NCBI RefSeq assembly: GCF_000423005.1
Contig: NZ_AUHD01000001.1
Span: 496,001 to 560,000, forward strand
Direction: 5' to 3'
Source of the DNA: Gelidibacter mesophilus DSM 14095
Lineage (GTDB): Bacteria; Bacteroidota; Bacteroidia; Flavobacteriales; Flavobacteriaceae
DNA: 64,000 nucleotides
Each line of letters starts with the position of its first letter. The first letter of the stretch is position 1. This document shows positions 1 to 64,000 of this stretch, piece by piece. The notes beneath the pieces were generated by a model that had not been told where the DNA came from, ran no database searches, and saw only the letters and a program-made list of their open reading frames with translations. The translations under genes were made by a program, and so were the position numbers.

Positions 1-171
1 ATTAATTATAAAACCTCTTGGAGCTATCAATGGTTCTGGTTTCCTATGTTGGGCTGGGGGATGGGTGTCATTTTTCATGCCTTTGGGGTGTTTGGGTACG
101 GAAAAGAATGGGAAGAGCGAAAAATAAAAGAAATTTTGGAAAAAGAGCAGAACACTAAAACATGGAACTGA
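1..171 (+). CDS. 2TM domain protein, 3' end only
   Basis: This is the last 56 codons of a gene that begins upstream of the window; the frame is open from base 1 to TGA at 169-171. The protein end has one hydrophobic helix (WFPMLGWGMGVIFHAFGVF) followed by a charged tail GKEWEERKIKEILEKEQ. The same helix-plus-tail pattern recurs in the next gene, which marks both as 2TM-domain (PF13239-type) proteins. In Bacteroidota such genes commonly lie beside LytTR two-component genes, as here. Function is unknown; a membrane role linked to the LytTR system is inferred from position only. Confidence 0.7.
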   Translation: MNYKTSWSYQWFWFPMLGWGMGVIFHAFGVFGYGKEWEERKIKEILEKEQNTKTWN

Positions 172-485
172 TGGAACCTAATTATTTTGAAAAGGAACGT
201 TATGAACGCGCCAAGAAGCGCGTCAAGAGAATGAGCGGATTTTATAGTCATTTATTGGTATATGTGGTAATAAACTTGATGATCGTAGTTGTCAATATTC
301 AGCAACTGGACGCAGGAGAAAGCTATTTTAAATGGCAAAATTTTACAACGCTCTTTTTTTGGGGCATTGGACTTTTAGCGCACGGTCTTTCCGTATTTAT
401 GCCTTATATCGTTTTAGGCAGAAACTGGGAAGAAAAAAAGATCAAAGAAATTATGGAGAAAGATCGGAAGAGCAAATGGGAATAA
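162..485 (+). CDS. 2TM domain membrane protein
   Basis: This 107-residue protein has a basic N-terminus (about residues 8-25), two membrane helices (about 30-47 and 62-82) and a charged C-terminal tail RNWEEKKIKEIMEKD. It is a paralogue-like copy of the preceding truncated protein. It overlaps that gene by 10 bases. An alternative start at codon 4 (base 171) would give a TGATG stop/start overlap and is equally plausible. The pair probably forms an operon with the LytTR regulator downstream. Family function is not established. Confidence 0.75.
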   Translation: MELMEPNYFEKERYERAKKRVKRMSGFYSHLLVYVVINLMIVVVNIQQLDAGESYFKWQNFTTLFFWGIGLLAHGLSVFMPYIVLGRNWEEKKIKEIMEKDRKSKWE

Positions 486-489
486 TGGT

Positions 490-552
490 TTAAGAATCAG
501 GATTTCAGTATTTAGTATCAAGTATCAGGAATCAGGATTCAAGAATCAAGAG
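490..552. repeat. degenerate tandem repeat (tcagga/tcaaga units)
   Basis: The spacer between the 2TM gene and the LytTR gene holds imperfect tandem copies of AGTATC, AATCAGGA and AATCAAGA type units. It reads as a short purine-biased repeat with no coding potential. No function can be assigned. Confidence 0.5.
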
Positions 553-658
553 GTTGTGTGTTTTTAGGATGACAACATTCTACCACCAAGATTATAATTC
601 CTCAAACCTCAAATCGATTTACTATTCGCTAATACCAAACACCTAATTCCTAATACAA

Positions 659-1414
659 ATGAATGTAATCATCATAGAAGACGAAAAACCATCTGCACGC
701 CGTTTGCAGCGCATGTTGGGTAATTTAATGATTGAGGCGCATACCATGCTGCACTCTGTTGAAGAATCCATTGCTTGGTTTATAGAAAATAAACATCCTG
801 ATTTGATATTTTTAGATATTCAACTAAGTGATGGTTTGTCCTTTGAAATTTTTGAAGCTCTAGAAATCAATTCCGCCGTTATCTTTACAACCGCCTATGA
901 CGCCTATGCCTTACAAGCGTTCAAGCTTAATAGTATTGATTATTTGTTAAAGCCTATAGACGAAGAAGATCTTGCAAAGGCAATTGCTAAGTATAAAATG
1001 CGTTTGCCAACTCAGAAACCTGTAGTGATTGATTTTGACGACATCCGAAAACTATTGGTCAACCCCTTGGACCTCACTTATAAAAAGCGGTTCTCGGTCA
1101 AGCTAGGGCAACATCTTAAATTAATTGCTATTGAAGATATTGAGTGTTTCTATAGCGAAAATAAGGGTACCTATGCCTATACTAAAGACGGGAGAAATTA
1201 TCTTTTAGATATTAGTTTGGAACAGTTGGATTCAGACTTAGAGCCCAAACTGTTTTTTCGGGTGAGCAGAAAATTCTATGTGAACATCAACGCGATTAAG
1301 GATATGATCAGCTATACCAATTCCCGACTGCAAATTAAATTGAACACTTATAATGAACAGGATGTTATTGTAGCCAGAGAACGTGTGAAGGATTTTAAGG
1401 ATTGGTTGGAGTAG
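659..1414 (+). CDS. LytTR family response regulator
   Basis: This is a 251-residue cytoplasmic two-component regulator. Residues 1-115 form a receiver domain: acidic pair EDE at 7-9, phospho-acceptor Asp in DLIFLDIQLSDG near residue 52, the TTAYDAYA switch region and a KPI lysine near 100. Residues about 145-251 form a LytTR DNA-binding domain with the typical segment FFRVSRKFYVNINAI. Length and order are standard for LytR/AlgR regulators. The cognate 2TM/histidine kinase is probably upstream, outside the window. Target genes cannot be told from the sequence. Confidence 0.9.
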   Translation: MNVIIIEDEKPSARRLQRMLGNLMIEAHTMLHSVEESIAWFIENKHPDLIFLDIQLSDGLSFEIFEALEINSAVIFTTAYDAYALQAFKLNSIDYLLKPIDEEDLAKAIAKYKMRLPTQKPVVIDFDDIRKLLVNPLDLTYKKRFSVKLGQHLKLIAIEDIECFYSENKGTYAYTKDGRNYLLDISLEQLDSDLEPKLFFRVSRKFYVNINAIKDMISYTNSRLQIKLNTYNEQDVIVARERVKDFKDWLE

Positions 1415-2596
1415 CTAATCGTCAATTCTATTATCATCAAATGCTGAAGGCAACAACTTTGGAATAAATTTGATAAATAACGGCAGTAAAATGGCACCAC
1501 CTGGTAACATGAAAATTGCCAAACTTGGTATGGATTTAAAAATATCCATCAGTTGTTCCTGAATTTTTTTATGTTCTTCATCTGTCAGGTCTCTTTGGGT
1601 GGATTTTGTCAAAAGCACCATTAATTCCTTACTTTCCCTAAGTTCCTTTACCAAACGCTTGCTATTTCTGCTTATGAGTTTGATAACCATTTTACTAGAG
1701 TTATCATAAAAGCTCTGAACAAAATTCCGAGAACCTAAAGTGGCGATGCGGTTATCGTTTTGAGAATAAAAGCCGTCAATATCCAAAATAGAGTGCTCCA
1801 AAATGCTTGGATCTAGATTGAGATGATTGCAAAATTGGATCAAGAATTTGTTCTCAGATTGATCTATTAACTTATCTGTCCATGACGCCATACAGGCAAG
1901 GTCAATTGTGTATTGTTTTTCTAAATTAGTTTGAAGGGCACTGATTGCATCACCATAATCCATGGGTTCATTATTATGATAACGTCTGGATACTTTAAAA
2001 AGTTTGGTTAAACTATCGTCGTATTTGCTTTTTTGATGTTTGGATTCAAACACTTCAATCACAATGGTTTCAATGGCGTTTTCTATAGCCTGTAAATAGT
2101 GGTCAGAAACGCTATTGGTCTCTAAAAATTTTTTATAAGCAATGACATCTACAAAAAGCAGCGCATTTATAATGAAGTAATTGAAGTTTTTCGTAAAAAT
2201 ATTATCATCAATATGGATGCGTTTATCAATCAGGTCTTCCAAAAGGGCAGCAGATTTCTTTTTGCCTAAAATAGAATCAAAAATAGACGTTTTGCTTACC
2301 GTAATAGCACTGTAAAAACTGATGACGCTATCAATAAATTTTTCTTCAGAAGGGTTTTTACTATAAAAATAGAAGAAGGCCAGGATTAGGTTCGCCTTGC
2401 ACAATTCTTCATCGGTAAGGTCATTTTTAGGTAAGGCGTTGTTCACAATCCCAACATTGCTCCCATAAATAAATCCACAACGTTTTAATTCTTGATAAAA
2501 AGTGTCAAGAGGTTTGTTCAAAAAGGTGTCATCCGTAGATACTTCCTTTAATAATTTCTTTATCCAGCCAGAAGCAGAAGGATTCATAGTCGTCAC
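1415..2596 (-). CDS. LETM1-related protein
   Basis: This is a 393-residue, mostly helical protein with no signal peptide. The C-terminal segment (about 360-385) reads IPSLAIFMLPGGAILLPLF then IKFIPKLLPSAF. It closely resembles the membrane helix and LPSxF motif of the mitochondrial LETM1 domain. The rest is a helical region not recognised. Bacteroidota carry proteins of this architecture annotated as LETM1-related. Ion or proton transport is only an analogy with LETM1. The gene ends one base after the LytTR gene's stop, so the two are convergent with no spacer and no visible terminator. Confidence 0.65.
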   Translation of the reverse strand: MTTMNPSASGWIKKLLKEVSTDDTFLNKPLDTFYQELKRCGFIYGSNVGIVNNALPKNDLTDEELCKANLILAFFYFYSKNPSEEKFIDSVISFYSAITVSKTSIFDSILGKKKSAALLEDLIDKRIHIDDNIFTKNFNYFIINALLFVDVIAYKKFLETNSVSDHYLQAIENAIETIVIEVFESKHQKSKYDDSLTKLFKVSRRYHNNEPMDYGDAISALQTNLEKQYTIDLACMASWTDKLIDQSENKFLIQFCNHLNLDPSILEHSILDIDGFYSQNDNRIATLGSRNFVQSFYDNSSKMVIKLISRNSKRLVKELRESKELMVLLTKSTQRDLTDEEHKKIQEQLMDIFKSIPSLAIFMLPGGAILLPLFIKFIPKLLPSAFDDNRIDD

Positions 2597-3161
2597 TCAA
2601 TTAGAGTGCAAAGGTAATTAATTTAAGATGTGGACTGTCACGTTTTAATCATTCTATTTCATTAAATAAATTTCTTTTCTTTTGGCTTGGTTGACGTTTT
2701 TGATCGAGAAGTGGCGCTGGGAACACCTAAAATTCAACAGCATAAAAATAAATAATTTTCATTTTTGAACTTTATAAAAACTGAACTACTGCTTTTTTCG
2801 TATGCATGATCAGAGCGTTTATTGTGTTCATCTAGACTATTATATTTGAAAAAGGAGGTTTTAGTACTGTTAATTTGAGGGAATTAACGCTAACAGGAAG
2901 AATCAAGGTTATTCTTGTAAAGAATCCATGTGAGTTGTGGTAGTTTTAGAGTTTTTTTGTTAGTGGAAAGTGCTTAACTGTAGCAATATGGTTAGGTGCT
3001 TTTCTGTTTTAATAAAGATTCACTAGTTATAATGACACATTCAATTGATAATGGTGCAAAGATACCAGACTACGCGCAATCTTTTAAATTGAATAGTGAA
3101 TCGAGTTGGGGAAGAGATGGTGTTCGTTCTGTAAAACACTATGATATGAGGATTAGTGTAC
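2597..3161. other. intergenic stretch without recognised gene
   Basis: These 565 AT-rich bases separate the LETM1-like gene and a convergently placed secreted protein gene. The one short open frame here (2996-3190, + strand) has no signal, domain or sensible composition and overlaps the end of a real gene. No promoter, RNA or repeat could be supported. Confidence 0.4.
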
Positions 3162-3872
3162 CTAATCTCTCAACCGCCAAACTTCATTGATAGGATCACC
3201 TTTACTAGATAGTCCTTTATGGTGCCATTGTCCATCAACCAACTCATATTTGAATTTTAAGTCAAGTCCTACCCGAGAATCATCTTTTGAAAAGAATTCG
3301 ATGCGCTCAGTATAGTCACCATTTATGGTGGTGTAGGTTACGCCGCCAGTACCCATAAATTGTTTTGTTTCCGTATTATAAGCTATCCATTGAAATCGAC
3401 TCCCTGATAGAATTTTCATCGTTTTTCTAGGACTATCCTTATTGCGTACTTGCGCTTGGCCATCTATTATTCTACCCGACATTAACCAGGCGCCTTGCAA
3501 TTTTCCAGGGCCACCAGCATCTATTCTATCGAATTTCAAATGTGTATCTAAAATGTCAATTTCATTATCAGAAATGGCCAGTTTATAAGATATTTCGGTA
3601 CCAACCCGATCAGAATTAGTAGTGTCAAATTCTACTTTTTCTGTCATGACTTCACCTTCTAATGTCCAACTCCCGCCGTGAGTTGCGATAAATTTGCCAG
3701 TGCTTGCATTAAAGGTTGTTGATGCTAAATACCCATCTACAAAAGTTATTACGGTTTTTAACTGGTCGCCACTTTCAGAAGTCGTATCGTTTTCCCAAGC
3801 TCCAATAATACCTTGCGCCTGAATGCCAAAAGATGTAAAAATACAAAGGAGCGCTAACTTTAAATTTGTCAT
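3162..3872 (-). CDS. secreted protein with two lipocalin-like repeats
   Basis: The 236-residue protein starts with a Sec signal peptide (about 1-20, ending IQAQG). After it come two halves that look like an internal duplication. Both begin GAW, both have a middle GG-W/VT strand, and both carry a matching SDRVG or DSRVG segment (about residues 88-92 and 200-204). The pattern fits tandem lipocalin-like beta domains found in Bacteroidota secreted proteins. The ligand is unknown. It is transcribed alone. Confidence 0.65.
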   Translation of the reverse strand: MTNLKLALLCIFTSFGIQAQGIIGAWENDTTSESGDQLKTVITFVDGYLASTTFNASTGKFIATHGGSWTLEGEVMTEKVEFDTTNSDRVGTEISYKLAISDNEIDILDTHLKFDRIDAGGPGKLQGAWLMSGRIIDGQAQVRNKDSPRKTMKILSGSRFQWIAYNTETKQFMGTGGVTYTTINGDYTERIEFFSKDDSRVGLDLKFKYELVDGQWHHKGLSSKGDPINEVWRLRD

Positions 3873-3965
3873 GACGTTAAAATTTAGTGTGATTTAGCTT
3901 ATATGAATTATGATTGTTGATGACGATTTTCAAAAGATTGCATGATTTGCATAACACGTTTTATT

Positions 3966-4142
3966 TTAGTGACCGCTGTTCTTCGGTTTTTTTGTTGGTG
4001 TTCTATTTTTCGTTACAAGTAGCGCAATGCTAGCGGCAACCAAAAGACTTGAGATCAGAAAAGCAATGGACTTTTCTGAAACTAGATAAAGTATAAAGCC
4101 AGAAATTAATAAGATTGTGCCAATAATCCTTTTTGTCTGCAT
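3966..4142 (-). CDS. small membrane protein, 58 aa
   Basis: A 58-codon frame starts with ATG at 4142 and reads MQTKRIIGTILLISGFILYL at its N-terminus. It encodes two hydrophobic helices (about 5-21 and 26-43) joined by VSEKS, and a basic tail rich in Lys and Pro. It lies 10 bases after the VOC gene on the same strand, so the two are probably co-transcribed. No family was recognised. Confidence 0.6.
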   Translation of the reverse strand: MQTKRIIGTILLISGFILYLVSEKSIAFLISSLLVAASIALLVTKNRTPTKKPKNSGH

Positions 4143-4152
4143 ATGATTTGGT

Positions 4153-4506
4153 TTAAACAGCCTGTCCGAAAGTTAATAAATTATGGTCAGGATCTAACAT
4201 TGAAAATTCCTTTTGACCCCAAGGTTTTGTTTCTATGCTTCCATTTGGATGGATGCTCAACATTTTATCTATAAATGATTGATATAACATTTCAATAGCA
4301 TCAGTCCTGATATAAATTTGTCCGTAATTTTCTTGTGGATCAAGATCTTTGAATTGAAAAAAATGAATTTGAATGTCATCTCTTTGAAGCATTAAATAAT
4401 TGTCAAAATCTACGTTTCCAAATTCTGTAAACCCTAAGCGATCGTAGAATGCTCTAGTGGCACTTTTATTTCGCATTGGAAGCTTTGGATGAACGGCAGT
4501 AAGCAT
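4153..4506 (-). CDS. VOC family protein (glyoxalase/bleomycin-resistance fold)
   Basis: This is a 117-residue cytoplasmic protein with a single vicinal-oxygen-chelate module. The N-terminal strand and helix read PKLPMRNKSATRAFYDRLGF, the middle carries QIHFFQF and GQIYIRT, and the C-terminal strand ends FSMLDPDHNLLTFGQ. The position of the usual metal-binding Glu near the C-terminus is taken by Gln or Phe, so it may bind a drug-like ligand rather than catalyse. Bleomycin-resistance-like is the closest subgroup. Substrate unknown. Confidence 0.75.
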   Translation of the reverse strand: MLTAVHPKLPMRNKSATRAFYDRLGFTEFGNVDFDNYLMLQRDDIQIHFFQFKDLDPQENYGQIYIRTDAIEMLYQSFIDKMLSIHPNGSIETKPWGQKEFSMLDPDHNLLTFGQAV

Positions 4507-4565
4507 GTGTCAACGTATTTAAGTTTTCATTTAGATATCAAAAATTGTTTTGGATAGGGCAATGA

Positions 4566-4982
4566 TTATGGCGGACTTGATTGCATATCTAACGGGATTT
4601 CATCTATCAGATTGATTTGATCCAACATCTTATCCAACTCGATGAGGGAACTTTTTTCAATAAAGGCCGTATTGATTCTTAGCTCGTCATGATGGGTTCT
4701 TAGTAGATAATCACCCGCAATTTTTTTGATTTGTATGAGTTTATTTAGGTTGATGCTTTTGGGCGTCAGTTTGTTTCTCGTGAGGATTCCGTTATCGATA
4801 GTTAAATATTGTTTTGATTTTTCAAATACATAGTGAACCATATGAAGTAGCCCTAAGATTAAATATCCAATTGTAAAAACAAGAGATGTATCAAAAACAA
4901 AGCCCAAAACACCAAACGAAAGCCATATACATGCCTGAATTAGCTGAAATCGAAGTCTTTTTTTTGGATACTTGATTTTCAT
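4566..4982 (-). CDS. membrane protein with PH-like tail
   Basis: This is a 138-residue protein. A basic N-terminus is followed by two helices (about 11-28 and 32-48), then a soluble segment YLTIDNGILTRNKL with the strand pattern of small Bacteroidota PH-domain-like membrane proteins (bPH family). The C-terminal part is a helix with alternating acidic residues. Function is unknown. It reads in the same direction as the VOC gene with 59 bases between them. Confidence 0.55.
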   Translation of the reverse strand: MKIKYPKKRLRFQLIQACIWLSFGVLGFVFDTSLVFTIGYLILGLLHMVHYVFEKSKQYLTIDNGILTRNKLTPKSINLNKLIQIKKIAGDYLLRTHHDELRINTAFIEKSSLIELDKMLDQINLIDEIPLDMQSSPP

Positions 4983-5134
4983 ATCTTCTGATTTAAGGTG
5001 AGCTTTAGATATAAAAATAATGCTTTTAATTGGATTTTTTAAAACATGATTTAAAGAAGATGATATACTTATGATTTAAGTAGAGGTGCCGTCTTTAGAT
5101 CCACTTTTCGTTATGCTACCATCAAGGGAACTCT

Positions 5135-6433
5135 TTAATTGGATTGTTGGTAATATACTTCGCCATCTTTCATGACAAAAACAATGCTTTCTACACTTTT
5201 AACAAAATCAGTATTGAGATCGCCTTTTATTGCAATGATATCTGCATAGGCTTCAGGTTTTAAAACACCAATTTCGTTTTCCTTATTTAAATGTAACGCT
5301 GAGGTGTATGTTGCAGCTTGCAATATGTCTAAGGGTTTCATGCCGGCTTCAAAATAAGCGCGGAACATATCTTGAGATGATTTTCCTGCAGATACGCCAA
5401 TATTTGTATAATTATCTGAACCAGCTACAATAGGAATGCCTTTGCTGATTACGTTTGCTAATCTATTTTTTAAAGTATCAATATATTTATCAATCCAACC
5501 CAAATTATCTTTTTCAAGACCCGCAAGGTTTGCATAGATGTTCATGTAGGCTCTACTATTTTCAGTAGGTACAAGAAAAATCTTATTTTTAGCCATCAAG
5601 GCTAACGTGGAATCTGCAATATTGAAACCATGTTCAATACCATTAACACCGGCTTTAATAGCATCCCAAGCAGATTGGTTAGAGACCGTATGGGCAGTTA
5701 CCGTCAAACCGTAGCTATGTGCTGTTTTAACAATGGACTCTATTTCGTCTATACTCAGACGGGTATTGTTTGGGAGATTATCTGCAGCTATTTTTATGAG
5801 ATCTACGTTTTGGTTTATGTGCTCTCTGACGGCTATTTTAGCATCTTCTACACTTTTTATGATCCGGTATTCGAGATCGATAATACTCTGATGCTTTGGA
5901 GCTACTCCGTAAATTTGTCCGCCAGTGGCAGCAATAATTGGTCCTGAGGCAAAAATGCGCGGACCTTCAATAGTGCCTTCATTAATGGCATCTCGAAGTG
6001 CTACGTCAAGAAAAAGCCCCGAATTGCCAAGATCTTTGATACTCGTAATCCCAACATCTAAATAGGATTTGGCTCTTTTGGCACCTCTAAGCACTCGTAA
6101 AGCATCGGTTTCCATGGTAAGCGATTGAATGCTGTGTTCAGAGAAATCAGCATCAGCATCCTGTGAAAAAAGAACATGGGTATGAGCATCAATGAGACCT
6201 GGGAGTACGGTATACTCTGATAAATCAATGACATATTTATCATTAGGGAGAGAATTAAAGTCCCCTATAGAAACAATCCGTGTTCCTTTTACATAGATAA
6301 TTTTATTCTTTAAAAGTACGTTTTGTTGACTATCATAGAAAAGACCGGCTTTAATATAGGTTTCCTTTTGTTGTGCGACCAAGAATGTTGGCAAATAAAT
6401 GATGTATATTAAGATCAAGAAAACTCTATACAT
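5135..6433 (-). CDS. secreted amidohydrolase family protein
   Basis: A metal-dependent hydrolase of the imidazolonepropionase/prolidase-like amidohydrolase group. The chosen ATG (6433) gives MYRVFLILIYIIYLPTFLVA as a clean signal peptide; an ATG 48 bases further out (6481) would bury it. Visible motifs are LIDAHTHV (first metal site, HxH), a Lys in DLIKIAADN, VTAHT and GIEHGFN (metal His residues), and AGSDN near the C-terminus (metal Asp). The N-terminal and C-terminal strands form the usual small beta domain. Export suggests hydrolysis of periplasmic peptides or cyclic amides; substrate unknown. It is transcribed alone. Confidence 0.8.
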   Translation of the reverse strand: MYRVFLILIYIIYLPTFLVAQQKETYIKAGLFYDSQQNVLLKNKIIYVKGTRIVSIGDFNSLPNDKYVIDLSEYTVLPGLIDAHTHVLFSQDADADFSEHSIQSLTMETDALRVLRGAKRAKSYLDVGITSIKDLGNSGLFLDVALRDAINEGTIEGPRIFASGPIIAATGGQIYGVAPKHQSIIDLEYRIIKSVEDAKIAVREHINQNVDLIKIAADNLPNNTRLSIDEIESIVKTAHSYGLTVTAHTVSNQSAWDAIKAGVNGIEHGFNIADSTLALMAKNKIFLVPTENSRAYMNIYANLAGLEKDNLGWIDKYIDTLKNRLANVISKGIPIVAGSDNYTNIGVSAGKSSQDMFRAYFEAGMKPLDILQAATYTSALHLNKENEIGVLKPEAYADIIAIKGDLNTDFVKSVESIVFVMKDGEVYYQQSN

Positions 6434-6481
6434 GTTGCTTTCATATTTATGAATGGTTTGTTTAGGAGTCATTCCGTCCAT

Positions 6482-6843
6482 GTGTTAGCATACAACTGTC
6501 GCTTTAGAAGTCCTTAAAGTACAAAAAAATGATTAAAAACGTGTAATCAGCTCGTTAGATAAGGAGTTAGGTAAGTCATGAGTTTTTGTTGGTCACAACT
6601 AAAGTTAAAGCCTCAACAGAATATGTGTTGGGCTGGTATGGCTACTTTAGTTTATAAGTTTTTTGTGGTTTTATGAAGAAATAATGTCTTATAATAAAGC
6701 TAAAATTGTTGGAGGAAAATAGCAATGGAAGTTTTGATCCATCATTGAGAGTTTAATTTCCCGAGGGTCTTGATTTAATAGTATTTAGCGAGCTGACGCG
6801 TTTATGACGATATTCAGCATGTGCCAATTTTGATAGCATGTAT
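6482..6843. other. intergenic stretch with a long imperfect hairpin
   Basis: No gene is visible. Bases 6597-6652 hold nested inverted repeats: outer arms AACTAAAGT (6597-6605) and ACTTTAGTT (6644-6652), inner arms AGCCTCAACA (6609-6618) and TGTTGGGCT (6626-6634). A folded RNA or a remnant of a small element are both possible. Confidence 0.4.
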
Positions 6844-8322
6844 TTATATCAAAGAATAATGAGGCTTTTGGAGGGACTCCTTAACTTTAAGATACTCATC
6901 TGGAGTATCGGCAAGCACCATTAAAATATCATGAGCATGAATGACTGTCGAACCACCCGGACGGATGTATTGTTTGTTACGCTTTATTGTGACAATAAAT
7001 GCGGATGAGGGAAAGTTCACATCAACAATACGTTTATTTACTGCAAAAAAGTCGGGTAAAATCTCAAATTCCTGCATAGAAGATTTTGGTAGATCCAAGA
7101 GAAGTTGGTCTATTTCGGTGATTTTTTTTGCTTTTTCCGGAATGCCAACCTTCAACCATTTTGCAACAACCGATAACGAGGTTCCTTGAATCAGTACAGA
7201 GGTTACCGAAATAAAGAAAACGATACTAAAAATCATATCTGCTTTTTCAATGCCCGCTAAAAGCGGATAGGTTGCAAATACAATCGGCACAGCGCCACGC
7301 AAGCCTACCCAAGAAATATAGAAGCGTCTTCTCAATTTCATTTTAAAGAACATCAGGCTTATAAATACAGCTATTGGGCGCGCCACAAGAATCAAAAACA
7401 GTGAAATGAGCATGCCAACCCCGATATATGGAACTATTTCAGAAGGAAAGACTAAAAGTCCTAAGGTGAGGAACAACACAATTTGCATCAGCCAAGCCAA
7501 ACCATCGTACATTTTTAAAATGGTTTTCTTTTGAATAATGTCTTGATTTCCTAGGTATACTGCACAGATATAGATGGCCAAAAAGCCATTGCCTCCAACA
7601 AAATCAGTAGCTGAAAAGGTGATGAACATCAACGCAATCACTAAAACGGGGTAGAGGCCTTCAAATCCAAGGTTGATTCTGTTAATGATATATTTACTGG
7701 TTATTCCAAATCCAAAACCTGCACCTGCACCCACAATCATTTGTTGTAAAAACATAGGGACAATGGATGCAACACTTTGATCTTGATTGATCACTAAAGT
7801 CAAGAACGCGATGGTCAATACATAGGCCATCGGGTCGTTACTTCCGCTTTCCAATTCTAGAGTAGGCCGGATATTTTTTTTCAAGGCAAGACTTTTTGAC
7901 CGTAAAATTGAGAATACCGCAGCAGCGTCGGTTGACGATACTATAGAACCCAAAAGCATGCTTTCATAAATGGTGAAATCGGTAACATAATACACAAATG
8001 TTCCCAGCAACAGAGCGGTCAGTAAAACCCCTAAAGTCGACAAGGCAATACCTTCTCCAAGGATTGGTTTTATGGATTTCCAATTGGTGTCCAGGCCCCC
8101 AGAAAATAAAATGAAGTTAAGTGCAATTATGCCTATAAGCTGTGCGCTTTTTGGGCTGTCAAATCGGATCCCACCTATGCCTTCAGAACCTGCTAACATG
8201 CCTATGGCTAAAAACAATATGAGTGTAGGAACACCAAATCTATAAGAAGTTTTACCAACAATAATACTTATAAAAAGTAAAATAGAGCCAACTAATAGAA
8301 TGTTTTCAGTGGTTAGAATCAT
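6844..8322 (-). CDS. potassium/proton antiporter, CPA1 family with TrkA-C domain
   Basis: This is a 492-residue inner-membrane antiporter. About 12 membrane helices occupy residues 1-390, with the CPA signature ELESGSNDPMAYVLTIAF and a conserved second Asp/Arg region RRFYISWVGLRGAVPIVFA. Residues about 410-485 form a soluble TrkA-C (RCK_C) domain with strands such as AFIVTIKRNKQYIRPGGS. This is the architecture of NhaP2/CvrA K+(Na+)/H+ antiporters that regulate cytoplasmic K+ and pH. The length is close to that family. Ion preference cannot be read from sequence. Transcribed alone. Confidence 0.88.
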   Translation of the reverse strand: MILTTENILLVGSILLFISIIVGKTSYRFGVPTLILFLAIGMLAGSEGIGGIRFDSPKSAQLIGIIALNFILFSGGLDTNWKSIKPILGEGIALSTLGVLLTALLLGTFVYYVTDFTIYESMLLGSIVSSTDAAAVFSILRSKSLALKKNIRPTLELESGSNDPMAYVLTIAFLTLVINQDQSVASIVPMFLQQMIVGAGAGFGFGITSKYIINRINLGFEGLYPVLVIALMFITFSATDFVGGNGFLAIYICAVYLGNQDIIQKKTILKMYDGLAWLMQIVLFLTLGLLVFPSEIVPYIGVGMLISLFLILVARPIAVFISLMFFKMKLRRRFYISWVGLRGAVPIVFATYPLLAGIEKADMIFSIVFFISVTSVLIQGTSLSVVAKWLKVGIPEKAKKITEIDQLLLDLPKSSMQEFEILPDFFAVNKRIVDVNFPSSAFIVTIKRNKQYIRPGGSTVIHAHDILMVLADTPDEYLKVKESLQKPHYSLI

Positions 8323-8432
8323 GCTTTTATTTTAAAATACCAATTCTCGCGAAGATACTTCTTTTTATTTTTACGAATATTGCTGCCAAAATAAAAATCT
8401 GGTTTTGACTTTGGAGACATATCTCAAAATTT

Positions 8433-9095
8433 TTAAGATGGTCGATTGTTAGTTATAGGCCTTTCTAAATTTTGAGCTGCCGATAATTCCATAATGGATT
8501 TAAGTCCAATTACCGTTCTTCTTGTGTCGATTAATTCTGGCGCATCTATCTCATAAAAGGAGTGCGGTTCAGAATTATAATTAATTTGAGACCCATATAA
8601 TGCATTTGATTAGGGTTAGAGCAATCTGTATACCAGGCGGGCATAATGGACTGCTTGGGATTCTTTTTTAATACAGAGGCTTTTAGTAATCATGCATATT
8701 TTTCTTGTGAAGCAACAGAATCGTGCTGCAACATACGCCGTTGTGTGCCAGTTGCGAGCCTGCCCACTTGGGATATTCCAAGCCAACCAAATTTATCAAG
8801 AATCGATGTCAGTTGGTTTATCAGAATTTTGTACTGAGCTTCAACCACTTCCCAGAAGTATGCCATTTCAAAAGAGTCTTTTCCCAATATATTTTTGGCT
8901 TCAATATAGATATGTCTAAAGGCTTGGTCATTTTTTGAAAAGAATTTTTAATTCACTTTTTAAAGAGTCCAATTGCTGTGTTGTAGGATTTTTAAAAGAT
9001 TGGTTCGTTTGTGAGAAGAGAGAACCTTTCAATAAAAAGCAAAGGATAAGGCTAAAATAGTAAATAATATAGCGTTGAGTGTACTCAAAGATAAA
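8433..9095 (-). pseudogene. decayed DUF6624-family gene
   Basis: Translating the minus strand in shifting frames recovers one protein. A signal-like start (YFSLILCFLLKGSLFSQ) is followed by TTQQLDSLKSELKILFKK. A frame change then occurs in an A run, giving NDQAFRHIYIEAKNILGKDS, EMAYFWEVVEAQ and ILDKFGWLGISQVGRLATG. A TGA stop follows EKYA, and after further shifts the frame reads LYGSQINYNSE and YEIDAPELIDTRRTVIGLKS. The order GW..S.VG, QH.., YGSQ, RR..GL is that of DUF6624 proteins. At least three disruptions make it a pseudogene. Ends are approximate; the original stop is likely TAA at 8433-8435. Confidence 0.75.
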
Positions 9096-9457
9096 AACAA
9101 AACTGTTTTAAATTAAAGATGGTGTTTTGAGTTTTATTTGATTGTCAATGAGATTTTTAATAATAATGTGATAATCTGCTATTTAATTTATTGCGAGTTT
9201 ATAAATGAATAATTATTTCAGCAGCTTCAAAGAATGTCGAAACTGTGCGGTTCCCAGCTTTTCACTTCAGTTTTTAAAAATTTGAATAAGAATTTCACGG
9301 ATGTACCTGATTCTTTTGCTGAAATGTTGTGAGTTAAATCCTTAATCTATATCACGAATGCAACAGACTTCTAGTTAAACATGAAAAATCGTCGCTTTTT
9401 CAACACAGAGACCTAGTTCGAACTAAACACAAACGGATTTGGGATGGGATCAAAACT
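9096..9457. other. intergenic, nothing recognised
   Basis: AT-rich spacer between the DUF6624 pseudogene and a VOC gene. No open frame, strong palindrome or terminator was seen. Confidence 0.4.
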
Positions 9458-9862
9458 TCAACCTTTCTTAAATTTAGAGAGGTCCATATATAGAATATCC
9501 CACATATGACCATCTAAATCCACAATTCTTCTAATTTGCATAAATCTCTCATTGATCATGGGTGTTGGTTCCTTGCCACCTGCTTTTAATCCGTTCTCAA
9601 CAATCTCATTGACTCTGGAAAGACTCTCAACCGGGAGCGTGAAATATGCCATTGTGCCATCTTTTAAATTTGGGATTGGCCTTTGGCTATAGGTTTTAAA
9701 TTTTTCAGGTGACATGAGCATAACATAGATTTGATCGCTCCAAACCATACATTTCTGGTACTCGTCTGAGAATAATGGTTTTGTTGAAAATCCAAGACTA
9801 GCATAGAATTTCACTGATGTCCTAAGGTCTGTGGCCGGTAAATTGATGAGAATTTGTTCCAT
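9458..9862 (-). CDS. VOC family protein, lactoylglutathione lyase-like
   Basis: A 134-residue cytoplasmic protein with one vicinal-oxygen-chelate module. It begins with ILINLPATDLRTSVKFYASL, followed by LGF, the standard first beta-alpha unit. It has a middle strand VWSDQIYVMLMS and a C-terminal half ending RRIVDLDGHMWDILYMD. The DLDGHMW segment is the usual metal/substrate-facing strand. It belongs to the group often labelled glyoxalase or extradiol dioxygenase-like. Substrate unknown; no operon partner. Confidence 0.78.
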   Translation of the reverse strand: MEQILINLPATDLRTSVKFYASLGFSTKPLFSDEYQKCMVWSDQIYVMLMSPEKFKTYSQRPIPNLKDGTMAYFTLPVESLSRVNEIVENGLKAGGKEPTPMINERFMQIRRIVDLDGHMWDILYMDLSKFKKG

Positions 9863-10731
<869 letters not shown>

Positions 10732-10986
10732 TTATTTGTTTTTATTATAAGTCTTGTGTTTAATTTTTTTCTGTTCTAAAATGGCGTAAAATTTTCTCGG
10801 GGATATTTTGAGATCTTTTGTGATTTCACTCACTTTTTTCTTTCCCTTCTTGTATAATTTTAAATTCTCGTTGACTTTTTTATTGAAGAAATGATTTTCA
10901 AGTTTTTCCACAATTTGTAATTCAGTCAAATTTGAATCTTTTGCATAATTTTCAATGTCTGTTTTAATATTTGATAAATCACTCAT
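10732..10986 (-). CDS. small hypothetical protein with HTH-like C-terminus
   Basis: An 84-residue basic protein, family not recognised. Residues 1-48 look helical (SNIKTDIENYAKDSN and TELQIVEKLENHFF). Residues about 50-80 (KKVSEITKDLKISPRKFYAI) have helix-turn-helix spacing followed by a basic tail. DNA binding is inferred from this pattern alone. The gene stands alone in a gene-poor stretch. Codon use is very A-rich compared with the respiratory genes further on. Confidence 0.5.
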   Translation of the reverse strand: MSDLSNIKTDIENYAKDSNLTELQIVEKLENHFFNKKVNENLKLYKKGKKKVSEITKDLKISPRKFYAILEQKKIKHKTYNKNK

Positions 10987-11260
10987 AATTTTATTTTAAT
11001 ACGGTGTTATAACAAGTGTTAAGGTGTTTTATTGCAATATAATAAAACTTGGAAAAGGAGAAGAATCGGCTTGGAGATTGTTATTTGTTTTTTTACGCGA
11101 TAAAGTATGACTATTCAATGATAATACTTATTACTATCTTAAAAATTGATATGGATATTCCCATTTCTACAGCTATGATTTAATTAGCCACTTTGGCGTC
11201 AATTAATATGAACCTGACGCTCTGACGAAACTTCTTAAGAGTAAAACTTAAAATAGTGTT

Positions 11261-11518
11261 TTAGGACTTTAAAGTTTTTAGAGTCGGTTGCGAGAATCTC
11301 TTGCCAAGTCTTAACAGTTTGTTTCTTTGAGTCAGATAAAAAAATGTTGTAATGCTTGGAATGACATACATTGAGAAAATCCAAAAAGTGTTATTATAGA
11401 TTTTATTCTTAATCATATCGCTCATAATAATTAGCCAAGTTGAGAAGCACAGCACAAGTCTAATGGTGAGCAGGGTTGGGGAAAATTCCCAATGTTGAAT
11501 TTTGGCGCATATCCCCAA
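11261..11518 (-). CDS. small membrane protein, hypothetical
   Basis: An 85-residue frame with two hydrophobic helices (about 14-32 and 43-62), then RNKLLRLGKRF. The order short helix, Lys-rich loop, NTFWIFSMYVIP, FFYLTQR and basic tail resembles small Bacteroidota membrane proteins of about 90-100 residues. It could therefore be a real gene whose N-terminus is degraded. A later start at codon 32 or 35 is possible. No function can be given. Confidence 0.45.
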   Translation of the reverse strand: MGICAKIQHWEFSPTLLTIRLVLCFSTWLIIMSDMIKNKIYNNTFWIFSMYVIPSITTFFYLTQRNKLLRLGKRFSQPTLKTLKS

Positions 11519-11720
11519 TTTAGTTAGTAAGAAGTTCCCGATAATTAAAAATTGTCAATTTGAAATAGTTCTGATAATTACACTTATTACTTATCAAGTC
11601 CAAATAGCAATTTGATTTGAATGGGAACAAAGTCAAAGTATCCGATTTCGGATATTTTAATTTTGATCTGTTACTTTAAAAAAAATGAAATCAAGCCTCT
11701 GTTCAATGTTTATTTATTCA

Positions 11721-11736
11721 TTTTTTTTTTTTTTTT
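11721..11736. repeat. T16 homopolymer tract
   Basis: Sixteen consecutive T (A on the minus strand) run to the last T of the stop triplet (plus-strand TTA, 11735-11737) of the small membrane protein gene that ends at 11735. On the minus strand the A tract follows the stop, so length change should not alter the protein. Confidence 0.9.
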
Positions 11737-11953
11737 AGAAATTCAAGACATTGCCCCATTTTAAAAGAAATACTATTAAAGTTGTTGCCCCGCCACTAAT
11801 CATCAATATGAAGTGCCAATAATACATCCGTGCTCCCCAGTTTTTTCGCGTTTTTTCAGTAGTTTCTTTTTTCATAAAACCTTCAAAAAATTTTATGACA
11901 AGAAAAGTGACCACTAAAAAAAGCACTATTGCTATTGCCCAAATTTTTATCAA
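11735..11953 (-). CDS. small two-helix membrane protein
   Basis: A 72-residue protein with an N-terminal helix (about 3-23), a charged loop KKETTEKTRKNW and a second helix (about 46-64). Aromatic-rich ARMYYWHFILMISGG begins the second helix. No domain was recognised. The organised two-helix layout in a gene-poor stretch makes it a plausible real gene. Confidence 0.5.
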   Translation of the reverse strand: MIKIWAIAIVLFLVVTFLVIKFFEGFMKKETTEKTRKNWGARMYYWHFILMISGGATTLIVFLLKWGNVLNF

Positions 11954-12263
11954 AACTTAAATCTTTTATTGCCATTTTATACGACTTGCGTCACTTGAAC
12001 TGTATCATATAATATAACCATTAAAAATACAAAACTAATTTGGAACATCCCACCTGGCGACGCTTTTTTGCTATGGGAATTTCACTGAGGAGCCTAGGTC
12101 AAACCATGGCCTATAATCCGTATTTAGGACATTCAACTCCATGAGCTTTAAAAACACGTCTTTTTTCCAAAACTTTCATATAAGAAGAATAACTTATTTA
12201 AAAGACATTTGATGAATGAGAGGAATAAGTAAAGCCGAGTCTGGACTTTATCCACGTCGTGAG
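11954..12263. other. intergenic, nothing recognised
   Basis: This 310-base spacer lies downstream of the UvrA-like gene. No open frame or clear terminator hairpin could be supported. Confidence 0.4.
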
Positions 12264-14819
12264 TTAGCCCTCGAGGCGGTTTAGAGTCCTAGCTAAATAT
12301 ACTGCTGTTTTACTTTCTTTGTTTTGTGATACCTTTTCGGGAGTTCCTGCCACTACAACTTTTCCGCCTTCTTCTCCGGCACCGGGGCCTATGTCGATAA
12401 CCCAATCACTTGCAGCAATGACTTGCATATCGTGTTCTACCACAATTACCGTATTGCCCGCATCCACTAATCTTGCCAGTTGAAGTTGTAGTTTCTCAAC
12501 ATCTGTTGGATGCAAGCCGGTTGTTGGCTCATCCAAAATATAGAGTGTAGTCCCTCGACTCAAGCGCTGTAGTTCTTTTGCAAGCTTTATCCGTTGAGCT
12601 TCCCCACCGGAAAGTTCCGTAGCAGGTTGGCCCAAGCGTAAATAGCCCAAACCAACTTCTTGCAACACCTTAAGCGGACGGATGACGCGATCTTCTTGTT
12701 CGAAAAATTCAGCTGCTTCATTGACGGTCATCCCAAGAACTTGGGCAATGTTTTTTTCACGATAGGTAACTTCCAAAGTTTCTGGATTATAACGCGTGCC
12801 TTCACAAACAGGGCAGGGTGCATACACACTTGGCAAAAACAAAAGCTCAACCATTACAAAGCCTTCGCCTTCACAATTAGGACAGCGGCCATTTCCTACA
12901 TTAAATGAAAACCGACCAGCCCTATAATGGCGTGATTTCGCCAATTTTGTTGATGCAAATAATTTTCGTACCACATCAAATAAGCCCGTATATGTTGCCA
13001 AGTTGGAGCGTGGGGTCCTGCCAATTGGCTTCTGATTGACCACAACCATACGTTTTATGTTTTCTGAGCCTGCAGTTATTTCACCACCTATGGTTTCTAC
13101 GACGTCTTCTTGTAAATGATCTTCATCCTCTTCTTCTTTTTCGGAAGAATGGCTGTTTCCAAGTTGAGTGGACATCAACTCTACTAAAACCTGACTTACC
13201 AAACTACTTTTACCCGAGCCAGAAATACCAGTAACACTGGTCAATACGCCTAAAGGAAAAGATGCCTGAAGCTTGCTTAAATTGTTTCTGGTAACGCCGC
13301 TTAAACTGAGCCATCCCGAAGGTTTCCTCGGTTCAGGTTTTTTGAATGGGAGCGAATTAAAAAAATGTTCTCTAGTTTTAGATCTTAAAATATTTTTTAA
13401 ACCAGCGGGCGGACCACTATATAAAATTTCTCCGCCGCCTTCACCAGCATCAGGACCTACATCCACTAACCAATCGGCATGACGAATCACATCCATTTCA
13501 TGCTCCACAACAAAAAGCGAATTCCCGCAAGCTTTCAATCGATCCAGTGTTTTAAGCAATGCTTCGGTATCAGCGGGATGCAATCCTGCCGAAGGTTCAT
13601 CTAAGACATACACAACCCCAAATAAATTACTACGCACCTGAGTCGCCAGTCTTAAACGCTGATGTTCGCCAGGGGATAGGGTAGGCGTACTACGTTCCAA
13701 AGATAAATAGCCCAGTCCCAATTCCAATAAAATGTCAACTCTTGCCACAAGATCTTCGGCAATCCGTTGTGCCACAATGCCTTTTTCAGTAGATTTCCCC
13801 CCAAATTTGGCCAAGTTTGGAGCTGAACCATCATTATAAGGAGAAAAAATGGAACGTAATTTTTTTAATGGCAATCTTGAAATATCAGCAATGTCATAAC
13901 CGGCAAAAGTCACGGATAGCGATTCTGGGCGTAAACGTTTCCCGTGGCAGGTAGGACATTCACTGCTCAGCATATATTTTGACACGCGTTTTTTCATCAT
14001 GGCGCTTTGCGTATTAGCAAACGTGTGCAATACTAGGTTTTTGGCACCTGTATACGTTCCCATATAACTTGGTTCCCGCTTTTCTTTGATGGCAATTTGC
14101 ACATCATTCTTATCAAGATTTCGATATACAGGCACTTTTGGTTTGTCGTCTGTAAATAAAATCCAGTCGCGGTCTTTTTTCGGAAGCTCTTTCCAAGGCA
14201 CGTCCACATCATATTGTAAAGTGACTAAAATGTCACGAAGATTTTTTCCCTGCCATGCTTTTGGCCAAGAATCTACAGCGCCTTCCCGAATAGTCAGGCT
14301 GTCATCCAAAACCATGCTTTTTTCTGTGACTTCGTAAATTCTACCAAGACCATGGCAGGTGGGGCAGACGCCTTCCGGGGTGTTGGTTGAAAATGAATCG
14401 GCATATAACAAAGGTTGATGAGGTGGATAATCGCCAGCACGTGAATATAACATCCGCAACAAATTCGACAAAGTGGTTACGGAGCCCACTGAAGATCGGG
14501 TAGTACCTGAACCGCGTTGCTGCTGCAATGCCACTGCGGGTGGAAGACCTTCAATCTCGTCAACTTCAGGAATTGGCATTTGATGAAAAAGTCGCCGTGC
14601 ATATGGCGATACGGATTCAAGATACCGCCGTTGGGCTTCAGCATATAAGGTGCCAAAAGCAAGGGACGATTTCCCGGAACCAGAAATTCCTGTAAAAACT
14701 ACCAGAGCATCACGTGGAATTTCCAAAGATATATTTTTAAGATTATGTTGTCGTGCGCCTCGAATAGAAACGAAGCCATTATTTTGGGATGTATTCTCAA
14801 TAGGTTTATTCATAGGCAC
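12264..14819 (-). CDS. UvrA-like ABC protein, class II (UvrA2 type)
   Basis: An 851-residue twin-ABC ATPase of the UvrA family. It has the first Walker [10 protein letters not shown] near residue 45, zinc modules CPTCHGLG and CPTCHGKR, and the first signature [14 protein letters not shown]. The second Walker A is GISGSGKSS, the C-terminal zinc module is CPNCEGEG with CPVCEG, the signature is [12 protein letters not shown] and the Walker B is [13 protein letters not shown]. It is about 90 residues shorter than housekeeping UvrA. The sequence runs almost directly from the first Walker A region to the zinc module, so the UvrB-binding domain seems absent. Class II members are linked to resistance to DNA-damaging compounds. 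An acidic insert [13 protein letters not shown] lies before the [11 protein letters not shown] region. Confidence 0.85.
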
Positions 14820-14992
14820 AAATTAAGCAAAAACTACACCAAGAACGATTGATAACACTTTTAATTTTGAAGTTTATAAAGACATCTGTTCCAAAAGATT
14901 TGCTTTTAATTTTTATTGGCAACATAGTATGAGCATTGGCCTGATTTTGCCTTTGTCCAATTGTCCGATAAGGATTTTAAGGTAATCCCATA

Positions 14993-15450
14993 TCAAATAC
15001 TGTCATTTTCTTCTTTTACCAAAATTTTAGCGCTGCCAGCGTAATATAAGTCTATAAGTTTATCCTCACTTTTTAAGGTCGTATCAATCGCTTTTCTGTA
15101 GGTTGTTACACGTGACGATATTCCATCAGGCATTAAATAGATTTCGTTTTGTCTATTTTTGATAAATGAAATATATTTTTTTAAATAGCGAACGCAAAAA
15201 AGACTTGCGTAAACTGTCATTTTCTATTTCTTGTTTTATTGTTTCCTTCCATTTTTTAAAAGCTATTTCTCGAGTTGTATTTTTAATTTGCGTTTTATAG
15301 GATTAGCGTTTTCGGTTAATTTGAAAGTCTTATCAAGTTTATTGATGCAATCACCGTTTCTATCCAATTTTAAATCGATCCATAACCAAATTCTGTTTTA
15401 GGCGAATTTTTAAAACATCGGGTTCAAAATGAAACCCGTGCAACATCTCC
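14993..15450 (-). pseudogene. decayed gene of unknown family
   Basis: One open frame (14993-15220) gives NRQNEIYLMPDGISSRVTTY and KAIDTTLKSEDKLIDLYYAG. Coherent protein continues upstream in other frames: ETIKQEIENDSLRKSFLRSL joins it at an A7 run, LKLDRNGDCINKLDKTFKL precedes that, and DVLKIRLKQN lies further out. At least three frame changes are needed, so this is a degenerate gene rather than a 75-residue protein. The family is not recognised. The upstream limit is approximate. Confidence 0.55.
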
Positions 15451-15477
15451 CTTTAAAATTACCCAGCATTTTTGACA

Positions 15478-15507
15478 CAAAAAAAGCACCAACAAATGCT
15501 AGTGCTT
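15478..15507 (-). terminator. rho-independent terminator of the sigma/anti-sigma operon
   Basis: Read on the minus strand, AAGCAC (15507-15502) pairs with GTGCTT (15489-15484) across a 12-base loop and is followed by a run of T. It lies 24 bases after the anti-sigma gene's stop. Confidence 0.7.
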
Positions 15508-15530
15508 ACTTATTATAAAATAAAAAAATT

Positions 15531-16367
15531 CTAAGATTCTGAGCTTTTCACCACTCCTAGGGTATACAACTGATCCATCGTTGGGGTTTCACTACCGCCT
15601 TCTGGTTCTAAGGTAATCCCGAAGGCTTCACTTTCATTAGCGTTTGCTATGGTAAATATTTTGTTATCGTCCGTATTGAAATCGTCAATGGTACCCAAAC
15701 TTGTTGGTGTCAAAGGGTCCAGTTTTAACGACCAAACTTGATACACTTTGCCAGCGGGGGCTTCAGGAAGACCTTGGGCATCTAAATAGATACTGTTGTC
15801 TTTCTTGTTCCAATAGACCTTGGCATAGGTATTCGCAAATTCTCCCTGCCCACCCAAAGGCACAACAATAATGTTCTTGTCGCGTAAAACGTTCAGGAAA
15901 TTTTTGGTAGCTTCAAGATCTGTTTTCGAATTTGCAATCTGCTCTTCGAGATTGTTTTTTTCAATTTGCGTATCTACAAGTCTAGTTTCCAACTCTTGGT
16001 TTTGGTTTAAGGTCCAGAACAACGCTGCCCCAATAAGAATTGCTGCTGCCCATCCAGTATAGGTGAGCCAATTATATTTAGGTTTGGCAATGGAAATTAC
16101 TTTGGGTTCAGTAGCCGTATCTGATCCATTAGGTTTTAATTTCTGTCTTATGGACTCAAACAATCTGGCATTGGTGTTGCGAGAGGTGGTGGCAGTTAAC
16201 TTAATAATGGCAGCTTCAATTTCTAATACTTCATGAAGAATTTCCGGATGTTTGCGCATATGCTCGTAAACCTCTTTATTTTCATTTTCAGAGAGCGCAC
16301 CAGCGACGTAGAGTTCTAAAATTCCAGAGTCTATATAAGCGGTTATATCCATGTTATTTGAGTACAA
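15531..16367 (-). CDS. anti-sigma factor, RskA-like
   Basis: This 278-residue membrane protein pairs with the ECF sigma factor upstream. Residues 1-90 are a cytoplasmic anti-sigma domain beginning YIDSGILELYVAGALSENEN. One membrane helix is at about 102-119 (TGWAAAILIGAALFW), followed by a periplasmic coiled coil (about 122-160). The C-terminal RskA domain has the typical VYQVWSLKLDPLTPTSLG and AFGITLEPEGGSETPT. It holds the sigma factor at the membrane until a signal releases it. Its start overlaps the sigma gene by 14 bases, implying translational coupling. Confidence 0.85.
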   Translation of the reverse strand: MYSNNMDITAYIDSGILELYVAGALSENENKEVYEHMRKHPEILHEVLEIEAAIIKLTATTSRNTNARLFESIRQKLKPNGSDTATEPKVISIAKPKYNWLTYTGWAAAILIGAALFWTLNQNQELETRLVDTQIEKNNLEEQIANSKTDLEATKNFLNVLRDKNIIVVPLGGQGEFANTYAKVYWNKKDNSIYLDAQGLPEAPAGKVYQVWSLKLDPLTPTSLGTIDDFNTDDNKIFTIANANESEAFGITLEPEGGSETPTMDQLYTLGVVKSSES

Positions 16368-16884
16368 TAGTTCTTAATTCCTTAATGCAGTTTCTGTTCC
16401 GGGTTTTGATGGTGCCAATAGGCATATCAAGAGTTTCAGAGGCTTCCTTTTGGGTGTATCCCTTAAAGTATAAAAGTTCAATAACCTCAATACATTTCTT
16501 AGCAAGCTGGCTCACAAATTTCTTAATACCAATGGCATCGGTTTGTTCATCTAAGTTATCACTGTGTTGCAAGATATCTACGAAATATTCAGCGGCGAGG
16601 TTTTTTTTGGAATTCTTAAAAGCCTTAGATCGGGTTTTATCAATGGCCGCATTTCTGGCAATGTTCAAAATCCAAGTGAAAAAACGGCCTTTTTCTGCAG
16701 AGTAACTGCTGGCATTGTTCCAAGCTTTTATAAAAACACCCTGCATGATTTCTTCCGCAATATCATGATCTCTCACGATGTTGTAAATAACACCATGCAT
16801 GCTATCACTATACATCGTGTAGAGCTCTTCAAAAGCCTTTTCGTCTTTTTCTTGAAATTTCGAAATCAATAGTTCTAATTGCAT
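16354..16884 (-). CDS. ECF RNA polymerase sigma factor, SigK-like
   Basis: A 176-residue extracytoplasmic-function sigma factor. Region 2 (about 10-80) has DHDIAEEIMQGVFIKAWNNA and RFFTWILNIARNAAIDKTRS. Region 4 (about 120-172) has VIELLYFKGYTQKEASETLD and the recognition helix PIGTIKTRNRNCIKELR. It belongs to the SigK/RskA-partnered group. It directs transcription of its own regulon when its anti-sigma partner (overlapping downstream gene) lets go. The superoxide dismutase gene upstream on the same strand is a possible target but nothing in the sequence proves it. Confidence 0.9.
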   Translation of the reverse strand: MQLELLISKFQEKDEKAFEELYTMYSDSMHGVIYNIVRDHDIAEEIMQGVFIKAWNNASSYSAEKGRFFTWILNIARNAAIDKTRSKAFKNSKKNLAAEYFVDILQHSDNLDEQTDAIGIKKFVSQLAKKCIEVIELLYFKGYTQKEASETLDMPIGTIKTRNRNCIKELRTIVLK

Positions 16885-16934
16885 ATGCCTTTTTTTATGG
16901 TGGCTTTTAAAGATGGTAAAATAATAAAAAAATC

Positions 16935-16965
16935 AAAAAAAGCCGCTTTTTAGAGCGACTTGTTT
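16935..16965 (-). terminator. terminator after the superoxide dismutase gene
   Basis: On the minus strand a hairpin forms between AGTCGCT (960-954) and AGCGGCT (947-941), with one G:T pair and a short A-rich loop, followed by a T run. It separates sodC from the sigma gene. Confidence 0.65.
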
Positions 16966-16991
16966 ATGTTATTTGTCTAACGTAAAAGGTC

Positions 16992-17576
16992 TTATTGAAT
17001 AATTCCTCCACAACTTATGCGTCCTCCAGCATCACCTGTTGGTTGTGTTGTGAAATCATCAACGCCATCGTGCACTATAATTGCTTTTCCTACAATGTCT
17101 TTGTCGGTATCACCGCAACCAATACACCATTCGTCAGTAGTAATTGTAATGGTTCCATTCCCATTGGAATCTGCCGTGAAATTCCCGATATCACCTTTAT
17201 GGTAGCCTTCAGGACTTCCCCATTTACCGTGGGGTTGATTGGTTGGATTCCAGTGGCCTCCTGACGATGTACCATCAGCTGCTGAGCAATCTGCTTTTTC
17301 ATGGAGATGAATGGCATGCTCACCTTCAGTAAGTCCGCTAAGTACCGCAACCATAGTAACAACACCATCTTCTTCAGTAAAAACAGCATTGCCTTTCACA
17401 TTGCTGTCGCTTTTTGGTTCTAATTCTACTTGCATTTTTTTAACCTCCTTTTTTGGGGTTTCCATAGGCATTTCGTCTTTCATTTCTTCTACCGTAGATT
17501 CCTTTTTCTCATTTTTACAAGAGGTGGTTAGAGTCAATGCGAAAACTGCAAGCCCTATAAATGATAATCGTTTCAT
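16992..17576 (-). CDS. sodC: Cu/Zn superoxide dismutase, lipoprotein
   Basis: A 194-residue exported enzyme that converts superoxide to peroxide and oxygen. The signal ends TTSCKNEKK, a lipobox placing it on a membrane. After an acidic/Lys linker the catalytic domain shows HAIHLHEKADC (two copper His and first disulphide Cys), GGHWNP (bridging His), PHGKWG and YHKGDIG (zinc His), AIIVHDGVDDF (copper His) and GGRISCGGI (second disulphide Cys). The active-site set is complete. An unusual segment DEWCIGCGDTDKD adds two extra cysteines where other SodC proteins have none. It is divergent from hemN. Confidence 0.93.
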   Translation of the reverse strand: MKRLSFIGLAVFALTLTTSCKNEKKESTVEEMKDEMPMETPKKEVKKMQVELEPKSDSNVKGNAVFTEEDGVVTMVAVLSGLTEGEHAIHLHEKADCSAADGTSSGGHWNPTNQPHGKWGSPEGYHKGDIGNFTADSNGNGTITITTDEWCIGCGDTDKDIVGKAIIVHDGVDDFTTQPTGDAGGRISCGGIIQ

Positions 17577-17715
17577 GATTAATTGTTTTAGTGGTTAATT
17601 ATTAAAATTACTGCTAATTTGGCTGAATATTACTATTAGTTCTAAAAAATATTTATCAACGCAGTAAACTCCTATTGATAATGGGTTTAAAATTAATTTT
17701 TATTGAGCGTTTGGC

Positions 17716-17759
17716 ATGACTTATATCATATTTTTTTTACCTTATTTAGAATACATTTG
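17716..17759 (+). promoter_or_regulatory. FNR-type box and -7 element of hemN
   Basis: The box ATGACTTATATCAT (17716-17729) fits ATGA-N6-TCAT. The Bacteroidota -7 element TACATTTG (17752-17759) begins 29.5 bp from the box centre. This implies a start of transcription near 17764 with the box near -41.5, a class II activator position. The ATG of hemN is at 17785. Confidence 0.75.
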
Positions 17760-17784
17760 ACCAAAATTTAATCAAATCGTACGC

Positions 17785-19149
17785 ATGAAAAGGTCTTTAA
17801 TTGATAAGTACAATGTGGCAGGACCGCGATATACAAGTTATCCAACGGTGCCCTACTGGGACGACAGTACATTTTGCATGAAGGCATGGAAAGAATCGCT
17901 TTATAGAACATTTGAAGAGAGTAATGCCGAAGAAGGCATCAGTATCTATATTCATTTGCCATTTTGCGAGAGTCTGTGCACGTTTTGTGGTTGTCATAAG
18001 AGAATTACAAAGCAACATAGTGTTGAAATTCCGTATATAAATGCTTTGGTGAAGGAGTGGGATTTGTATTGTGATCTATTGCCCTCACGACCAAAGATCA
18101 AAGAGCTGCATTTGGGTGGTGGGACGCCAACATTTTTTTCGCCAGTACATTTAAATCTGCTTATCAATAGCTTGTTAAGACGGGCAACCTTAGCCGAAGA
18201 CTATGAGTTTAGCTTTGAGGGCCATCCTAATAACACTACGGAACAGCATTTGCAAACCTTTTATGATCTCGGTTTTAGACGGGTGAGTTATGGCGTTCAG
18301 GATTATAATGAAGTGGTGCAAAAGGCCATTCATAGAATCCAGCCTTATGAAAATGTCAAACGGGTTACGGAACAGGCCAAAGCCATTGGATATACGTCTG
18401 TGAGCCACGATATTATATTTGGGCTGCCATTTCAAACAGAGGCGCACGTTAAAGAAACTATTGCAAAGACCAAATCTTTAAAACCAGACAGAATCGCTTT
18501 TTATAGCTATGCGCATGTGCCATGGATCAAAGGAAATGGACAACGCGGATTTAATGAAAGTAATTTGCCTTCAGGAGAAGCCAAGCGTCAACAGTATGAA
18601 TTGGGCAAAATCTTGCTTGCTGAAGCGGGCTACCATGAAATTGGAATGGATCATTTTGCTCTAGAATCGGATTCGCTTTACCAAGCTATGGACAATACAT
18701 CTTTGCACCGTAATTTTATGGGATACACAGCTTCAAAAACTAAGGCAATGATTGGATTGGGGGTGTCATCTATAAGTGATAGTTGGTACGGTTTTTCGCA
18801 AAACGTGAAGAGTATTGAGGACTATTACCATTTGGTGGATGAAGGGATTATTCCAGTGGTTAAAGGTCATATCCTCAATGCCGAAGATTTGATCATCAGG
18901 CAGCACATCCTAAATTTAATGTGTCAATTCCAAACCTCTTGGAATGACGATCGGCTGTATTTTGACGAATTACCAGAAGTTTTAAAAGATTTGGAAGAAA
19001 TGGAAAATGATGGTTTAGTAATGAGCAATGCCACACAATTGATCCTCACGGAAAAAGGCAAACCCTTTGTAAGGAATATTTGTATGGCTTTCGACTTGCT
19101 ATTAAAACGAAAGCAACCACAAACCCGATTGTTCTCAATGACCGTATAG
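17785..19149 (+). CDS. hemN: oxygen-independent coproporphyrinogen III dehydrogenase
   Basis: A 454-residue radical SAM enzyme of haem synthesis. It decarboxylates coproporphyrinogen III to protoporphyrinogen IX without oxygen. The N-terminal YNVAGPRYTSYPTVPYW is the HemN substrate-side motif. CESLCTFCGC near residue 62 carries the CxxxCxxC 4Fe-4S site. HLGGGTPTFF (SAM site) and RRVSYGVQD follow, and the C-terminal HemN domain ends near KGKPFVRNICMAFD. The length is normal. It is headed by an FNR-type box, consistent with use under low oxygen to supply haem for the cbb3 oxidase and cytochromes nearby. Confidence 0.95.
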   Translation: MKRSLIDKYNVAGPRYTSYPTVPYWDDSTFCMKAWKESLYRTFEESNAEEGISIYIHLPFCESLCTFCGCHKRITKQHSVEIPYINALVKEWDLYCDLLPSRPKIKELHLGGGTPTFFSPVHLNLLINSLLRRATLAEDYEFSFEGHPNNTTEQHLQTFYDLGFRRVSYGVQDYNEVVQKAIHRIQPYENVKRVTEQAKAIGYTSVSHDIIFGLPFQTEAHVKETIAKTKSLKPDRIAFYSYAHVPWIKGNGQRGFNESNLPSGEAKRQQYELGKILLAEAGYHEIGMDHFALESDSLYQAMDNTSLHRNFMGYTASKTKAMIGLGVSSISDSWYGFSQNVKSIEDYYHLVDEGIIPVVKGHILNAEDLIIRQHILNLMCQFQTSWNDDRLYFDELPEVLKDLEEMENDGLVMSNATQLILTEKGKPFVRNICMAFDLLLKRKQPQTRLFSMTV

Positions 19150-19234
19150 GGGTAATGTATAACCTTAGTGATCCGTTTGGTTCCTTTGCTTAAATCCTCA
19201 TATTTTAAAATAATAGCACTAAAAAAATAACATC

Positions 19235-20065
19235 ATGAATAAAATAATTGTACCAGTAGATTTTTCAATATATTCAGAGTATGCGCTTGAGGCGGCGGCT
19301 ATATTGGCTAGAAAAAATGATGCTGAAATATTGGCATTACATATGTTGGAAATGTCCGATTCTATTTTGACGGCATCCAATGATGGTCCAAAACCAAAAA
19401 TTGTATTTTTTCTAAAACTTGCGCAACAACGCTTTGAAGAGTTTTTGACCAGGGATTATCTTGAAGGCGTGAAAATTACGCCTATTGTCAAACATTCCAA
19501 AGTGTTTAGTGAGGTGAGTGTCGTGGCTGAAGAGCATCAAGCAGATTTAATAGTGATGGGTTCCCATGGTGTGAGTGGCTTTACTGAGGTTTTTGTTGGG
19601 TCAAACACTGAAAAAGTTGTACGTCATTCTGATCTTCCGGTATTGGTCATAAAGCAAAAGCCAACCAATCTTAGTTTTGAAAATGTCGTTTTTGCATCTG
19701 ATTTCTCTGAAAAGAGTGTGGACGTTTATCAACGGGCATTAAAAACTCTAGGTGAAGGTGCCAATATCCATTTGTTATACGTGAATGTTCCGGGTGAGAA
19801 CTTTAAGAGTACTACGGAAATGGAACAAAATGTAGCTAACTTTTTAATGAAGGCGGAAGGGAATATGAACAATTTAAATAAGGTCCATTATGTGTCAGAT
19901 TATTCCATTCAGAAAGGAATTATGAATTTTTCGAATCTTTTTGGTGCCGATCTCATTGTGATGCCAACCCATGGTAGAAAAGGTTTGGCGCATTTTTTTG
20001 AAGGAAGTATTTCTGAAGATATGGCCAACCGAGCAAACTTGCCAGTCCTGACCCTTAAAATTTAA
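19235..20065 (+). CDS. universal stress protein, tandem Usp domains
   Basis: A 276-residue cytoplasmic protein with two Usp domains. Domain 1 (1-146) begins KIIVPVDFSIYSEYALEAA and ends with the nucleotide-loop segment GSHGVSGFTEVFVGS. Domain 2 (about 150-276) has VVFASDFSEKSVDVYQRA and PTHGRKGLAHFFEGS. The G-x2-G-x9-G-S/T pattern for ATP binding is clear in domain 1 and altered in domain 2. Such tandem Usp genes are common beside low-oxygen genes. It lies 85 bases after hemN and may share its transcript; no box of its own was found. Confidence 0.85.
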   Translation: MNKIIVPVDFSIYSEYALEAAAILARKNDAEILALHMLEMSDSILTASNDGPKPKIVFFLKLAQQRFEEFLTRDYLEGVKITPIVKHSKVFSEVSVVAEEHQADLIVMGSHGVSGFTEVFVGSNTEKVVRHSDLPVLVIKQKPTNLSFENVVFASDFSEKSVDVYQRALKTLGEGANIHLLYVNVPGENFKSTTEMEQNVANFLMKAEGNMNNLNKVHYVSDYSIQKGIMNFSNLFGADLIVMPTHGRKGLAHFFEGSISEDMANRANLPVLTLKI

Positions 20066-20114
20066 TGAAGGAGAAGGGTAGGACGACGACACCCCTAAAA
20101 CAGTTCTGTTAAAT

Positions 20115-20178
20115 AGGACAAAAATATCCGATATATGATAATTGTCATATTTTAACTAAATTTAACGAACTAATTTTG
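20115..20178 (+). promoter_or_regulatory. dual-operator promoter of nirK
   Basis: An Rrf2-type box AGGACAAAAATATCCG (20115-20130) is followed 19 bp on, centre to centre, by the FNR-type box ATGATAATTGTCAT (20135-20148). The -7 element TAATTTTG (20171-20178) starts 29.5 bp from the FNR box centre. The layout is the same at the nos promoter. The predicted transcript starts near 20183, giving a leader of about 15 bases before the nirK ATG at 20198. Confidence 0.78.
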
Positions 20179-20197
20179 AACCATAAACAAATATAAC

Positions 20198-21646
20198 ATG
20201 AAATCACTACCATTTTTAAAAACAATATCACTGCTGTCCTTATTATTAATGTTCAGCTGTTTTAAAGAAAAGAAAACCGAATATGCTTCAACCGAAGAGA
20301 TTCCTGTCAATCGCGAGATGATTGCAGAACTAACCGCACCGCCACATGTACCGGCGCCGGTAGGGAAGCGTAAAGCGAAAAAGCTCATCGTGAAGATGGA
20401 AATTCTTGAAGCTGAAGGTGAAATTTCAAATGGGGTTCGTTATGTTTATTGGACGTTTGGAGGTTCAGTTCCAGGAAGTTTTATTAGAGCTAGAGTGGGC
20501 GATGAAATTGAATTCCATTTGCAAAATCACCCAGATAATAAGTTGCCTCATAATATTGATTTACATGCGGTCAATGGGCCAGGTGGAGGTGCAGAATCTT
20601 CTTTTGTAGCTCCAGGTCACGAAAAGGTCTTTTCCTTTAAGGTATTAGCTCCTGGATTGTTCGTTTACCATTGTGCCACTGCGCCTGTAGGAATGCATAT
20701 TGCAAACGGGATGTATGGTCTTATTTTGATAGAGCCAGAAGGCGGTTTACCTCCAGTAGATAAAGAATACTATGTGATGCAAGGTGATTTTTATACAGCA
20801 GGTCCAAATGGTGAGCGTGGTTTACAGGCTTTTGACATGCAAAAAGCTGTGGATGAAAAAGCGGATTATGTCGTGTTTAACGGAAGTGTTGGTGCATTGA
20901 CCGGTGACGGAGCCTTAACTGCTAAAGTGGGCGAGACCGTAAGACTTTTTGTTGGTAATGGCGGTCCTGGATTGGTGTCATCTTTCCACGTGATTGGTGA
21001 AATATTTGATAAGGTTCACGTTGAAGGTGGGGAACTTGTAAATAGCAACGTCCAAACCACATTGATTCCTGCCGGTGGTGCAGCCATGGTAGAATTTAAG
21101 GTAGATGTTCCTGGATCTTATGTTTTGGTGGATCACTCTATATTTAGAGCGTTCAATAAAGGTGCTTTAGGTCTGTTGAATGTTACTGGTGAAGAAAATG
21201 AAAAAATCTACTCAGGAGAGCAAATGGATAATATTTACCTTCCAGAAGGACCAGGAATCCAAAAAATGCCAACTACAGATGAGATTAAAGAATCTGATGT
21301 TCCTGCAAAATCGTTTGATGAGCAAATGAAGTTTGGAAAACAGATTTACGGTCAAACATGTATTGCTTGTCACCAAGCAGAAGGACAAGGGATCGCCAAT
21401 GCATTCCCTCCTTTGGCAAATTCAGATTATTTAAATGCGGATGTTGATAGAGCTATTGAAGCAGTACTTTACGGATTAAGTGGAGAGATTACTGTCAATG
21501 GTAATAAATACAACAGTATCATGACCGCACAAATGATTTCGCAAGAAGAAGTTGCCAATGTATTGACTTATGTTTATAATAGCTGGGGCAATAATAAAAC
21601 GGTGGTGACCACTGAAATGGTAAAGAAAGTGAAATCTAAAAAATAG
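20198..21646 (+). CDS. nirK: copper nitrite reductase fused to cytochrome c
   Basis: This periplasmic enzyme reduces nitrite to nitric oxide. The 482-residue precursor has a lipoprotein signal (LLMFSCFKE, Cys21). Two cupredoxin domains follow: [10 protein letters not shown] gives H118 (type 1 Cu), D121 (catalytic) and H123 (type 2). [17 protein letters not shown] gives H158 (type 2), and C159, H167 and M172 (type 1). FHVIG gives H264 (catalytic) and VLVDHSIF gives H313 (type 2). A C-terminal cytochrome c domain carries CIACH at 388-392 and a likely Met ligand in IMTAQM. The fused haem domain should feed electrons directly to the type 1 copper. First gene of a four-gene operon. Confidence 0.95.
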
Positions 21647-21719
21647 AGTCTCAAAATTGTGATCGAAGTCAAAATTGATTACTCTTAGAAACTAGAAATT
21701 GTTAATATAAAACCCAATT

Positions 21720-22496
21720 ATGCGTACCAATATCTTCAGATTGTCGTTTGTTTTGATCTTAATACACACAATTAGTTATGGACAGTCTGAAGGTATGGCA
21801 CGTATCGATGGAGCCCGTTACATCCCTTTATACGGAAGGGATTCTACTGTAGTTGAAGTCAAGGATTTTGATTTGGATGTTTATCCAGTGACCAATAAAG
21901 AGTATATGGCGTTTGTTGCGAAATATCCAGAATGGCAAAAATCAAACGCCAAAAAAATATTCGCTGACAAGATGTATCTCAGAAATTGGAAAAATGATCT
22001 TGAAATCAATGATGACGCCAATTTAAACAGTCCAGTGACTTATATCAGTTGGTTTGCGGCCAAGGCGTATTGCGACTGTCAGGGTAAACGTTTGCCGACT
22101 ATGGACGAATGGGAATATGCCGCCATGTCTGATGAAACCGTTAAAGATGCCCGTATCAAAAAATCATATAACGAACAGATCCTGTCATGGTACGAAGCAC
22201 CAAGATCCAATGAAAATCTGATTGGTGAAAATCCTAAGAATTTCTGGGGCGTTTATGACTTGCATGGTTTGGTCTGGGAATGGACTTCGGATTTTAATTC
22301 GGTGTTGATGTCAGGAGAATCAAGAAAAGATAACGAAAAAGACGACAATCTATTCTGTGGAAGCGCCTCGTTGGGTGCTACAGATTTAATGAATTACGCA
22401 GCGTTTATGCGCTACGCTTTTAGAGGAAGTATCAAGGCCAATTACGCGATAAAGAATCTCGGATTTAGATGTGCCAAGGATATTGAAATCCCATAA
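21720..22496 (+). CDS. nirV: NirV-like formylglycine-generating-enzyme family protein
   Basis: A 258-residue exported protein (signal about 1-21, ending SYGQS) of the FGE-sulfatase (SUMF1) fold. Recognisable segments are YPVTNKEYMAFVAKYPEW, YISWFAAKAYCDCQGKRLPT with the classic RLPT.DEWEYAA sequence, VWEWTSDFNS, and the terminal LGFRCAKD. NirV genes commonly follow nirK and are thought to help NirK maturation, though the biochemistry is unsettled. It lies 73 bases after nirK and 5 bases before the SCO gene, within one operon. Confidence 0.85.
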   Translation: MRTNIFRLSFVLILIHTISYGQSEGMARIDGARYIPLYGRDSTVVEVKDFDLDVYPVTNKEYMAFVAKYPEWQKSNAKKIFADKMYLRNWKNDLEINDDANLNSPVTYISWFAAKAYCDCQGKRLPTMDEWEYAAMSDETVKDARIKKSYNEQILSWYEAPRSNENLIGENPKNFWGVYDLHGLVWEWTSDFNSVLMSGESRKDNEKDDNLFCGSASLGATDLMNYAAFMRYAFRGSIKANYAIKNLGFRCAKDIEIP

Positions 22497-22501
22497 AAAT
22501 T

Positions 22502-23218
22502 ATGAAAAAAATAGTATTTATACTTTGTAGCCTCTTTTTTTTAGGATTGACTGCTTGTAAAAATGAAAGCCATACATCAACAGATGAGCGCGCCGTATAT
22601 CAGTGTCCGATGGCATGTGAAGGCGAGAAAACGTACGATGCACCAGGAAGTTGTCCGGTTTGTAAAATGGATCTGGCAATAGTAGAACCTTCAGAAAAGA
22701 AAGCCTCAGGTGAAATATCAGAGCTTTCCATTTTTAACCTAAAATCTACTTGGACGAATCAAAACGGAGAAGATCTCCAATTTGAAGACTTAAAAGGAGA
22801 TGTTCTGGTGACGGTCATGATTTATACCTCATGTAAAGCAGCGTGCCCAAGATTGGTGGCAGATATGAGAAATATTGAAGCAAAACTTACAAAAAACACC
22901 AAAGAAAACGTGAAAATGGTCCTTGTGAGCATCGACCCAAAAACGGATACTCCAGAACGTTTAAAAGCCTTTGCTGAAGAAAATGCTATGGACAAAGAGC
23001 CATGGGTGTTTCTTCGATCTTCAGAAGACAACACACGCGAATTTGCAGCAGTTGTAGCGGTGAATTATAAAAAGATCTCACCTATTGATTTTTCACATTC
23101 CAACATTATCACTGTTTTTAATGATCAAGGTGAAATGGTATTTCAACAAGAAGGCCTTGGGGTCAATTCTGACGCTACCATTCAGAACATAGAGAAAGCG
23201 GTAGCTTCTATTAAATAA
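22502..23218 (+). CDS. SCO1/SenC copper chaperone with N-terminal heavy-metal-binding domain
   Basis: A 238-residue lipoprotein (lipobox LGLTACKN). Residues about 35-62 form a heavy-metal-binding module with CPMACEG and GSCPVCKMDL. A thioredoxin-fold SCO domain follows from about residue 75 with YTSCKAACPRLVADM (the CxxxC copper site), VSIDPKTDTPERLKAF and a C-terminal DFSHSNIITVF that supplies the conserved His. SCO proteins deliver copper to periplasmic copper sites. Its place after nirK and nirV suggests loading of NirK, or of the CuA site of NosZ, but that is inference. Joining the two copper modules in one chain is notable. Confidence 0.88.
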   Translation: MKKIVFILCSLFFLGLTACKNESHTSTDERAVYQCPMACEGEKTYDAPGSCPVCKMDLAIVEPSEKKASGEISELSIFNLKSTWTNQNGEDLQFEDLKGDVLVTVMIYTSCKAACPRLVADMRNIEAKLTKNTKENVKMVLVSIDPKTDTPERLKAFAEENAMDKEPWVFLRSSEDNTREFAAVVAVNYKKISPIDFSHSNIITVFNDQGEMVFQQEGLGVNSDATIQNIEKAVASIK

Positions 23219-23275
23219 TTGTCATGGCTTAGGTAGTAGGTGAAATCAATAAAAAGTTCTAAAATCAGCAAAATC

Positions 23276-24535
23276 ATGAAAAAAATTATTCTTTTGATGT
23301 GCTTCGGTACGTTAAGTCAGACTATTCTTGCACAAGAATTTGGTATCGATCTCCAGTTAAGACCACGTGTGGAATATCGGCATGGGTATAAAACCTTAGT
23401 GCCTGATGATGCCGATGCAGCCACATTTGTATCACAACGCTCCCGATTGAATTTTAATTATGGCAGTGAAAAATTAAAGGCATATATCTCTTTACAAAAT
23501 GTCAGAACATGGGGAGAGGTGAGTACATTGGCTGCAAGTGATGCTAACGGAACCGCCATCCATGAAGCTTGGGCGTCGTTTAATTTGAATCCTGAATTTT
23601 CCTTTAAGATGGGGCGTCAGGAAATCATCTATGACGATTCTCGAATTTTTGGCAATGTAGATTGGGCACAAGCTGGTAGGAGCCATGATGCGTTTATAGC
23701 AACCTTTCAACCTAATTCGAAAAATCGTTTAGATCTTGGACTCGCTATAAATGAAGAAGAAGAAACGCTTTTTAAAGCCGATTATGACGTCAATAATTAT
23801 AAGGCCTTTCAATATGCATGGTACCATACCAGTTTTGAGCATTTCAATCTAAGCCTTTTAGCGCTTAATACAGGATTTACCTTTGAAGAGGACGGTGAGC
23901 AAGAAGTAGATTATAACCAAACCTTAGGCGGATTTTTATCTTTTGGCAAGAACAGATTAAAGGCAGAAGCATCCCTATATTTCCAAACGGGAAAAATCGC
24001 CGATCGGCAATTGAGCGCCTATAACCTATCAGGAAATTTACATTATTCAGTAATTCCAGAATTTACTTTTGGACTTGGTGCTGAATTGCTTTCTGGTACC
24101 GACATGGATACCACTTCAGAAAAATTAAAGTCCTTTAATCCTTTATTTGGAACCAATCATAAATTCAATGGATGGATGGATTACTTTTATGTTTCAAATC
24201 ATATTAATTCTGTGGGATTATTGGACATCAGTGTGCCTTTAAAATATCAGAAGGAGAAAGTAACGCTTATAATGGTGCCACATCTTTTTTCAGCTGCTGC
24301 AAATGTGGTTGACACTATGGGGAATAAACAGGACAACTATTTAGGAACTGAGATCGATTTTTCATTTGGTTATAAAATCGCAAATAACATTGATTTTCAA
24401 GTAGGCTATTCCCACATGTTTGCAACCGAAACCATGGAAGTGCTTAAAGGAGGCGATAAAAACAATACCACTAACTGGGCCTGGGCTATGTTTGTTTTCA
24501 AACCGAAACTGTTCACCCACAAAATAAATGACTAA
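23276..24535 (+). CDS. outer-membrane beta-barrel porin, alginate-export family-like
   Basis: A 419-residue protein from the ATG at 23276. A GTG 36 bases earlier (23240) is open but would place extra residues before the signal peptide IILLMCFGTLSQTILAQ. The mature part alternates aromatic strands and turns, for example RPRVEYRHGYKTLVP, FKMGRQEIIYDDSRIFG and NVDWAQAGRSHDA. This pattern fits the alginate_exp/porin-like barrel family of about 16-18 strands. The final residues contain FVFKPKLF. It ends the nirK operon, so nitrite or another anion is a possible substrate. That is inferred only from position. Confidence 0.75.
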   Translation: MKKIILLMCFGTLSQTILAQEFGIDLQLRPRVEYRHGYKTLVPDDADAATFVSQRSRLNFNYGSEKLKAYISLQNVRTWGEVSTLAASDANGTAIHEAWASFNLNPEFSFKMGRQEIIYDDSRIFGNVDWAQAGRSHDAFIATFQPNSKNRLDLGLAINEEEETLFKADYDVNNYKAFQYAWYHTSFEHFNLSLLALNTGFTFEEDGEQEVDYNQTLGGFLSFGKNRLKAEASLYFQTGKIADRQLSAYNLSGNLHYSVIPEFTFGLGAELLSGTDMDTTSEKLKSFNPLFGTNHKFNGWMDYFYVSNHINSVGLLDISVPLKYQKEKVTLIMVPHLFSAAANVVDTMGNKQDNYLGTEIDFSFGYKIANNIDFQVGYSHMFATETMEVLKGGDKNNTTNWAWAMFVFKPKLFTHKIND

Positions 24536-24591
24536 TTTCTTTTTTCAAGGACGTTTCTAAAAAGAAATATCCAATCACGACACATTAAATT

Positions 24592-24636
24592 ATCCTTCAA
24601 GAAATCCAGTAAGATGGGCTTGAAGGATTTTTTTTG
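24592..24636 (+). terminator. terminator of the nirK operon
   Basis: Perfect ten-base arms ATCCTTCAAG (24592-24601) and CTTGAAGGAT (24619-24628) are followed by a T run. It lies 57 bases after the porin stop and separates the nirK and nos operons. Confidence 0.85.
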
Positions 24637-24738
24637 CGCTATTCCTGATGAGATCATCATGTTTTGAGCTGTTAGTGAGCTTATTATAGATGGTTTTTAG
24701 TTGTTGGACTAATTTAAACTAAAATCACAACCTTAAAG

Positions 24739-24802
24739 AGGATAAAATTATCTGAAATATGATTATTGTCATGTATTATGAAAATCTAACGGGTTAGATT
24801 TG
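24739..24802 (+). promoter_or_regulatory. dual-operator promoter of the nos operon
   Basis: An Rrf2-type box AGGATAAAATTATCTG (24739-24754) and an FNR-type box ATGATTATTGTCAT (24759-24772) are 19 bp apart centre to centre. The -7 element TAGATTTG (24795-24802) starts 29.5 bp from the FNR box centre. Both distances equal those at nirK. Predicted transcription starts near 24807, leaving a leader of about 73 bases. Confidence 0.78.
24782..24801. promoter_or_regulatory. perfect 20-bp dyad over the nos -7 element
   Basis: AAATCTAAC (24782-24790), two G, then GTTAGATTT (24793-24801) form a perfect inverted repeat. It overlaps the -7 box TAGATTTG, so a protein bound here would block the promoter. 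nirK has no such dyad, so this would be a nos-specific control site. The binding protein is unknown. Confidence 0.5.
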
Positions 24803-24879
24803 TTAAAGAAATCACAAACGAGCTTTAAAGTTTTCTTAAATAAAACGGGGCTCAAGGTTATTTAATTAAAACTTAAATC

Positions 24880-25377
24880 ATGATAAAAATGAAAAAAACA
24901 CTAACAATTTTTACAGTATTAGGAGTCCTGCTGTTTATGGGATGTGGTGATGGCGAAAAAAAGAACACTGATCCCTATGAGAAAAGTACTCCAACTGAGC
25001 AAACAAAAGTAGTATCCAGTGTGCCAGCTTCTCAACGGGTTGATTTGACCAACAAAGGTATTGGGCCAATTAAAAACGTGGAGCTTGGTGAAACCATTGA
25101 TATGGAAATGGCAGCTAAAGGTGAGGAAGTCTATAAAATGAATTGTACGGCTTGTCATAAGGTGGACAAAAAATTCATTGGTCCAGCTCCAAAGGGTATT
25201 TTGGAAAGAAGAACTCCAGAATGGGTGATGAACATGATTTTAAACCCAGACGTAATGACCAAGGATGATCCTCTTGCCCATGATCTGTTGCTCGAGTTTA
25301 ATGGGTCTCCAATGGCAAATCAGCAAATGTCTGAAGAGCAGGCAAGACAAATGTTGGAATATTTTAGAACACTTTAA
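24880..25377 (+). CDS. monohaem cytochrome c of the nos cluster
   Basis: A 165-residue lipoprotein (lipobox LFMGCGDG; start at codon 1 or 4). After a flexible linker the cytochrome domain begins AAKGEEVYKMNCTACHKVDK with the haem motif CTACH near residue 90. It ends with a Met in NGSPMANQQMSEEQA as likely sixth ligand. Genes of this type precede nosZ in Bacteroidota nos clusters, where they are thought to deliver electrons to NosZ. First gene downstream of the dual-operator nos promoter. Confidence 0.88.
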   Translation: MIKMKKTLTIFTVLGVLLFMGCGDGEKKNTDPYEKSTPTEQTKVVSSVPASQRVDLTNKGIGPIKNVELGETIDMEMAAKGEEVYKMNCTACHKVDKKFIGPAPKGILERRTPEWVMNMILNPDVMTKDDPLAHDLLLEFNGSPMANQQMSEEQARQMLEYFRTL

Positions 25378-25449
25378 TAGATAAGTAGGTAACCAACCGG
25401 CCGGCCTGCGAAGCGAATAATGCATTGAAGGTCAAAAAGCTAAACTCAA

Positions 25450-26025
25450 ATGAAAACAATCCTTAAACTGATCTTTGTTTCGTTAGTATTACTTGTGTTT
25501 GCAGCTTGTAAAAATGAAACAACCACTGAAAATGGAACCTCAGGAGAGCGTTCCTCCGCAAATGATGTCCAGTCTAAAAACCAAGGACAAGCATTTATTG
25601 AAGATGACGGGTCTCAACCCAACGTGTTACAAATAGCCCTCGGGTCACCGGACCACACCACATTGGTGGCCGCTGTGCAAGCAGCAGGTTTAGAGAATGC
25701 GCTGGTTAATGCCGGGCCTTTAATGGTTTTTGCTCCAACAAATGCCGCTTTTGAGGCTTTGCCAGCAGGCACTGTAGAAGATTTGCTGAAACCTGAGAAC
25801 AAAGAAAAATTAGCTTACATATTAAAAAATCACGTCACACCAGGAAACTATTCAAAAGATTTTCTGAAAAAATTTAAAAAGGTGGGGCAGGCTAGCGGTG
25901 AAGATGCTGTTGTTGAAGTAAACGGAGATGATGTGTATGTGGGCGGTGCCAAAATTCTTGCAAGTGTTCCCGCCGGAAATGGGATTGTTCACGTGGTGGA
26001 TCATATCATCTTTCCGGCAAATTAA
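25450..26025 (+). CDS. fasciclin-domain lipoprotein of the nos cluster
   Basis: A 191-residue lipoprotein (lipobox VFAACKNE) with one fasciclin (FAS1) domain from about residue 50. It shows GSPDHTTLVAAVQAAGLENA (first FAS1 segment), APTNAAFEALPAGTVEDLL (the conserved TNAAF box), NHVTPG and VPAGNGIVHVVDHIIFP (the closing box). FAS1 proteins next to nosZ recur in Bacteroidota, but their role is not established; a scaffold or maturation function is possible. It sits between the cytochrome c and nosZ genes with short spacers, so it is part of the operon. Confidence 0.85.
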   Translation: MKTILKLIFVSLVLLVFAACKNETTTENGTSGERSSANDVQSKNQGQAFIEDDGSQPNVLQIALGSPDHTTLVAAVQAAGLENALVNAGPLMVFAPTNAAFEALPAGTVEDLLKPENKEKLAYILKNHVTPGNYSKDFLKKFKKVGQASGEDAVVEVNGDDVYVGGAKILASVPAGNGIVHVVDHIIFPAN

Positions 26026-26058
26026 TTTTAAATCAATTTAATGTAAACAAATAAGACA

Positions 26059-28026
26059 ATGAAAAAATCAATTAATATTTTATTTTTCTTAGCTATAGCT
26101 GCCGGTTTGGTAAGTTGTAATAATGGAAATGACCAAAGAGGTACCAAGGGCCAAGGTGGTCTTGCATCAAATGCTGCTGAAAGAGTGTATGTTGCTCCTG
26201 GTGAGCACGACGAATATTATGCATTTATGTCCGGAGGATTTAGTGGACAGTTGAGTGTTTATGGCCTGCCCTCCGGACGAATGCTCAAGGTGCTCCCAGT
26301 ATTCTCGCAAAATCCAGAAAATGGATATGGGTATACTGAAGAAACCAAACCGATGTTGAACACGTCTTACGGGTTTGTACCATGGGATGACTCTCACCAC
26401 CCTGATATTTCACAAACAAATGGTGAATTGGATGGCCGTTGGATTTTTATCAATGGAAACAACACCCCTCGAATTGCAAGAATTGGTTTGCAGAATTTCA
26501 AAACGGAAGAGATTATTGAAATCCCAAATAGTGCGGGTAACCATAGTTCTTCATTTATTACTGAAAATACGGAATATGTGGTTGCCGGAACGCGTTTCTC
26601 TGTGCCAATTCCACAAAAGGACATGCCTATAAATGAATATAAAGGGAATTTTAAAGGTTCTTTAACGTTTATTAGCGTTGATCAGGAAACAGGACGAATG
26701 GGAATTAAGTTCCAATTGATAATGCCTGGATTTAACTATGACCTGTCTCACCCCGGGCGTGATAAGAGTCATGGTTGGTTCTTCTTTACCACTTATAACA
26801 CTGAAGAAGCACACTCCTTGTTAGAGGTTAATGCATCACAAAACGATAAGGATTTTATTGCGGCCATTAACTGGAAAGTCATTGAAGAATATGTGAACAA
26901 CGGTGGTGGAAAAATGGTGCCTGCCAATTATGCACATAACGTTTTGGATGAACACACGCATACGGCAACGTCAACCATGTTGAAAGAAGTATTGACTGTA
27001 AACCCAATGGACGTTCCTGGAGCTGTTTATTTCTTGCCTACTCCAAAATCGCCGCACGGTTGTGATGTAGATCCATCAGGAGAGTATATTATTGGTAACG
27101 GTAAATTATCTGCCGACTTAACAGTGCACAGTTTTACCAAAATGCTTGATGCTATCGAAAACAAGAAATTTGATGGCGAAGCTTACGGAATTCCAATCTT
27201 AAAGTTTGAGGATATCCTTGCGGGCGTGGTTAAACAACCAGGTTTAGGGCCATTGCATACTGAATTTGATGGAAAAGGAAATGCTTATACCACCTTCTTT
27301 ATCTCTTCTGAAGTTGTCAAATGGAAAGTTGGCACTTGGGAAGTTTTAGACCGTCAACCTGTATTTTACTCTGTAGGACACGGAATGATTCCAGGTGGAA
27401 ACTCACGTAAACCGTTTGGTAAATACTTTGTAGCCTTAAACAAGATTACAAAAGATAGATACTTACCTACAGGACCAGAGTTGACCCAATCTGCACAATT
27501 GTTTGATATTAGCGGCGATAAAATGGAACTTCTTTTAGATTTCCCAACCATTGGTGAACCGCATTATGCGGCTGCTATTCCTGCGGAATTGATTGCCAAA
27601 AACTCTAGAAAGATCTTTAAACTTGCAGAAAACAAACATCCGTATGCTGCACTTAATGATTCAGAAACCAAAGTCGTGCGCGATGGAAATGAAGTTCACA
27701 TATACATGAACATGATCCGAAGCCATTTCAGTCCGGACAATATTGAAGGTGTAAAAGTAGGTGATAAGGTGTACTTCCATATCACCAACTTAGAGCAAGA
27801 CTTTGACGTTCCTCACGGTTTCGCAGTAATCGGTGCTAATAACGCTGAGATGCTTATTGTGCCAGGAGCGACTGAAACCTTAGTCTGGGAACCTAAACAA
27901 GTAGGTGTATGGCCCTTCTATTGTACAGATTTCTGTTCTGCACTTCATCAAGAAATGCAAGGTTATGTACGTGTAAGTCCAGCGGATTCAAATATCGAAT
28001 TATCTTGGAGTTTAGGCGAAGATTAA
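26059..28026 (+). CDS. nosZ: nitrous-oxide reductase, clade II (Sec-dependent)
   Basis: This terminal denitrification enzyme reduces N2O to N2 in the periplasm. The 655-residue precursor has a Sec lipoprotein-type signal (GLVSCNNGN) and no twin-arginine motif, which defines clade II. An N-terminal seven-bladed propeller carries the CuZ histidines; recognisable segments are FMSGGFSGQLSVYGLPSGR, HPDISQTNGELDGRW, DEHTHTATS and SPHGCDVDPSGEY. The C-terminal cupredoxin (about 545-645) holds CuA: VPHGFAVIG, then CTDFCSALHQEMQGY with both Cys, the His and the Met ligand. The set is complete and the length is typical. A strong hairpin follows the stop. Confidence 0.97.
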   Translation: MKKSINILFFLAIAAGLVSCNNGNDQRGTKGQGGLASNAAERVYVAPGEHDEYYAFMSGGFSGQLSVYGLPSGRMLKVLPVFSQNPENGYGYTEETKPMLNTSYGFVPWDDSHHPDISQTNGELDGRWIFINGNNTPRIARIGLQNFKTEEIIEIPNSAGNHSSSFITENTEYVVAGTRFSVPIPQKDMPINEYKGNFKGSLTFISVDQETGRMGIKFQLIMPGFNYDLSHPGRDKSHGWFFFTTYNTEEAHSLLEVNASQNDKDFIAAINWKVIEEYVNNGGGKMVPANYAHNVLDEHTHTATSTMLKEVLTVNPMDVPGAVYFLPTPKSPHGCDVDPSGEYIIGNGKLSADLTVHSFTKMLDAIENKKFDGEAYGIPILKFEDILAGVVKQPGLGPLHTEFDGKGNAYTTFFISSEVVKWKVGTWEVLDRQPVFYSVGHGMIPGGNSRKPFGKYFVALNKITKDRYLPTGPELTQSAQLFDISGDKMELLLDFPTIGEPHYAAAIPAELIAKNSRKIFKLAENKHPYAALNDSETKVVRDGNEVHIYMNMIRSHFSPDNIEGVKVGDKVYFHITNLEQDFDVPHGFAVIGANNAEMLIVPGATETLVWEPKQVGVWPFYCTDFCSALHQEMQGYVRVSPADSNIELSWSLGED

Positions 28027-28082
28027 GATTGCCAATAGTATAAGGTTAGGAAAGTTTTGTTTTAGTGTTTATTTTCCTAAAT

Positions 28083-28118
28083 AAGGCGAGAGTTGAAGTA
28101 TCGCTCTCGCCTTTCTAT
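28083..28118 (+). terminator. terminator after nosZ
   Basis: Ten-base arms AAGGCGAGAG (28083-28092) and CTCTCGCCTT (28104-28113) are perfect. The tail TCTATTC is only moderately T-rich, so partial read-through into the downstream nos genes is possible. Confidence 0.75.
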
Positions 28119-28265
28119 TCTTGCACAAGCAGCAATCTCTAAATTAATTTAAACAATGGATTGTCAAAATTGATTTTTGAGTGCTATGTACAGTCAATTT
28201 AGATCGACTGTTTTGAAATGAGTATTAACTAAAAAAATATTCCCGTTTGCACGGGAAACAATATT

Positions 28266-28880
28266 ATGAAAAAAGCTGGTATTATAATGATAATAGGATC
28301 GCTTTTGTTATTAGGACTATTCAAGTTCCCCTTATGGAATATTATGCTCGGTGCACCACAGTACCCTGATCCACTTGGGATGGATATTTATATTCAAGGT
28401 ATTGAGGGTGTAGAAGAATTTGACATTCAAAACATTGATGGTTTGAACCACTATATTGGAATGAAAACGATTCCGAAAGTTGAAGAAATGTGGGAATTTG
28501 AAGTGTTTCCTATGGTTATAGGAATTATGGTAGCTCTTGGAGTAATCATTGGCGTACTTGGTTTCTTTGGAAAATTAAGTTACAAATGGTTTCTTGGCTG
28601 GTTTGTACTCATGTCTATTCTTGGCATCTTGGGAATGTATGATTTTAACTTATGGCTCATAGAATACGGAACTGATCTCGATCCAAAGGCCATCATGAAA
28701 CTTGAAAACTTGGATGGAACGCCCATGACCTATAAACCGCCATTAATAGGATATCAAAAAATGTTGAATTTTGATGTTGATTCTTGGCCTGGAGCGGGTG
28801 CCTATATGATATTTTTCGGCATGTTGCTTACCGTAGTTGCCTTCTTTGTAGGTAAAAGCGCTTCTAAAAAAGTGGCTTAA
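28266..28880 (+). CDS. nos-cluster integral membrane protein
   Basis: A 204-residue protein with about four membrane helices (near 3-22, 84-104, 109-128 and 178-198). Between helices 1 and 2 lies a periplasmic segment PQYPDPLGMDIYIQGI. Between helices 3 and 4 lies KPPLIGYQKMLNFDVDSWPG. Proteins of this shape are found between nosZ and nosL in Bacteroidota nos clusters, but I know of no assigned function. Conserved Met, Asp and Tyr in the periplasmic parts would suit a maturation or electron-transfer role. It follows the nosZ terminator, so it may have its own promoter; none was clearly recognised. Confidence 0.7.
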   Translation: MKKAGIIMIIGSLLLLGLFKFPLWNIMLGAPQYPDPLGMDIYIQGIEGVEEFDIQNIDGLNHYIGMKTIPKVEEMWEFEVFPMVIGIMVALGVIIGVLGFFGKLSYKWFLGWFVLMSILGILGMYDFNLWLIEYGTDLDPKAIMKLENLDGTPMTYKPPLIGYQKMLNFDVDSWPGAGAYMIFFGMLLTVVAFFVGKSASKKVA

Positions 28881-28965
28881 TAAGGAATAAGCGTATAATT
28901 TTTAATAGAAAATTGATATTATAAATTTTCTTGAATACATCACGAATGATTAAAAATAAAAACCT

Positions 28966-29406
28966 ATGAAGCAGTTTTTTTTCCTCGCTATTCTAAGCCT
29001 TTTCCTAGGGGCTTGCAATGTCGAACCGCAGCCTATAAATTATGGATCAGATGCTTGCCATTATTGTGATATGACCATTGTGGACAAGCAACATGCGTCA
29101 CAATTGGTGACTTCAAAGGGGAAAGCTTATACATATGATGCCATTGAGTGCATGGTGCATTCACTACAGGATGAGTTTAAGGATACTGAAATGGCTTACT
29201 ATTTGGTGGCTGACTTCAACGAACCTGGTGAATTAGTGAGTGCTGAAAAGGCCACGTATTTAGTGAGCGAATTGTTGCAAAGCCCTATGGGTGAAAACCT
29301 TTCAGCATTTTTAAAGGAAGAAGATGCAAAGAAAGCTCAAGAGAAATTTAAAGGGAGCATGTATTCATGGAAGGACATTCAGGAGCATCTCAAAATTATA
29401 AAATAA
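28966..29406 (+). CDS. nosL: NosL copper chaperone lipoprotein
   Basis: A 146-residue lipoprotein (lipobox LFLGACNVE) that binds Cu(I) and supports assembly of the CuZ site of NosZ. The motif ACHYCDMTIVDKQHASQLV (the NosL C-x2-C-x-M site) begins near residue 30. TYDAIECMVHS carries a further conserved Cys and Met. The ending KFKGSMYSWKDI is typical. Length is normal for the family. A hairpin follows. Confidence 0.92.
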   Translation: MKQFFFLAILSLFLGACNVEPQPINYGSDACHYCDMTIVDKQHASQLVTSKGKAYTYDAIECMVHSLQDEFKDTEMAYYLVADFNEPGELVSAEKATYLVSELLQSPMGENLSAFLKEEDAKKAQEKFKGSMYSWKDIQEHLKIIK

Positions 29407-29429
29407 ATGGCTTCAGCAATGTTTAAATG

Positions 29430-29464
29430 AAAAAAGCCTCACATATTTGCTGAGGTCTTTTTCC
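29430..29464 (+). terminator. hairpin after nosL
   Basis: CCTCA (29437-29441) and TGAGG (29451-29455) form a short stem within AAAAAAG and TCTTTTT flanks, with the T run on the plus strand. The stem is weak, so it may attenuate rather than stop transcription into nosD. Confidence 0.55.
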
Positions 29465-29547
29465 AAATTCCATAGTTTGCAATTCTTGAAACGTAATTAA
29501 ATCACTCGAAAGAGGATGATTTCATATTGATTAATTTAATCTTCATT

Positions 29548-30813
29548 TTGAAAAATAAACACTACATATTCTTTTTTCTAACGGCACTATTATCCATGTC
29601 CAACGTTTGGTCAAAAACGATAACGGTCTGTTCAACCTGTACCGTGCAAACCATCCACGAAGCGCTACAGCAAGCTAGGGAAGGAGATACTATTTTCGTA
29701 AAAAAAGGAATCTACAAAGAAGCCAACTTAAAAATTGATAAAAGCATCACCTTAATAGGAGAAGGGCTTCCAACCATAGATGGTGAAGCTCAGGGAGAAA
29801 TCATTACGGTAGGTGCTGATAACGTGACCATCGACGGCTTTAGGATTATCAACGTGGGCGTAAGCTATACCACTGATTATGCCGCGGTACGTGTTGTCAA
29901 TAGTAATGGATTTGTTATTCAGAATTTAGAGCTGGAAAAACTGTTTTTTGGTATTTATCTTCAAAAATCCAATCATGGAAAGGTGTTAAACAATAAAGTT
30001 CAAGGTGAGGCTGTAACCGAATTTAACTCAGGGAATGCCGTTCATTTATGGTATTGTAAAAATGTGGAAGTCCGCGGCAATGATGTACGAAATGTGCGAG
30101 ATGGCATCTATCTTGAATTCTCTGATGATATAACCATCACTGATAATTTTAGCAAGAACAACGTGCGTTACGGACTTCATTTTATGTTCAGTAATAATAA
30201 TCAGGTGATTAATAATGTGTTTGAAACAAATGGTGCAGGAATCGCTTTAATGTTTTCAAAAGTGATGGAAGTAAGAAATAATGTCATTACAAAAAATTGG
30301 GGCACGGCGGCCTACGGATTGCTCTTGAAGGAAGTCAACGATGTCAATCTTATCAATAACAAGTTCATAGAAAACACGGTGGGAATAACGGTGGAAGGAA
30401 GTAACCGTTTGGTATATTCCAACAACGATTTTACAAGTAACGGCTATGCTATCAGAGTGAAAGGGGCGTGTTATGAAAATGAAATCATCAACAATAACTT
30501 TCTTTATAATTCTTTTGATATTTCCTACAATGGAAAAATCAATGACAATAAATTTGAAAGCAATTTTTGGAGTAACTACACGGGTTATGATCTGGATAAG
30601 GATGGCATCGGCGATGTTCCTTATCGTCCGGTAAAGCTTTTTTCATATATCGTGAACAGAACACCTGAAACCATCATTTTATTGAGAAGTCTATTCATAG
30701 ACCTGATAGACTTTTCAGAAAAAGTCTCCCCAGTGTTTACTCCAGACGATTTGATGGATGAAAACCCAAGAATGAAACGCATAGACCATGATAGAAATAA
30801 AGGATTTATATAA
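29548..30813 (+). CDS. nosD: NosD periplasmic copper-processing protein
   Basis: A right-handed beta-helix protein that works with the NosFY transporter to assemble the CuZ centre. It has about 421 residues from a TTG start at 29548. No ATG lies in frame before the signal peptide, so a non-ATG start is needed; another TTG at 29527 is possible. The signal is HYIFFFLTALLSMSNVWS. Parallel beta-helix (carbohydrate-binding/NosD) repeats follow with many N-N-x segments, for example VRDGIYLEFSDDITITDN and GLHFMFSNNNQVINNVFE. The C-terminal SNYTGYDLDKDGIGDVPYRP is a NosD hallmark. It overlaps nosF by 26 bases. Confidence 0.92.
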   Translation: MKNKHYIFFFLTALLSMSNVWSKTITVCSTCTVQTIHEALQQAREGDTIFVKKGIYKEANLKIDKSITLIGEGLPTIDGEAQGEIITVGADNVTIDGFRIINVGVSYTTDYAAVRVVNSNGFVIQNLELEKLFFGIYLQKSNHGKVLNNKVQGEAVTEFNSGNAVHLWYCKNVEVRGNDVRNVRDGIYLEFSDDITITDNFSKNNVRYGLHFMFSNNNQVINNVFETNGAGIALMFSKVMEVRNNVITKNWGTAAYGLLLKEVNDVNLINNKFIENTVGITVEGSNRLVYSNNDFTSNGYAIRVKGACYENEIINNNFLYNSFDISYNGKINDNKFESNFWSNYTGYDLDKDGIGDVPYRPVKLFSYIVNRTPETIILLRSLFIDLIDFSEKVSPVFTPDDLMDENPRMKRIDHDRNKGFI

Positions 30814-31495
30814 GAAATTTGGAAAAAATGAGGTCTTAAGTGGTCTCAATTTAGAAATTGGAGATGGCGGTATCTTCGCTGTTCTAGGTCCCAACGGCTC
30901 TGGTAAAACAACACTCATCAAATGTTTGTTGGGCATGGTTATTCCAAATAAAGGAGCTATCTCTGTATTGGGGGAGAATATAAAAAATGGTTCTGATTAC
31001 CGACATCAAATTGATTATTTACCACAAATAGCCAATTTCCCAAACAATCTAAAGGTTAAGGAATTAATTACCATGATTAAGGATCTACGTGGCAATGTCA
31101 ACTTAGATAAAGAATTGATCAGTCTATTTAAATTAGACCCGTTTTTAGATAAGAAATTGGGGAATCTATCTGGAGGAACCAAACAGAAGGTCAACTTGGT
31201 GTTAACCTTTATGTTTGACAGTCCGCTGGTGATTTTGGACGAACCCACTTCAGGTCTGGATCCCATTTCCTTATTGCGTTTAAAGAAATTAATTCAAGCC
31301 GAAAAAGCGAAAGGAAAGACCATATTGATTACCTCACACATCATGAGTTTTGTGGAAGAGATTTCAGATGAAATTGTATTTCTTTTAGAAGGTAAAATTT
31401 ACTTTAAAGGAACGATTACTGAGCTTAAAAACAAAACCAATCAACCGGATTTCGAACATGCCATCGCATCCATTTTAACTGACAATCATGCTTAA
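30788..31495 (+). CDS. nosF: NosF, ABC transporter ATPase for NosZ maturation
   Basis: A 235-residue cytoplasmic ATP-binding subunit. Walker A is GPNGSGKTTLIK (about residue 37), the Q-loop lies near DYLPQIANFP, the signature is LSGGTKQKVNLV, the Walker B is LVILDEPTSGLDP and the switch is ILITSHIMSFVEEI. It powers NosY, and with NosD supplies sulphur or copper for the CuZ site. Overlaps with nosD (26 bases) and nosY (8 bases) show tight coupling. Confidence 0.93.
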   Translation: MIEIKDLYKKFGKNEVLSGLNLEIGDGGIFAVLGPNGSGKTTLIKCLLGMVIPNKGAISVLGENIKNGSDYRHQIDYLPQIANFPNNLKVKELITMIKDLRGNVNLDKELISLFKLDPFLDKKLGNLSGGTKQKVNLVLTFMFDSPLVILDEPTSGLDPISLLRLKKLIQAEKAKGKTILITSHIMSFVEEISDEIVFLLEGKIYFKGTITELKNKTNQPDFEHAIASILTDNHA

Positions 31496-32270
31496 AATAT
31501 TAAAATATAGTTTTTACGATCTCATGCGCAGCCGTTGGAGCTACGTCTATTTTGCATTTTACTTATTATTGGGTGTCGTGTTGTTATTTTTAAACAATGA
31601 TCTTTCCAAAGCGGTCATCACCCTAATGAATGTGATTATTGTGCTGGTACCTTTGATAGGAACCATTTTTGGGGTCATGTACTATTATAATTCCAAAGAG
31701 TTTACAGAGCTTTTATTGGCCCAACCCTTAAAACGGTCGTCCATTTTCTTAGGACAATATTTGGGAGTGGCCATTTCATTGTCCATGAGCTTGATTTTAG
31801 GATTGGGCATTCCGTTTGTTTTTTATGGCTTGTTTATGTCCAATGCCATTTGGGATTTTTCCTTGTTGCTGATCACAGGCACTTTTTTGACCTTTATTTT
31901 TACCGCCTTGGCATTTAATATTGCGCTATCGAACGAAAATAGAATCAAAGGTTTTGGCTATGCTATTTTGCTATGGTTGTTTTTAGCCATTATTTATGAT
32001 GGAATTTTCTTGATGTCTCTTATTATTTTTGAAGATTACCCTTTGGATAAATTGTCTTTAGTTGGCACCATGTTAAACCCAATCGATTTGTCCAGAACCT
32101 TAATCTTACTGAAACTGGATATCTCTGCCTTGTTGGGATATACCGGCGCGGTATTCAAACAGTTTTTCGGAACAAGTCTAGGACTAATTATCTCTTTTGC
32201 AGCATTGACTTTATGGGTGGTTTTACCAGTTTTGAGAATAACCATGAAGGCAAAGAAAAAGGATTTTTGA
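31488..32270 (+). CDS. nosY: NosY, ABC transporter permease for NosZ maturation
   Basis: A 260-residue inner-membrane protein with about six helices (near 17-38, 40-62, 93-120, 125-150, 155-180 and 228-250). It has the ABC-2 type layout and the N-terminal LKILKYSFYDLMRSRWSYVY typical of NosY. The segment YYNSKEFTELLLAQPLKRS is a family hallmark. It is the membrane partner of NosF, and its start overlaps nosF by 8 bases. It ends the nos operon; the next gene has its own FNR-type promoter. Confidence 0.92.
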   Translation: MLKILKYSFYDLMRSRWSYVYFAFYLLLGVVLLFLNNDLSKAVITLMNVIIVLVPLIGTIFGVMYYYNSKEFTELLLAQPLKRSSIFLGQYLGVAISLSMSLILGLGIPFVFYGLFMSNAIWDFSLLLITGTFLTFIFTALAFNIALSNENRIKGFGYAILLWLFLAIIYDGIFLMSLIIFEDYPLDKLSLVGTMLNPIDLSRTLILLKLDISALLGYTGAVFKQFFGTSLGLIISFAALTLWVVLPVLRITMKAKKKDF

Positions 32271-32293
32271 GCTTTGAAAAGGGTTATTTAATT

Positions 32294-32337
32294 GTGATAA
32301 TTATCATGGCTAATCTACAATTGTATGCTTAAATTTG
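32294..32337 (+). promoter_or_regulatory. FNR-type box and -7 element of the copper-uptake operon
   Basis: The box GTGATAATTATCAT (32294-32307) has one departure from ATGA-N6-TCAT. The -7 element TAAATTTG (32330-32337) begins 29.5 bp from its centre, as in the other promoters. Predicted transcription starts about 5 bases after the element, at or next to the ATG at 32342, so the first gene may be leaderless. Confidence 0.72.
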
Positions 32338-32341
32338 CTGT

Positions 32342-32737
32342 ATGATAGCGACGCTTGTACATAAAATCACGGCCTTTATTTTGGTGTTTATATTATTTGC
32401 ACATAATATCAATACACTTGTGATTATAGGCGATTTTTTGGCAAATCAGGCAGTCATCGCAAAAAACCTGTGTATTCAAAAGGACGATCAGCAAGGCTGT
32501 AATGGTAAATGTCAGTTGACCAAACAGATTGTAGAAAGTACACCAGATTCCAACACAGAGCTACCTGCACAAGAAACGAGACGCATGGCTTTGGATGCCT
32601 TTTGTTTGTTTCAAATAGAAGTAGCAGACTCACAACATCAAATCGTGGCGGTCAATAAGAAAATAATTTTTGAACAGCCTCAGGATATTATTCTTCAATA
32701 TCACAATATTGATACCCCACCACCTAATTTTAGTTGA
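32342..32737 (+). CDS. hypothetical CNGKCQL-motif protein
   Basis: A 131-residue protein of a type seen in Bacteroidota but with no assigned function. The N-terminus is hydrophobic (TAFILVFILFAHNINTLVII), a signal or anchor. The conserved segment KNLCIQKDDQQGCNGKCQL follows, with three Cys that could bind metal or form disulphides. The rest is hydrophilic, ending in a Pro/Asp-rich tail. Position before a methionine-rich lipoprotein and an OprC-like receptor suggests a copper-linked role (inference). Confidence 0.7.
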   Translation: MIATLVHKITAFILVFILFAHNINTLVIIGDFLANQAVIAKNLCIQKDDQQGCNGKCQLTKQIVESTPDSNTELPAQETRRMALDAFCLFQIEVADSQHQIVAVNKKIIFEQPQDIILQYHNIDTPPPNFS

Positions 32738-32834
32738 TTTTTTCGTTATAAATTTCTCTTGCTCCTTTTCTGGCTTGTTTTAACATGCGGGCAGGGGAGC
32801 TCAGAACCAATTTTTAAACTTAATATTCAAAAAA

Positions 32835-33680
32835 ATGAAACTAAAATATATCCTCCCAATATTATTTACAGCCCTATTTACAGTGTCATGTTCCTCGGAT
32901 GACGATACAGATCCTATAATCAATGAAGTTGAAGGGCTTTTTAAAATTCAAGAATTAACCAATGACACACATACGGTTGAATTATTCAACACTGCAGGAG
33001 AATTTGAAACCGGTTATAATGAAATCAGCATCAGAATAAAGGATATTGTCACCAATGATTATGTTGAAAATGCTTCTATATCTTGGATGCCAATGATGCA
33101 AATGCCAACAATGCAGCACTCCTGTCCTAAATCTGTTATCTATAAGGGTGCTGGAAAGAAAACTGTTTACACGGGTTTTATCGTGTATCAAATGACGAAC
33201 CCTGACGGTTCTGGATGGACCTTAAAAGTTGACTATACCATTGATGGTGTTGACTATTCCGCCATTTCGGATATTGTAGTCACGCAAAGTGAATATCAAA
33301 ACGTTTCTAGCTTTATGGGTGCGGATGGTCAACGTTATATTGTTGCTATGGAAGGTCCAACGGACTTTAAAATAGGTAATAACAACTTAAAGATTGGTTT
33401 GTTTAAAATGGAAACCATGTTCTCGTTTCCTGTGGTTGAAGCGTACAAACTGACATTAGATCCACGCATGCCAGGTATGGGAAATCACAGTTCCCCAAAT
33501 AATACTGACTTGACCTTTAATATGGCAGATAAAAGGTATGAAGGGAATTTATCGCTAACCATGACAGGCTATTGGGTACTCAATTTGAAATTATTTGATG
33601 CCAATGATGAGCTCTTGAAAGGTGAAAATGTCACTGAGGAGCATCCAAAAAGCTCCCTCTATTTGGAACTCGAATTTTAA
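32835..33680 (+). CDS. Met/His-rich lipoprotein, probable copper-binding
   Basis: A 281-residue lipoprotein (lipobox FTVSCSSDDD) with two Ig-like or YtkA-like beta domains. Domain 1 contains the cluster SWMPMMQMPTMQHSCP and domain 2 contains LDPRMPGMGNHSSPNN, each followed by strands ending in a GY/GW turn. Both clusters combine Met, His and Cys, a pattern common in periplasmic Cu(I)/Cu(II)-binding proteins. It precedes the OprC-like TonB receptor, so a role as a surface or periplasmic copper carrier is likely but inferred. It is the second gene of the FNR-controlled operon. Confidence 0.72.
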   Translation: MKLKYILPILFTALFTVSCSSDDDTDPIINEVEGLFKIQELTNDTHTVELFNTAGEFETGYNEISIRIKDIVTNDYVENASISWMPMMQMPTMQHSCPKSVIYKGAGKKTVYTGFIVYQMTNPDGSGWTLKVDYTIDGVDYSAISDIVVTQSEYQNVSSFMGADGQRYIVAMEGPTDFKIGNNNLKIGLFKMETMFSFPVVEAYKLTLDPRMPGMGNHSSPNNTDLTFNMADKRYEGNLSLTMTGYWVLNLKLFDANDELLKGENVTEEHPKSSLYLELEF

Positions 33681-33826
33681 CCTCATTTAATTTAAAAAAA
33701 TCAGTTCATTTCTGTCAGTTCCGATATGTTGTCGGAAGAGTGAAGTCGAGATCTATTTCAAATATAATTTTAAATAGCCACTTCACTCTATGTGACAGAT
33801 ATGGCGTTTTCATAACATCTATAACA

Positions 33827-35827
33827 ATGAAAAAACTTATTATAGTGCTCATGGGTTTGCTTTTTAGCGGATTTTCTTTTGCCCAAGAAGAACGAAGTAC
33901 CATGGAAAAGGATACCACCAAATTGGAAGAAATTACTTTGGTTGGGCGACGTAAATTAAGCAACTACCGTCAAGAAAAAACCTTGGCCAGTATTGACGAT
34001 TATTTAGAGAAATCGAATAAAATTACCATGATCAAACGTGGGAGTTACGCTTGGGAACCGTCCATGAACAATATGAACAGTGAGCGTTTAAACGTCACTA
34101 TTGATGGGATGCAAATTTTTGGGGCGTGTACTGATAAAATGGATCCTATTACCTCTTATGTTGATGTGTCCAATTTACAAAAGGTAAGTATTGGCTCAGG
34201 GCAATCAGGATCAGAGAACGGCCATACGATTGGTGGCGGGATTGATTTGCAATTGCCCAATTCCAAGTTTCATCAATCTGGCTTAAGAGCTAGTGTTGAT
34301 TTGGGTTACGAAACCAATGGCAATTATAAAACAGGTGGATTGGATCTTGAATATTCTGGAAATAAGTTCTATTTCAATGCCGATGTAATTTTTCGTAAGT
34401 CAGATAATTATGATGCCGGAAAGAATAAGGAAGTGCTGTATTCACAATTTCAAAAATACAACATGTCGTTACGCAGTGGTTATAAATTGAACGATCGTAA
34501 TACCTTAGATGCTACTGTTATTTATGATAAGGCTACAGATGTAGGATACCCAGCCCTGACGATGGATGTCTCATTGGCCGAAGCCCTGATCACAGCCGTA
34601 ACCCATACCTATAAGAGTAATTCAGATTTTGTGGAATCCTTAGAGTCTAAACTCTATTTTAACACCATCACGCATGTTATGGATGATTCCAATCGTCCTG
34701 ACGTTCCCATTCGGATGGACATGCCGGGTTGGAGTGATACCTATGGTTTTTACAGTAAAGCATCAATGAAAGGAAGTAAACACGACTTATCTTTAAATTT
34801 CAACGGGTTTTATAACCGCTCCTTGGCAGAAATGACCATGTATCCCAATGATCCCAATCAATCCGCTATGTTTATGTACACGTGGCCAGATATAAGAACG
34901 CTATATTCTGGTATCTATGCAAAGGATGACTACGCATTTAATGATCACACAACACTTTCAGCAGCCTTGAGAATTGGATTTCATCAAAACGAAATAGCGA
35001 AAGAGACAGGTTTGGAAAGCCTCCAAATTTTCTATCCAGAAATTGGATCTACAAAGAATAGATTGTTATCTAGTATTACAGCCAATTACCAGATTAAGAA
35101 GGAACATTATGACGCTTCTTTTAGTGGAGGATATGGGGAAAGGGCACCTTCAGTAAGTGAAGGCTACGGGTTTTTCCTGTTCAATAGTTTTGATAATTAC
35201 GATTATATTGGCAATCCAACCTTAGCCAATGAAAAGGCTGTTGAAGTCAATTTTAAAGCCAATTACCATGAGCATAGTTTTCATTTAGGATTGGAAACCT
35301 CCTATTTTTATATCATGGATTATATTATAGGAAGCATTGATGAAAGCTTGAGCGCAATGACCATTGGTGCCGATGGTGTTAAGGTATATGATGCGCTTTC
35401 ACATGCTCAAATATTTAATGTCTATTTAAATTCCTCCTATAAATTTTCAAACGCACTTTCTGTAAATGCCACCTTGGGTTATAATTACGGAAATGGTAGT
35501 AATAACGAAAACTTGCCATTCATAAAACCTATTTCATATGTGGCGGAATTGAACTATGCGCTACCTAAATTCAATGCAGCCCTACAATTGGAAGGGAATG
35601 GTAACCAAAGCCGTTATAGCAGCTTTTATGGGGAAGACGAAACTTCGGGCTATGGCATTTTAAATCTCAATCTCGGAAATGAGCTGACCTTGAACGCAAA
35701 TAAGGTCGTCTTGAAATATGGAATAGAAAACATTTTGGATAAAAATTACTCTACTTATGCCGATTGGAACAATATTTCAAGACAGGGACGTAACTGTTAT
35801 TTAAACCTTTCTTATGTCATTCATTAA
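33827..35827 (+). CDS. TonB-dependent receptor, OprC/NosA-like copper importer
   Basis: The 666-residue outer-membrane receptor starts at the ATG 33827 (KLIIVLMGLLFSGFSFAQ is the signal). The longer frame from 33740 would hide this. A plug domain (about 25-150) includes LNVTIDGMQIFGACTDKMDP. The rest is a 22-strand-type barrel ending LSYVIH. C101-xxx-M105 and H283-x-M285 (ITHVMDD) match in kind and spacing the CxxxM and HxM copper ligands described for Pseudomonas OprC. NosA, an orthologue-like protein, supplies copper for N2O reductase. The same operon as a Met-rich lipoprotein supports copper uptake. Confidence 0.82.
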   Translation: MKKLIIVLMGLLFSGFSFAQEERSTMEKDTTKLEEITLVGRRKLSNYRQEKTLASIDDYLEKSNKITMIKRGSYAWEPSMNNMNSERLNVTIDGMQIFGACTDKMDPITSYVDVSNLQKVSIGSGQSGSENGHTIGGGIDLQLPNSKFHQSGLRASVDLGYETNGNYKTGGLDLEYSGNKFYFNADVIFRKSDNYDAGKNKEVLYSQFQKYNMSLRSGYKLNDRNTLDATVIYDKATDVGYPALTMDVSLAEALITAVTHTYKSNSDFVESLESKLYFNTITHVMDDSNRPDVPIRMDMPGWSDTYGFYSKASMKGSKHDLSLNFNGFYNRSLAEMTMYPNDPNQSAMFMYTWPDIRTLYSGIYAKDDYAFNDHTTLSAALRIGFHQNEIAKETGLESLQIFYPEIGSTKNRLLSSITANYQIKKEHYDASFSGGYGERAPSVSEGYGFFLFNSFDNYDYIGNPTLANEKAVEVNFKANYHEHSFHLGLETSYFYIMDYIIGSIDESLSAMTIGADGVKVYDALSHAQIFNVYLNSSYKFSNALSVNATLGYNYGNGSNNENLPFIKPISYVAELNYALPKFNAALQLEGNGNQSRYSSFYGEDETSGYGILNLNLGNELTLNANKVVLKYGIENILDKNYSTYADWNNISRQGRNCYLNLSYVIH

Positions 35828-35828
35828 A

Positions 35829-36290
35829 TCACACCCAAAACTCATCGTCTAATTTGTCCACAAAGCCCTCTTCATGATGAACTTCTGCGATGTGGGCCAT
35901 TTGCTCCTCGGTAGCGACTTTTTGTATTTCAGGAAATAAGGTGCGTTCCTCAAAACGGATGTGTTGCTCTAGTTCCTCTTCAATTTTATGTAATGATTTT
36001 TCTATGTCCTCCGTATCTGCAAACAGACGTTTTAGGCGTCGGTGTTCTGCTAAAGCACGTTTGACCAACTCATTGCTTCCATCCATAATAGAAAAGATAT
36101 GGGTTTCTTCAAGCTCAAAATGAGGAATCAAGTGGTTTTTAAAAAACCAATCTGCGTAGATTTTGATGCGCTCTGCTTCAACGTTTTTACTGAAGCCACT
36201 TCTGATTTTCCAAGACAATAAAAGACCATGGTGATGTTCTCTACTAATGGGTTGGAGAGCTTTATGTCGTTTTAAGGGTTTCTGTGTCAT
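35829..36290 (-). CDS. hemerythrin-domain protein
   Basis: A 153-residue cytoplasmic four-helix protein. The di-iron pattern is present: ISREHHHGLLLSWK, HLIPHFELEETHIF (HxxxE), LAEHRRLKRLF, HIRFEERTLFPEI (HxxxE) and a final HHEEG. Hemerythrin-like proteins bind O2 or NO at a di-iron site. The gene overlaps the histidine-rich membrane protein gene by 29 bases and lies downstream of it, so they are coupled. Together with Ric and NirK nearby, a role in NO handling is likely, but this is inference. Confidence 0.85.
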   Translation of the reverse strand: MTQKPLKRHKALQPISREHHHGLLLSWKIRSGFSKNVEAERIKIYADWFFKNHLIPHFELEETHIFSIMDGSNELVKRALAEHRRLKRLFADTEDIEKSLHKIEEELEQHIRFEERTLFPEIQKVATEEQMAHIAEVHHEEGFVDKLDDEFWV

Positions 36291-37467
36291 AATTTCTAAG
36301 ATTTATAATAAAAAACAAAATGCCCAAGGGCAAAAGAATGCTGCAAAAAAGCAGGATCAGGTAATAGTGAGGCAACATGCCTAAGTTTAAATAGTAATAC
36401 ACACCTTGGAGCAGGAGTAGAAATTCTGTGGATAAAATCCCCAATATAAAACTATAGACTCCTAAGGAAAGACTTTTTGTATTTTTAGTTTTTGGATATT
36501 TTTGTAATAAAAAAGCAAACAAAAATCCGCTGATGACACCTAACATCATAAGATGGATAAAACCAATGACAAAGTTACGGTATTGATAGGCCATGTCACC
36601 AACTTCAGGTAAAATTGAAGCCGCTTGTAGGACAATTTTCAAGAGAAATGAAAGGAGTGCTAAACCGTACATCCATTTGGTCAATTTTGAAATCCTCGAC
36701 CAAAACTCAGTCCAATGAGGCTTTAGTAATTGTATAAAATAATAACCAGCTAACAGTTGCAATAAAATGCCCATTCCATTGATCCAAAGCAACAGCGGAT
36801 GAAACGCGAACCAACTTATGATTAAAGACAATGTAAGAATTGTGGAAATCACAAGGGTATTAAAAAACCGGCTTCCTAGCATCCAATCATCAATAGGAAA
36901 TTGATGCAGAAATAGAGCTAATACACCAAACATAAACCAACCGTTAAATTGGAAATGCAAGAAAAACTGAATCGAAATATTATAAAATGCCGAGGCGGAT
37001 CCCAAAATACCAGCAGCAGGGCCAAGGCACCATACACCAATGGTGGATAGCACCATAAACACCAACGCAGCTTTAAGGAGCTTGCGGATAAGAGGGGAGG
37101 CGACTTGGTGATTTTTCCAGACCAACCTCACAAAATAATAACTACAAAAAATGTGTAGGGTTGAGAAGCTAATAGAGATTGCGGCATAGCCTATAAATGG
37201 AAAGCTCACCATCATACCGACAACCGCAATTTGCGTCACCCAGAACAACCGGGTATAAATGGGTTTTTTATCTGGAATGAAATAATGAACAATAAATAGA
37301 TATAACATCAAATAGACCCAACCCAACATGGCAACATGAGAATGGGCATGGGTAAGGTATCTATAATTGATGGCAATTGGATCTACAAAAATATAGCGCA
37401 ATGTCAACCCCATTAAGGCGGCTATCAAAAAATTGATGAGACATACACCAATAAGTTTTTTTTGCAT
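36262..37467 (-). CDS. 12-TM histidine-rich membrane protein, haem-copper-oxidase subunit I-like
   Basis: A 401-residue integral membrane protein of about 12 helices with conserved His at helix positions. Examples are THAHSHVAMLGWVYLML (near 40-55), FFLHFQFNGWFMFGVLALFL (near 168-187) and FVIGFIHLMMLGVISGF (near 308-324). The spacing resembles haem-ligand helices of cbb3-type subunit I and also recalls NnrS. It lacks the full HCO set, so it is probably not an oxidase. A haem-binding NO- or O2-responsive role is inferred from the overlap with hemerythrin and the closeness to ric and rrf2. Confidence 0.6.
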   Translation of the reverse strand: MQKKLIGVCLINFLIAALMGLTLRYIFVDPIAINYRYLTHAHSHVAMLGWVYLMLYLFIVHYFIPDKKPIYTRLFWVTQIAVVGMMVSFPFIGYAAISISFSTLHIFCSYYFVRLVWKNHQVASPLIRKLLKAALVFMVLSTIGVWCLGPAAGILGSASAFYNISIQFFLHFQFNGWFMFGVLALFLHQFPIDDWMLGSRFFNTLVISTILTLSLIISWFAFHPLLLWINGMGILLQLLAGYYFIQLLKPHWTEFWSRISKLTKWMYGLALLSFLLKIVLQAASILPEVGDMAYQYRNFVIGFIHLMMLGVISGFLFAFLLQKYPKTKNTKSLSLGVYSFILGILSTEFLLLLQGVYYYLNLGMLPHYYLILLFCSILLPLGILFFIINLRNYDTETLKTT

Positions 37468-37635
37468 TTAAACGGAATTTGGTAGAATAAAGTTACTCAT
37501 AATTGATAAAAAGAACACTTCCTATCGTTTCTTATTTGTGTTACGTTTATCATTTCCCTCTAGAAGAGATAATCGCATCAGTAGGTTAAGTAACGAAAAG
37601 GAAGTGTAACTTCAACAATCAAAACCAAACATTAA

Positions 37636-38367
37636 CTATTTAAGAGCTTTCTCAAGCTTTATTGCTTCAAGAAACAAGATGTTATTTTCTAAGTGGATGT
37701 GCAAGTGCAAGTCTTTTTCAAATTCGTCCAGCATTGCATAGGTTACTTTATAAGTATTACAGGCATCAGCTGGTGGTGTGTAGTTATTGGTTAGTGCAGC
37801 TATTTTTCTGAAACGATCGCCTTCAGCATCATGGTCATGTTTCATCATTTCAATAGGGCTTTCAACAGATCCAAATTGTGGTGATTCCACTGTAGTGCCT
37901 TCTGATTTTGCTTTAACCATACGTTTGATAAAAGGGAAGAGGATTAGTTCTTCTTTTTTCATATGTGATGCCATTTCTTTCGAACAGCCGATAAATAGTG
38001 CCGTAACTTCTAAAAGCTCCGGATGTCTCTGACCGTGTACTTTACAGAGTTTATCTAAAAACTGACGCAATACTGGTGATTTTTCTTCAACATAGCGGTG
38101 ATGTTTCTTTTCGATATATTCTGCAAGTAGATCTAATGGCCATGATTTATAATCGATGGATTGTTGGTTATTTGAATTTTGGATATCTTCCAATTTAGCC
38201 AATAATTCATCAGAATCGATATTGTTTTTTGCGCATACCTCTTCAATTGTTCTATCACCTTTACAACAAAAATCAATCCCATAGTTTGAGAAAATAGCTG
38301 CTGTTCTGAAATCTTCAGCCACATATTGACCGATCTGTTTTTGTGAATCTTTATGTAATGTTTCCAT
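37636..38367 (-). CDS. ric: iron-sulfur cluster repair di-iron protein (Ric/YtfE/ScdA)
   Basis: A 243-residue cytoplasmic protein that repairs Fe-S clusters damaged by NO or oxidants. The N-terminal ScdA_N domain has GQYVAEDFRTAAIFSNYGID and FCCKGDRTIEEVC with the CC pair. A C-terminal hemerythrin-like domain carries EKKHHRYVEE, KVHGQRHPEL, KKEELILFPF, HDHDAEGDRF and HLHIHLENNILF for the di-iron site. Length and order are standard. An Rrf2-type box lies 65 bases upstream of its start, and the rrf2 gene is next upstream on the same strand. Confidence 0.93.
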   Translation of the reverse strand: METLHKDSQKQIGQYVAEDFRTAAIFSNYGIDFCCKGDRTIEEVCAKNNIDSDELLAKLEDIQNSNNQQSIDYKSWPLDLLAEYIEKKHHRYVEEKSPVLRQFLDKLCKVHGQRHPELLEVTALFIGCSKEMASHMKKEELILFPFIKRMVKAKSEGTTVESPQFGSVESPIEMMKHDHDAEGDRFRKIAALTNNYTPPADACNTYKVTYAMLDEFEKDLHLHIHLENNILFLEAIKLEKALK

Positions 38368-38432
38368 AGATTTGTGCCCATCCTTATAACTTCGGATTTT
38401 TTTGGGTGTTTTTAATTAGACAATTATTAATT

Positions 38433-38448
38433 AGGACAAATTAGTCCT
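38433..38448 (-). promoter_or_regulatory. Rrf2-type box upstream of ric
   Basis: AGGACAAATTAGTCCT has five-base arms AGGAC/GTCCT around an AATT core. It matches the boxes at nirK, nos and rrf2. It lies between the rrf2 stop and the ric start. A matching -7 element could not be picked out with confidence here. Confidence 0.7.
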
Positions 38449-38468
38449 ATTTGTTTTCAAATTTTTTT

Positions 38469-38903
38469 TTAGAGTTTTAAAAAGCTCACCCCAGATTTTA
38501 TATCGAGTGCCAATTGTTCAAGATTGGTACTTTCCAGCATGTGCTTTAATTGATTTCTTATCCCTTTAAATTGATCGTGCACAGGACATGGATGGTTTTC
38601 ATCACACACGTGCAACCCCAATCCACAGCCGTGATAAATGCTATCTCCATCAATGGCTTTTACAATTTGTGAGAGTTTAATGGTTGCGATATCACCTTTC
38701 TCAATCTCAAACCCACCATAAGCACCTTTAACTGATTTGATGATCTTATTTCGTACCAAATCCTGAAGGATTTTGGCGGTAAACGCTTCCGGCGAATCAA
38801 TTTCTTTTGCAATTTCCTTAAGGCTGACACGGTTACCGTCATAAGAGCTCATCGCTATATAAATAGAGGCTTTAAGACCATACTCGCAAGCTTTAGAAAA
38901 CAT
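38469..38903 (-). CDS. Rrf2 family regulator, probable Fe-S (NsrR/IscR-like)
   Basis: A 144-residue DNA-binding regulator. The winged-helix part has MFSKACEYGLKASIYIAMSS and RVSLKEIAKEIDSPEAFTAK, ending with the recognition segment GAYGGFEIEK. Three Cys near residues 102-116 lie in YHGCGLGLHVCDENHPCPVH (C-x6-C-x5-C), the position of the Fe-S ligands of NsrR and IscR. A box of its own type overlaps its promoter, so it is probably autoregulated. Boxes at ric, nirK and nos suggest it senses NO or redox state. Sensing NO is inference. Confidence 0.88.
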   Translation of the reverse strand: MFSKACEYGLKASIYIAMSSYDGNRVSLKEIAKEIDSPEAFTAKILQDLVRNKIIKSVKGAYGGFEIEKGDIATIKLSQIVKAIDGDSIYHGCGLGLHVCDENHPCPVHDQFKGIRNQLKHMLESTNLEQLALDIKSGVSFLKL

Positions 38904-38925
38904 AGATTAACTTTTTTAAGTTAAA

Positions 38926-38964
38926 CAAAGATAGTATTAATTTTAATTCGGACAAAATTATCCG
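38926..38964 (-). promoter_or_regulatory. Rrf2-type box and -7 element of the rrf2 gene
   Basis: On the minus strand, the box CGGATAATTTTGTCCG (38964-38949; plus strand CGGACAAAATTATCCG) lies upstream of the -7 element TATCTTTG (38933-38926). The box centre is 23.5 bp from the start of the -7 element, about -35. It therefore covers the -33 region, a repressor-type position, unlike at nirK and nos. Confidence 0.68.
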
Positions 38965-38994
38965 TAATAAAAATCATAATTTATTTTGTGGTTT

Positions 38995-39696
38995 TTAATG
39001 ACATTCAATATCGCCTTGAACTATTTCTGTAACAGGGGCAGGAGACAGGTAAGGAATGCCAAGACCTAAGCCGCGCAGGATAAATAAAAGGCCGATAATT
39101 ACCACAAAAACAGGTATCGCTTTTTGAATACGCTGCTTCACTCGGGTATTTAGGAACTTTCCTAAGTAAATGGCCGAGGTCATCAGTGGAATAGTACCAA
39201 TGCCAAAAAGTGCCATATACAGACTCCCCTTAAGCGCACTGTCCATCGCCAATGATGCGAATACGGCCATATAGACCAATCCGCATGGCAGAAATCCGTT
39301 AAGAAATCCGATGGTCAGAAACGTATCGGCAGTTTTTTTCTTTAAGGCTTTTCCCAAAGACGATTTCACTTTTGAAATGAGTTTATAAATCGGTTTTGAG
39401 AAATTATACTTGTTGAACGTTTTTGTTGGAATCAGTACCACTACAATCATCAAAATACCAATAAAAATTGATAATTGCTGTTGTAGGCCAAAAATGTAGA
39501 GACTCTTTCCAACCAATCCAAAAAAGGCTCCAATGATACTATAGGCTAATATCCTCCCGAAGTGATAGGTGAAAATCTGAAAAACTTTTCTAGTAGAATT
39601 TGAACGGTCAACGGGTAACATAAAGGCGATTGGTCCACACATGCCTACGCAGTGGAAACTTCCCAATAAACCGAATATGAGTGCAGACCATAGCAT
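38995..39696 (-). CDS. sulfite exporter TauE/SafE family protein of the cco cluster
   Basis: A 233-residue membrane protein with about six helices and a Cys-containing start FHCVGMCGPIAFMLPVD, the hallmark of the UreH/TauE-SafE-like proteins in cbb3 oxidase clusters. A second motif, FLNGFLPCGLVYMAVFA, carries another Cys. Members near ccoGH are thought to help with copper or haem delivery for oxidase assembly; direct proof for this protein is lacking. Its start abuts the ccoH stop and the transcript runs ccoG-ccoH-this gene. Confidence 0.82.
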   Translation of the reverse strand: MLWSALIFGLLGSFHCVGMCGPIAFMLPVDRSNSTRKVFQIFTYHFGRILAYSIIGAFFGLVGKSLYIFGLQQQLSIFIGILMIVVVLIPTKTFNKYNFSKPIYKLISKVKSSLGKALKKKTADTFLTIGFLNGFLPCGLVYMAVFASLAMDSALKGSLYMALFGIGTIPLMTSAIYLGKFLNTRVKQRIQKAIPVFVVIIGLLFILRGLGLGIPYLSPAPVTEIVQGDIECH

Positions 39697-40143
39697 CTAA
39701 TAGGTAATGTCTTTTTTATACACATAGGAATTTCCATTATATTCCCAATCCACTTTAATGTTCCATCGACCACCTAACAAACTTTTGTCAGGTATGAGCA
39801 AATTATGGTCAGACAATGAAATTGCACTTTCAATGTCCAATTGTTTATTAGATGGTCTGTATAGGAACACGTTGCCTGAAATTTTTGATGGCTCCATATC
39901 ACTAGGAAAAATAATGATTAATCCGTCTGGACTACGTTTCCAGGTGATGTCCTCTTTTAAGGTTTGGGCATTTTTTTGTTTGTTAAGATCATTTTCAAAC
40001 GCCAATTCTTGGGCATAATAATTTTCTGTAACCAAGTCATGCTCGTATTTTTTGTTGACGGTCATAGATATAACGAAATATAATATAAAGCTTATAAAGC
40101 CTATAAACGCTAATACTATGCCTGTACCCCAATTGAATTTCAT
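39697..40143 (-). CDS. ccoH: FixH/CcoH family protein
   Basis: A 148-residue protein with one N-terminal helix (about 6-27, WGTGIVLAFIGFISFILYF) and a periplasmic beta domain. The short motif HDLVTENYYAQELAFENDLN after the helix is typical of FixH/CcoH. CcoH is needed to assemble the cbb3 oxidase. It lies between ccoG and the TauE/SafE gene on the same strand. A 242-base spacer with a palindrome separates it from ccoG. Confidence 0.85.
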   Translation of the reverse strand: MKFNWGTGIVLAFIGFISFILYFVISMTVNKKYEHDLVTENYYAQELAFENDLNKQKNAQTLKEDITWKRSPDGLIIIFPSDMEPSKISGNVFLYRPSNKQLDIESAISLSDHNLLIPDKSLLGGRWNIKVDWEYNGNSYVYKKDITY

Positions 40144-40316
40144 AATCTATATGTGCCTGCAACGACAGGATTTTTTTTAACAATTATTATTAAGACCTAT
40201 TATCCCCGCTTATCTGGGACCTCAACCTTTCTGGTCAGATCTGTTTATCTTTTTAACAGTCCTTTGGACAATCAATTTCCCGGTTTCGGGCTGCTGTCGC
40301 AATTGTGTCTTTTCAG

Positions 40317-40345
40317 TCCTACAAGGTTTTTAAAACCTTGCAGGA
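40317..40345. repeat. 29-bp palindrome, AAAACCTTG core
   Basis: Arms TCCTACAAGGTTTT (40317-40330) and AAAACCTTGCAGGA (40332-40345) pair with one mismatch around a single T. The core AAAACCTTG(C/A)AGG recurs at 54114-54126 in another spacer. It could act as a bidirectional terminator or be an interspersed repeat. It lies between ccoG and ccoH. Confidence 0.6.
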
Positions 40346-40385
40346 AAAATTGCCACATTTTCAATGTTTACTTCCTTTTTATGAG

Positions 40386-41810
40386 CTACTTATAACTCCG
40401 AGGCCCAAGGAAACTGACCGTTGTGGTTTCAATCAAATCATCTCCACTATACACCTCAATCATTAAACTATTCTTGTCTCCGCTCAATTCGCTTTGCGGA
40501 AGTTCTATAAACAATGTCCCTTCGGCAAGACCTTGAGCAGGAACATAAAATGTTTTTTCTGATGCAACCAGTTTAATTTCACCAATGTTTTTTCGTAATT
40601 TAAAACTGATATCCTCAATATCCCTTGTTGTTTTATTGATCAATTTATAGGTAAACACGTTACTGATAATATTGTTGTCTTTATGTTCATAAAGTTGACC
40701 TGGCAGTCTTAAAACGGTGGCATCAATATCATTTCTCAAAAAGAGCATCCCAACTAAAACTCCCGTTAGAATAAGAAGTACAGCGCTATAACCTTTCAGG
40801 CGTGGCGTGAACTCAAATTTCTTTTTCTTTTCAATATTTTCTTCACTGGCATAACGAATCAATCCTTTTGGTAAATTGATGCTTTCCATGATATGGTCGC
40901 ACTCATCAATACATGCCGTACAGTTGACGCATTCCAATTGGGTTCCATTTCTAATATCAATACCAGTAGGACAAACATTGACGCATTGAAAACAATCAAT
41001 ACAGTCTCCAAACCCTAAAGCTTCTCTGTCTTCGTTTTTTCTAAATTTCTTTCGGCCATTTTCGCTTTCACCACGTTTATGGTCATAGGCTACTACAATC
41101 GATTTATTATCCAGCAACACGCCTTGAAGCCTGCCGTATGGACATGCAATAATACAAACCTGTTCTCTAAACCAAGCGAAGACAAAGTAAAACACCCCAG
41201 TAAAAATCAAGAGGGAGATGAGTGTGCTTAAATGGTCTTTAGGACCATCTAAAATGTATTGTATCACTTTATCAGAACCAATCAGATAGGCTAAAAACAC
41301 ATTGGCAATAATGAAAGAAATTACCAAAAACAAAAACCATTTTAAGCTCTTTTTTTTAATTTTTTCAGCATTCCATTCCTGCCTTTCAAGCCGCATTTGG
41401 GCGCCTCTGTCGCCTTCAATCCAATATTCAATACGTCTAAATACCATTTCCATGAAAATGGTTTGTGGACAAATCCATCCGCAGAAAATCCGTCCGAAAG
41501 CTACTGTAAACAACGCGATGAAAATTACCCCAATGAGCATTGAGATCACAAAAAGATGAAAATCTTGAGGCCAAAATGGAAACCCAAAAATATTAAAACG
41601 ACGTTCCAGAATGTTGAACATCAAGAATTGATTGCCATTTATTTTAATAAATGGGGCTGACAGAAAGAATGCCAATAGTGCATAACTAACCCATTTGCGA
41701 TAGTCGTAATATCTACCACTTGGTTTTTTAGGAAAAACCCACTTGCGGTTACCTTCTTCAGTTAGGGTGCCTATAGAATCTCTAAAGCTTTCGTTTTCCG
41801 GTGTTTCCAC
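40386..41810 (-). CDS. ccoG: CcoG (FixG/RdxA), cbb3 oxidase assembly ferredoxin
   Basis: A 474-residue membrane protein that reduces copper for cbb3 oxidase assembly. Several helices occupy residues 40-230, with CGWICPQTIFMEM and CIIACPYGRLQG between them. Two 4Fe-4S clusters are carried by CIDCFQCVNVCPTGIDIR and CVNCTACIDECDHIM (about 255-300). A periplasmic Ig-like domain lies at the C-terminus. Order and length are standard. It is 130 bases downstream of ccoP across a stem-loop. Confidence 0.94.
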   Translation of the reverse strand: METPENESFRDSIGTLTEEGNRKWVFPKKPSGRYYDYRKWVSYALLAFFLSAPFIKINGNQFLMFNILERRFNIFGFPFWPQDFHLFVISMLIGVIFIALFTVAFGRIFCGWICPQTIFMEMVFRRIEYWIEGDRGAQMRLERQEWNAEKIKKKSLKWFLFLVISFIIANVFLAYLIGSDKVIQYILDGPKDHLSTLISLLIFTGVFYFVFAWFREQVCIIACPYGRLQGVLLDNKSIVVAYDHKRGESENGRKKFRKNEDREALGFGDCIDCFQCVNVCPTGIDIRNGTQLECVNCTACIDECDHIMESINLPKGLIRYASEENIEKKKKFEFTPRLKGYSAVLLILTGVLVGMLFLRNDIDATVLRLPGQLYEHKDNNIISNVFTYKLINKTTRDIEDISFKLRKNIGEIKLVASEKTFYVPAQGLAEGTLFIELPQSELSGDKNSLMIEVYSGDDLIETTTVSFLGPRSYK

Positions 41811-41839
41811 AATAATTGTTTTTTATTTGTCCTAAAGCT

Positions 41840-41871
41840 AAGCTCGAATCTTTATTTTAAAATTCGAGCTT
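41840..41871 (-). terminator. stem-loop between ccoP and ccoG
   Basis: Perfect ten-base arms AAGCTCGAAT (41840-41849) and ATTCGAGCTT (41862-41871) with a 12-base AT-rich loop. On the minus strand only a short T run follows, so attenuation with read-through into ccoG is more likely than full termination. Confidence 0.6.
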
Positions 41872-41940
41872 TTGATATTTGCCACTTTACAACACTCATC
41901 GCTGAGGTTGTATTATTTGCAATAACCACTATGGGATCGT

Positions 41941-42831
41941 TTATTCTGAAGCAGTTTCATCCACCCAAACCTCACCTTCTGGTTCTTTTGGTTGCGCGGG
42001 GGTGGTGCCTTCAAAAGTCATTATATAACTTGATACTTGTGCCATTTCAATGGGTTTCAACATAGATTTCCAAGCAATCATTCCTTTTCCACTACGTCCA
42101 CCTTCACTCACTGTATGAAAGATGTTTTTGATGCCACCACCTAAAATCCAATACTCATCCGTAAGATTAGGTCCAATTCCACCGCCACCGTCAGGCATAT
42201 GGCAGGCCACACAATTAAGGTCGTAAATAGCTTTTCCATTCGCCAAATCGGCAGGATCAGTTAAAACGGTTACCGATTCAAAATCGACGATGTCCTTAGC
42301 TGTTTTCTTATATTCTTCTAATTCTACTTTAGCAAGTTCCAGGGTTGACTGAAGCTCTTCATATTGATTTTCGCCATTGAAAATGTGAAAACGAACCAAA
42401 TAAACAGCAGCAAATACGATGGAGGCGTAAAACCCATAACGCCACCATGGTGGAAGGTCATTGTCTAATTCTCTAATCCCATCATACTCATGGTCAAGAA
42501 TAATTTCACCTTCTTTTTCAATGGGTTTGGAGCCTAACATCTTTTTATAGATCTTTTTGACCCAGTCCACAATATTTGGAGCAGATGCCTTAGTCGTTAA
42601 ATATCTTGCTTTAGCAGCGTCATCCAGACTTTGAAACATGACATTCTCCAACGCAGCAATAATGGCTTCAATTGCAAGAATAAGCACCAATACCAGCACC
42701 AAGAATAATACAATCATGGGATTGTTCATAAATGCGGGCTCGTGTGGCGTTCCCACAAAGAGTTCTATAATACCCCATATAAAAAAGAATATCAAAGGCA
42801 CCCTGACGTATGATGGAATTAAGTTTCTCAT
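41941..42831 (-). CDS. ccoP: cbb3 oxidase subunit III (CcoP), monohaem
   Basis: A 296-residue membrane cytochrome c. There are two N-terminal helices (about 9-25 and 36-62) and a FixP_N helix (LPPWWRYGFYASIVFAAVYL). One cytochrome domain follows with CVACH (about residue 212) and a Met in GMIAWKSMLKP as sixth ligand. Proteobacterial CcoP has two haems; only one CxxCH is present here, as is usual in Bacteroidota. The gene overlaps ccoQ by four bases. Confidence 0.93.
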   Translation of the reverse strand: MRNLIPSYVRVPLIFFFIWGIIELFVGTPHEPAFMNNPMIVLFLVLVLVLILAIEAIIAALENVMFQSLDDAAKARYLTTKASAPNIVDWVKKIYKKMLGSKPIEKEGEIILDHEYDGIRELDNDLPPWWRYGFYASIVFAAVYLVRFHIFNGENQYEELQSTLELAKVELEEYKKTAKDIVDFESVTVLTDPADLANGKAIYDLNCVACHMPDGGGGIGPNLTDEYWILGGGIKNIFHTVSEGGRSGKGMIAWKSMLKPIEMAQVSSYIMTFEGTTPAQPKEPEGEVWVDETASE

Positions 42832-43013
42832 AATGTTGCTTCGTTTTGGTTGTCTAAAGGAATCTCGCTCATTTTATTGATATACTCTTTTTTTGCGGTA
42901 AAGACCCACCAAAAAAGCGCAACGAAAAAAATGAAAAATATAAGTAAGGATATGATTGGGTATATTTCAATACCTGAAATGCTATCCATATGGTTTTTAA
43001 TATATTTCAACAT
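42828..43013 (-). CDS. ccoQ: cbb3 oxidase subunit IV (CcoQ)
   Basis: A 61-residue protein with one membrane helix (about 18-38, IYPIISLLIFFIFFVALFWW) and a cytoplasmic tail TAKKEYINKMSEIP. CcoQ stabilises the oxidase complex. It sits between ccoNO and ccoP, five bases after the former and overlapping the latter, so position and shape define it despite low sequence conservation. Confidence 0.85.
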   Translation of the reverse strand: MLKYIKNHMDSISGIEIYPIISLLIFFIFFVALFWWVFTAKKEYINKMSEIPLDNQNEATL

Positions 43014-43018
43014 AATGG

Positions 43019-45202
43019 TTAGTTTTGTGTTGTTTCTAAATCTTTTACTTTAATATCGGTACCAAGACGCTGTAAATAAGCAATAATTGCTACTATTTCT
43101 CGATCACGCATCTCAACAAATTCAGGACCACTACTATTTTTGTCCGCTTCATAAGACTCTGCAAAGTCAGGATCACCATAAAGATTTTGTTCAATCTGTG
43201 TTCCTTGATCCGTCATACTTTGCTGTGCATTTGCAACGTCTTCGTCTGTATATGGCACACCCAACGTCATCATTGTTCTCAATTTTGACTCAGTGTTGGA
43301 TTTATCCAACTTATTTTGAATCATCCATTTGTAACCAGGCATGATGGATCCTGATGAAGTACTTTGAGGATCGTACATATGATTGAAATGCCAGCTATCA
43401 GAGTATTTGCCACCAATTCTATGCAAATCAGGACCTGTTCTCTTACTTCCCCATAGGAATGGATGGTCATAAACATACTCACCAGCCTTCGAGAATTCGC
43501 CATAGCGTTCTACTTCATCTCTAAACGGTCTAATCATTTGAGAGTGACATCCCACGCAACCTTCCCTAATATAAAGGTCTCTACCTTCTAGCTCAAGAGG
43601 TGTGTATGGTTTAACACTCGTGATGGTCGGGATATTCGATTCTATCATAATGGTTGGTACAATTTGTACAATTCCACCAATAAGGATCGCTACAGTTGCG
43701 CCAATGGTCAATTGAATTGGTCTACGCTCCAACCAGCTGTGCCAGTGCTCACCAGCTACCATTCCTTTTGACACACGTTGTAGTGCAGGAGCTTCTGCCA
43801 ACTCATCTGTAACTTCGCTACCTTTTCTAACGGTTTGAATCACGTTGTAAACCATGACTAGCGTTCCGGTTAGGAATAGGGTACCACCAATGGCACGCAT
43901 CCAGTACATTGGCATAATTTCAGTAACGGTTTCTAAGAAATTACCATAAACTAAAGTCCCATCCGGATTAAATTGTTTCCACATACTGGCTTGAGTGAAT
44001 CCAGCTACATATAGTGGTAGAGCATACATGATGATCCCTAAAGTTCCAATCCAGAAATGTAAATTGGCCAATCCAACAGAGTAGAGCTTGCTTTTGGTAA
44101 GTCTTGGAATTAACCAATAAACCATTCCAAAGGCCAAGAATCCGTTCCATGCCAAGGCGCCAACGTGCACGTGGGCAATGATCCAGTCAGTATAATGCGC
44201 AATGGCGTTTACGTTTTTTAAAGACAACATTGGGCCTTCAAACGTAGCCATCCCGTAACCCGTAATGGCGACCACCATGAATTTTAAAACAGGGTCAGTT
44301 CTTACCTTATCCCATGCCCCACGAAGTGTTAAAAGTCCGTTAATCATTCCACCCCAAGATGGCATCAATAACATAACAGAGAACGCGACACCTAAATTTT
44401 GCGCCCATTCCGGCAATGCAGTATAGAGCAGGTGATGTGGTCCTGCCCATATATATATGAAAATTAATGACCAGAAATGGACTATGGAAAGTCTGTAGGA
44501 ATATACAGGTCTATTGGCCGCTTTTGGTACAAAATAATACATGAGACCTAAGAATGGCGTGGTCAAGAAAAATGCAACGGCATTATGACCGTACCACCAT
44601 TGTACCAACGCATCCTGAACCCCAGCGTAAACAGAATAACTTTTGAAGGCACTTACCGGCAATTCTAAACTATTAAAGATGTGAAGTACTGCAACCGTTA
44701 CAAACGTGGCAATATAAAACCAAATAGCTACGTATAAATGGCGTTGTCTTCTTTTTAAAATGGTTCCAATAAGGTTCCATCCAAAAGCAACCCAAACTAC
44801 GGCAATAGCGATATCTATTGGCCATTCTAACTCAGCATATTCCTTTGAGGTTGAAAAACCTAAAGGAAGTGTGATTGCCGCCGCAAGAATAATGGCTTGC
44901 CATCCCCAAAAATTGAAGTTACTCAAAGCGTCACTAAACATCCTTGCCTTTAGTAAACGCTGCGATGAATAATACACCCCTGCAAAAATAGCATTACCCA
45001 CAAATGCAAAAATCACGGCATTTGTATGTAATGGTCTTAACCTTCCAAAACTCAACCACGATACGCCATCGGTAAGGTTAGGGAACAGAAATAGAAAAGC
45101 TAATAAAAGGCCTACTACCATGCCAATAACACCCCAGAACATCGTGGCGTAAAGGAATTTTTTGACGATTTTATTATCGTAATAAAATTGTTGCATTTCC
45201 AT
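43019..45202 (-). CDS. ccoNO: fused cbb3 oxidase subunits I and II (CcoNO)
   Basis: This 727-residue fusion is the catalytic core of the high-affinity terminal oxidase. Residues about 1-480 are CcoN, with 12 or more helices and haem/CuB histidines in LRPLHTNAVIFAFVGNA, LVQWWYGHNAVAFFLTTPF, PHHLLYTALPEW and WIIAHVHVGALAWNGF. Residues about 520-727 are CcoO, with a membrane helix, the haem site REGCVGCHSQMIRPFRDEVE, GPDLHRIGGKYSD and a Met ligand in SGSIMPGYKWM. The fusion is typical of Bacteroidota. It lies 10 bases after ccoS under an FNR-type promoter. Confidence 0.95.
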   Translation of the reverse strand: MEMQQFYYDNKIVKKFLYATMFWGVIGMVVGLLLAFLFLFPNLTDGVSWLSFGRLRPLHTNAVIFAFVGNAIFAGVYYSSQRLLKARMFSDALSNFNFWGWQAIILAAAITLPLGFSTSKEYAELEWPIDIAIAVVWVAFGWNLIGTILKRRQRHLYVAIWFYIATFVTVAVLHIFNSLELPVSAFKSYSVYAGVQDALVQWWYGHNAVAFFLTTPFLGLMYYFVPKAANRPVYSYRLSIVHFWSLIFIYIWAGPHHLLYTALPEWAQNLGVAFSVMLLMPSWGGMINGLLTLRGAWDKVRTDPVLKFMVVAITGYGMATFEGPMLSLKNVNAIAHYTDWIIAHVHVGALAWNGFLAFGMVYWLIPRLTKSKLYSVGLANLHFWIGTLGIIMYALPLYVAGFTQASMWKQFNPDGTLVYGNFLETVTEIMPMYWMRAIGGTLFLTGTLVMVYNVIQTVRKGSEVTDELAEAPALQRVSKGMVAGEHWHSWLERRPIQLTIGATVAILIGGIVQIVPTIMIESNIPTITSVKPYTPLELEGRDLYIREGCVGCHSQMIRPFRDEVERYGEFSKAGEYVYDHPFLWGSKRTGPDLHRIGGKYSDSWHFNHMYDPQSTSSGSIMPGYKWMIQNKLDKSNTESKLRTMMTLGVPYTDEDVANAQQSMTDQGTQIEQNLYGDPDFAESYEADKNSSGPEFVEMRDREIVAIIAYLQRLGTDIKVKDLETTQN

Positions 45203-45212
45203 AGAAAATAAA

Positions 45213-45398
45213 TTAATCTTGATTAGTTAGTTTTGATTGTTTTGGTTTTTCTTTAATTAATTCGTCTTCAAAAAGCATACGCACAGAAGGCGTATAGCTA
45301 TCATCATATTGCCCATTCTTTACAGCCCAAATAAAGGCAGCAAAAAAGATGACCGCTACTATAATGCTTAAACTCAGTAATATATAAATAACACTCAT
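45213..45398 (-). CDS. ccoS: CcoS, cbb3 oxidase maturation protein
   Basis: A 61-residue protein with one helix (about 3-26, IYILLSLSIIVAVIFFAAF) then WAVKNGQYDDSYTPSVRMLF, the family signature (WxxxxGQfdD). CcoS is needed to insert the redox cofactors of the oxidase. First gene of the ccoS-NO-Q-P operon, headed by an FNR-type box. Confidence 0.92.
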   Translation of the reverse strand: MSVIYILLSLSIIVAVIFFAAFIWAVKNGQYDDSYTPSVRMLFEDELIKEKPKQSKLTNQD

Positions 45399-45418
45399 AG
45401 CAGATTGAAGTTATGGTT

Positions 45419-45462
45419 CAAAATTACGTTTGATGACATTCTTATTTTATGATATTTATCAT
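45419..45462 (-). promoter_or_regulatory. FNR-type box and -7 element of the cco operon
   Basis: The box ATGATAAATATCAT (minus strand, 45462-45449) and the -7 element TAATTTTG (45426-45419) are 29.5 bp apart by the same measure as at hemN, nirK and nos. Predicted transcription starts near 45414, about 16 bases before the ccoS ATG at 45398. Confidence 0.78.
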
Positions 45463-45625
45463 GTTTTGCTTTATTTCCGCTTTCTAAAATACCCTTTTTA
45501 TTATCAATTTTAGAATGCTTTTTTTCAAATCTATGTAATTTTTGTTAAAATTCATTTTGAATTTCATAATAAATCAATAATGGAAGAGGGCAGGTATAGA
45601 AATCGGGTTTAAATATAAAGTTGTA

Positions 45626-48001
45626 TTATCTCAATTTGCGAGATGCCCAATTGGTGGCTATCGTCGTAAATGCGACCACACTAATTGAACTTAAAGGCAT
45701 CAGTATGGCTGCGATTACAGGCTCTAAGTGTCCTGTAACGGCAAAAGAAACCCCTATGACATTATACATAAGCGAGAGCACAAAACTCCATTTTACAATT
45801 TTGATGGCCGATTTTGACAACTTCATAAAATCACTTAAATTATTAAGTTTATCTGCATCTAAAATCGCATCACAGGCAGGAGAGAAGACATTAACATTTT
45901 CTGACAATGCAATCCCCACATTACTTTGTGCCAATGCACCAGCATCATTCAAGCCATCACCAATCATTAATACTTTTGCGCCTTCACTTTGATGGTATTT
46001 AATGTATTCCAGTTTATCGTCGGGCTTTTGATTGAAAAGCAACTTGGTTCGTGCAGGTAGTAATTTTTTCAGATTTTCAAGTTCACCTTCATTATCTCCG
46101 GAAAGAATGGCTAAATCATACTGTATTTTTAGCTTATTGAATAATTGCGACAAGCCTTTCCTGTAACTATTGTAAAAGGTGTATTTTCCTTTATAGGTGT
46201 TGTTACTACTGATATGAACGGAAGTGTTTAAGACTGCAAGATCATTGGTTTTTCCGACAAAATTCGCCGATCCAATTTTAATGCTGTCATGTTGGTGTAC
46301 CCCTTCAATCCCTTGGCCTAAATGCTCTTCAAATTCGTCTAGTGTAATGATATCATTTTCATCCAAAAGCTCATAGAGCGTTCTGCTCAACGGATGGTTG
46401 GAACCTCTTAAAGTGTTTTTGAGCAAAATTGCTTCCGAAGGAGAAAGTGAAGCACCTTCATAAGTGGCCGTGCTTTTTTTATTGGAAGTAATGGTTCCGG
46501 TCTTATCAAAGATAATTGTGTTTATGGCTGCCAATTGCTCAATAACCGTTGCGTTTTTTAGATAGAATTTATGTCGACCAAATATCCTGAGCATATTGCC
46601 AAGAGTAAACGGTGCCGCCAACGCAATGGCACAGGGACAAGCAATGATCAATACCGAGGTAAAGACATTTAGAGCCTTGCTAGGGTCCGCAAACAACCAA
46701 AAGGTTGTCGAGATAAAGGCAATGCTCAATACAATTATTGTAAACCTTTTGCTGATGAGGTTTGTTAAGGTTGTAAAACCATCTTCCTTTACCTTATTGA
46801 ACACATCATTGCTCCATAATTGGGTTAAATAGCTCTGCTCAACACTCTTCAAGGCTTCCATTTCAATGCTTCCCGAGGTTTGTTTGCCACCCGCAAAAAG
46901 TTTATCTCCTGAATTTTTGCTTACGGCATCTGATTCTCCAGAAACAAAACTATAGTCAATTTTTGCTTTTCCTTTGATAAGAATGCCATCTACTGGAATC
47001 AATTCTTCATTCCTAATGAGCAATCGATCACCTTTTTTAATATCATAAACCTGAATGGGCTGCTCTTCACCATTTTTAGCGACTTTGGTAATGGCAATTG
47101 GAAAATAGGACTTATAATCGCGCTCAAAAGATAAAAAGGAATAGGTTTTTTGCTGGAAGAATTTACCTAATAATAAAAAAAATAGCAACCCGGTTAAACT
47201 ATCAAAAAACCCAGAGCCATAATCAAATATAATATCAACCGTACTTCTTAGAAATAGGACAATAATCCCCAAGGCAATGGGAACATCAATATTTAGAATC
47301 TTAGCGCGTAAACCTTTATAAGCTGAAATGAAATAATCCTGAGATGAATAAAACACAACAGGTAATGAAAAGGCGAACATCAACCATCTGAAAAAATGTT
47401 TGTATTGATCGAGCCAAAATTCGCCAACTTCAAAATATTCAGGAAAGGAGAGGAACATTACGTTCCCAAACGCAAACCCTGCAATCCCGAGTTTATAAAT
47501 CAAAGAGCGGTTAACATGGTTTTTTCCTGTTGAAAAATCCTCAAGACTGATATAGGGTTCATAGCCAATGGAACTTAATAGGATTACGGCTTCCTTTAAG
47601 CTATAGTTTTGGGAATTGAATTGCAGGCGCACGGTTTTTTTGCCAAAATCGACTTGCGATAATGAAATGTTGTGATTTAACTTGTTTAGGTTTTCAAGAA
47701 TCCAAATACAAGAACTGCAATGAATTTGCGGGATATAAAGGGTTGCAATTTGCGATGTGCCATCGTCAAACTCAACCAGCTTTTCTATGATGTTGGGTTG
47801 GGTAAGAAAATCATATTTGCCCTGAATATCTTTGGGAGTCGTGCCTGGTGCTGCTTGCATGTCATAATAGCACGTCAGATCGTTATCTGAGAAAATTTCA
47901 TACACCGTCTTGCAGCCTTGACAACAAAATGATTTGTCGTCAAAAAATATTACGGATGAACCTGATGGATCACCGCAATGGAAACAAGTTGAAGACTCCA
48001 T
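45626..48001 (-). CDS. ccoI: CcoI (FixI), copper-translocating P-type ATPase
   Basis: A P1B-type ATPase of 791 residues that exports copper for cbb3 oxidase assembly. The N-terminal zinc-ribbon-like module has CFHCGDP and FCCQGCKTVYEIF. An HMA domain with CSSCIWILENL follows. Six to eight helices carry the copper gate CPCAIALAAPFTLGN. TGES-type actuator SGESDAVS, phosphorylation site DKTGTITSNK and hinge GDGLNDAGAL are intact. The ATG at 48001 is preferred to 48013, because it gives MESSTCFHCG and suits a promoter start near 48021. A separate FNR-type box precedes it. Confidence 0.93.
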   Translation of the reverse strand: MESSTCFHCGDPSGSSVIFFDDKSFCCQGCKTVYEIFSDNDLTCYYDMQAAPGTTPKDIQGKYDFLTQPNIIEKLVEFDDGTSQIATLYIPQIHCSSCIWILENLNKLNHNISLSQVDFGKKTVRLQFNSQNYSLKEAVILLSSIGYEPYISLEDFSTGKNHVNRSLIYKLGIAGFAFGNVMFLSFPEYFEVGEFWLDQYKHFFRWLMFAFSLPVVFYSSQDYFISAYKGLRAKILNIDVPIALGIIVLFLRSTVDIIFDYGSGFFDSLTGLLFFLLLGKFFQQKTYSFLSFERDYKSYFPIAITKVAKNGEEQPIQVYDIKKGDRLLIRNEELIPVDGILIKGKAKIDYSFVSGESDAVSKNSGDKLFAGGKQTSGSIEMEALKSVEQSYLTQLWSNDVFNKVKEDGFTTLTNLISKRFTIIVLSIAFISTTFWLFADPSKALNVFTSVLIIACPCAIALAAPFTLGNMLRIFGRHKFYLKNATVIEQLAAINTIIFDKTGTITSNKKSTATYEGASLSPSEAILLKNTLRGSNHPLSRTLYELLDENDIITLDEFEEHLGQGIEGVHQHDSIKIGSANFVGKTNDLAVLNTSVHISSNNTYKGKYTFYNSYRKGLSQLFNKLKIQYDLAILSGDNEGELENLKKLLPARTKLLFNQKPDDKLEYIKYHQSEGAKVLMIGDGLNDAGALAQSNVGIALSENVNVFSPACDAILDADKLNNLSDFMKLSKSAIKIVKWSFVLSLMYNVIGVSFAVTGHLEPVIAAILMPLSSISVVAFTTIATNWASRKLR

Positions 48002-48025
48002 AATAATGCTCATTTATATCTGGCG

Positions 48026-48069
48026 CAAAGGTCGGAAATCATTGCCAGTTAAACTATGATTTTTGTCAT
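48026..48069 (-). promoter_or_regulatory. FNR-type box between ccoI and the fnr-like gene
   Basis: The box ATGATTTTTGTCAT (48056-48069 on the plus strand) lies in the divergent spacer. On the minus strand GACCTTTG (48033-48026) sits at exactly the 29.5-bp distance and matches TAnnTTTG except for the first T. The box therefore most likely serves ccoI. On the plus side no -7 element stands at that distance, so control of the fnr-like gene is uncertain. Confidence 0.68.
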
Positions 48070-48103
48070 GTTTTACGTAGTTTTGACAATCAACAATAAA
48101 GGT

Positions 48104-48781
48104 ATGGGTAGATGTGAACAATGTATTGCACGTCAGCTAAATTCGATGAAAACTCTTACAAAAGAAGAGATGAAAGAAGTTACTGCCTGCAAGTCGACAT
48201 TTGTATTTAAAAAAGGCGATATCATTTTTGGAGAAAACGAATTGCTCAATGGTGTTTTTTGTGTAAAAGAAGGTCTTTGTAAAATGACCAAGCTGAGTGC
48301 CAATGGGAAGGAACATACGGTTAAATTAATGGGCAAAGGCGATTTGATCGGCCAACGTTCCATCATCAGTAATGAAAGAACGCATTTAAGTGCTGTAGCA
48401 TTAAATGATATTGAAGTTTGCTTTGTGCCAAAAGATCAAATTTTGAGCAGTATTAAGACCAATCAGGAATTTTCTTTTGACGTGTTGCAGAATTTGGCCC
48501 AGGACTTAAGAGAGGCCGAAGGTGATCTCATCAATATGGCATAAAAGACCGTAAAAGAACGTTTGGCTGAAACCATAATCTATATTGGAAAAACGTTTGG
48601 TGTGGATGCTGAGGGTTATCTAAACGTTAACCTGTCCCGTGAGGATTATGCCAGTATTGTTGGCACCGCAACTGAATCTGCTATCCGGGTACTGTCATAG
48701 TTTAAAAAGGAAGGTCTTATTTCTACCTCCGGAAAGAAGATAAGAATTGAAAACTTGAAATACTTGGAACGCGTCATATAA
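48104..48781 (+). pseudogene. FNR/CRP-family regulator gene with two in-frame stops
   Basis: The start is the ATG at 48104 (GRCEQCIARQLNSM). An ATG at 48056 is in frame but lies inside the FNR-type box and is unlikely. Codons 1-146 encode an intact sensor domain (cyclic-nucleotide fold, KGDIIFGENELLNGVF and MGKGDLIGQRSII). TAA at 48542-48544 then ends translation. The same frame continues KTVKERLAETIIYIGKTFGV, then LSREDYASIVGTATESAIRV with the FNR helix-turn-helix, is broken again by TAG (48698-48700), and ends at TAA 48779-48781. The full frame is 226 codons, normal for FNR. Both stops could come from single C-to-T changes of Gln codons. Confidence 0.82.
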
Positions 48782-48799
48782 TTTGATCAATTGAGATTC

Positions 48800-49681
48800 T
48801 TAGGTTTTTGGAATCATAATCTTTAGTTTGCTAGAGAGCAATTCGGCAAAAACTTCCTTTACGTTTCCTATATATTCTCCATCCACTTGAAACGACACTT
48901 CTTTATCACAAGTTATTAAGGCTTTTTTGGTAGCATAGCTTTCTACAAAATCAGGATCTCTCTTCGAGGTTTTATTTAAAGTTTTTAGAATATCATACAC
49001 CCCAAGATTTTTGAAAATTAAAACTTCAAACTGGCCGTCGTCCATTTCTCCATCCGGATTTATGATGGCACCTGTTCCAAACTGATTCGCATTGGCAATT
49101 GCAATCATGACACCTTTAATTTTAATCGTTTTTCCGTTCAATGCAATGGAAAAATCATAGGGCAAATCAGATGCTAGTAGGGTGGGGATGGTTTGAAGGG
49201 CATAGCCTAGTTTACCACGAATTGCGGAGTTTTCATAATTTTCGATCAGCGCAGCATTTATCCCTATATCTGCAATATGTAAGGATAGATGGTCATTAAT
49301 GGACAGCATGTCCATCATTATAAAATGCGTTCCCATTGCAATATCTACTTGAGCAGCAACAGTATTGGGTAAATTGAAATTTGAGGCCAGACCATTAGCA
49401 GAACCTGCTGGAATCAAAGCCACAGCTACATCGCGTTCTTTTATGGCTTTTGCAACTATTTGTATCGTCCCGTCTCCACCCGCAACCAAAACCTTTGTTA
49501 TCGCTTTGGCATCAATGATTTTCCTGATTTTATGATCATCATCAGAACCTGTCGTTCGGTATGTTTGCAATGCAACATTATAATGATCTAGTTCTTTTTT
49601 TATTTCTTGAATCAAGGTTTCCTTTTCTGAACCGCCAGAAATAGGATTGACCACCAATAACAATTTATTTTTTGAATCCAT
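48800..49681 (-). CDS. diacylglycerol kinase family lipid kinase
   Basis: A 293-residue cytoplasmic kinase of the DagK/YegS family. VNPISGGS near residue 12 begins the nucleotide site, VLVAGGDGTIQIVAKAI holds the GGDGT motif (about 65-75), and LIPAGSANGLASNFNLP is the second ATP-side motif. The C-terminal beta domain includes NANQFGTGAIINPDGEMDDG. The substrate could be a diacylglycerol, sphingoid or other lipid and cannot be told apart. It is divergent from the phosphatase gene with 45 bases between them. Confidence 0.85.
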   Translation of the reverse strand: MDSKNKLLLVVNPISGGSEKETLIQEIKKELDHYNVALQTYRTTGSDDDHKIRKIIDAKAITKVLVAGGDGTIQIVAKAIKERDVAVALIPAGSANGLASNFNLPNTVAAQVDIAMGTHFIMMDMLSINDHLSLHIADIGINAALIENYENSAIRGKLGYALQTIPTLLASDLPYDFSIALNGKTIKIKGVMIAIANANQFGTGAIINPDGEMDDGQFEVLIFKNLGVYDILKTLNKTSKRDPDFVESYATKKALITCDKEVSFQVDGEYIGNVKEVFAELLSSKLKIMIPKT

Positions 49682-49726
49682 AAAGTCAACATTTCTTCTT
49701 AAAATTAAGTAATTTGTGAGTTATAA

Positions 49727-50713
49727 TTGCAAATTATTTATCAATTGGCAAAGCTTGATTTAAAATTATATCGCGGTTACGTTAACGACGAAGAACTCAT
49801 TGTCTCAGGGCATGTTTTTAAATCGTGGGCACCAGACAAATACCAATTGGACAGCAAAAGTCTTCGTCATGCGGTTGCTATTCTCCAGATGTTCAGAATA
49901 AAACCCTATCCAAATGTTGAGGTCACTTTAATTTTTAAAGGTCTTAATATAACCACCAGAACTTTAGATGACGGATTCTTTAGGTTTACCGTTCCCTTTA
50001 CTGAAGCTTTGGAGAGTGGGTGGCATAAATATGAGGTGACCTGCAAATTGTTCGACTTTGGAGTTGTCGAATCTGGCGAGCTTTTAAAGCCGTTTAAGAG
50101 TAAATTGGGAATTATTTCTGATATTGACGATACGTTTCTGATTTCCCACAGTAATAGTTTTTTTAAGAAACTGTATGTGTTATTATTAAGAAATGTGAAT
50201 GGTAGGCAAATCTTTGAGGATGTTGTAGTGCATTATAAAGCCTTGAGTAGAGCAGGGCAAACCAATGATGAGGCCTCAAATTCGTTTTTCTATGTTTCGA
50301 GCAGCGAATGGAATTTGTATGAATTTATCGAAACTTTTGCAAGGCTGCACCAATTGCCCAAAGCAGTTATAAAACTCAAAAAGATAAAGGCCGGGATTTC
50401 TGATTTTCTTTTTACCGGCCGAGGAAGCCACGACCATAAGTTTATTAAGATCAAGGACATTATTTCATTTTATCCCCAATTGGATTATGTGCTTTTAGGA
50501 GACGACTCACAACATGATCCGCAAATATATGAACGCATTTGTAAAATCTTCCCCAAAAATATTAAGGCGGTTTATATTAGGCAGACATCGGCAAGAGAAA
50601 AAAATAAGGTCACTATGATTTTAAATAATATAAGCGCTATGGATGTTAATATTTGCTACTTTAAATATAGTCATGAAGCCATTAAACATTCTAAATCAAT
50701 TGGGGTTATTTAA
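49727..50713 (+). CDS. App1-family (DUF2183) phosphatase-like protein
   Basis: A 328-residue protein with an N-terminal beta-sandwich (GYVNDEELIVSGHVF) and a C-terminal HAD-like domain. IISDIDDTFLISHSNSFF has the DxDDT nucleophile pair, FFYVSSSEWNLYEF is the middle motif, and LDYVLLGDDSQHDPQIY carries the metal-binding Asp pair. App1 proteins in yeast act on phosphatidate. Here a lipid-phosphate substrate is inferred, helped by the neighbouring lipid kinase. No ATG lies in frame near the N-terminus, so a TTG start is chosen. A terminator follows. Confidence 0.82.
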   Translation: MQIIYQLAKLDLKLYRGYVNDEELIVSGHVFKSWAPDKYQLDSKSLRHAVAILQMFRIKPYPNVEVTLIFKGLNITTRTLDDGFFRFTVPFTEALESGWHKYEVTCKLFDFGVVESGELLKPFKSKLGIISDIDDTFLISHSNSFFKKLYVLLLRNVNGRQIFEDVVVHYKALSRAGQTNDEASNSFFYVSSSEWNLYEFIETFARLHQLPKAVIKLKKIKAGISDFLFTGRGSHDHKFIKIKDIISFYPQLDYVLLGDDSQHDPQIYERICKIFPKNIKAVYIRQTSAREKNKVTMILNNISAMDVNICYFKYSHEAIKHSKSIGVI

Positions 50714-50718
50714 ATTTA

Positions 50719-50752
50719 ACAAACCCTAAAGTTTGGAATGCTTCAGGGTTTT
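50719..50752 (+). terminator. terminator after the App1-like gene
   Basis: AAACCCT (50721-50727) pairs with AGGGTTT (50745-50751), extended loosely by AAAG/CTTC, and a short T-containing tail follows. Confidence 0.6.
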
Positions 50753-50814
50753 ATTGAATACTATCAATGAGATTTTAATTGTCCAATGCTATTTGAGTTT
50801 TAAACAAGCCCTTA

Positions 50815-52758
50815 TTAGTTACTTTCTATCTCTGTAGATTTTATGGTGCTGTCACTTGGCGGGTTATCGTTTTTTAAATAGGTATCAAGAAACTGAACAA
50901 CGCGACTGTAAGCTTCAATCTGGTTTTCTTTTTTGACAAATCCATGACCTTCATCCTCAAAGAGCACATATTCCACAGGGACCCCATTTTTACGAACACC
51001 AGCGACAATATCATCAGATTCAACTTGAAGCACGCGCGGATCCTGAGAGCCTTGCAACACGATCAAGGGCTTTGTGACTTTATCCGTATGGAACAAAGGC
51101 GAAATACGCTTTAAACGTACAGAATCTGTAGTATAAGGATCGCCTAATTCAAGATATAATGACTTTCGCATAGATTCCCAATACGGTGGAATACTTTTCA
51201 GCGTTCTGATCCAATTGGTCACACCAAATAAATTGACACCCACATCAAATGCTTCAGGGGTATAGGTAAGGGCAGCCATGGTCATATATCCGCCATAAGA
51301 ACCACCTATTATCCCAATCTTGTCGCCGTCAATTTCTGGTTGGGTAGCGAGCCAATTTTTTCCTTCTACACAATCCTGCAAATCTTTTTCACCATGGTTC
51401 AAATCGTCCATTTGGTAAAAGGTTTTGCCATAGCCACTGCTGCCGCGGTTGTTAACGGCCAAAACGGCGTAGCCATGATTGACCATATATTGAATAAATG
51501 AACTGAATCCTTGTCGCGTTTGTCCTCCAGGGCCGCCATGAACCCATACCATTGCAGGTACTTTATTATCTTTTGTAGCTTGATGAGGCAGATAATAAAT
51601 AGCAGGGATTTCAGTACCATCAAACGATTTATAACGAATTACTTTTGCTCTTACTAAATCTTCTGGGTGAATATCGCTATTTAAAACATGGGTCAGTTGG
51701 TGCCGTTCTTTGGTTTCGAAATTGTAAGTATAGAGATCGGATGGCGCATTGGAGCCTCCAACATACAGGCGCATCCAGTGTTCATCATCACTAAATCCAA
51801 CACTCGTTATACTTTGATCTCCAAAATCTGGCAATTCTATCGGACTGTTGGTTTCAGTATCGATCACTTCAATGGCATTTTTTCCATCGTCGTTGACATA
51901 AACTATCATGTAGCTCCCTTTTTTAGTAAAACTAGCTCCGGAAATATCCCATGGCTTTTGAAGGACATTGGTGGTTTCCTTTGTTTTAAGATTGTACTTC
52001 ATCAAATAGGAAAACTCTACCCCATCATCTGTTGTATAATATAAAAATGCACTGTCATTAGAAAAATCTTGGGCAGAATTCCCGCTCTGATTGCTATTGA
52101 CTTTTGTCTTTTCTCTAGTCTTGACGTTATAAATATACAAGTCGCTATCATTCGTATTTAAAGATTGGGCCAGTGCGATGTAGTTTTTATCATTGGAAAT
52201 ACCGTTAAAATTCAATCCGTCATTGTTTTGATAGATCATTTTTGAATTAAAGTTGGCAATATCCATCTCGTAAACATCAAAGAACTTTGGATTCATTTTA
52301 TTAGACCCATAATAAAAAGATTTTCCATCCTCTGCCCACCCGTAAAAGTCAGATTTTGCGCCTTTTTCAGGTGTCAAATCCCTGATGGTTCCCGTGGTGT
52401 CCCGTAAGAAGATATGATTGATTTCATCGCCATTACCATCGGCAGATAAGAGCATACGGTCATCATTGGGGAAAAAGGATTGTGCAAAGTAAGAGGTGCT
52501 GTCAGAAGCGGTAATAGGTGTGTAATCTCCGCCAGTGACCGGAATAGTATAGACATTAAAAATCCCCGAACGGTTACTGGATATTAAAAGTTGAGAGTTG
52601 TCATAAGAAAAACTGCCGCCGGTCACAGCTTCGTTATCCATAAATTGTTCAATTGTATACTGCTCGACTTTGGTCGCGGTATCCTCTTTTTTTTCATCCT
52701 TTTTGTCTTTACAGGAAACACAAAGCAGAATTGTAATCGCAAAAATAAAATATTTCAT
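50815..52758 (-). CDS. S9 family peptidase (prolyl oligopeptidase type), lipoprotein
   Basis: A 647-residue exported serine peptidase (lipobox LLCVSCKDKK). Residues about 40-380 are a beta-propeller with repeats such as SYDNSQLLISSNRSGIFNVY. Residues about 390-640 are the alpha/beta-hydrolase domain with the nucleophile elbow GIIGGSYGGYMTMAAL (Ser in GGSYGG), a catalytic Asp in LQGSQDPRVLQ and a His in FEDEGHGFVKKEN. The order matches acylaminoacyl/dipeptidyl aminopeptidases that cleave short peptides. Transcribed alone. Confidence 0.9.
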   Translation of the reverse strand: MKYFIFAITILLCVSCKDKKDEKKEDTATKVEQYTIEQFMDNEAVTGGSFSYDNSQLLISSNRSGIFNVYTIPVTGGDYTPITASDSTSYFAQSFFPNDDRMLLSADGNGDEINHIFLRDTTGTIRDLTPEKGAKSDFYGWAEDGKSFYYGSNKMNPKFFDVYEMDIANFNSKMIYQNNDGLNFNGISNDKNYIALAQSLNTNDSDLYIYNVKTREKTKVNSNQSGNSAQDFSNDSAFLYYTTDDGVEFSYLMKYNLKTKETTNVLQKPWDISGASFTKKGSYMIVYVNDDGKNAIEVIDTETNSPIELPDFGDQSITSVGFSDDEHWMRLYVGGSNAPSDLYTYNFETKERHQLTHVLNSDIHPEDLVRAKVIRYKSFDGTEIPAIYYLPHQATKDNKVPAMVWVHGGPGGQTRQGFSSFIQYMVNHGYAVLAVNNRGSSGYGKTFYQMDDLNHGEKDLQDCVEGKNWLATQPEIDGDKIGIIGGSYGGYMTMAALTYTPEAFDVGVNLFGVTNWIRTLKSIPPYWESMRKSLYLELGDPYTTDSVRLKRISPLFHTDKVTKPLIVLQGSQDPRVLQVESDDIVAGVRKNGVPVEYVLFEDEGHGFVKKENQIEAYSRVVQFLDTYLKNDNPPSDSTIKSTEIESN

Positions 52759-52925
52759 GATTTTAGTGTTTTGGTTGGTTGTGAGTGACGTTATTCTTAG
52801 TTGTCGGAATTGATGTCACTATTTGAATGTATGGGCTTAAAGATAATAAAAAGGTATAATTAGATTCACAAAATAGATGTTAATTGATTTATCGGTCGAA
52901 CAAAAAGTCGTATTTTTATGATGCT

Positions 52926-54050
52926 ATGAAAAATAAGAATCAAAAACGTAAAGGTTTTATCTTTAAAACCTACGAAGCACTCTATCAATCCCCTTTTGAC
53001 AAACTTTTTGATATTTTTAAGGAGTTGATTACCCACACCTCGGGAGATTTTGATGAAGCCATTGACTGGTTGAGAGAATTGGACAAGGAGTATAAATTGA
53101 CCACTTCTGAATATACAATTGATGATTTTATTGAAGACCTTAAAGAGAAAGGGTATATAAAAGAAGACATTGATCCTGATGGGAATGGGGGGATGGCCAT
53201 CACTTCGAAAACGGAGCGGGCCATAAGACAGCAAGCACTGGATCAGATTTTTGGTCAAATCAAACGCAGCGGACAGGGGAATCATAAAAGTAAAAGCCCT
53301 GGAATAGGGGATGAACATACTGGCGACTTTAGAAATTATCAGTTTGGTGATGCTTTGGATAAAGTTTCTATGACCGAAAGCTTAAAAAATGCTCAGATTA
53401 ACCACGGTATTGGCGATTTTAAACTCTCTGAAGAGGATTTGGTGGTGGAGGAAACGTTGCACAAATCGCAAATGAGTACGGTGTTGATGATTGATATCAG
53501 CCACAGTATGATTTTATATGGTGAAGACCGAATTACACCTGCAAAAAAAGTGGCGATGGCCTTGGCCGAATTGATTACGACACGCTATCCAAAAGATACC
53601 TTGGATATTTTGGTTTTTGGAAATGATGCTTGGCAGATAGAAATTAAGGATTTACCTTATTTAAAAGTAGGACCCTATCATACCAATACGGTTGCTGGTT
53701 TACAGTTGGCAATTAACCTACTACGAAGAAAACGAAACACCAACAAGCAGATATTTATGATTACCGATGGTAAGCCAAGTTGTTTACGACTGCCCGATGG
53801 TCAATATTATAAGGATAGTGCGGGCCTAAATCCGTATATCATGAATAAATGTTATGCCATGGCACAACAAGCTAGAAGATTGCGCATTCCAATTACCACG
53901 TTTATGATTGCGCAAGACCAGTATTTGATGCGTTTTGTAACCGAATTTACAAAAGCTAATCAAGGGAAAGCTTTTTACACGGGATTGAAAGGTTTGGGTG
54001 AAATGATTTTTGAGGATTATGAGACCAATCGGAAGAAGCGGATTAGATGA
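52926..54050 (+). CDS. VWA-domain protein, partner of an AAA ATPase
   Basis: A 374-residue cytoplasmic protein from the ATG at 52926 (an open TTG at 52884 would add 14 residues). The N-terminal half is charged and helical. The C-terminal half is a von Willebrand A domain with the MIDAS sequence MIDISHSM (DxSxS), a Thr in GPYHTNTVAGL and an Asp in MITDGKPS. Pairing with the AAA ATPase gene 158 bases downstream is the chelatase/MoxR-VWA arrangement, in which the ATPase and VWA protein remodel a target or insert metal. Their target is unknown. Confidence 0.82.
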   Translation: MKNKNQKRKGFIFKTYEALYQSPFDKLFDIFKELITHTSGDFDEAIDWLRELDKEYKLTTSEYTIDDFIEDLKEKGYIKEDIDPDGNGGMAITSKTERAIRQQALDQIFGQIKRSGQGNHKSKSPGIGDEHTGDFRNYQFGDALDKVSMTESLKNAQINHGIGDFKLSEEDLVVEETLHKSQMSTVLMIDISHSMILYGEDRITPAKKVAMALAELITTRYPKDTLDILVFGNDAWQIEIKDLPYLKVGPYHTNTVAGLQLAINLLRRKRNTNKQIFMITDGKPSCLRLPDGQYYKDSAGLNPYIMNKCYAMAQQARRLRIPITTFMIAQDQYLMRFVTEFTKANQGKAFYTGLKGLGEMIFEDYETNRKKRIR

Positions 54051-54111
54051 TAAAAAGTAAGAAGTTGGAGGAATGGAGCACGAAGTAAACCGCAACCTCG
54101 AACCTGCATTT

Positions 54112-54129
54112 CCAAAACCTTGAAGGTTT
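54112..54129. repeat. second copy of the AAAACCTTG palindrome core
   Basis: AAACCTT (54115-54121), G, AAGGTTT (54123-54129) form a short palindrome in the VWA-AAA spacer. It shares AAAACCTTG(C/A)AGG with the palindrome at 40317-40345. Confidence 0.45.
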
Positions 54130-54208
54130 AAAAGAAAACACTAAAATAAATTCAAGAAAATAAGTTCTACAATTTTACAATCAGAACTTTTTAAGTATAC
54201 AACAACAT

Positions 54209-55675
54209 ATGAAAATCGACACTATAAACACATTAGGCGAACTGAAAAAAACCAATTATCAAAGCAAATCGATTAAAGACGAGTTGCGAGATAATCTGAT
54301 TCAAAAGATTAAAAATAATGAAACCACATTTGAAGGGGTTCATGGCTATGAGAATACGGTCATTCCAGAATTGGAACGTGCTATTCTTTCACGTCATAAT
54401 ATCAATTTATTAGGCTTGCGCGGACAGGCGAAAACCCGGTTGGCGCGATTAATGTTGAATTTATTGGATGAATATATACCTGTGGTGGAAGGTTCAGAAA
54501 TTAATGATGATCCGTTGAACCCCATTTCTAGGTATGCCCAAGAATTGATCAACGAAAAAGGTGATGACACACCTATTTATTGGTTACACAGAAGCGAACG
54601 TTTTGCAGAAAAGTTGGCCACACCAGATGTGACGGTGGCCGATTTGATTGGTGATGTTGACCCAATTAAAGCCGCCAACCTAAAATTGAGTTATGCCGAT
54701 GACCGAGTAATTCATTACGGAATGATTCCACGTGCCAACCGTTGTATTTTCGTGATCAATGAATTACCAGATTTACAAGCGAGAATACAAGTGGCATTAT
54801 TTAATATCTTACAAGAAGGGGATATTCAAATTAGAGGTTTTAAATTGAGACTGCCCTTGGATATCCAATTTTTATTTACCGCAAATCCTGAAGACTACAC
54901 CAATAGAGGAAGTATTGTAACACCGTTAAAAGATAGAATTGGCTCTCAGATCCTAACCCATTATCCAATAGATATTGAAACGGCACGATTGATTACGGAA
55001 CAGGAAGCTAGAGTCGTGGAAAGTCAAAATAACATGGTTGCCGTTCCAGATTTAGCGAGGGATTTGTTGGAACAAATTGTCTTTGAAGCTAGAGAAAGTG
55101 AATATATTGATTCCAAAAGTGGGGTCAGTGCACGTTTGAGTATTACGGCATTGGAAAATTTAATGAGTACTGCAGAGCGTCGCGCATTAAAAGCTGGCGA
55201 CGAAAAAACCATGGTGCGGTTAAGTGATTTTGTGGGTATTATTCCATCTATAACCGGCAAGGTTGAATTGGTTTATGAAGGTGAACAGGAAGGTGCTGCT
55301 GTCGTTGCATATAATTTGATTGGTGAAGCCGTGAAAAGTTTGTTCGAGGAATTTTTTCCAAAAATTGAAAAGTTAAGGAAGGACGGTGACGAAACACCTT
55401 ATGATGATATTGTATCTTGGTTTTTCAACCAAAAGGACGGGTTTGAACTGTTGGATGATTTAACGGACAAGGAATACAAATCGCTTTTGGATGCCATTAC
55501 ACCGTTGGATGAATTATTGGGAGAGCATCAACCGAAATTAACTAAAGATGAAAGTTATTTTGTGAAAGAATTTGTGCTTTGGGCCTTGGTGGAATTTAAA
55601 CAATTGAACAAGTTTAGATTTTCAGAGGGGATTCAGTTCAAAGACCCTTATGGAAGTTTTATAAGCGGGATTTAA
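54209..55675 (+). CDS. MoxR/magnesium-chelatase-type AAA ATPase
   Basis: A 488-residue cytoplasmic ATPase. The nucleotide site is NLLGLRGQAKTRLARL near residue 70, a Walker A in which the usual GKT/S Gly is Ala (GQAKT). The Walker B is CIFVINELPDLQ, a departure from the usual hhhhDE, and sensor 1 is IQFLFTANPEDYTNRG with LKDRIGSQ as the arginine-finger region. Segments resemble Mg-chelatase subunit I, and Bacteroidota annotations call such genes magnesium chelatase. No chlorophyll genes are present here, so that name is misleading. It works with the upstream VWA protein. Confidence 0.8.
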   Translation: MKIDTINTLGELKKTNYQSKSIKDELRDNLIQKIKNNETTFEGVHGYENTVIPELERAILSRHNINLLGLRGQAKTRLARLMLNLLDEYIPVVEGSEINDDPLNPISRYAQELINEKGDDTPIYWLHRSERFAEKLATPDVTVADLIGDVDPIKAANLKLSYADDRVIHYGMIPRANRCIFVINELPDLQARIQVALFNILQEGDIQIRGFKLRLPLDIQFLFTANPEDYTNRGSIVTPLKDRIGSQILTHYPIDIETARLITEQEARVVESQNNMVAVPDLARDLLEQIVFEARESEYIDSKSGVSARLSITALENLMSTAERRALKAGDEKTMVRLSDFVGIIPSITGKVELVYEGEQEGAAVVAYNLIGEAVKSLFEEFFPKIEKLRKDGDETPYDDIVSWFFNQKDGFELLDDLTDKEYKSLLDAITPLDELLGEHQPKLTKDESYFVKEFVLWALVEFKQLNKFRFSEGIQFKDPYGSFISGI

Positions 55676-55817
55676 GGAACCATTCAGGATAGAAAGCTTT
55701 GCGAGATGAGGATAACGTTTGAGGACAACTAAAAATGCTTATGGGTTAATGGATTCGGTGATATTGTTTTAAATTAGTTGATATCACATATTATTAATAT
55801 TTCTTAAATTAAAGATC

Positions 55818-55976
55818 ATGGACAAGAAAAAAGAAAATCAAGATATTGAAAAGACCGATAAGCAAAGTCTAAAAGACCACGCCATCAATAAAAAAGGTGA
55901 TGTGTCCGATGGTAATAAAATAAATCCCCAAGTTGAGCAAAGAAAAGATATCCATCAACCTAGGGATAATGCCTAG
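55818..55976 (+). CDS. small charged protein, 52 aa
   Basis: An ATG at 55818 opens a 52-codon frame ending TAG at 55974-55976. The product is very hydrophilic, rich in Lys, Asp, Asn and Gln (for example DKKKENQDIEKTDKQSLKD), with no helix or motif recognised. It may be intrinsically disordered. It follows the AAA ATPase gene by 142 bases on the same strand. Confidence 0.45.
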   Translation: MDKKKENQDIEKTDKQSLKDHAINKKGDVSDGNKINPQVEQRKDIHQPRDNA

Positions 55977-56241
55977 CTATTTTATTCTTTGAAAAAATGA
56001 ATAGACACAAATTATGAATACCATTCACCTCTTTAAGGGGAATGTTTTTTAATAATCTTTATAGAAGCAAAGGATTCGTACAATGGTATGTGGTTCAGCA
56101 GCGCCAAATAAAAGAAGTATCAACTTAAAAATTCCAGATTCCAATAGGATGGTCTGCGGACATCACTGCCATATCTCAAAATTAAGATGAATTCGTATTC
56201 GAAAATCAGCGTTCTTATCCCATAGCGTTGGAGGTGAACGC

Positions 56242-57864
56242 TTATAATTTTTTAGAGCGTACATAAAAATCGGCATCAATTTGGAGATCGTTGCCTTTTG
56301 TTTGTGTCATTGACCACGATTCTTTTGGATAGAGCCACAAGTCTTTCCCGTTAATGGAGACCTGAACTGGCATTTCAAAATCTTTTACGGTATTGCTCCA
56401 ACGATATTTCAAGTAATCACCGTTTGTTTCATACTCCAACGTTGGAACTCTAATATCTCTTAAATACTGATTGAAAAAAGCGTTCAGCTCAAGTCCTGAA
56501 GTCTGAGAGATATAGTCTTCAATTTGATTTGTGGTCACAGTTTGATGATAAAAAGTTTCGTTGAGGCCCCTTAAAATTTGTCGCCATTTTTGATCATCAT
56601 TTATCCATTCTCTCAAAGTATGCAACATATTGGCGCCTTTGTAGTACATATCTCCAGACCCGGATTGATTGACACCGTAAGGTCCAATAATAGGTTTGTC
56701 ATTTTGGATGCCTCGTCGTGTGCCGATGACATAGTCTGCCCCAGCCTTAACGCCATAGAAATATTCTACAAATAAACTTTCCGAATAGGCGGTAAAACTC
56801 TCATGTATCCACATATCGGCCAAGTCTTTATAGGTGATATTATTCGCAAACCATTCGTGGCCAGATTCGTGAATGATGATGAAATCGAATTTCAAGCCCC
56901 ATCCCGTGCCTGAAAGATCGCGACCTAAATAGCCGTTTTTATAGCCATTGCCGTAAGTAACTGAAATTTGGTGCTCCATCCCCAAATAGGGCACTTCCAC
57001 CAATTTATACCCATCTTCATAAAAAGGATAAGGACCAAACCAATGTTCAAACGCCTCCATCATACGCGGTGCATCTTTAAATTGCTGCTTCGCCTTTTCA
57101 AGATTGTCTTTTAAAACATAATAATCCATTTTTAAGATGCCTTTTTCGCCGTTATAGTCTTCAGAAAAATGCACATAATCACCAATATTCACATTCACGC
57201 CATAGTTATTAATGGGGTTGTTGACAAACCAATTGTAGGTCTTTGTCCCATCCTTATGATTATCAATACCACGCAATTGTCCGTTGGCAACGCCCATTAA
57301 CGCTTTTGGAACACGTACACTAATGAGCATACTGTCCACTTCATCATACATATGATCTTTATTGGGCCACCAGACACTTGCACCAAGTCCTTGGCAAGAG
57401 GTTGCAACAAAATCATTACCGTTTTCATCTTTTTTCCAAGAAAATCCGCCATCCCAAGGTGCTCTTATGGCTTCCTTGGGCTGACCTTCGTAATAAACAT
57501 CCAGACTTTGAAGGCTCCCTATTTTCTGGTTATTTTTTAAAGTAATAAAATGAGCATTACCGTCAGATCTAAAGTCAAGCTCTTTATTATCTTGGATCAC
57601 TTTTGTAATTATTAATGGCGATTGTAAGTCAATTTGAAGTACGGAATTTGGCTCTAAAACCTTATACTGAACGGTGTTTTTACCTTTAATGGATTTTGTG
57701 CTGGGATCCACGGAAATCTCCAAATGGTAATAGGTCAAATCCCACCAAGCACGTTCCGGGGTAATGGAACCTCTTAAGGTATCGTGTTTTGTAAAGGTCT
57801 CATCTTGGGCTTTTACGGTATGGATTGCTGTTAGAACAAAAAGAATAAAAATATACTTGTTCAT
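56242..57864 (-). CDS. secreted M1 family metallopeptidase
   Basis: A 540-residue exported aminopeptidase-like enzyme (signal about 1-19, ending VKAQD). The beta-sandwich N-domain leads to VEVPYLGMEHQISVTYGNGY, in which GMEHQ replaces the common GAMEN substrate motif. The zinc site follows: IIIHESGHEWFANNITYKDL with HExxH (about 330) and the third ligand Glu in MWIHESFTAYSES. The Tyr of the catalytic set lies in MYYKGANMLHTLR. Length suits short M1 forms. It probably trims peptides outside the inner membrane. The M28 gene upstream ends four bases before its start, so the two form an operon. Confidence 0.88.
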   Translation of the reverse strand: MNKYIFILFVLTAIHTVKAQDETFTKHDTLRGSITPERAWWDLTYYHLEISVDPSTKSIKGKNTVQYKVLEPNSVLQIDLQSPLIITKVIQDNKELDFRSDGNAHFITLKNNQKIGSLQSLDVYYEGQPKEAIRAPWDGGFSWKKDENGNDFVATSCQGLGASVWWPNKDHMYDEVDSMLISVRVPKALMGVANGQLRGIDNHKDGTKTYNWFVNNPINNYGVNVNIGDYVHFSEDYNGEKGILKMDYYVLKDNLEKAKQQFKDAPRMMEAFEHWFGPYPFYEDGYKLVEVPYLGMEHQISVTYGNGYKNGYLGRDLSGTGWGLKFDFIIIHESGHEWFANNITYKDLADMWIHESFTAYSESLFVEYFYGVKAGADYVIGTRRGIQNDKPIIGPYGVNQSGSGDMYYKGANMLHTLREWINDDQKWRQILRGLNETFYHQTVTTNQIEDYISQTSGLELNAFFNQYLRDIRVPTLEYETNGDYLKYRWSNTVKDFEMPVQVSINGKDLWLYPKESWSMTQTKGNDLQIDADFYVRSKKL

Positions 57865-57867
57865 AAT

Positions 57868-59205
57868 TTAGTTTCTAATAATTGAGTTTGGGAAAACCAC
57901 CACACTTTCGTAACCATCTTTTCCTACAGAAGCTACGCCAAAATATGAATTGTCAATAACAATACCAGTGAGTGTAAATTCATCAAGATCACCCACATAT
58001 CTGGAATGGTCCCAAGTTGGTGAGGTCGTGTCTCGCCAATAAATCTTGTAGCCCTTGGCGCCTTCAACCTTGTCCCATTTTAATTTTGCCGAAGCTTCTA
58101 CAACACCTCCAATAGACACCGTTTTGGGCGGCGGCGGTGCAGACGCTAAACTGGCCATATTAATCGCATTAACTGCGGTTAATTTTTCAGCGTATGGAAA
58201 ATTGACATGTTCAAAAGTATCGCCATAATTGATTCCGTTTTCGGTACGGATATCTTGATGTTGTTGGGTATAGTTTTCATGAGCTTCCATGATTCTGATG
58301 CCAGCAAACCCTAAATCGTTGAACGGCCGATGGTGTCCGCCCCTACCAAAACGATCCAATCTATACACCATCATAGGGTTCATTTCTGGCATATAAGTTT
58401 GCGTGTTTTTATGGACGTAACGTGCCAATTGTCTTGAAATTCCGTCCACTTCACCACCATAAAAACGGCGCATTTGGCGCTCGCGGTCCGTTTCAGTAGG
58501 AGGCACAGGCTCAGAGAATATTCTAAAAGTACGGTTGTCTATCACGCTATCAACTCCTTCAATATTTCCAATCATGTCATTGTTGAAAATACCGATAATA
58601 TCCCATCCTTTGTCTTTAGCATAAGCGGCCAATCCGCCGCCACCAAAAAGTCCTTGTTCTTCACCTGAAAGACCAACATAAATAATACTGCTTTCAAATT
58701 TATATTTTGAAAGTACGCGAGCTGCTTCAATAGTGCCCGCCATTCCTGATGCGTTGTCGTTAGCACCGGGTGCATCTACGGTAAAATCCATTGTATCACT
58801 GCCTCGCGAATCAATATCGCCACTCATAATAATATAGCTGTTTGGATATTTGGTCCCTTTTTGAACGGCTACAACATTGACGACCCATGCGTCATGGGGT
58901 ACGCGATTGTTGCCTTCTTTGGTCACAAAATCTTTCTGATAAAAGACATTTAAACAATTCTGACACGCTTTTGAAATGCTTTCAAATTCTTTTTTGATCC
59001 AACGTCGGGCCGCACCAATCCCACGCGTTTCAGAAACTGTGTCACTAAAGGTATTTCTGGTGCCAAAATTAACGAGCGTTTGCACATCTTTTTCAATGCG
59101 ATCAGAAGAAACGGCATCAATGATGTCATAAATTTTTTGATCTGTTTGGGCATTGAGATTCAAAGAAAGAAAGCTTATTATACTTAATTTTAATAAATGG
59201 TTCAT
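57868..59205 (-). CDS. secreted M28 family peptidase with C-terminal FnIII domain
   Basis: A 445-residue exported aminopeptidase (signal about 1-19, ending LNLNAQ). The M28 domain has SGDIDSRGSD, PGANDNASGMAGTIEAARVL (metal Asp in ANDNASG), IYVGLSGEEQGLFGG (the catalytic Glu pair EE) and FNNDMIGN, with a final His in MEAHENYTQQHQD. A fibronectin-III-like domain (about 355-440) reads KLKWDKVEGAKGYKIYWRD. It is probably a periplasmic or surface peptidase acting with the M1 enzyme in the same operon. Confidence 0.9.
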   Translation of the reverse strand: MNHLLKLSIISFLSLNLNAQTDQKIYDIIDAVSSDRIEKDVQTLVNFGTRNTFSDTVSETRGIGAARRWIKKEFESISKACQNCLNVFYQKDFVTKEGNNRVPHDAWVVNVVAVQKGTKYPNSYIIMSGDIDSRGSDTMDFTVDAPGANDNASGMAGTIEAARVLSKYKFESSIIYVGLSGEEQGLFGGGGLAAYAKDKGWDIIGIFNNDMIGNIEGVDSVIDNRTFRIFSEPVPPTETDRERQMRRFYGGEVDGISRQLARYVHKNTQTYMPEMNPMMVYRLDRFGRGGHHRPFNDLGFAGIRIMEAHENYTQQHQDIRTENGINYGDTFEHVNFPYAEKLTAVNAINMASLASAPPPPKTVSIGGVVEASAKLKWDKVEGAKGYKIYWRDTTSPTWDHSRYVGDLDEFTLTGIVIDNSYFGVASVGKDGYESVVVFPNSIIRN

Positions 59206-59246
59206 GACTAGAGTTATTAATGAATATGGAACTTAATTGATACGGG

Positions 59247-60542
59247 TTATTTCTTGTAATTAAAAGTTACTGTTTCTACGCTGCCGTCGTCTTGTTTAAT
59301 ATCCACATGAATATTCATTTCATTGGTGCTTATTTTTTCAAAAACCATGCCTTCAAAAACGACTTTATCTTCTGTGATTTCTTTTAATGGAAAATCGATT
59401 GTTTTATCCTTTTCTTCCCAACCTTTAAGGTCGTTACCAAAATGCTTGAGTTGCAAGATTAGTGTGTTTTCTACTTCACGAATGATCTCTATTTCGTAAA
59501 AAACCACAATATCGTTATCAATCAATTTAAAAGTGGCCATCATAGAACCTCCTGAGGATTCGCTCCAGTTTTCCTCCGTTTGTCCGCCAAAAGCTTCTCC
59601 TTTCCAATGGCCGGCAATCCATTTGATGCTTTCTAGTTTTGGTTCTAATATTTTGGAGGTATTATGTGATGAATTTGGTGTTATCACTTCTCCAACGATG
59701 GCTAGTTTTTTTCCATCAGGACTTATTATTAAACGGCTGAGGTTTTTGATGCCATACGATTTTAATGAAGCGATTTCAGTCCAACCAGAATTGTTTTTTG
59801 GATTTATTTGGAAAAGTAAATCATCCTTTGCCATCAAAATATGACCCTCTGGTGTCCAGCAGATGTCTTCACTGCCAGGAAGGGTAGAAGCGATTGTTTT
59901 TATAGCACCAGACTTAGGATTAAAGGATTTGATTTGTGAAGTGCCATCGGTATTTTTAGAAATAAAACTGATGCGGTCTGAATTTGGAATGTGATGTAAG
60001 GATCTACCGATATGTGTTATGATCTTTTTGTTTAAACCTGTCTTTAAATCAGAACGATAAAGTGATAGAATATCTTCCTCTAATACCGATGAAATGATAG
60101 TGTTTTCATCAAACCAAAGATGGTAGCCAACGACCAAGCTGTCTAAAATAACGGTGTTGCTGCTGTCCTTCAAATCATACCGATAAAGGCGCTGCTTTCC
60201 GTCAGGATCTAATCTAATGGCAGAAACGGCATTCTGATTAGGGATTTTTAAGGGGGAGTATTCACCGCCTTCTGTATAGCAAACCCATGTTTTTGAACCG
60301 TAATTGAGATTGTATTTGACGATATCGGTTTGTGCATTTCGAGTGCCGGCGTACAAAATCGTTTTATTATTCATAAACGAAGGTTGGTTGTCATAGCCTT
60401 CATTCTCAGAAATATTTCTGAAATTCGACAATGCAAAACTATTTTCTGCCGTATTTAAATCAAACAAAAAAATGTCGGTATTGGGTTGCGCAAAGCCGAA
60501 AATAGTGCTTAGGGCAAACAGGAATAGAAAATTAAATTTCAT
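59247..60542 (-). CDS. secreted beta-propeller protein fused to DUF6265
   Basis: A 431-residue exported protein (signal about 1-18, FALSTIFGFAQ). Residues about 40-290 are TolB/WD-like repeats, for example DIVKYNLNYGSKTWVCY and ISFISKNTDGTSQIKSF. Residues about 305-425 form a DUF6265-like domain with SIKWIAGHWKGEAFGGQTEE and the paired strand MVFEKISTNEMNIHVD. Each part is common alone; joining them is less usual. Function is not established. It is next to the M28/M1 genes on the same strand, 41 bases upstream of the M28 gene, and may be co-transcribed. Confidence 0.7.
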   Translation of the reverse strand: MKFNFLFLFALSTIFGFAQPNTDIFLFDLNTAENSFALSNFRNISENEGYDNQPSFMNNKTILYAGTRNAQTDIVKYNLNYGSKTWVCYTEGGEYSPLKIPNQNAVSAIRLDPDGKQRLYRYDLKDSSNTVILDSLVVGYHLWFDENTIISSVLEEDILSLYRSDLKTGLNKKIITHIGRSLHHIPNSDRISFISKNTDGTSQIKSFNPKSGAIKTIASTLPGSEDICWTPEGHILMAKDDLLFQINPKNNSGWTEIASLKSYGIKNLSRLIISPDGKKLAIVGEVITPNSSHNTSKILEPKLESIKWIAGHWKGEAFGGQTEENWSESSGGSMMATFKLIDNDIVVFYEIEIIREVENTLILQLKHFGNDLKGWEEKDKTIDFPLKEITEDKVVFEGMVFEKISTNEMNIHVDIKQDDGSVETVTFNYKK

Positions 60543-60582
60543 CGAGGGTTATTTTTATAAAGATATAATTTTTGAATCGAAC

Positions 60583-60617
60583 TTGCATATAAAAATTATA
60601 TTACTACATTTGTAGTA
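60583..60617 (+). promoter_or_regulatory. promoter and BlaI operator of the blaI-blaR1 pair
   Basis: A -33-type TTG (60583-60585) and the -7 element TACATTTG (60605-60612) are 19 bases apart. The perfect palindrome TACTACA-TT-TGTAGTA (60602-60617) covers the -7 element. The core TACAxxTGTA is the BlaI/MecI operator type, so the repressor would block its own promoter. Confidence 0.8.
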
Positions 60618-60631
60618 TTAAAACTATAGTT

Positions 60632-61012
60632 GTGGAGATAAAACAATTGAATAAAACAGAATTGCAGATCATGAAATACCTATGGATGCTGAATAAAGGC
60701 TTTATGAAGGATATTGTAGATCTATTTCCAGAACCCAAACCTGCATACACTACTATTTCTACCTTATTGGGCAGGATGTGTGATAAGAACTACATCGGAT
60801 TTAATAGGTTAGGCCGTGATAAAGAATATTTTCCCATCCTTAAAAAGAACGACTATTTTTCCTCACAAATGAAAACGATGATTACACATTTCTTTAATGA
60901 CTCCAAATCACAGTTCGCCTCTTTTTTTACAAAGAATGCCGATTTCAGTATGGAGGAACTGGAGGAATTACAAGAATTGGTGAAGCAAAAAATCAATCAA
61001 AAGAAAAAATAG
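60632..61012 (+). CDS. BlaI/MecI/CopY family repressor
   Basis: A 126-residue winged-helix repressor (GTG start, 15 bases after its operator). The N-terminal DNA-binding part has LNKTELQIMKYLWMLNKGFM and PAYTTISTLLGRMCDKNYIG with the wing RLGRDKEYFP. The C-terminal dimerisation helix carries EELEELQELVKQK. Cleavage by the partner M56 protein would release the operon. In Bacteroidota such pairs often control genes other than beta-lactamases. Its stop is one base before the M56 gene. Confidence 0.9.
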   Translation: MEIKQLNKTELQIMKYLWMLNKGFMKDIVDLFPEPKPAYTTISTLLGRMCDKNYIGFNRLGRDKEYFPILKKNDYFSSQMKTMITHFFNDSKSQFASFFTKNADFSMEELEELQELVKQKINQKKK

Positions 61013-61013
61013 A

Positions 61014-62432
61014 ATGTTCAATTATATCATATATACCATAGTTAGTTTAGGGTGTTCTTTTTTAGTTTATCGTTTGATTTTAAAGAATCAGAAAACATTT
61101 CAGTTCAATCGATTATTTTTGTTAAGCTCTCTTGTACTCTGTTTATTGGCGCCTATTATGGAAATAGGGGTTTTTAATGCGCTTCCAAGCCTTACGGAAA
61201 TTAAATTTCAATCAAACGAAGGAGCTCTTATTTCTGAACCCATTTTACGTGGAACACCGATAGAAACGATTCAAAAGGTTGATCATACATCGGAACATCT
61301 TTCGATTTCATTATATCTATTCATCACCTTTATTTTCTTGACGAGATATGGCTTGAATTTATTTCGAATTCTCAAATTAACCAGAAAGAGTAGCGAGTAT
61401 ATTGAAGGTTTAAAACTCGTAAAGATTGAAGAACTGCAGACAGCTTCAAGTTTTTTCAATTATTTGTTTATTGATCCCAAACATTTGATGGAAACATCCT
61501 ATGCGAAAAGTGTCCTTCAACATGAAGTCATTCATTCAAAACATTGGCATAGCTTGGATATTCTTTTAGTGGAGTTATTGAACTGTGTGTTTTGGTTCAA
61601 CCCTTTTGTATGGTTATATAAACGACAAATTCGTGAAAACCATGAGTTTATTGCTGATGAACAGGTCATCAAATCTGGAATGGACATTTCAGAATATTCA
61701 AACAGTATTATTTATTCAGGCAATACACTAGCTGCGATGCCTTTTACGAGCGGATTTAATTTTAACCATATAAAAAACAGACTCATTATGTTACAGCAAT
61801 CAAGATCATCAGTATTGAAACGGAGTTTAAAATCGCTCCTCGCATTTACTTTATTTGCGGCAATTTTCACTTTAAGTTCTTTTAAAGACAGTAAGCCCCA
61901 ATTGGTCGTGGTGATTGATGCTGGGCATGGCGGTAAAGATTCGGGTAATTTGATTGAAAAGGATGTAGTGCTTCAAATTTCTAATAAATTAGCGAGATAT
62001 AGCGACCACAAAATAAAAATTGTCGAAACTAGAAGTGCCGATGAATTCTTAAGTTTATCGGAGCGTGTCAATTTTATAAATCAATTACATCCTGATCTGG
62101 TGATTAGTTTGCACTGTAATGCCAGTCAAAATACAGATGCCAATGGTGTGGAAGCATTTTATTATGATAAGAATGAGCATCGCCAAACTTCCCATGACTA
62201 CAGTAGAATTCTAGTTGAAAACCAGCTAGATCAATTCAATGATCGTGGTGAATTAAAAGCTGCTGGATTTTATATTTTGAAAAATGTAGATGTTCCTGCA
62301 TTGGTATTGGAGCTCGGATTTATCAGCAACGCTAAAGACAAGGCCATTTTAACCAATGATAATCATCAAGAAACCATCGCAAAATCCCTTCACGAAAGTC
62401 TATTAAAGATTAGGGAGTTTAAAAATAACTAG
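61014..62432 (+). CDS. BlaR1-type M56 metallopeptidase fused to N-acetylmuramoyl-L-alanine amidase
   Basis: A 472-residue two-part protein. Residues 1-290 are an M56 membrane sensor: helices near 3-21, 34-54, 97-115 and 275-291, the zinc motif HEVIH at 170-174 and ENHEFIADE at 208-216. Residues 296-472 are a periplasmic Amidase_3 domain with VVVIDAGHGGKDSG (H305), EKDVVL (E315), LVISLHCNAS (H367) and ALVLELGF (E433), so the zinc-amidase active site is complete. Usual BlaR1 carries a penicillin-binding domain at this place. A cell-wall-cleaving or muropeptide-sensing role, coupled to BlaI cleavage, is inferred. Operon with blaI. Confidence 0.9.
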   Translation: MFNYIIYTIVSLGCSFLVYRLILKNQKTFQFNRLFLLSSLVLCLLAPIMEIGVFNALPSLTEIKFQSNEGALISEPILRGTPIETIQKVDHTSEHLSISLYLFITFIFLTRYGLNLFRILKLTRKSSEYIEGLKLVKIEELQTASSFFNYLFIDPKHLMETSYAKSVLQHEVIHSKHWHSLDILLVELLNCVFWFNPFVWLYKRQIRENHEFIADEQVIKSGMDISEYSNSIIYSGNTLAAMPFTSGFNFNHIKNRLIMLQQSRSSVLKRSLKSLLAFTLFAAIFTLSSFKDSKPQLVVVIDAGHGGKDSGNLIEKDVVLQISNKLARYSDHKIKIVETRSADEFLSLSERVNFINQLHPDLVISLHCNASQNTDANGVEAFYYDKNEHRQTSHDYSRILVENQLDQFNDRGELKAAGFYILKNVDVPALVLELGFISNAKDKAILTNDNHQETIAKSLHESLLKIREFKNN

Positions 62433-62454
62433 AGCCGTGATGTGTATCAATAAA

Positions 62455-62488
62455 AAAGCCAATTCAAACTAATGAATTGGCTTTCCTT
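62455..62488 (+). terminator. terminator of the blaI-blaR1 operon
   Basis: Eleven-base arms AAAGCCAATTC (62455-62465) and GAATTGGCTTT (62474-62484) are perfect with an eight-base loop. The flanking A and T runs make it bidirectional in principle; the convergent dehydrogenase gene ends at 62591. Confidence 0.85.
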
Positions 62489-62590
62489 CGTTAAAAAAAT
62501 TTGAGTTAGTCAAAATTTTAAAAACTTTATGTTGACAATAGATCGGATAGCCTAAGGCATTCGGACCAATGTTTAAAAAGTGATTGAATA

Positions 62591-64000
62591 CTAGAAACAA
62601 TATTTGTTTTCAGCTTTTACTTTTTCTGCAATCGTTCTACGTAAATCTACAATATCTGGATAGTTTGCATATTTCACAAAACGCTTCAAGCCCATCAACA
62701 ACATACGTTGTTCATCTCCTTCAGCGAATGAAATAATGCTTTCCTTACCATTTTTCTCAACAATAGAAACCGCATTATATAAATACAGCTTAGCCATTGC
62801 TATTTGTATCTCTTGTTCTTTTTCACCAAAACGTTTGGCGTTTTTCTCAGTTCTTAAAATTGTCGATTCAGCCATATAGATTTCAATGAGGATGTCAGAA
62901 GCCGCTAACAATAATTGTTGGTGGCTTTCTAAATCCGGACCAAATTTTTGAACTGCAGAACCTGCTACCATTAAGAAGACTTTCTTAAGCTTAGCAATCA
63001 TTTCTTTTTCTTCTGCAAACAACTCAGAATAATCAGGTGTGTCAAAAGAAGGGATGCCCATCAATTCATCAGCAACAGCCTGAGCCGGGCCCAATAAATC
63101 GACATGGCCTTTCATGGCTTTTTTGACCAACATGCCCACAGAAAGCATTCTATTGATTTCGTTGGTGCCTTCATAAATTCTTGCAATACGCGCATCTCTC
63201 CAAGCAGCTTCCATTGGGGTGTCTTTAGAAAAGCCCATTCCACCAAAAATCTGGATGCCTTCATCAGCGCAGTTTTGAAGATCTTCAGAAACCGCAACTT
63301 TTAAAATGGAACATTCTATGGCATATTCTTCAACACCTTTTAATTCTGCTTCTTGATGGGAGTTCCCAGCAGCATGACGCATGGCAATACGGTCTTCGAT
63401 ATTTTTTGCAGCACGATACGATGCCGATTCATCAGCATACGTATTGGTGGCCATTTCAGCCAACTTCAATTTAATAGCTCCGAAATCTGAAATTCTAGTG
63501 TTGAACTGCTTACGTTCATTAGCGTATTGAATAGCAGTTGTTGTGATTCTTCTTTGTGAATCCAAACAAGCAGCAGCCAATTTAATACGACCAATGTTTA
63601 GTGCATTCATGGCGATTTTAAAACCTTCACCACGACCTGCGAGCATGTTTTCTGCAGGAACAACAGTGTCACTAAAAAACACCTGTCGTGTTGAAGAGGC
63701 ATGAATACCTAATTTTTTTTCTTCTTCACCTAATGTGATCCCATTTTCAGGATCTTGTTCAACAATAAACCCAGTAATGTTTTTGTCATTTTCTATACGG
63801 GCAAAAACAATGAACAAGCTACAGAATCCCGCATTGGAGATCCACATTTTTTGTCCGTTGATTTTATAAGATTTTCCATCTTCAGAAAGTGTCGCCGTTG
63901 TTTTACCGGAATTTGCGTCAGAACCAGCGCCTGGCTCGGTAAGTGCGTAGGCACCAAACCATTCGCCACTCGCTAATTTTGGAACATATTTTTGTTTTTG
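62591..64000 (-). CDS. acyl-CoA dehydrogenase, 5' end outside the window
   Basis: The visible 469 codons run from base 64000 (frame open at the edge) to TAG at 62591. FAD/acyl-CoA-binding motifs are ALTEPGAGSDANSGKTTA (at the edge), NGQKMWISNAGFCSLFIVFA and GIHASSTRQV. The C-terminal domain has NIGRIKLAAACLDSQRR and QIFGGMGFSKDTPMEAAWRD, followed by the IARIYEGTNEINR signature. A C-terminal extension of about 150 residues follows, as in the long acyl-CoA dehydrogenases of this phylum. It oxidises acyl-CoA in beta-oxidation; chain-length preference is not readable. The in-frame ATG at 63847 is internal and not the start. Confidence 0.92.
   Translation of the reverse strand, partial: QKQKYVPKLASGEWFGAYALTEPGAGSDANSGKTTATLSEDGKSYKINGQKMWISNAGFCSLFIVFARIENDKNITGFIVEQDPENGITLGEEEKKLGIHASSTRQVFFSDTVVPAENMLAGRGEGFKIAMNALNIGRIKLAAACLDSQRRITTTAIQYANERKQFNTRISDFGAIKLKLAEMATNTYADESASYRAAKNIEDRIAMRHAAGNSHQEAELKGVEEYAIECSILKVAVSEDLQNCADEGIQIFGGMGFSKDTPMEAAWRDARIARIYEGTNEINRMLSVGMLVKKAMKGHVDLLGPAQAVADELMGIPSFDTPDYSELFAEEKEMIAKLKKVFLMVAGSAVQKFGPDLESHQQLLLAASDILIEIYMAESTILRTEKNAKRFGEKEQEIQIAMAKLYLYNAVSIVEKNGKESIISFAEGDEQRMLLMGLKRFVKYANYPDIVDLRRTIAEKVKAENKYCF

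Follow-up and report, generated by a model that had tools for sequence, protein, structure and literature searches.

A predicted iron-sulfur Rrf2 repressor on putative FNR-type class II promoters of nirK and nos in Gelidibacter mesophilus and related Flavobacteriaceae

The clade II nosZ of Bacteroidota counts as an important nitrous oxide sink, and few studies have dealt with its control. A 64,000-nucleotide stretch of the Gelidibacter mesophilus DSM 14095 genome (contig NZ_AUHD01000001.1, positions 496,001 to 560,000; hereafter the window) carries both nirK and a clade II nos operon, and raises the question of how a marine bacterial family controls its genes for the breakdown of nitrite and of the greenhouse gas nitrous oxide. 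An earlier note on this DNA had described a three-part layout with identical distances at both promoters. We located the boxes at both (Table 1), and the two distances proved exact: 19 bp separate the centres of the Rrf2-type and FNR-type palindromes, and 29.5 bp lead from the FNR-type centre to the first base of TAnnTTTG. With TAnnTTTG at -12 to -5, the position described for F. psychrophilum (PMC9723704), the kept TAnnTTTG distance would put the FNR-type site at about -41.5, where the note had it, and would make these class II promoters.

Table 1. Features of the window that bear on the proposed control of nirK and nos
Feature	Coordinates	Strand	Evidence
Rrf2-type operator, nirK promoter, GGACAAAAATATCC	20116-20129	+	Predicted; motif match and orthologous promoters; centre about -60.5
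FNR-type box, nirK promoter, ATGATAATTGTCAT	20135-20148	+	Predicted; motif match and offset to -7 element; centre about -41.5
-7 element, nirK promoter, TAATTTTG	20171-20178	+	TAnnTTTG position as described in PMC9723704
nirK, copper nitrite reductase with C-terminal cytochrome c domain	20198-21646	+	TIGR02376, 342 bits (cut-off 296.3); Pfam
Rrf2-type operator, nos promoter, GGATAAAATTATCT	24740-24753	+	Predicted; motif match and nos promoters of relatives
FNR-type box, nos promoter, ATGATTATTGTCAT	24759-24772	+	Predicted; motif match and offset to -7 element
-7 element, nos promoter, TAGATTTG	24795-24802	+	Motif match; offset from FNR-type box
Cytochrome c, first gene of the nos operon	24880-25377	+	Pfam; close to nosZ in most of 80 loci
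nosZ, Sec-dependent (clade II) nitrous oxide reductase	26059-28026	+	TIGR04246, 945.1 bits
ric/ytfE/scdA, Fe-S cluster repair protein	37636-38367	-	TIGR03652, 244.9 bits (cut-off 204.7)
Operator preceding ric, GGACTAATTTGTCC on the - strand	38434-38447	-	Predicted; motif match and ric orthologues
rrf2, proposed operator-binding regulator; three Cys and a His	38469-38903	-	PF02082, E 1.2e-24; Cys/His pattern
Operator in rrf2's own promoter, centre near -36	38950-38963	-	Predicted; motif match and orthologues
fnr-like gene next to the cbb3 oxidase cluster	48056-48784	+	Two in-frame stops; DNA-binding part cut off

Each box alone occurs at chance level. With up to three mismatches the Rrf2 box has 25 matches in the window against 22.7 expected, and with up to one mismatch the FNR box has 65 against 54; across the whole genome, the Rrf2 box with up to one mismatch occurs 65 times against 73 for the reversed pattern. 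Single boxes were dropped as evidence on these counts; what carries the signal is how the boxes combine and where they stand. We scanned 397 genomes, blind to gene content, for the strict two-box pair, with a pattern made from the window's own two sites (counted among the hits) and the spacing left free from 0 to 30; this gave 12 sites, against none for the reversed-pattern control. All 12 precede nos (10) or nirK (2), as do all 10 that remain when the window's own are set aside; the Rrf2 box is on the far side of the FNR box at every one, and nine have the window's spacing. By eye, no ATGAN6TCAT was seen in the 80 bp before or the 146 bp after three further exact Rrf2-box matches, on contigs C2, C4 and C6, the C4 match lying within an open reading frame. 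With the Rrf2 box placed downstream, the strict scan of the 397 genomes gave three matches, two of them at nirK, against one for the reversed pattern, and adds little.

The promoters of relatives were compared at 66 of 80 nos loci and 43 of 70 nirK loci, the latter taken from 72 non-own matches above the cut-off. The other 14 and 27 loci were excluded beforehand because an FNR-type box followed by TAnnTTTN at the set offset was missing from them; some end at a contig border and some have a -7 element one base off. Counting the 29.5-bp offset in rows selected by it would be circular; counted without that condition among promoters with a strict box, it occurs in 55 of 65 for nos and 22 of 38 for nirK. 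The palindrome lies 14 to 45 bp upstream of the FNR-type centre in 50 of the 66 nos promoters, which like the nirK promoters are related sequences, and base shuffles give 1.6. Thirty-two of these palindromes stand at -19 from that centre and 9 at -20; 43 stand at -18, -19 or -20 and 44 at -17 to -20. None of the 66 promoters has one at -21 to -26, five have it about one helical turn further out (-27 to -30) and one at -33. Sixteen have a recognisable Rrf2 box in neither searched place, and one (L086) has a box on both sides, upstream and downstream.

The expectation that relatives keep the spacing is borne out by these nos promoters and fails for nirK as a whole. Upstream, at -17 to -19, the Rrf2 box stands in only 8 of the 43 nirK promoters, and 25 carry it instead just past the inferred start, at about +12 to +21. 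Even within the window's genus the upstream distances are 17, 18, 19 and 19, the window included. No nirK promoter has a box in both places; nine of the 43 lack a recognisable box in both of the searched places, and a single row, whose match at -41 is weak, was left out of both classes. Across the NirK tree the box position switches at least three times.

Which protein reads the palindrome? The box is present in the own promoter of 29 of 30 rrf2 orthologues, including that of the window, and for this reason the palindrome is likely the operator of the ric-linked rrf2 gene product, in keeping with the Rrf2-type identity first given to it. It also stands ahead of ric in 29 of 30 cases, again including the window, and the form common to rrf2, ric, nirK and nos is RGAYWWWWWWRTCY. 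Measured to the first TAnnTTTG downstream, the box centre of the rrf2 promoters is at -35 to -37 in 27 of 29, overlapping the -33 region; 19 of the 29 boxes themselves contain TAnnTTTG. At least 36 of 73 cases have rrf2 no more than 20 kb from nirK; in the window about 18 kb separate the two. All 30 window-type Rrf2 proteins have the pattern C-x6-C-x5-C-x2-H. The three cysteines are conserved in these 30 and in all 22 nos-adjacent Rrf2 proteins, and a histidine follows three residues past the third cysteine in all 52.

The signal behind the activator is a separate matter. Low-oxygen control by FNR, as the earlier note had it, is doubtful in this strain, because the cbb3-linked fnr of its genome is interrupted by in-frame stops and because 6 of the 43 genomes whose nirK has the FNR-type box yielded no fnr of the cbb3-linked type. 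Intact fnr copies are present in relatives.

Taking these observations together, we consider it rather probable that an iron-sulfur Rrf2 protein represses the FNR-type class II promoters of nirK and nos. An FNR-type activator at about -41.5 would drive both, and the ric-linked Rrf2 protein would bind the GGAYAAAWWTATCY palindrome centred 19 bp further upstream, at about -60.5. Work on CRP and FNR places the alpha C-terminal domain of RNA polymerase on the DNA beside an activator at -41.5. The cluster-bearing Rrf2 form at -60.5 may occupy this contact place, so that activation is blocked or the activator is held. Rrf2 would let go once its cluster is damaged, nitric oxide being the likeliest cause, and both operons would then need the activator signal and a nitrogen-oxide signal together. 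The fixed distance between activator and second regulator suggests that two signals are needed to switch nirK and nos on. Nitric oxide as the signal is not assured, because the predicted ligand pattern is nearer to that of IscR than to that of NsrR.

An Rrf2 protein at -60.5 could also be a co-activator in contact with the activator or with RNA polymerase, in which case expression would need both proteins. The tight phase of the upstream box is what contact would require, and the ligand pattern resembles that of IscR, which activates some promoters. Against this, the box sits over the -33 region of rrf2 and just past the inferred start of 25 of 43 nirK genes, both of them places typical of a repressor, and the NirK tree shows at least three changes of its place. 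On the sequence evidence, repression is the better fit because the operator covers the core promoter of rrf2 and follows the inferred start at those nirK promoters, and we regard co-activation as unlikely. With at least three changes of place and never a box in both places of one nirK promoter, a flip of sign at each move is less likely than repression from both places. More tentatively, and with somewhat less conviction than for repression as such, we suggest that Rrf2 is a phase-dependent anti-activator whose site is the next one upstream of that of a class II FNR-type activator, and that in orthologous nirK promoters its operator has moved repeatedly from one to the other of two places, -60.5 and about +15, with its sign kept. 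We are aware of no Rrf2-family member in such a place beside a class II activator.

It is improbable that the nos box serves mainly the self-regulation of a divergent rrf2 gene, its spacing inherited and not selected for nos control. A divergent Rrf2 gene does adjoin 22 of the 66 nos promoters, 19 of the 22 have the box, and all but one of these genes start 41 to 88 bp from the FNR-type centre; but the box is kept in 31 of the 44 nos promoters that have no such gene, and the nirK promoter of the window, which no divergent gene adjoins, has it equally far from the FNR-type box. Equally slim is the chance that, in the window's genus, the nirK promoter was recently copied from that of nos, which would explain the identical spacing by copying and not selection: 13 of 22 bases are shared in the stretch between the FNR box and the -7 element and a close nirK relative (L184) has its box downstream, but only 19 of 60 bases agree upstream, and nirK promoters of other genera (codes g14, g97, g108, g115), at separate places of the NirK tree, also have the box at -19. 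The same comparison qualifies the earlier statement that the two promoters otherwise differ, which holds upstream and understates the agreement between FNR box and -7 element.

Together, rrf2, ric, nirK and nos would form a concrete, testable regulon with a defined operator in many genera of one family. Its promoters are a natural set in which one operator seems active from two places, and they could be used to tell contact-based repression from blocking.

Among known regulators, IscR resembles the window protein in its Rrf2 fold, three cysteines and a histidine three residues past the last; the Cys, Cys, Cys, His residues are all present, their ligation of the cluster being predicted. The two differ in that the curated IscR model gives 52.8 bits against a cut-off of 207.55, and six residues separate the first two cysteines in place of the five of IscR. 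NsrR shares the family (PF02082) and three conserved cysteines; unlike NsrR, the window protein reaches 30.8 bits against a cut-off of 182 with the curated model, and the histidine of the IscR kind (His-107, described as not conserved in NsrR; PMC4432287) is kept in it and in its relatives. Its operator also departs from the NsrR consensus gATGyAT-N5-ATrCATc (PMC1274295), a distinction drawn by comparing consensus sequences only.

In the literature available for the search, we found no description of this FNR-Rrf2 layout in Bacteroidota. Scaffolds with clade II nos, where rrf2 is a neighbour, are reported to be enriched in Rrf2 regulators (PMC6264515); the rrf2 gene of the window lies beside ric, about 10 kb from nosZ, and the account, as far as available to us, gives no operator, spacing or mechanism. 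In Neisseria, the copper nitrite reductase gene aniA (nirK) is likewise under FNR-type and Rrf2-family control, FNR activating and NsrR, an Rrf2 protein inactivated by nitric oxide, repressing (PMC1802743, PMC10187123). It differs in phylum and in the added involvement of NarP and Fur, and the fixed operator 19 bp upstream of FNR, shared with nos, is a feature of the window absent from the parts of these accounts available to us. Chromobacterium violaceum nirK and norB, with predicted sites for DNR upstream and for NsrR downstream (PMC1274295), resemble the 25 flavobacterial nirK promoters that have an FNR-type activator site and the Rrf2 operator downstream, whereas in the window and at nos the operator is on the activator's other side and in fixed phase. 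We read the nirK and nos layout as a new arrangement of a dual control of known kind.

Upstream of both nirK and the nos operon in the window, a GGAYAAAWWTATCY palindrome (Rrf2-type box) is followed by an ATGAN6TCAT palindrome (FNR-type box) and then by a TAnnTTTG element. At both promoters the palindrome centres lie 19 bp apart and the FNR-type centre lies 29.5 bp from TAnnTTTG, which bears out the shared three-part layout with identical spacings described in the earlier note. Since TAnnTTTG occupies −12 to −5 in Flavobacterium psychrophilum, according to the available text of PMC9723704, the start inferred from it would give −41.5 for the FNR-type box and −60.5 for the Rrf2 box. The window's nosZ is 96% identical to that of Gelidibacter japonicus in a sequence search, and the flavobacterium is, as judged from sequence, close to Gelidibacter.

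Genes of the window discussed here
Gene or product	Position	Strand	Remark
nirK	20198-21646		named from protein-family profile matches
cytochrome c gene	starts 24880		first of the nos operon
nosZ	26059-28026		within the nos operon; named from protein-family profile matches
204-aa protein	28266-28880	+	after nosZ; without Pfam match
401-aa protein	36262-37467	-	very weak COX1 hint only (E 0.011)
rrf2	38469-38903	-	precedes ric, an Fe-S repair gene
fnr-like gene	48056-48784	+	beside cbb3 oxidase and copA; two in-frame stops

Taken alone, the Rrf2 box and the FNR box match at chance level in the window, and the Rrf2 box does so in the whole genome as well; unlike either, the pair of boxes exceeds chance. 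We scanned 397 genomes of the family for it without regard to genes. Strict pairs with 0 to 30 bases between them occurred 12 times, in 11 genomes; two of these are the window's own, the source of the search pattern. The reversed-pattern control gave none in the 397 genomes. Exactly 5 bases, or 19 bp centre to centre, separate nine of the 12 pairs, and seven of 10 once the window's two are set aside; the distance is 30 bp in one further pair and 27 bp in two. Every pair stands before nos (10) or nirK (2), and in each the Rrf2 box lies beyond the FNR box as seen from the gene.

The spacing is kept at the nos promoters of relatives. An FNR-type box with a −7 element in register occurs at 66 of the 80 nosZ loci examined, the best 80 of 408. 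Searching 14 to 45 bp upstream for RGAYWWWWWWRTCY with at most one mismatch, we found the Rrf2 palindrome in 50 of these 66; single-base shuffling of the 53 upstream bases gave 1.6 per set on average and never more than 6. Measured from the FNR centre, it lies at −19 in 32 of the 66, at −20 in 9, at −18 in 2, at −17 in 1, at −27 to −30 in 5 and at −33 in 1. Genera with the box at −18 to −20 include Gelidibacter, Aequorivita, Bizionia, Arenibacter, Christiangramia, Maribacter, Flagellimonas, Tenacibaculum, Jejuia and Pricia; in the four Lutibacter loci it is about one turn further out, and no palindrome was found at this threshold in Salegentibacter, Zunongwangia and Altibacter, among others. 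The strict FNR box lies 29.5 bp from TAnnTTTG in 55 of 65 nos promoters and 22 of 38 nirK promoters, an offset that the search did not require. A gene for the 204-aa protein follows nosZ throughout the 80 loci as listed.

At nirK of relatives the proposed layout held only in part. NirK scored above the curated cut-off in 72 of 397 genomes (72 matches outside the window's genome), and in 43 of the 70 upstream regions read an FNR-type box is followed by a −7 element in register. Eight of the 43 have the Rrf2 palindrome upstream, at −19 in six and at −18 and −17 in one each. Another 25 have it downstream instead, +53 to +62 relative to the FNR centre, which is roughly +12 to +21 counted from the inferred start. 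One has a weak match at −41, nine have a palindrome in neither place, and none has both places occupied. Spacing is tight in the upstream class and loose in the downstream class, and a tree of 34 NirK rows requires four changes between the two states, at least three of them on well-supported branches.

The genome has two Rrf2 genes. Of 30 rrf2 orthologues (the window's copy and the next 29 listed), 29 have a copy of the palindrome in the promoter of the gene itself; its centre falls at −35 to −37 in 27 of these 29. It is also present at 29 of the 30 adjoining ric genes. In at least 36 of 73 cases nirK has an rrf2 orthologue no more than 20 kb away, and at 22 of 66 nos promoters another, related Rrf2 gene is transcribed divergently from nos. 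C-x6-C-x5-C-x2-H is common to both types (52 of 52 proteins), and its histidine corresponds to the IscR ligand, said in the available text of PMC4432287 not to be conserved in NsrR. The rrf2 product scores below the curated cut-offs of both the IscR and NsrR models; it is likely an Fe-S Rrf2 protein of neither family. In 19 of the 29 box-bearing rrf2 promoters (among loci L200-L229) the operator contains a sense-strand TAnnTTTG and so overlaps with what may be a second −7 element. Many relatives encode the 401-aa protein close to ric or to nos.

The rrf2 operator covers the −33 region of its promoter; this place and that after the inferred start in the 25 nirK promoters are, judged by position, repressor places. 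If one sign is kept everywhere, repression everywhere is the simplest reading, and the predicted Rrf2 repressor would act from all its operators, at rrf2, nirK and nos. From its place upstream of FNR the repressor would target either the activator or the neighbouring polymerase domain, and this would account for the tight phase of the upstream box. The presence of ric in one regulon with nirK and nos points to nitric oxide as the putative signal.

The FNR-type box is probably a site of the Fnr protein, since it also precedes fnr: it lies 14.5 or 15.5 bp before TAnnTTT[GA] in seven of eight relatives (L231-L238) and 15.5 bp before it in the window (48056-48085), a place that suggests self-repression. 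Of the 43 nirK genomes with the box, 37 have an fnr orthologue, a count that covers box-bearing nirK genomes only, and its product is a good candidate activator in the family. The rest of the window's fnr frame stays similar to relatives, copies are intact in genomes G013, G319 and others, and a sequencing fault is a possible cause of the stops. Two of three further genomes of the genus keep the nirK boxes, and no fnr orthologue was found in them; a different Crp/Fnr protein may act there. Candidates are present, one with a receiver domain: a receiver-Crp-type fusion protein (L125, contig C3 of genome G000, near 74400), also found in all three other genus genomes searched, is a candidate activator.

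Our literature search for Bacteroidota found no report of the operator, the −60.5 place or the rrf2/ric/nirK/nos regulon, in agreement with the earlier note, which knew of no description of the layout there. Rrf2 genes near clade II nos are noted in the available text of PMC6264515. For Chromobacterium, the accessible part of PMC1274295 predicts a DNR site upstream and an NsrR site downstream. Joint control of a copper nitrite reductase gene by FNR and an Rrf2-family protein is already known: in Neisseria such a gene is under FNR and NsrR, as stated in the available portions of PMC1802743 and PMC10187123.
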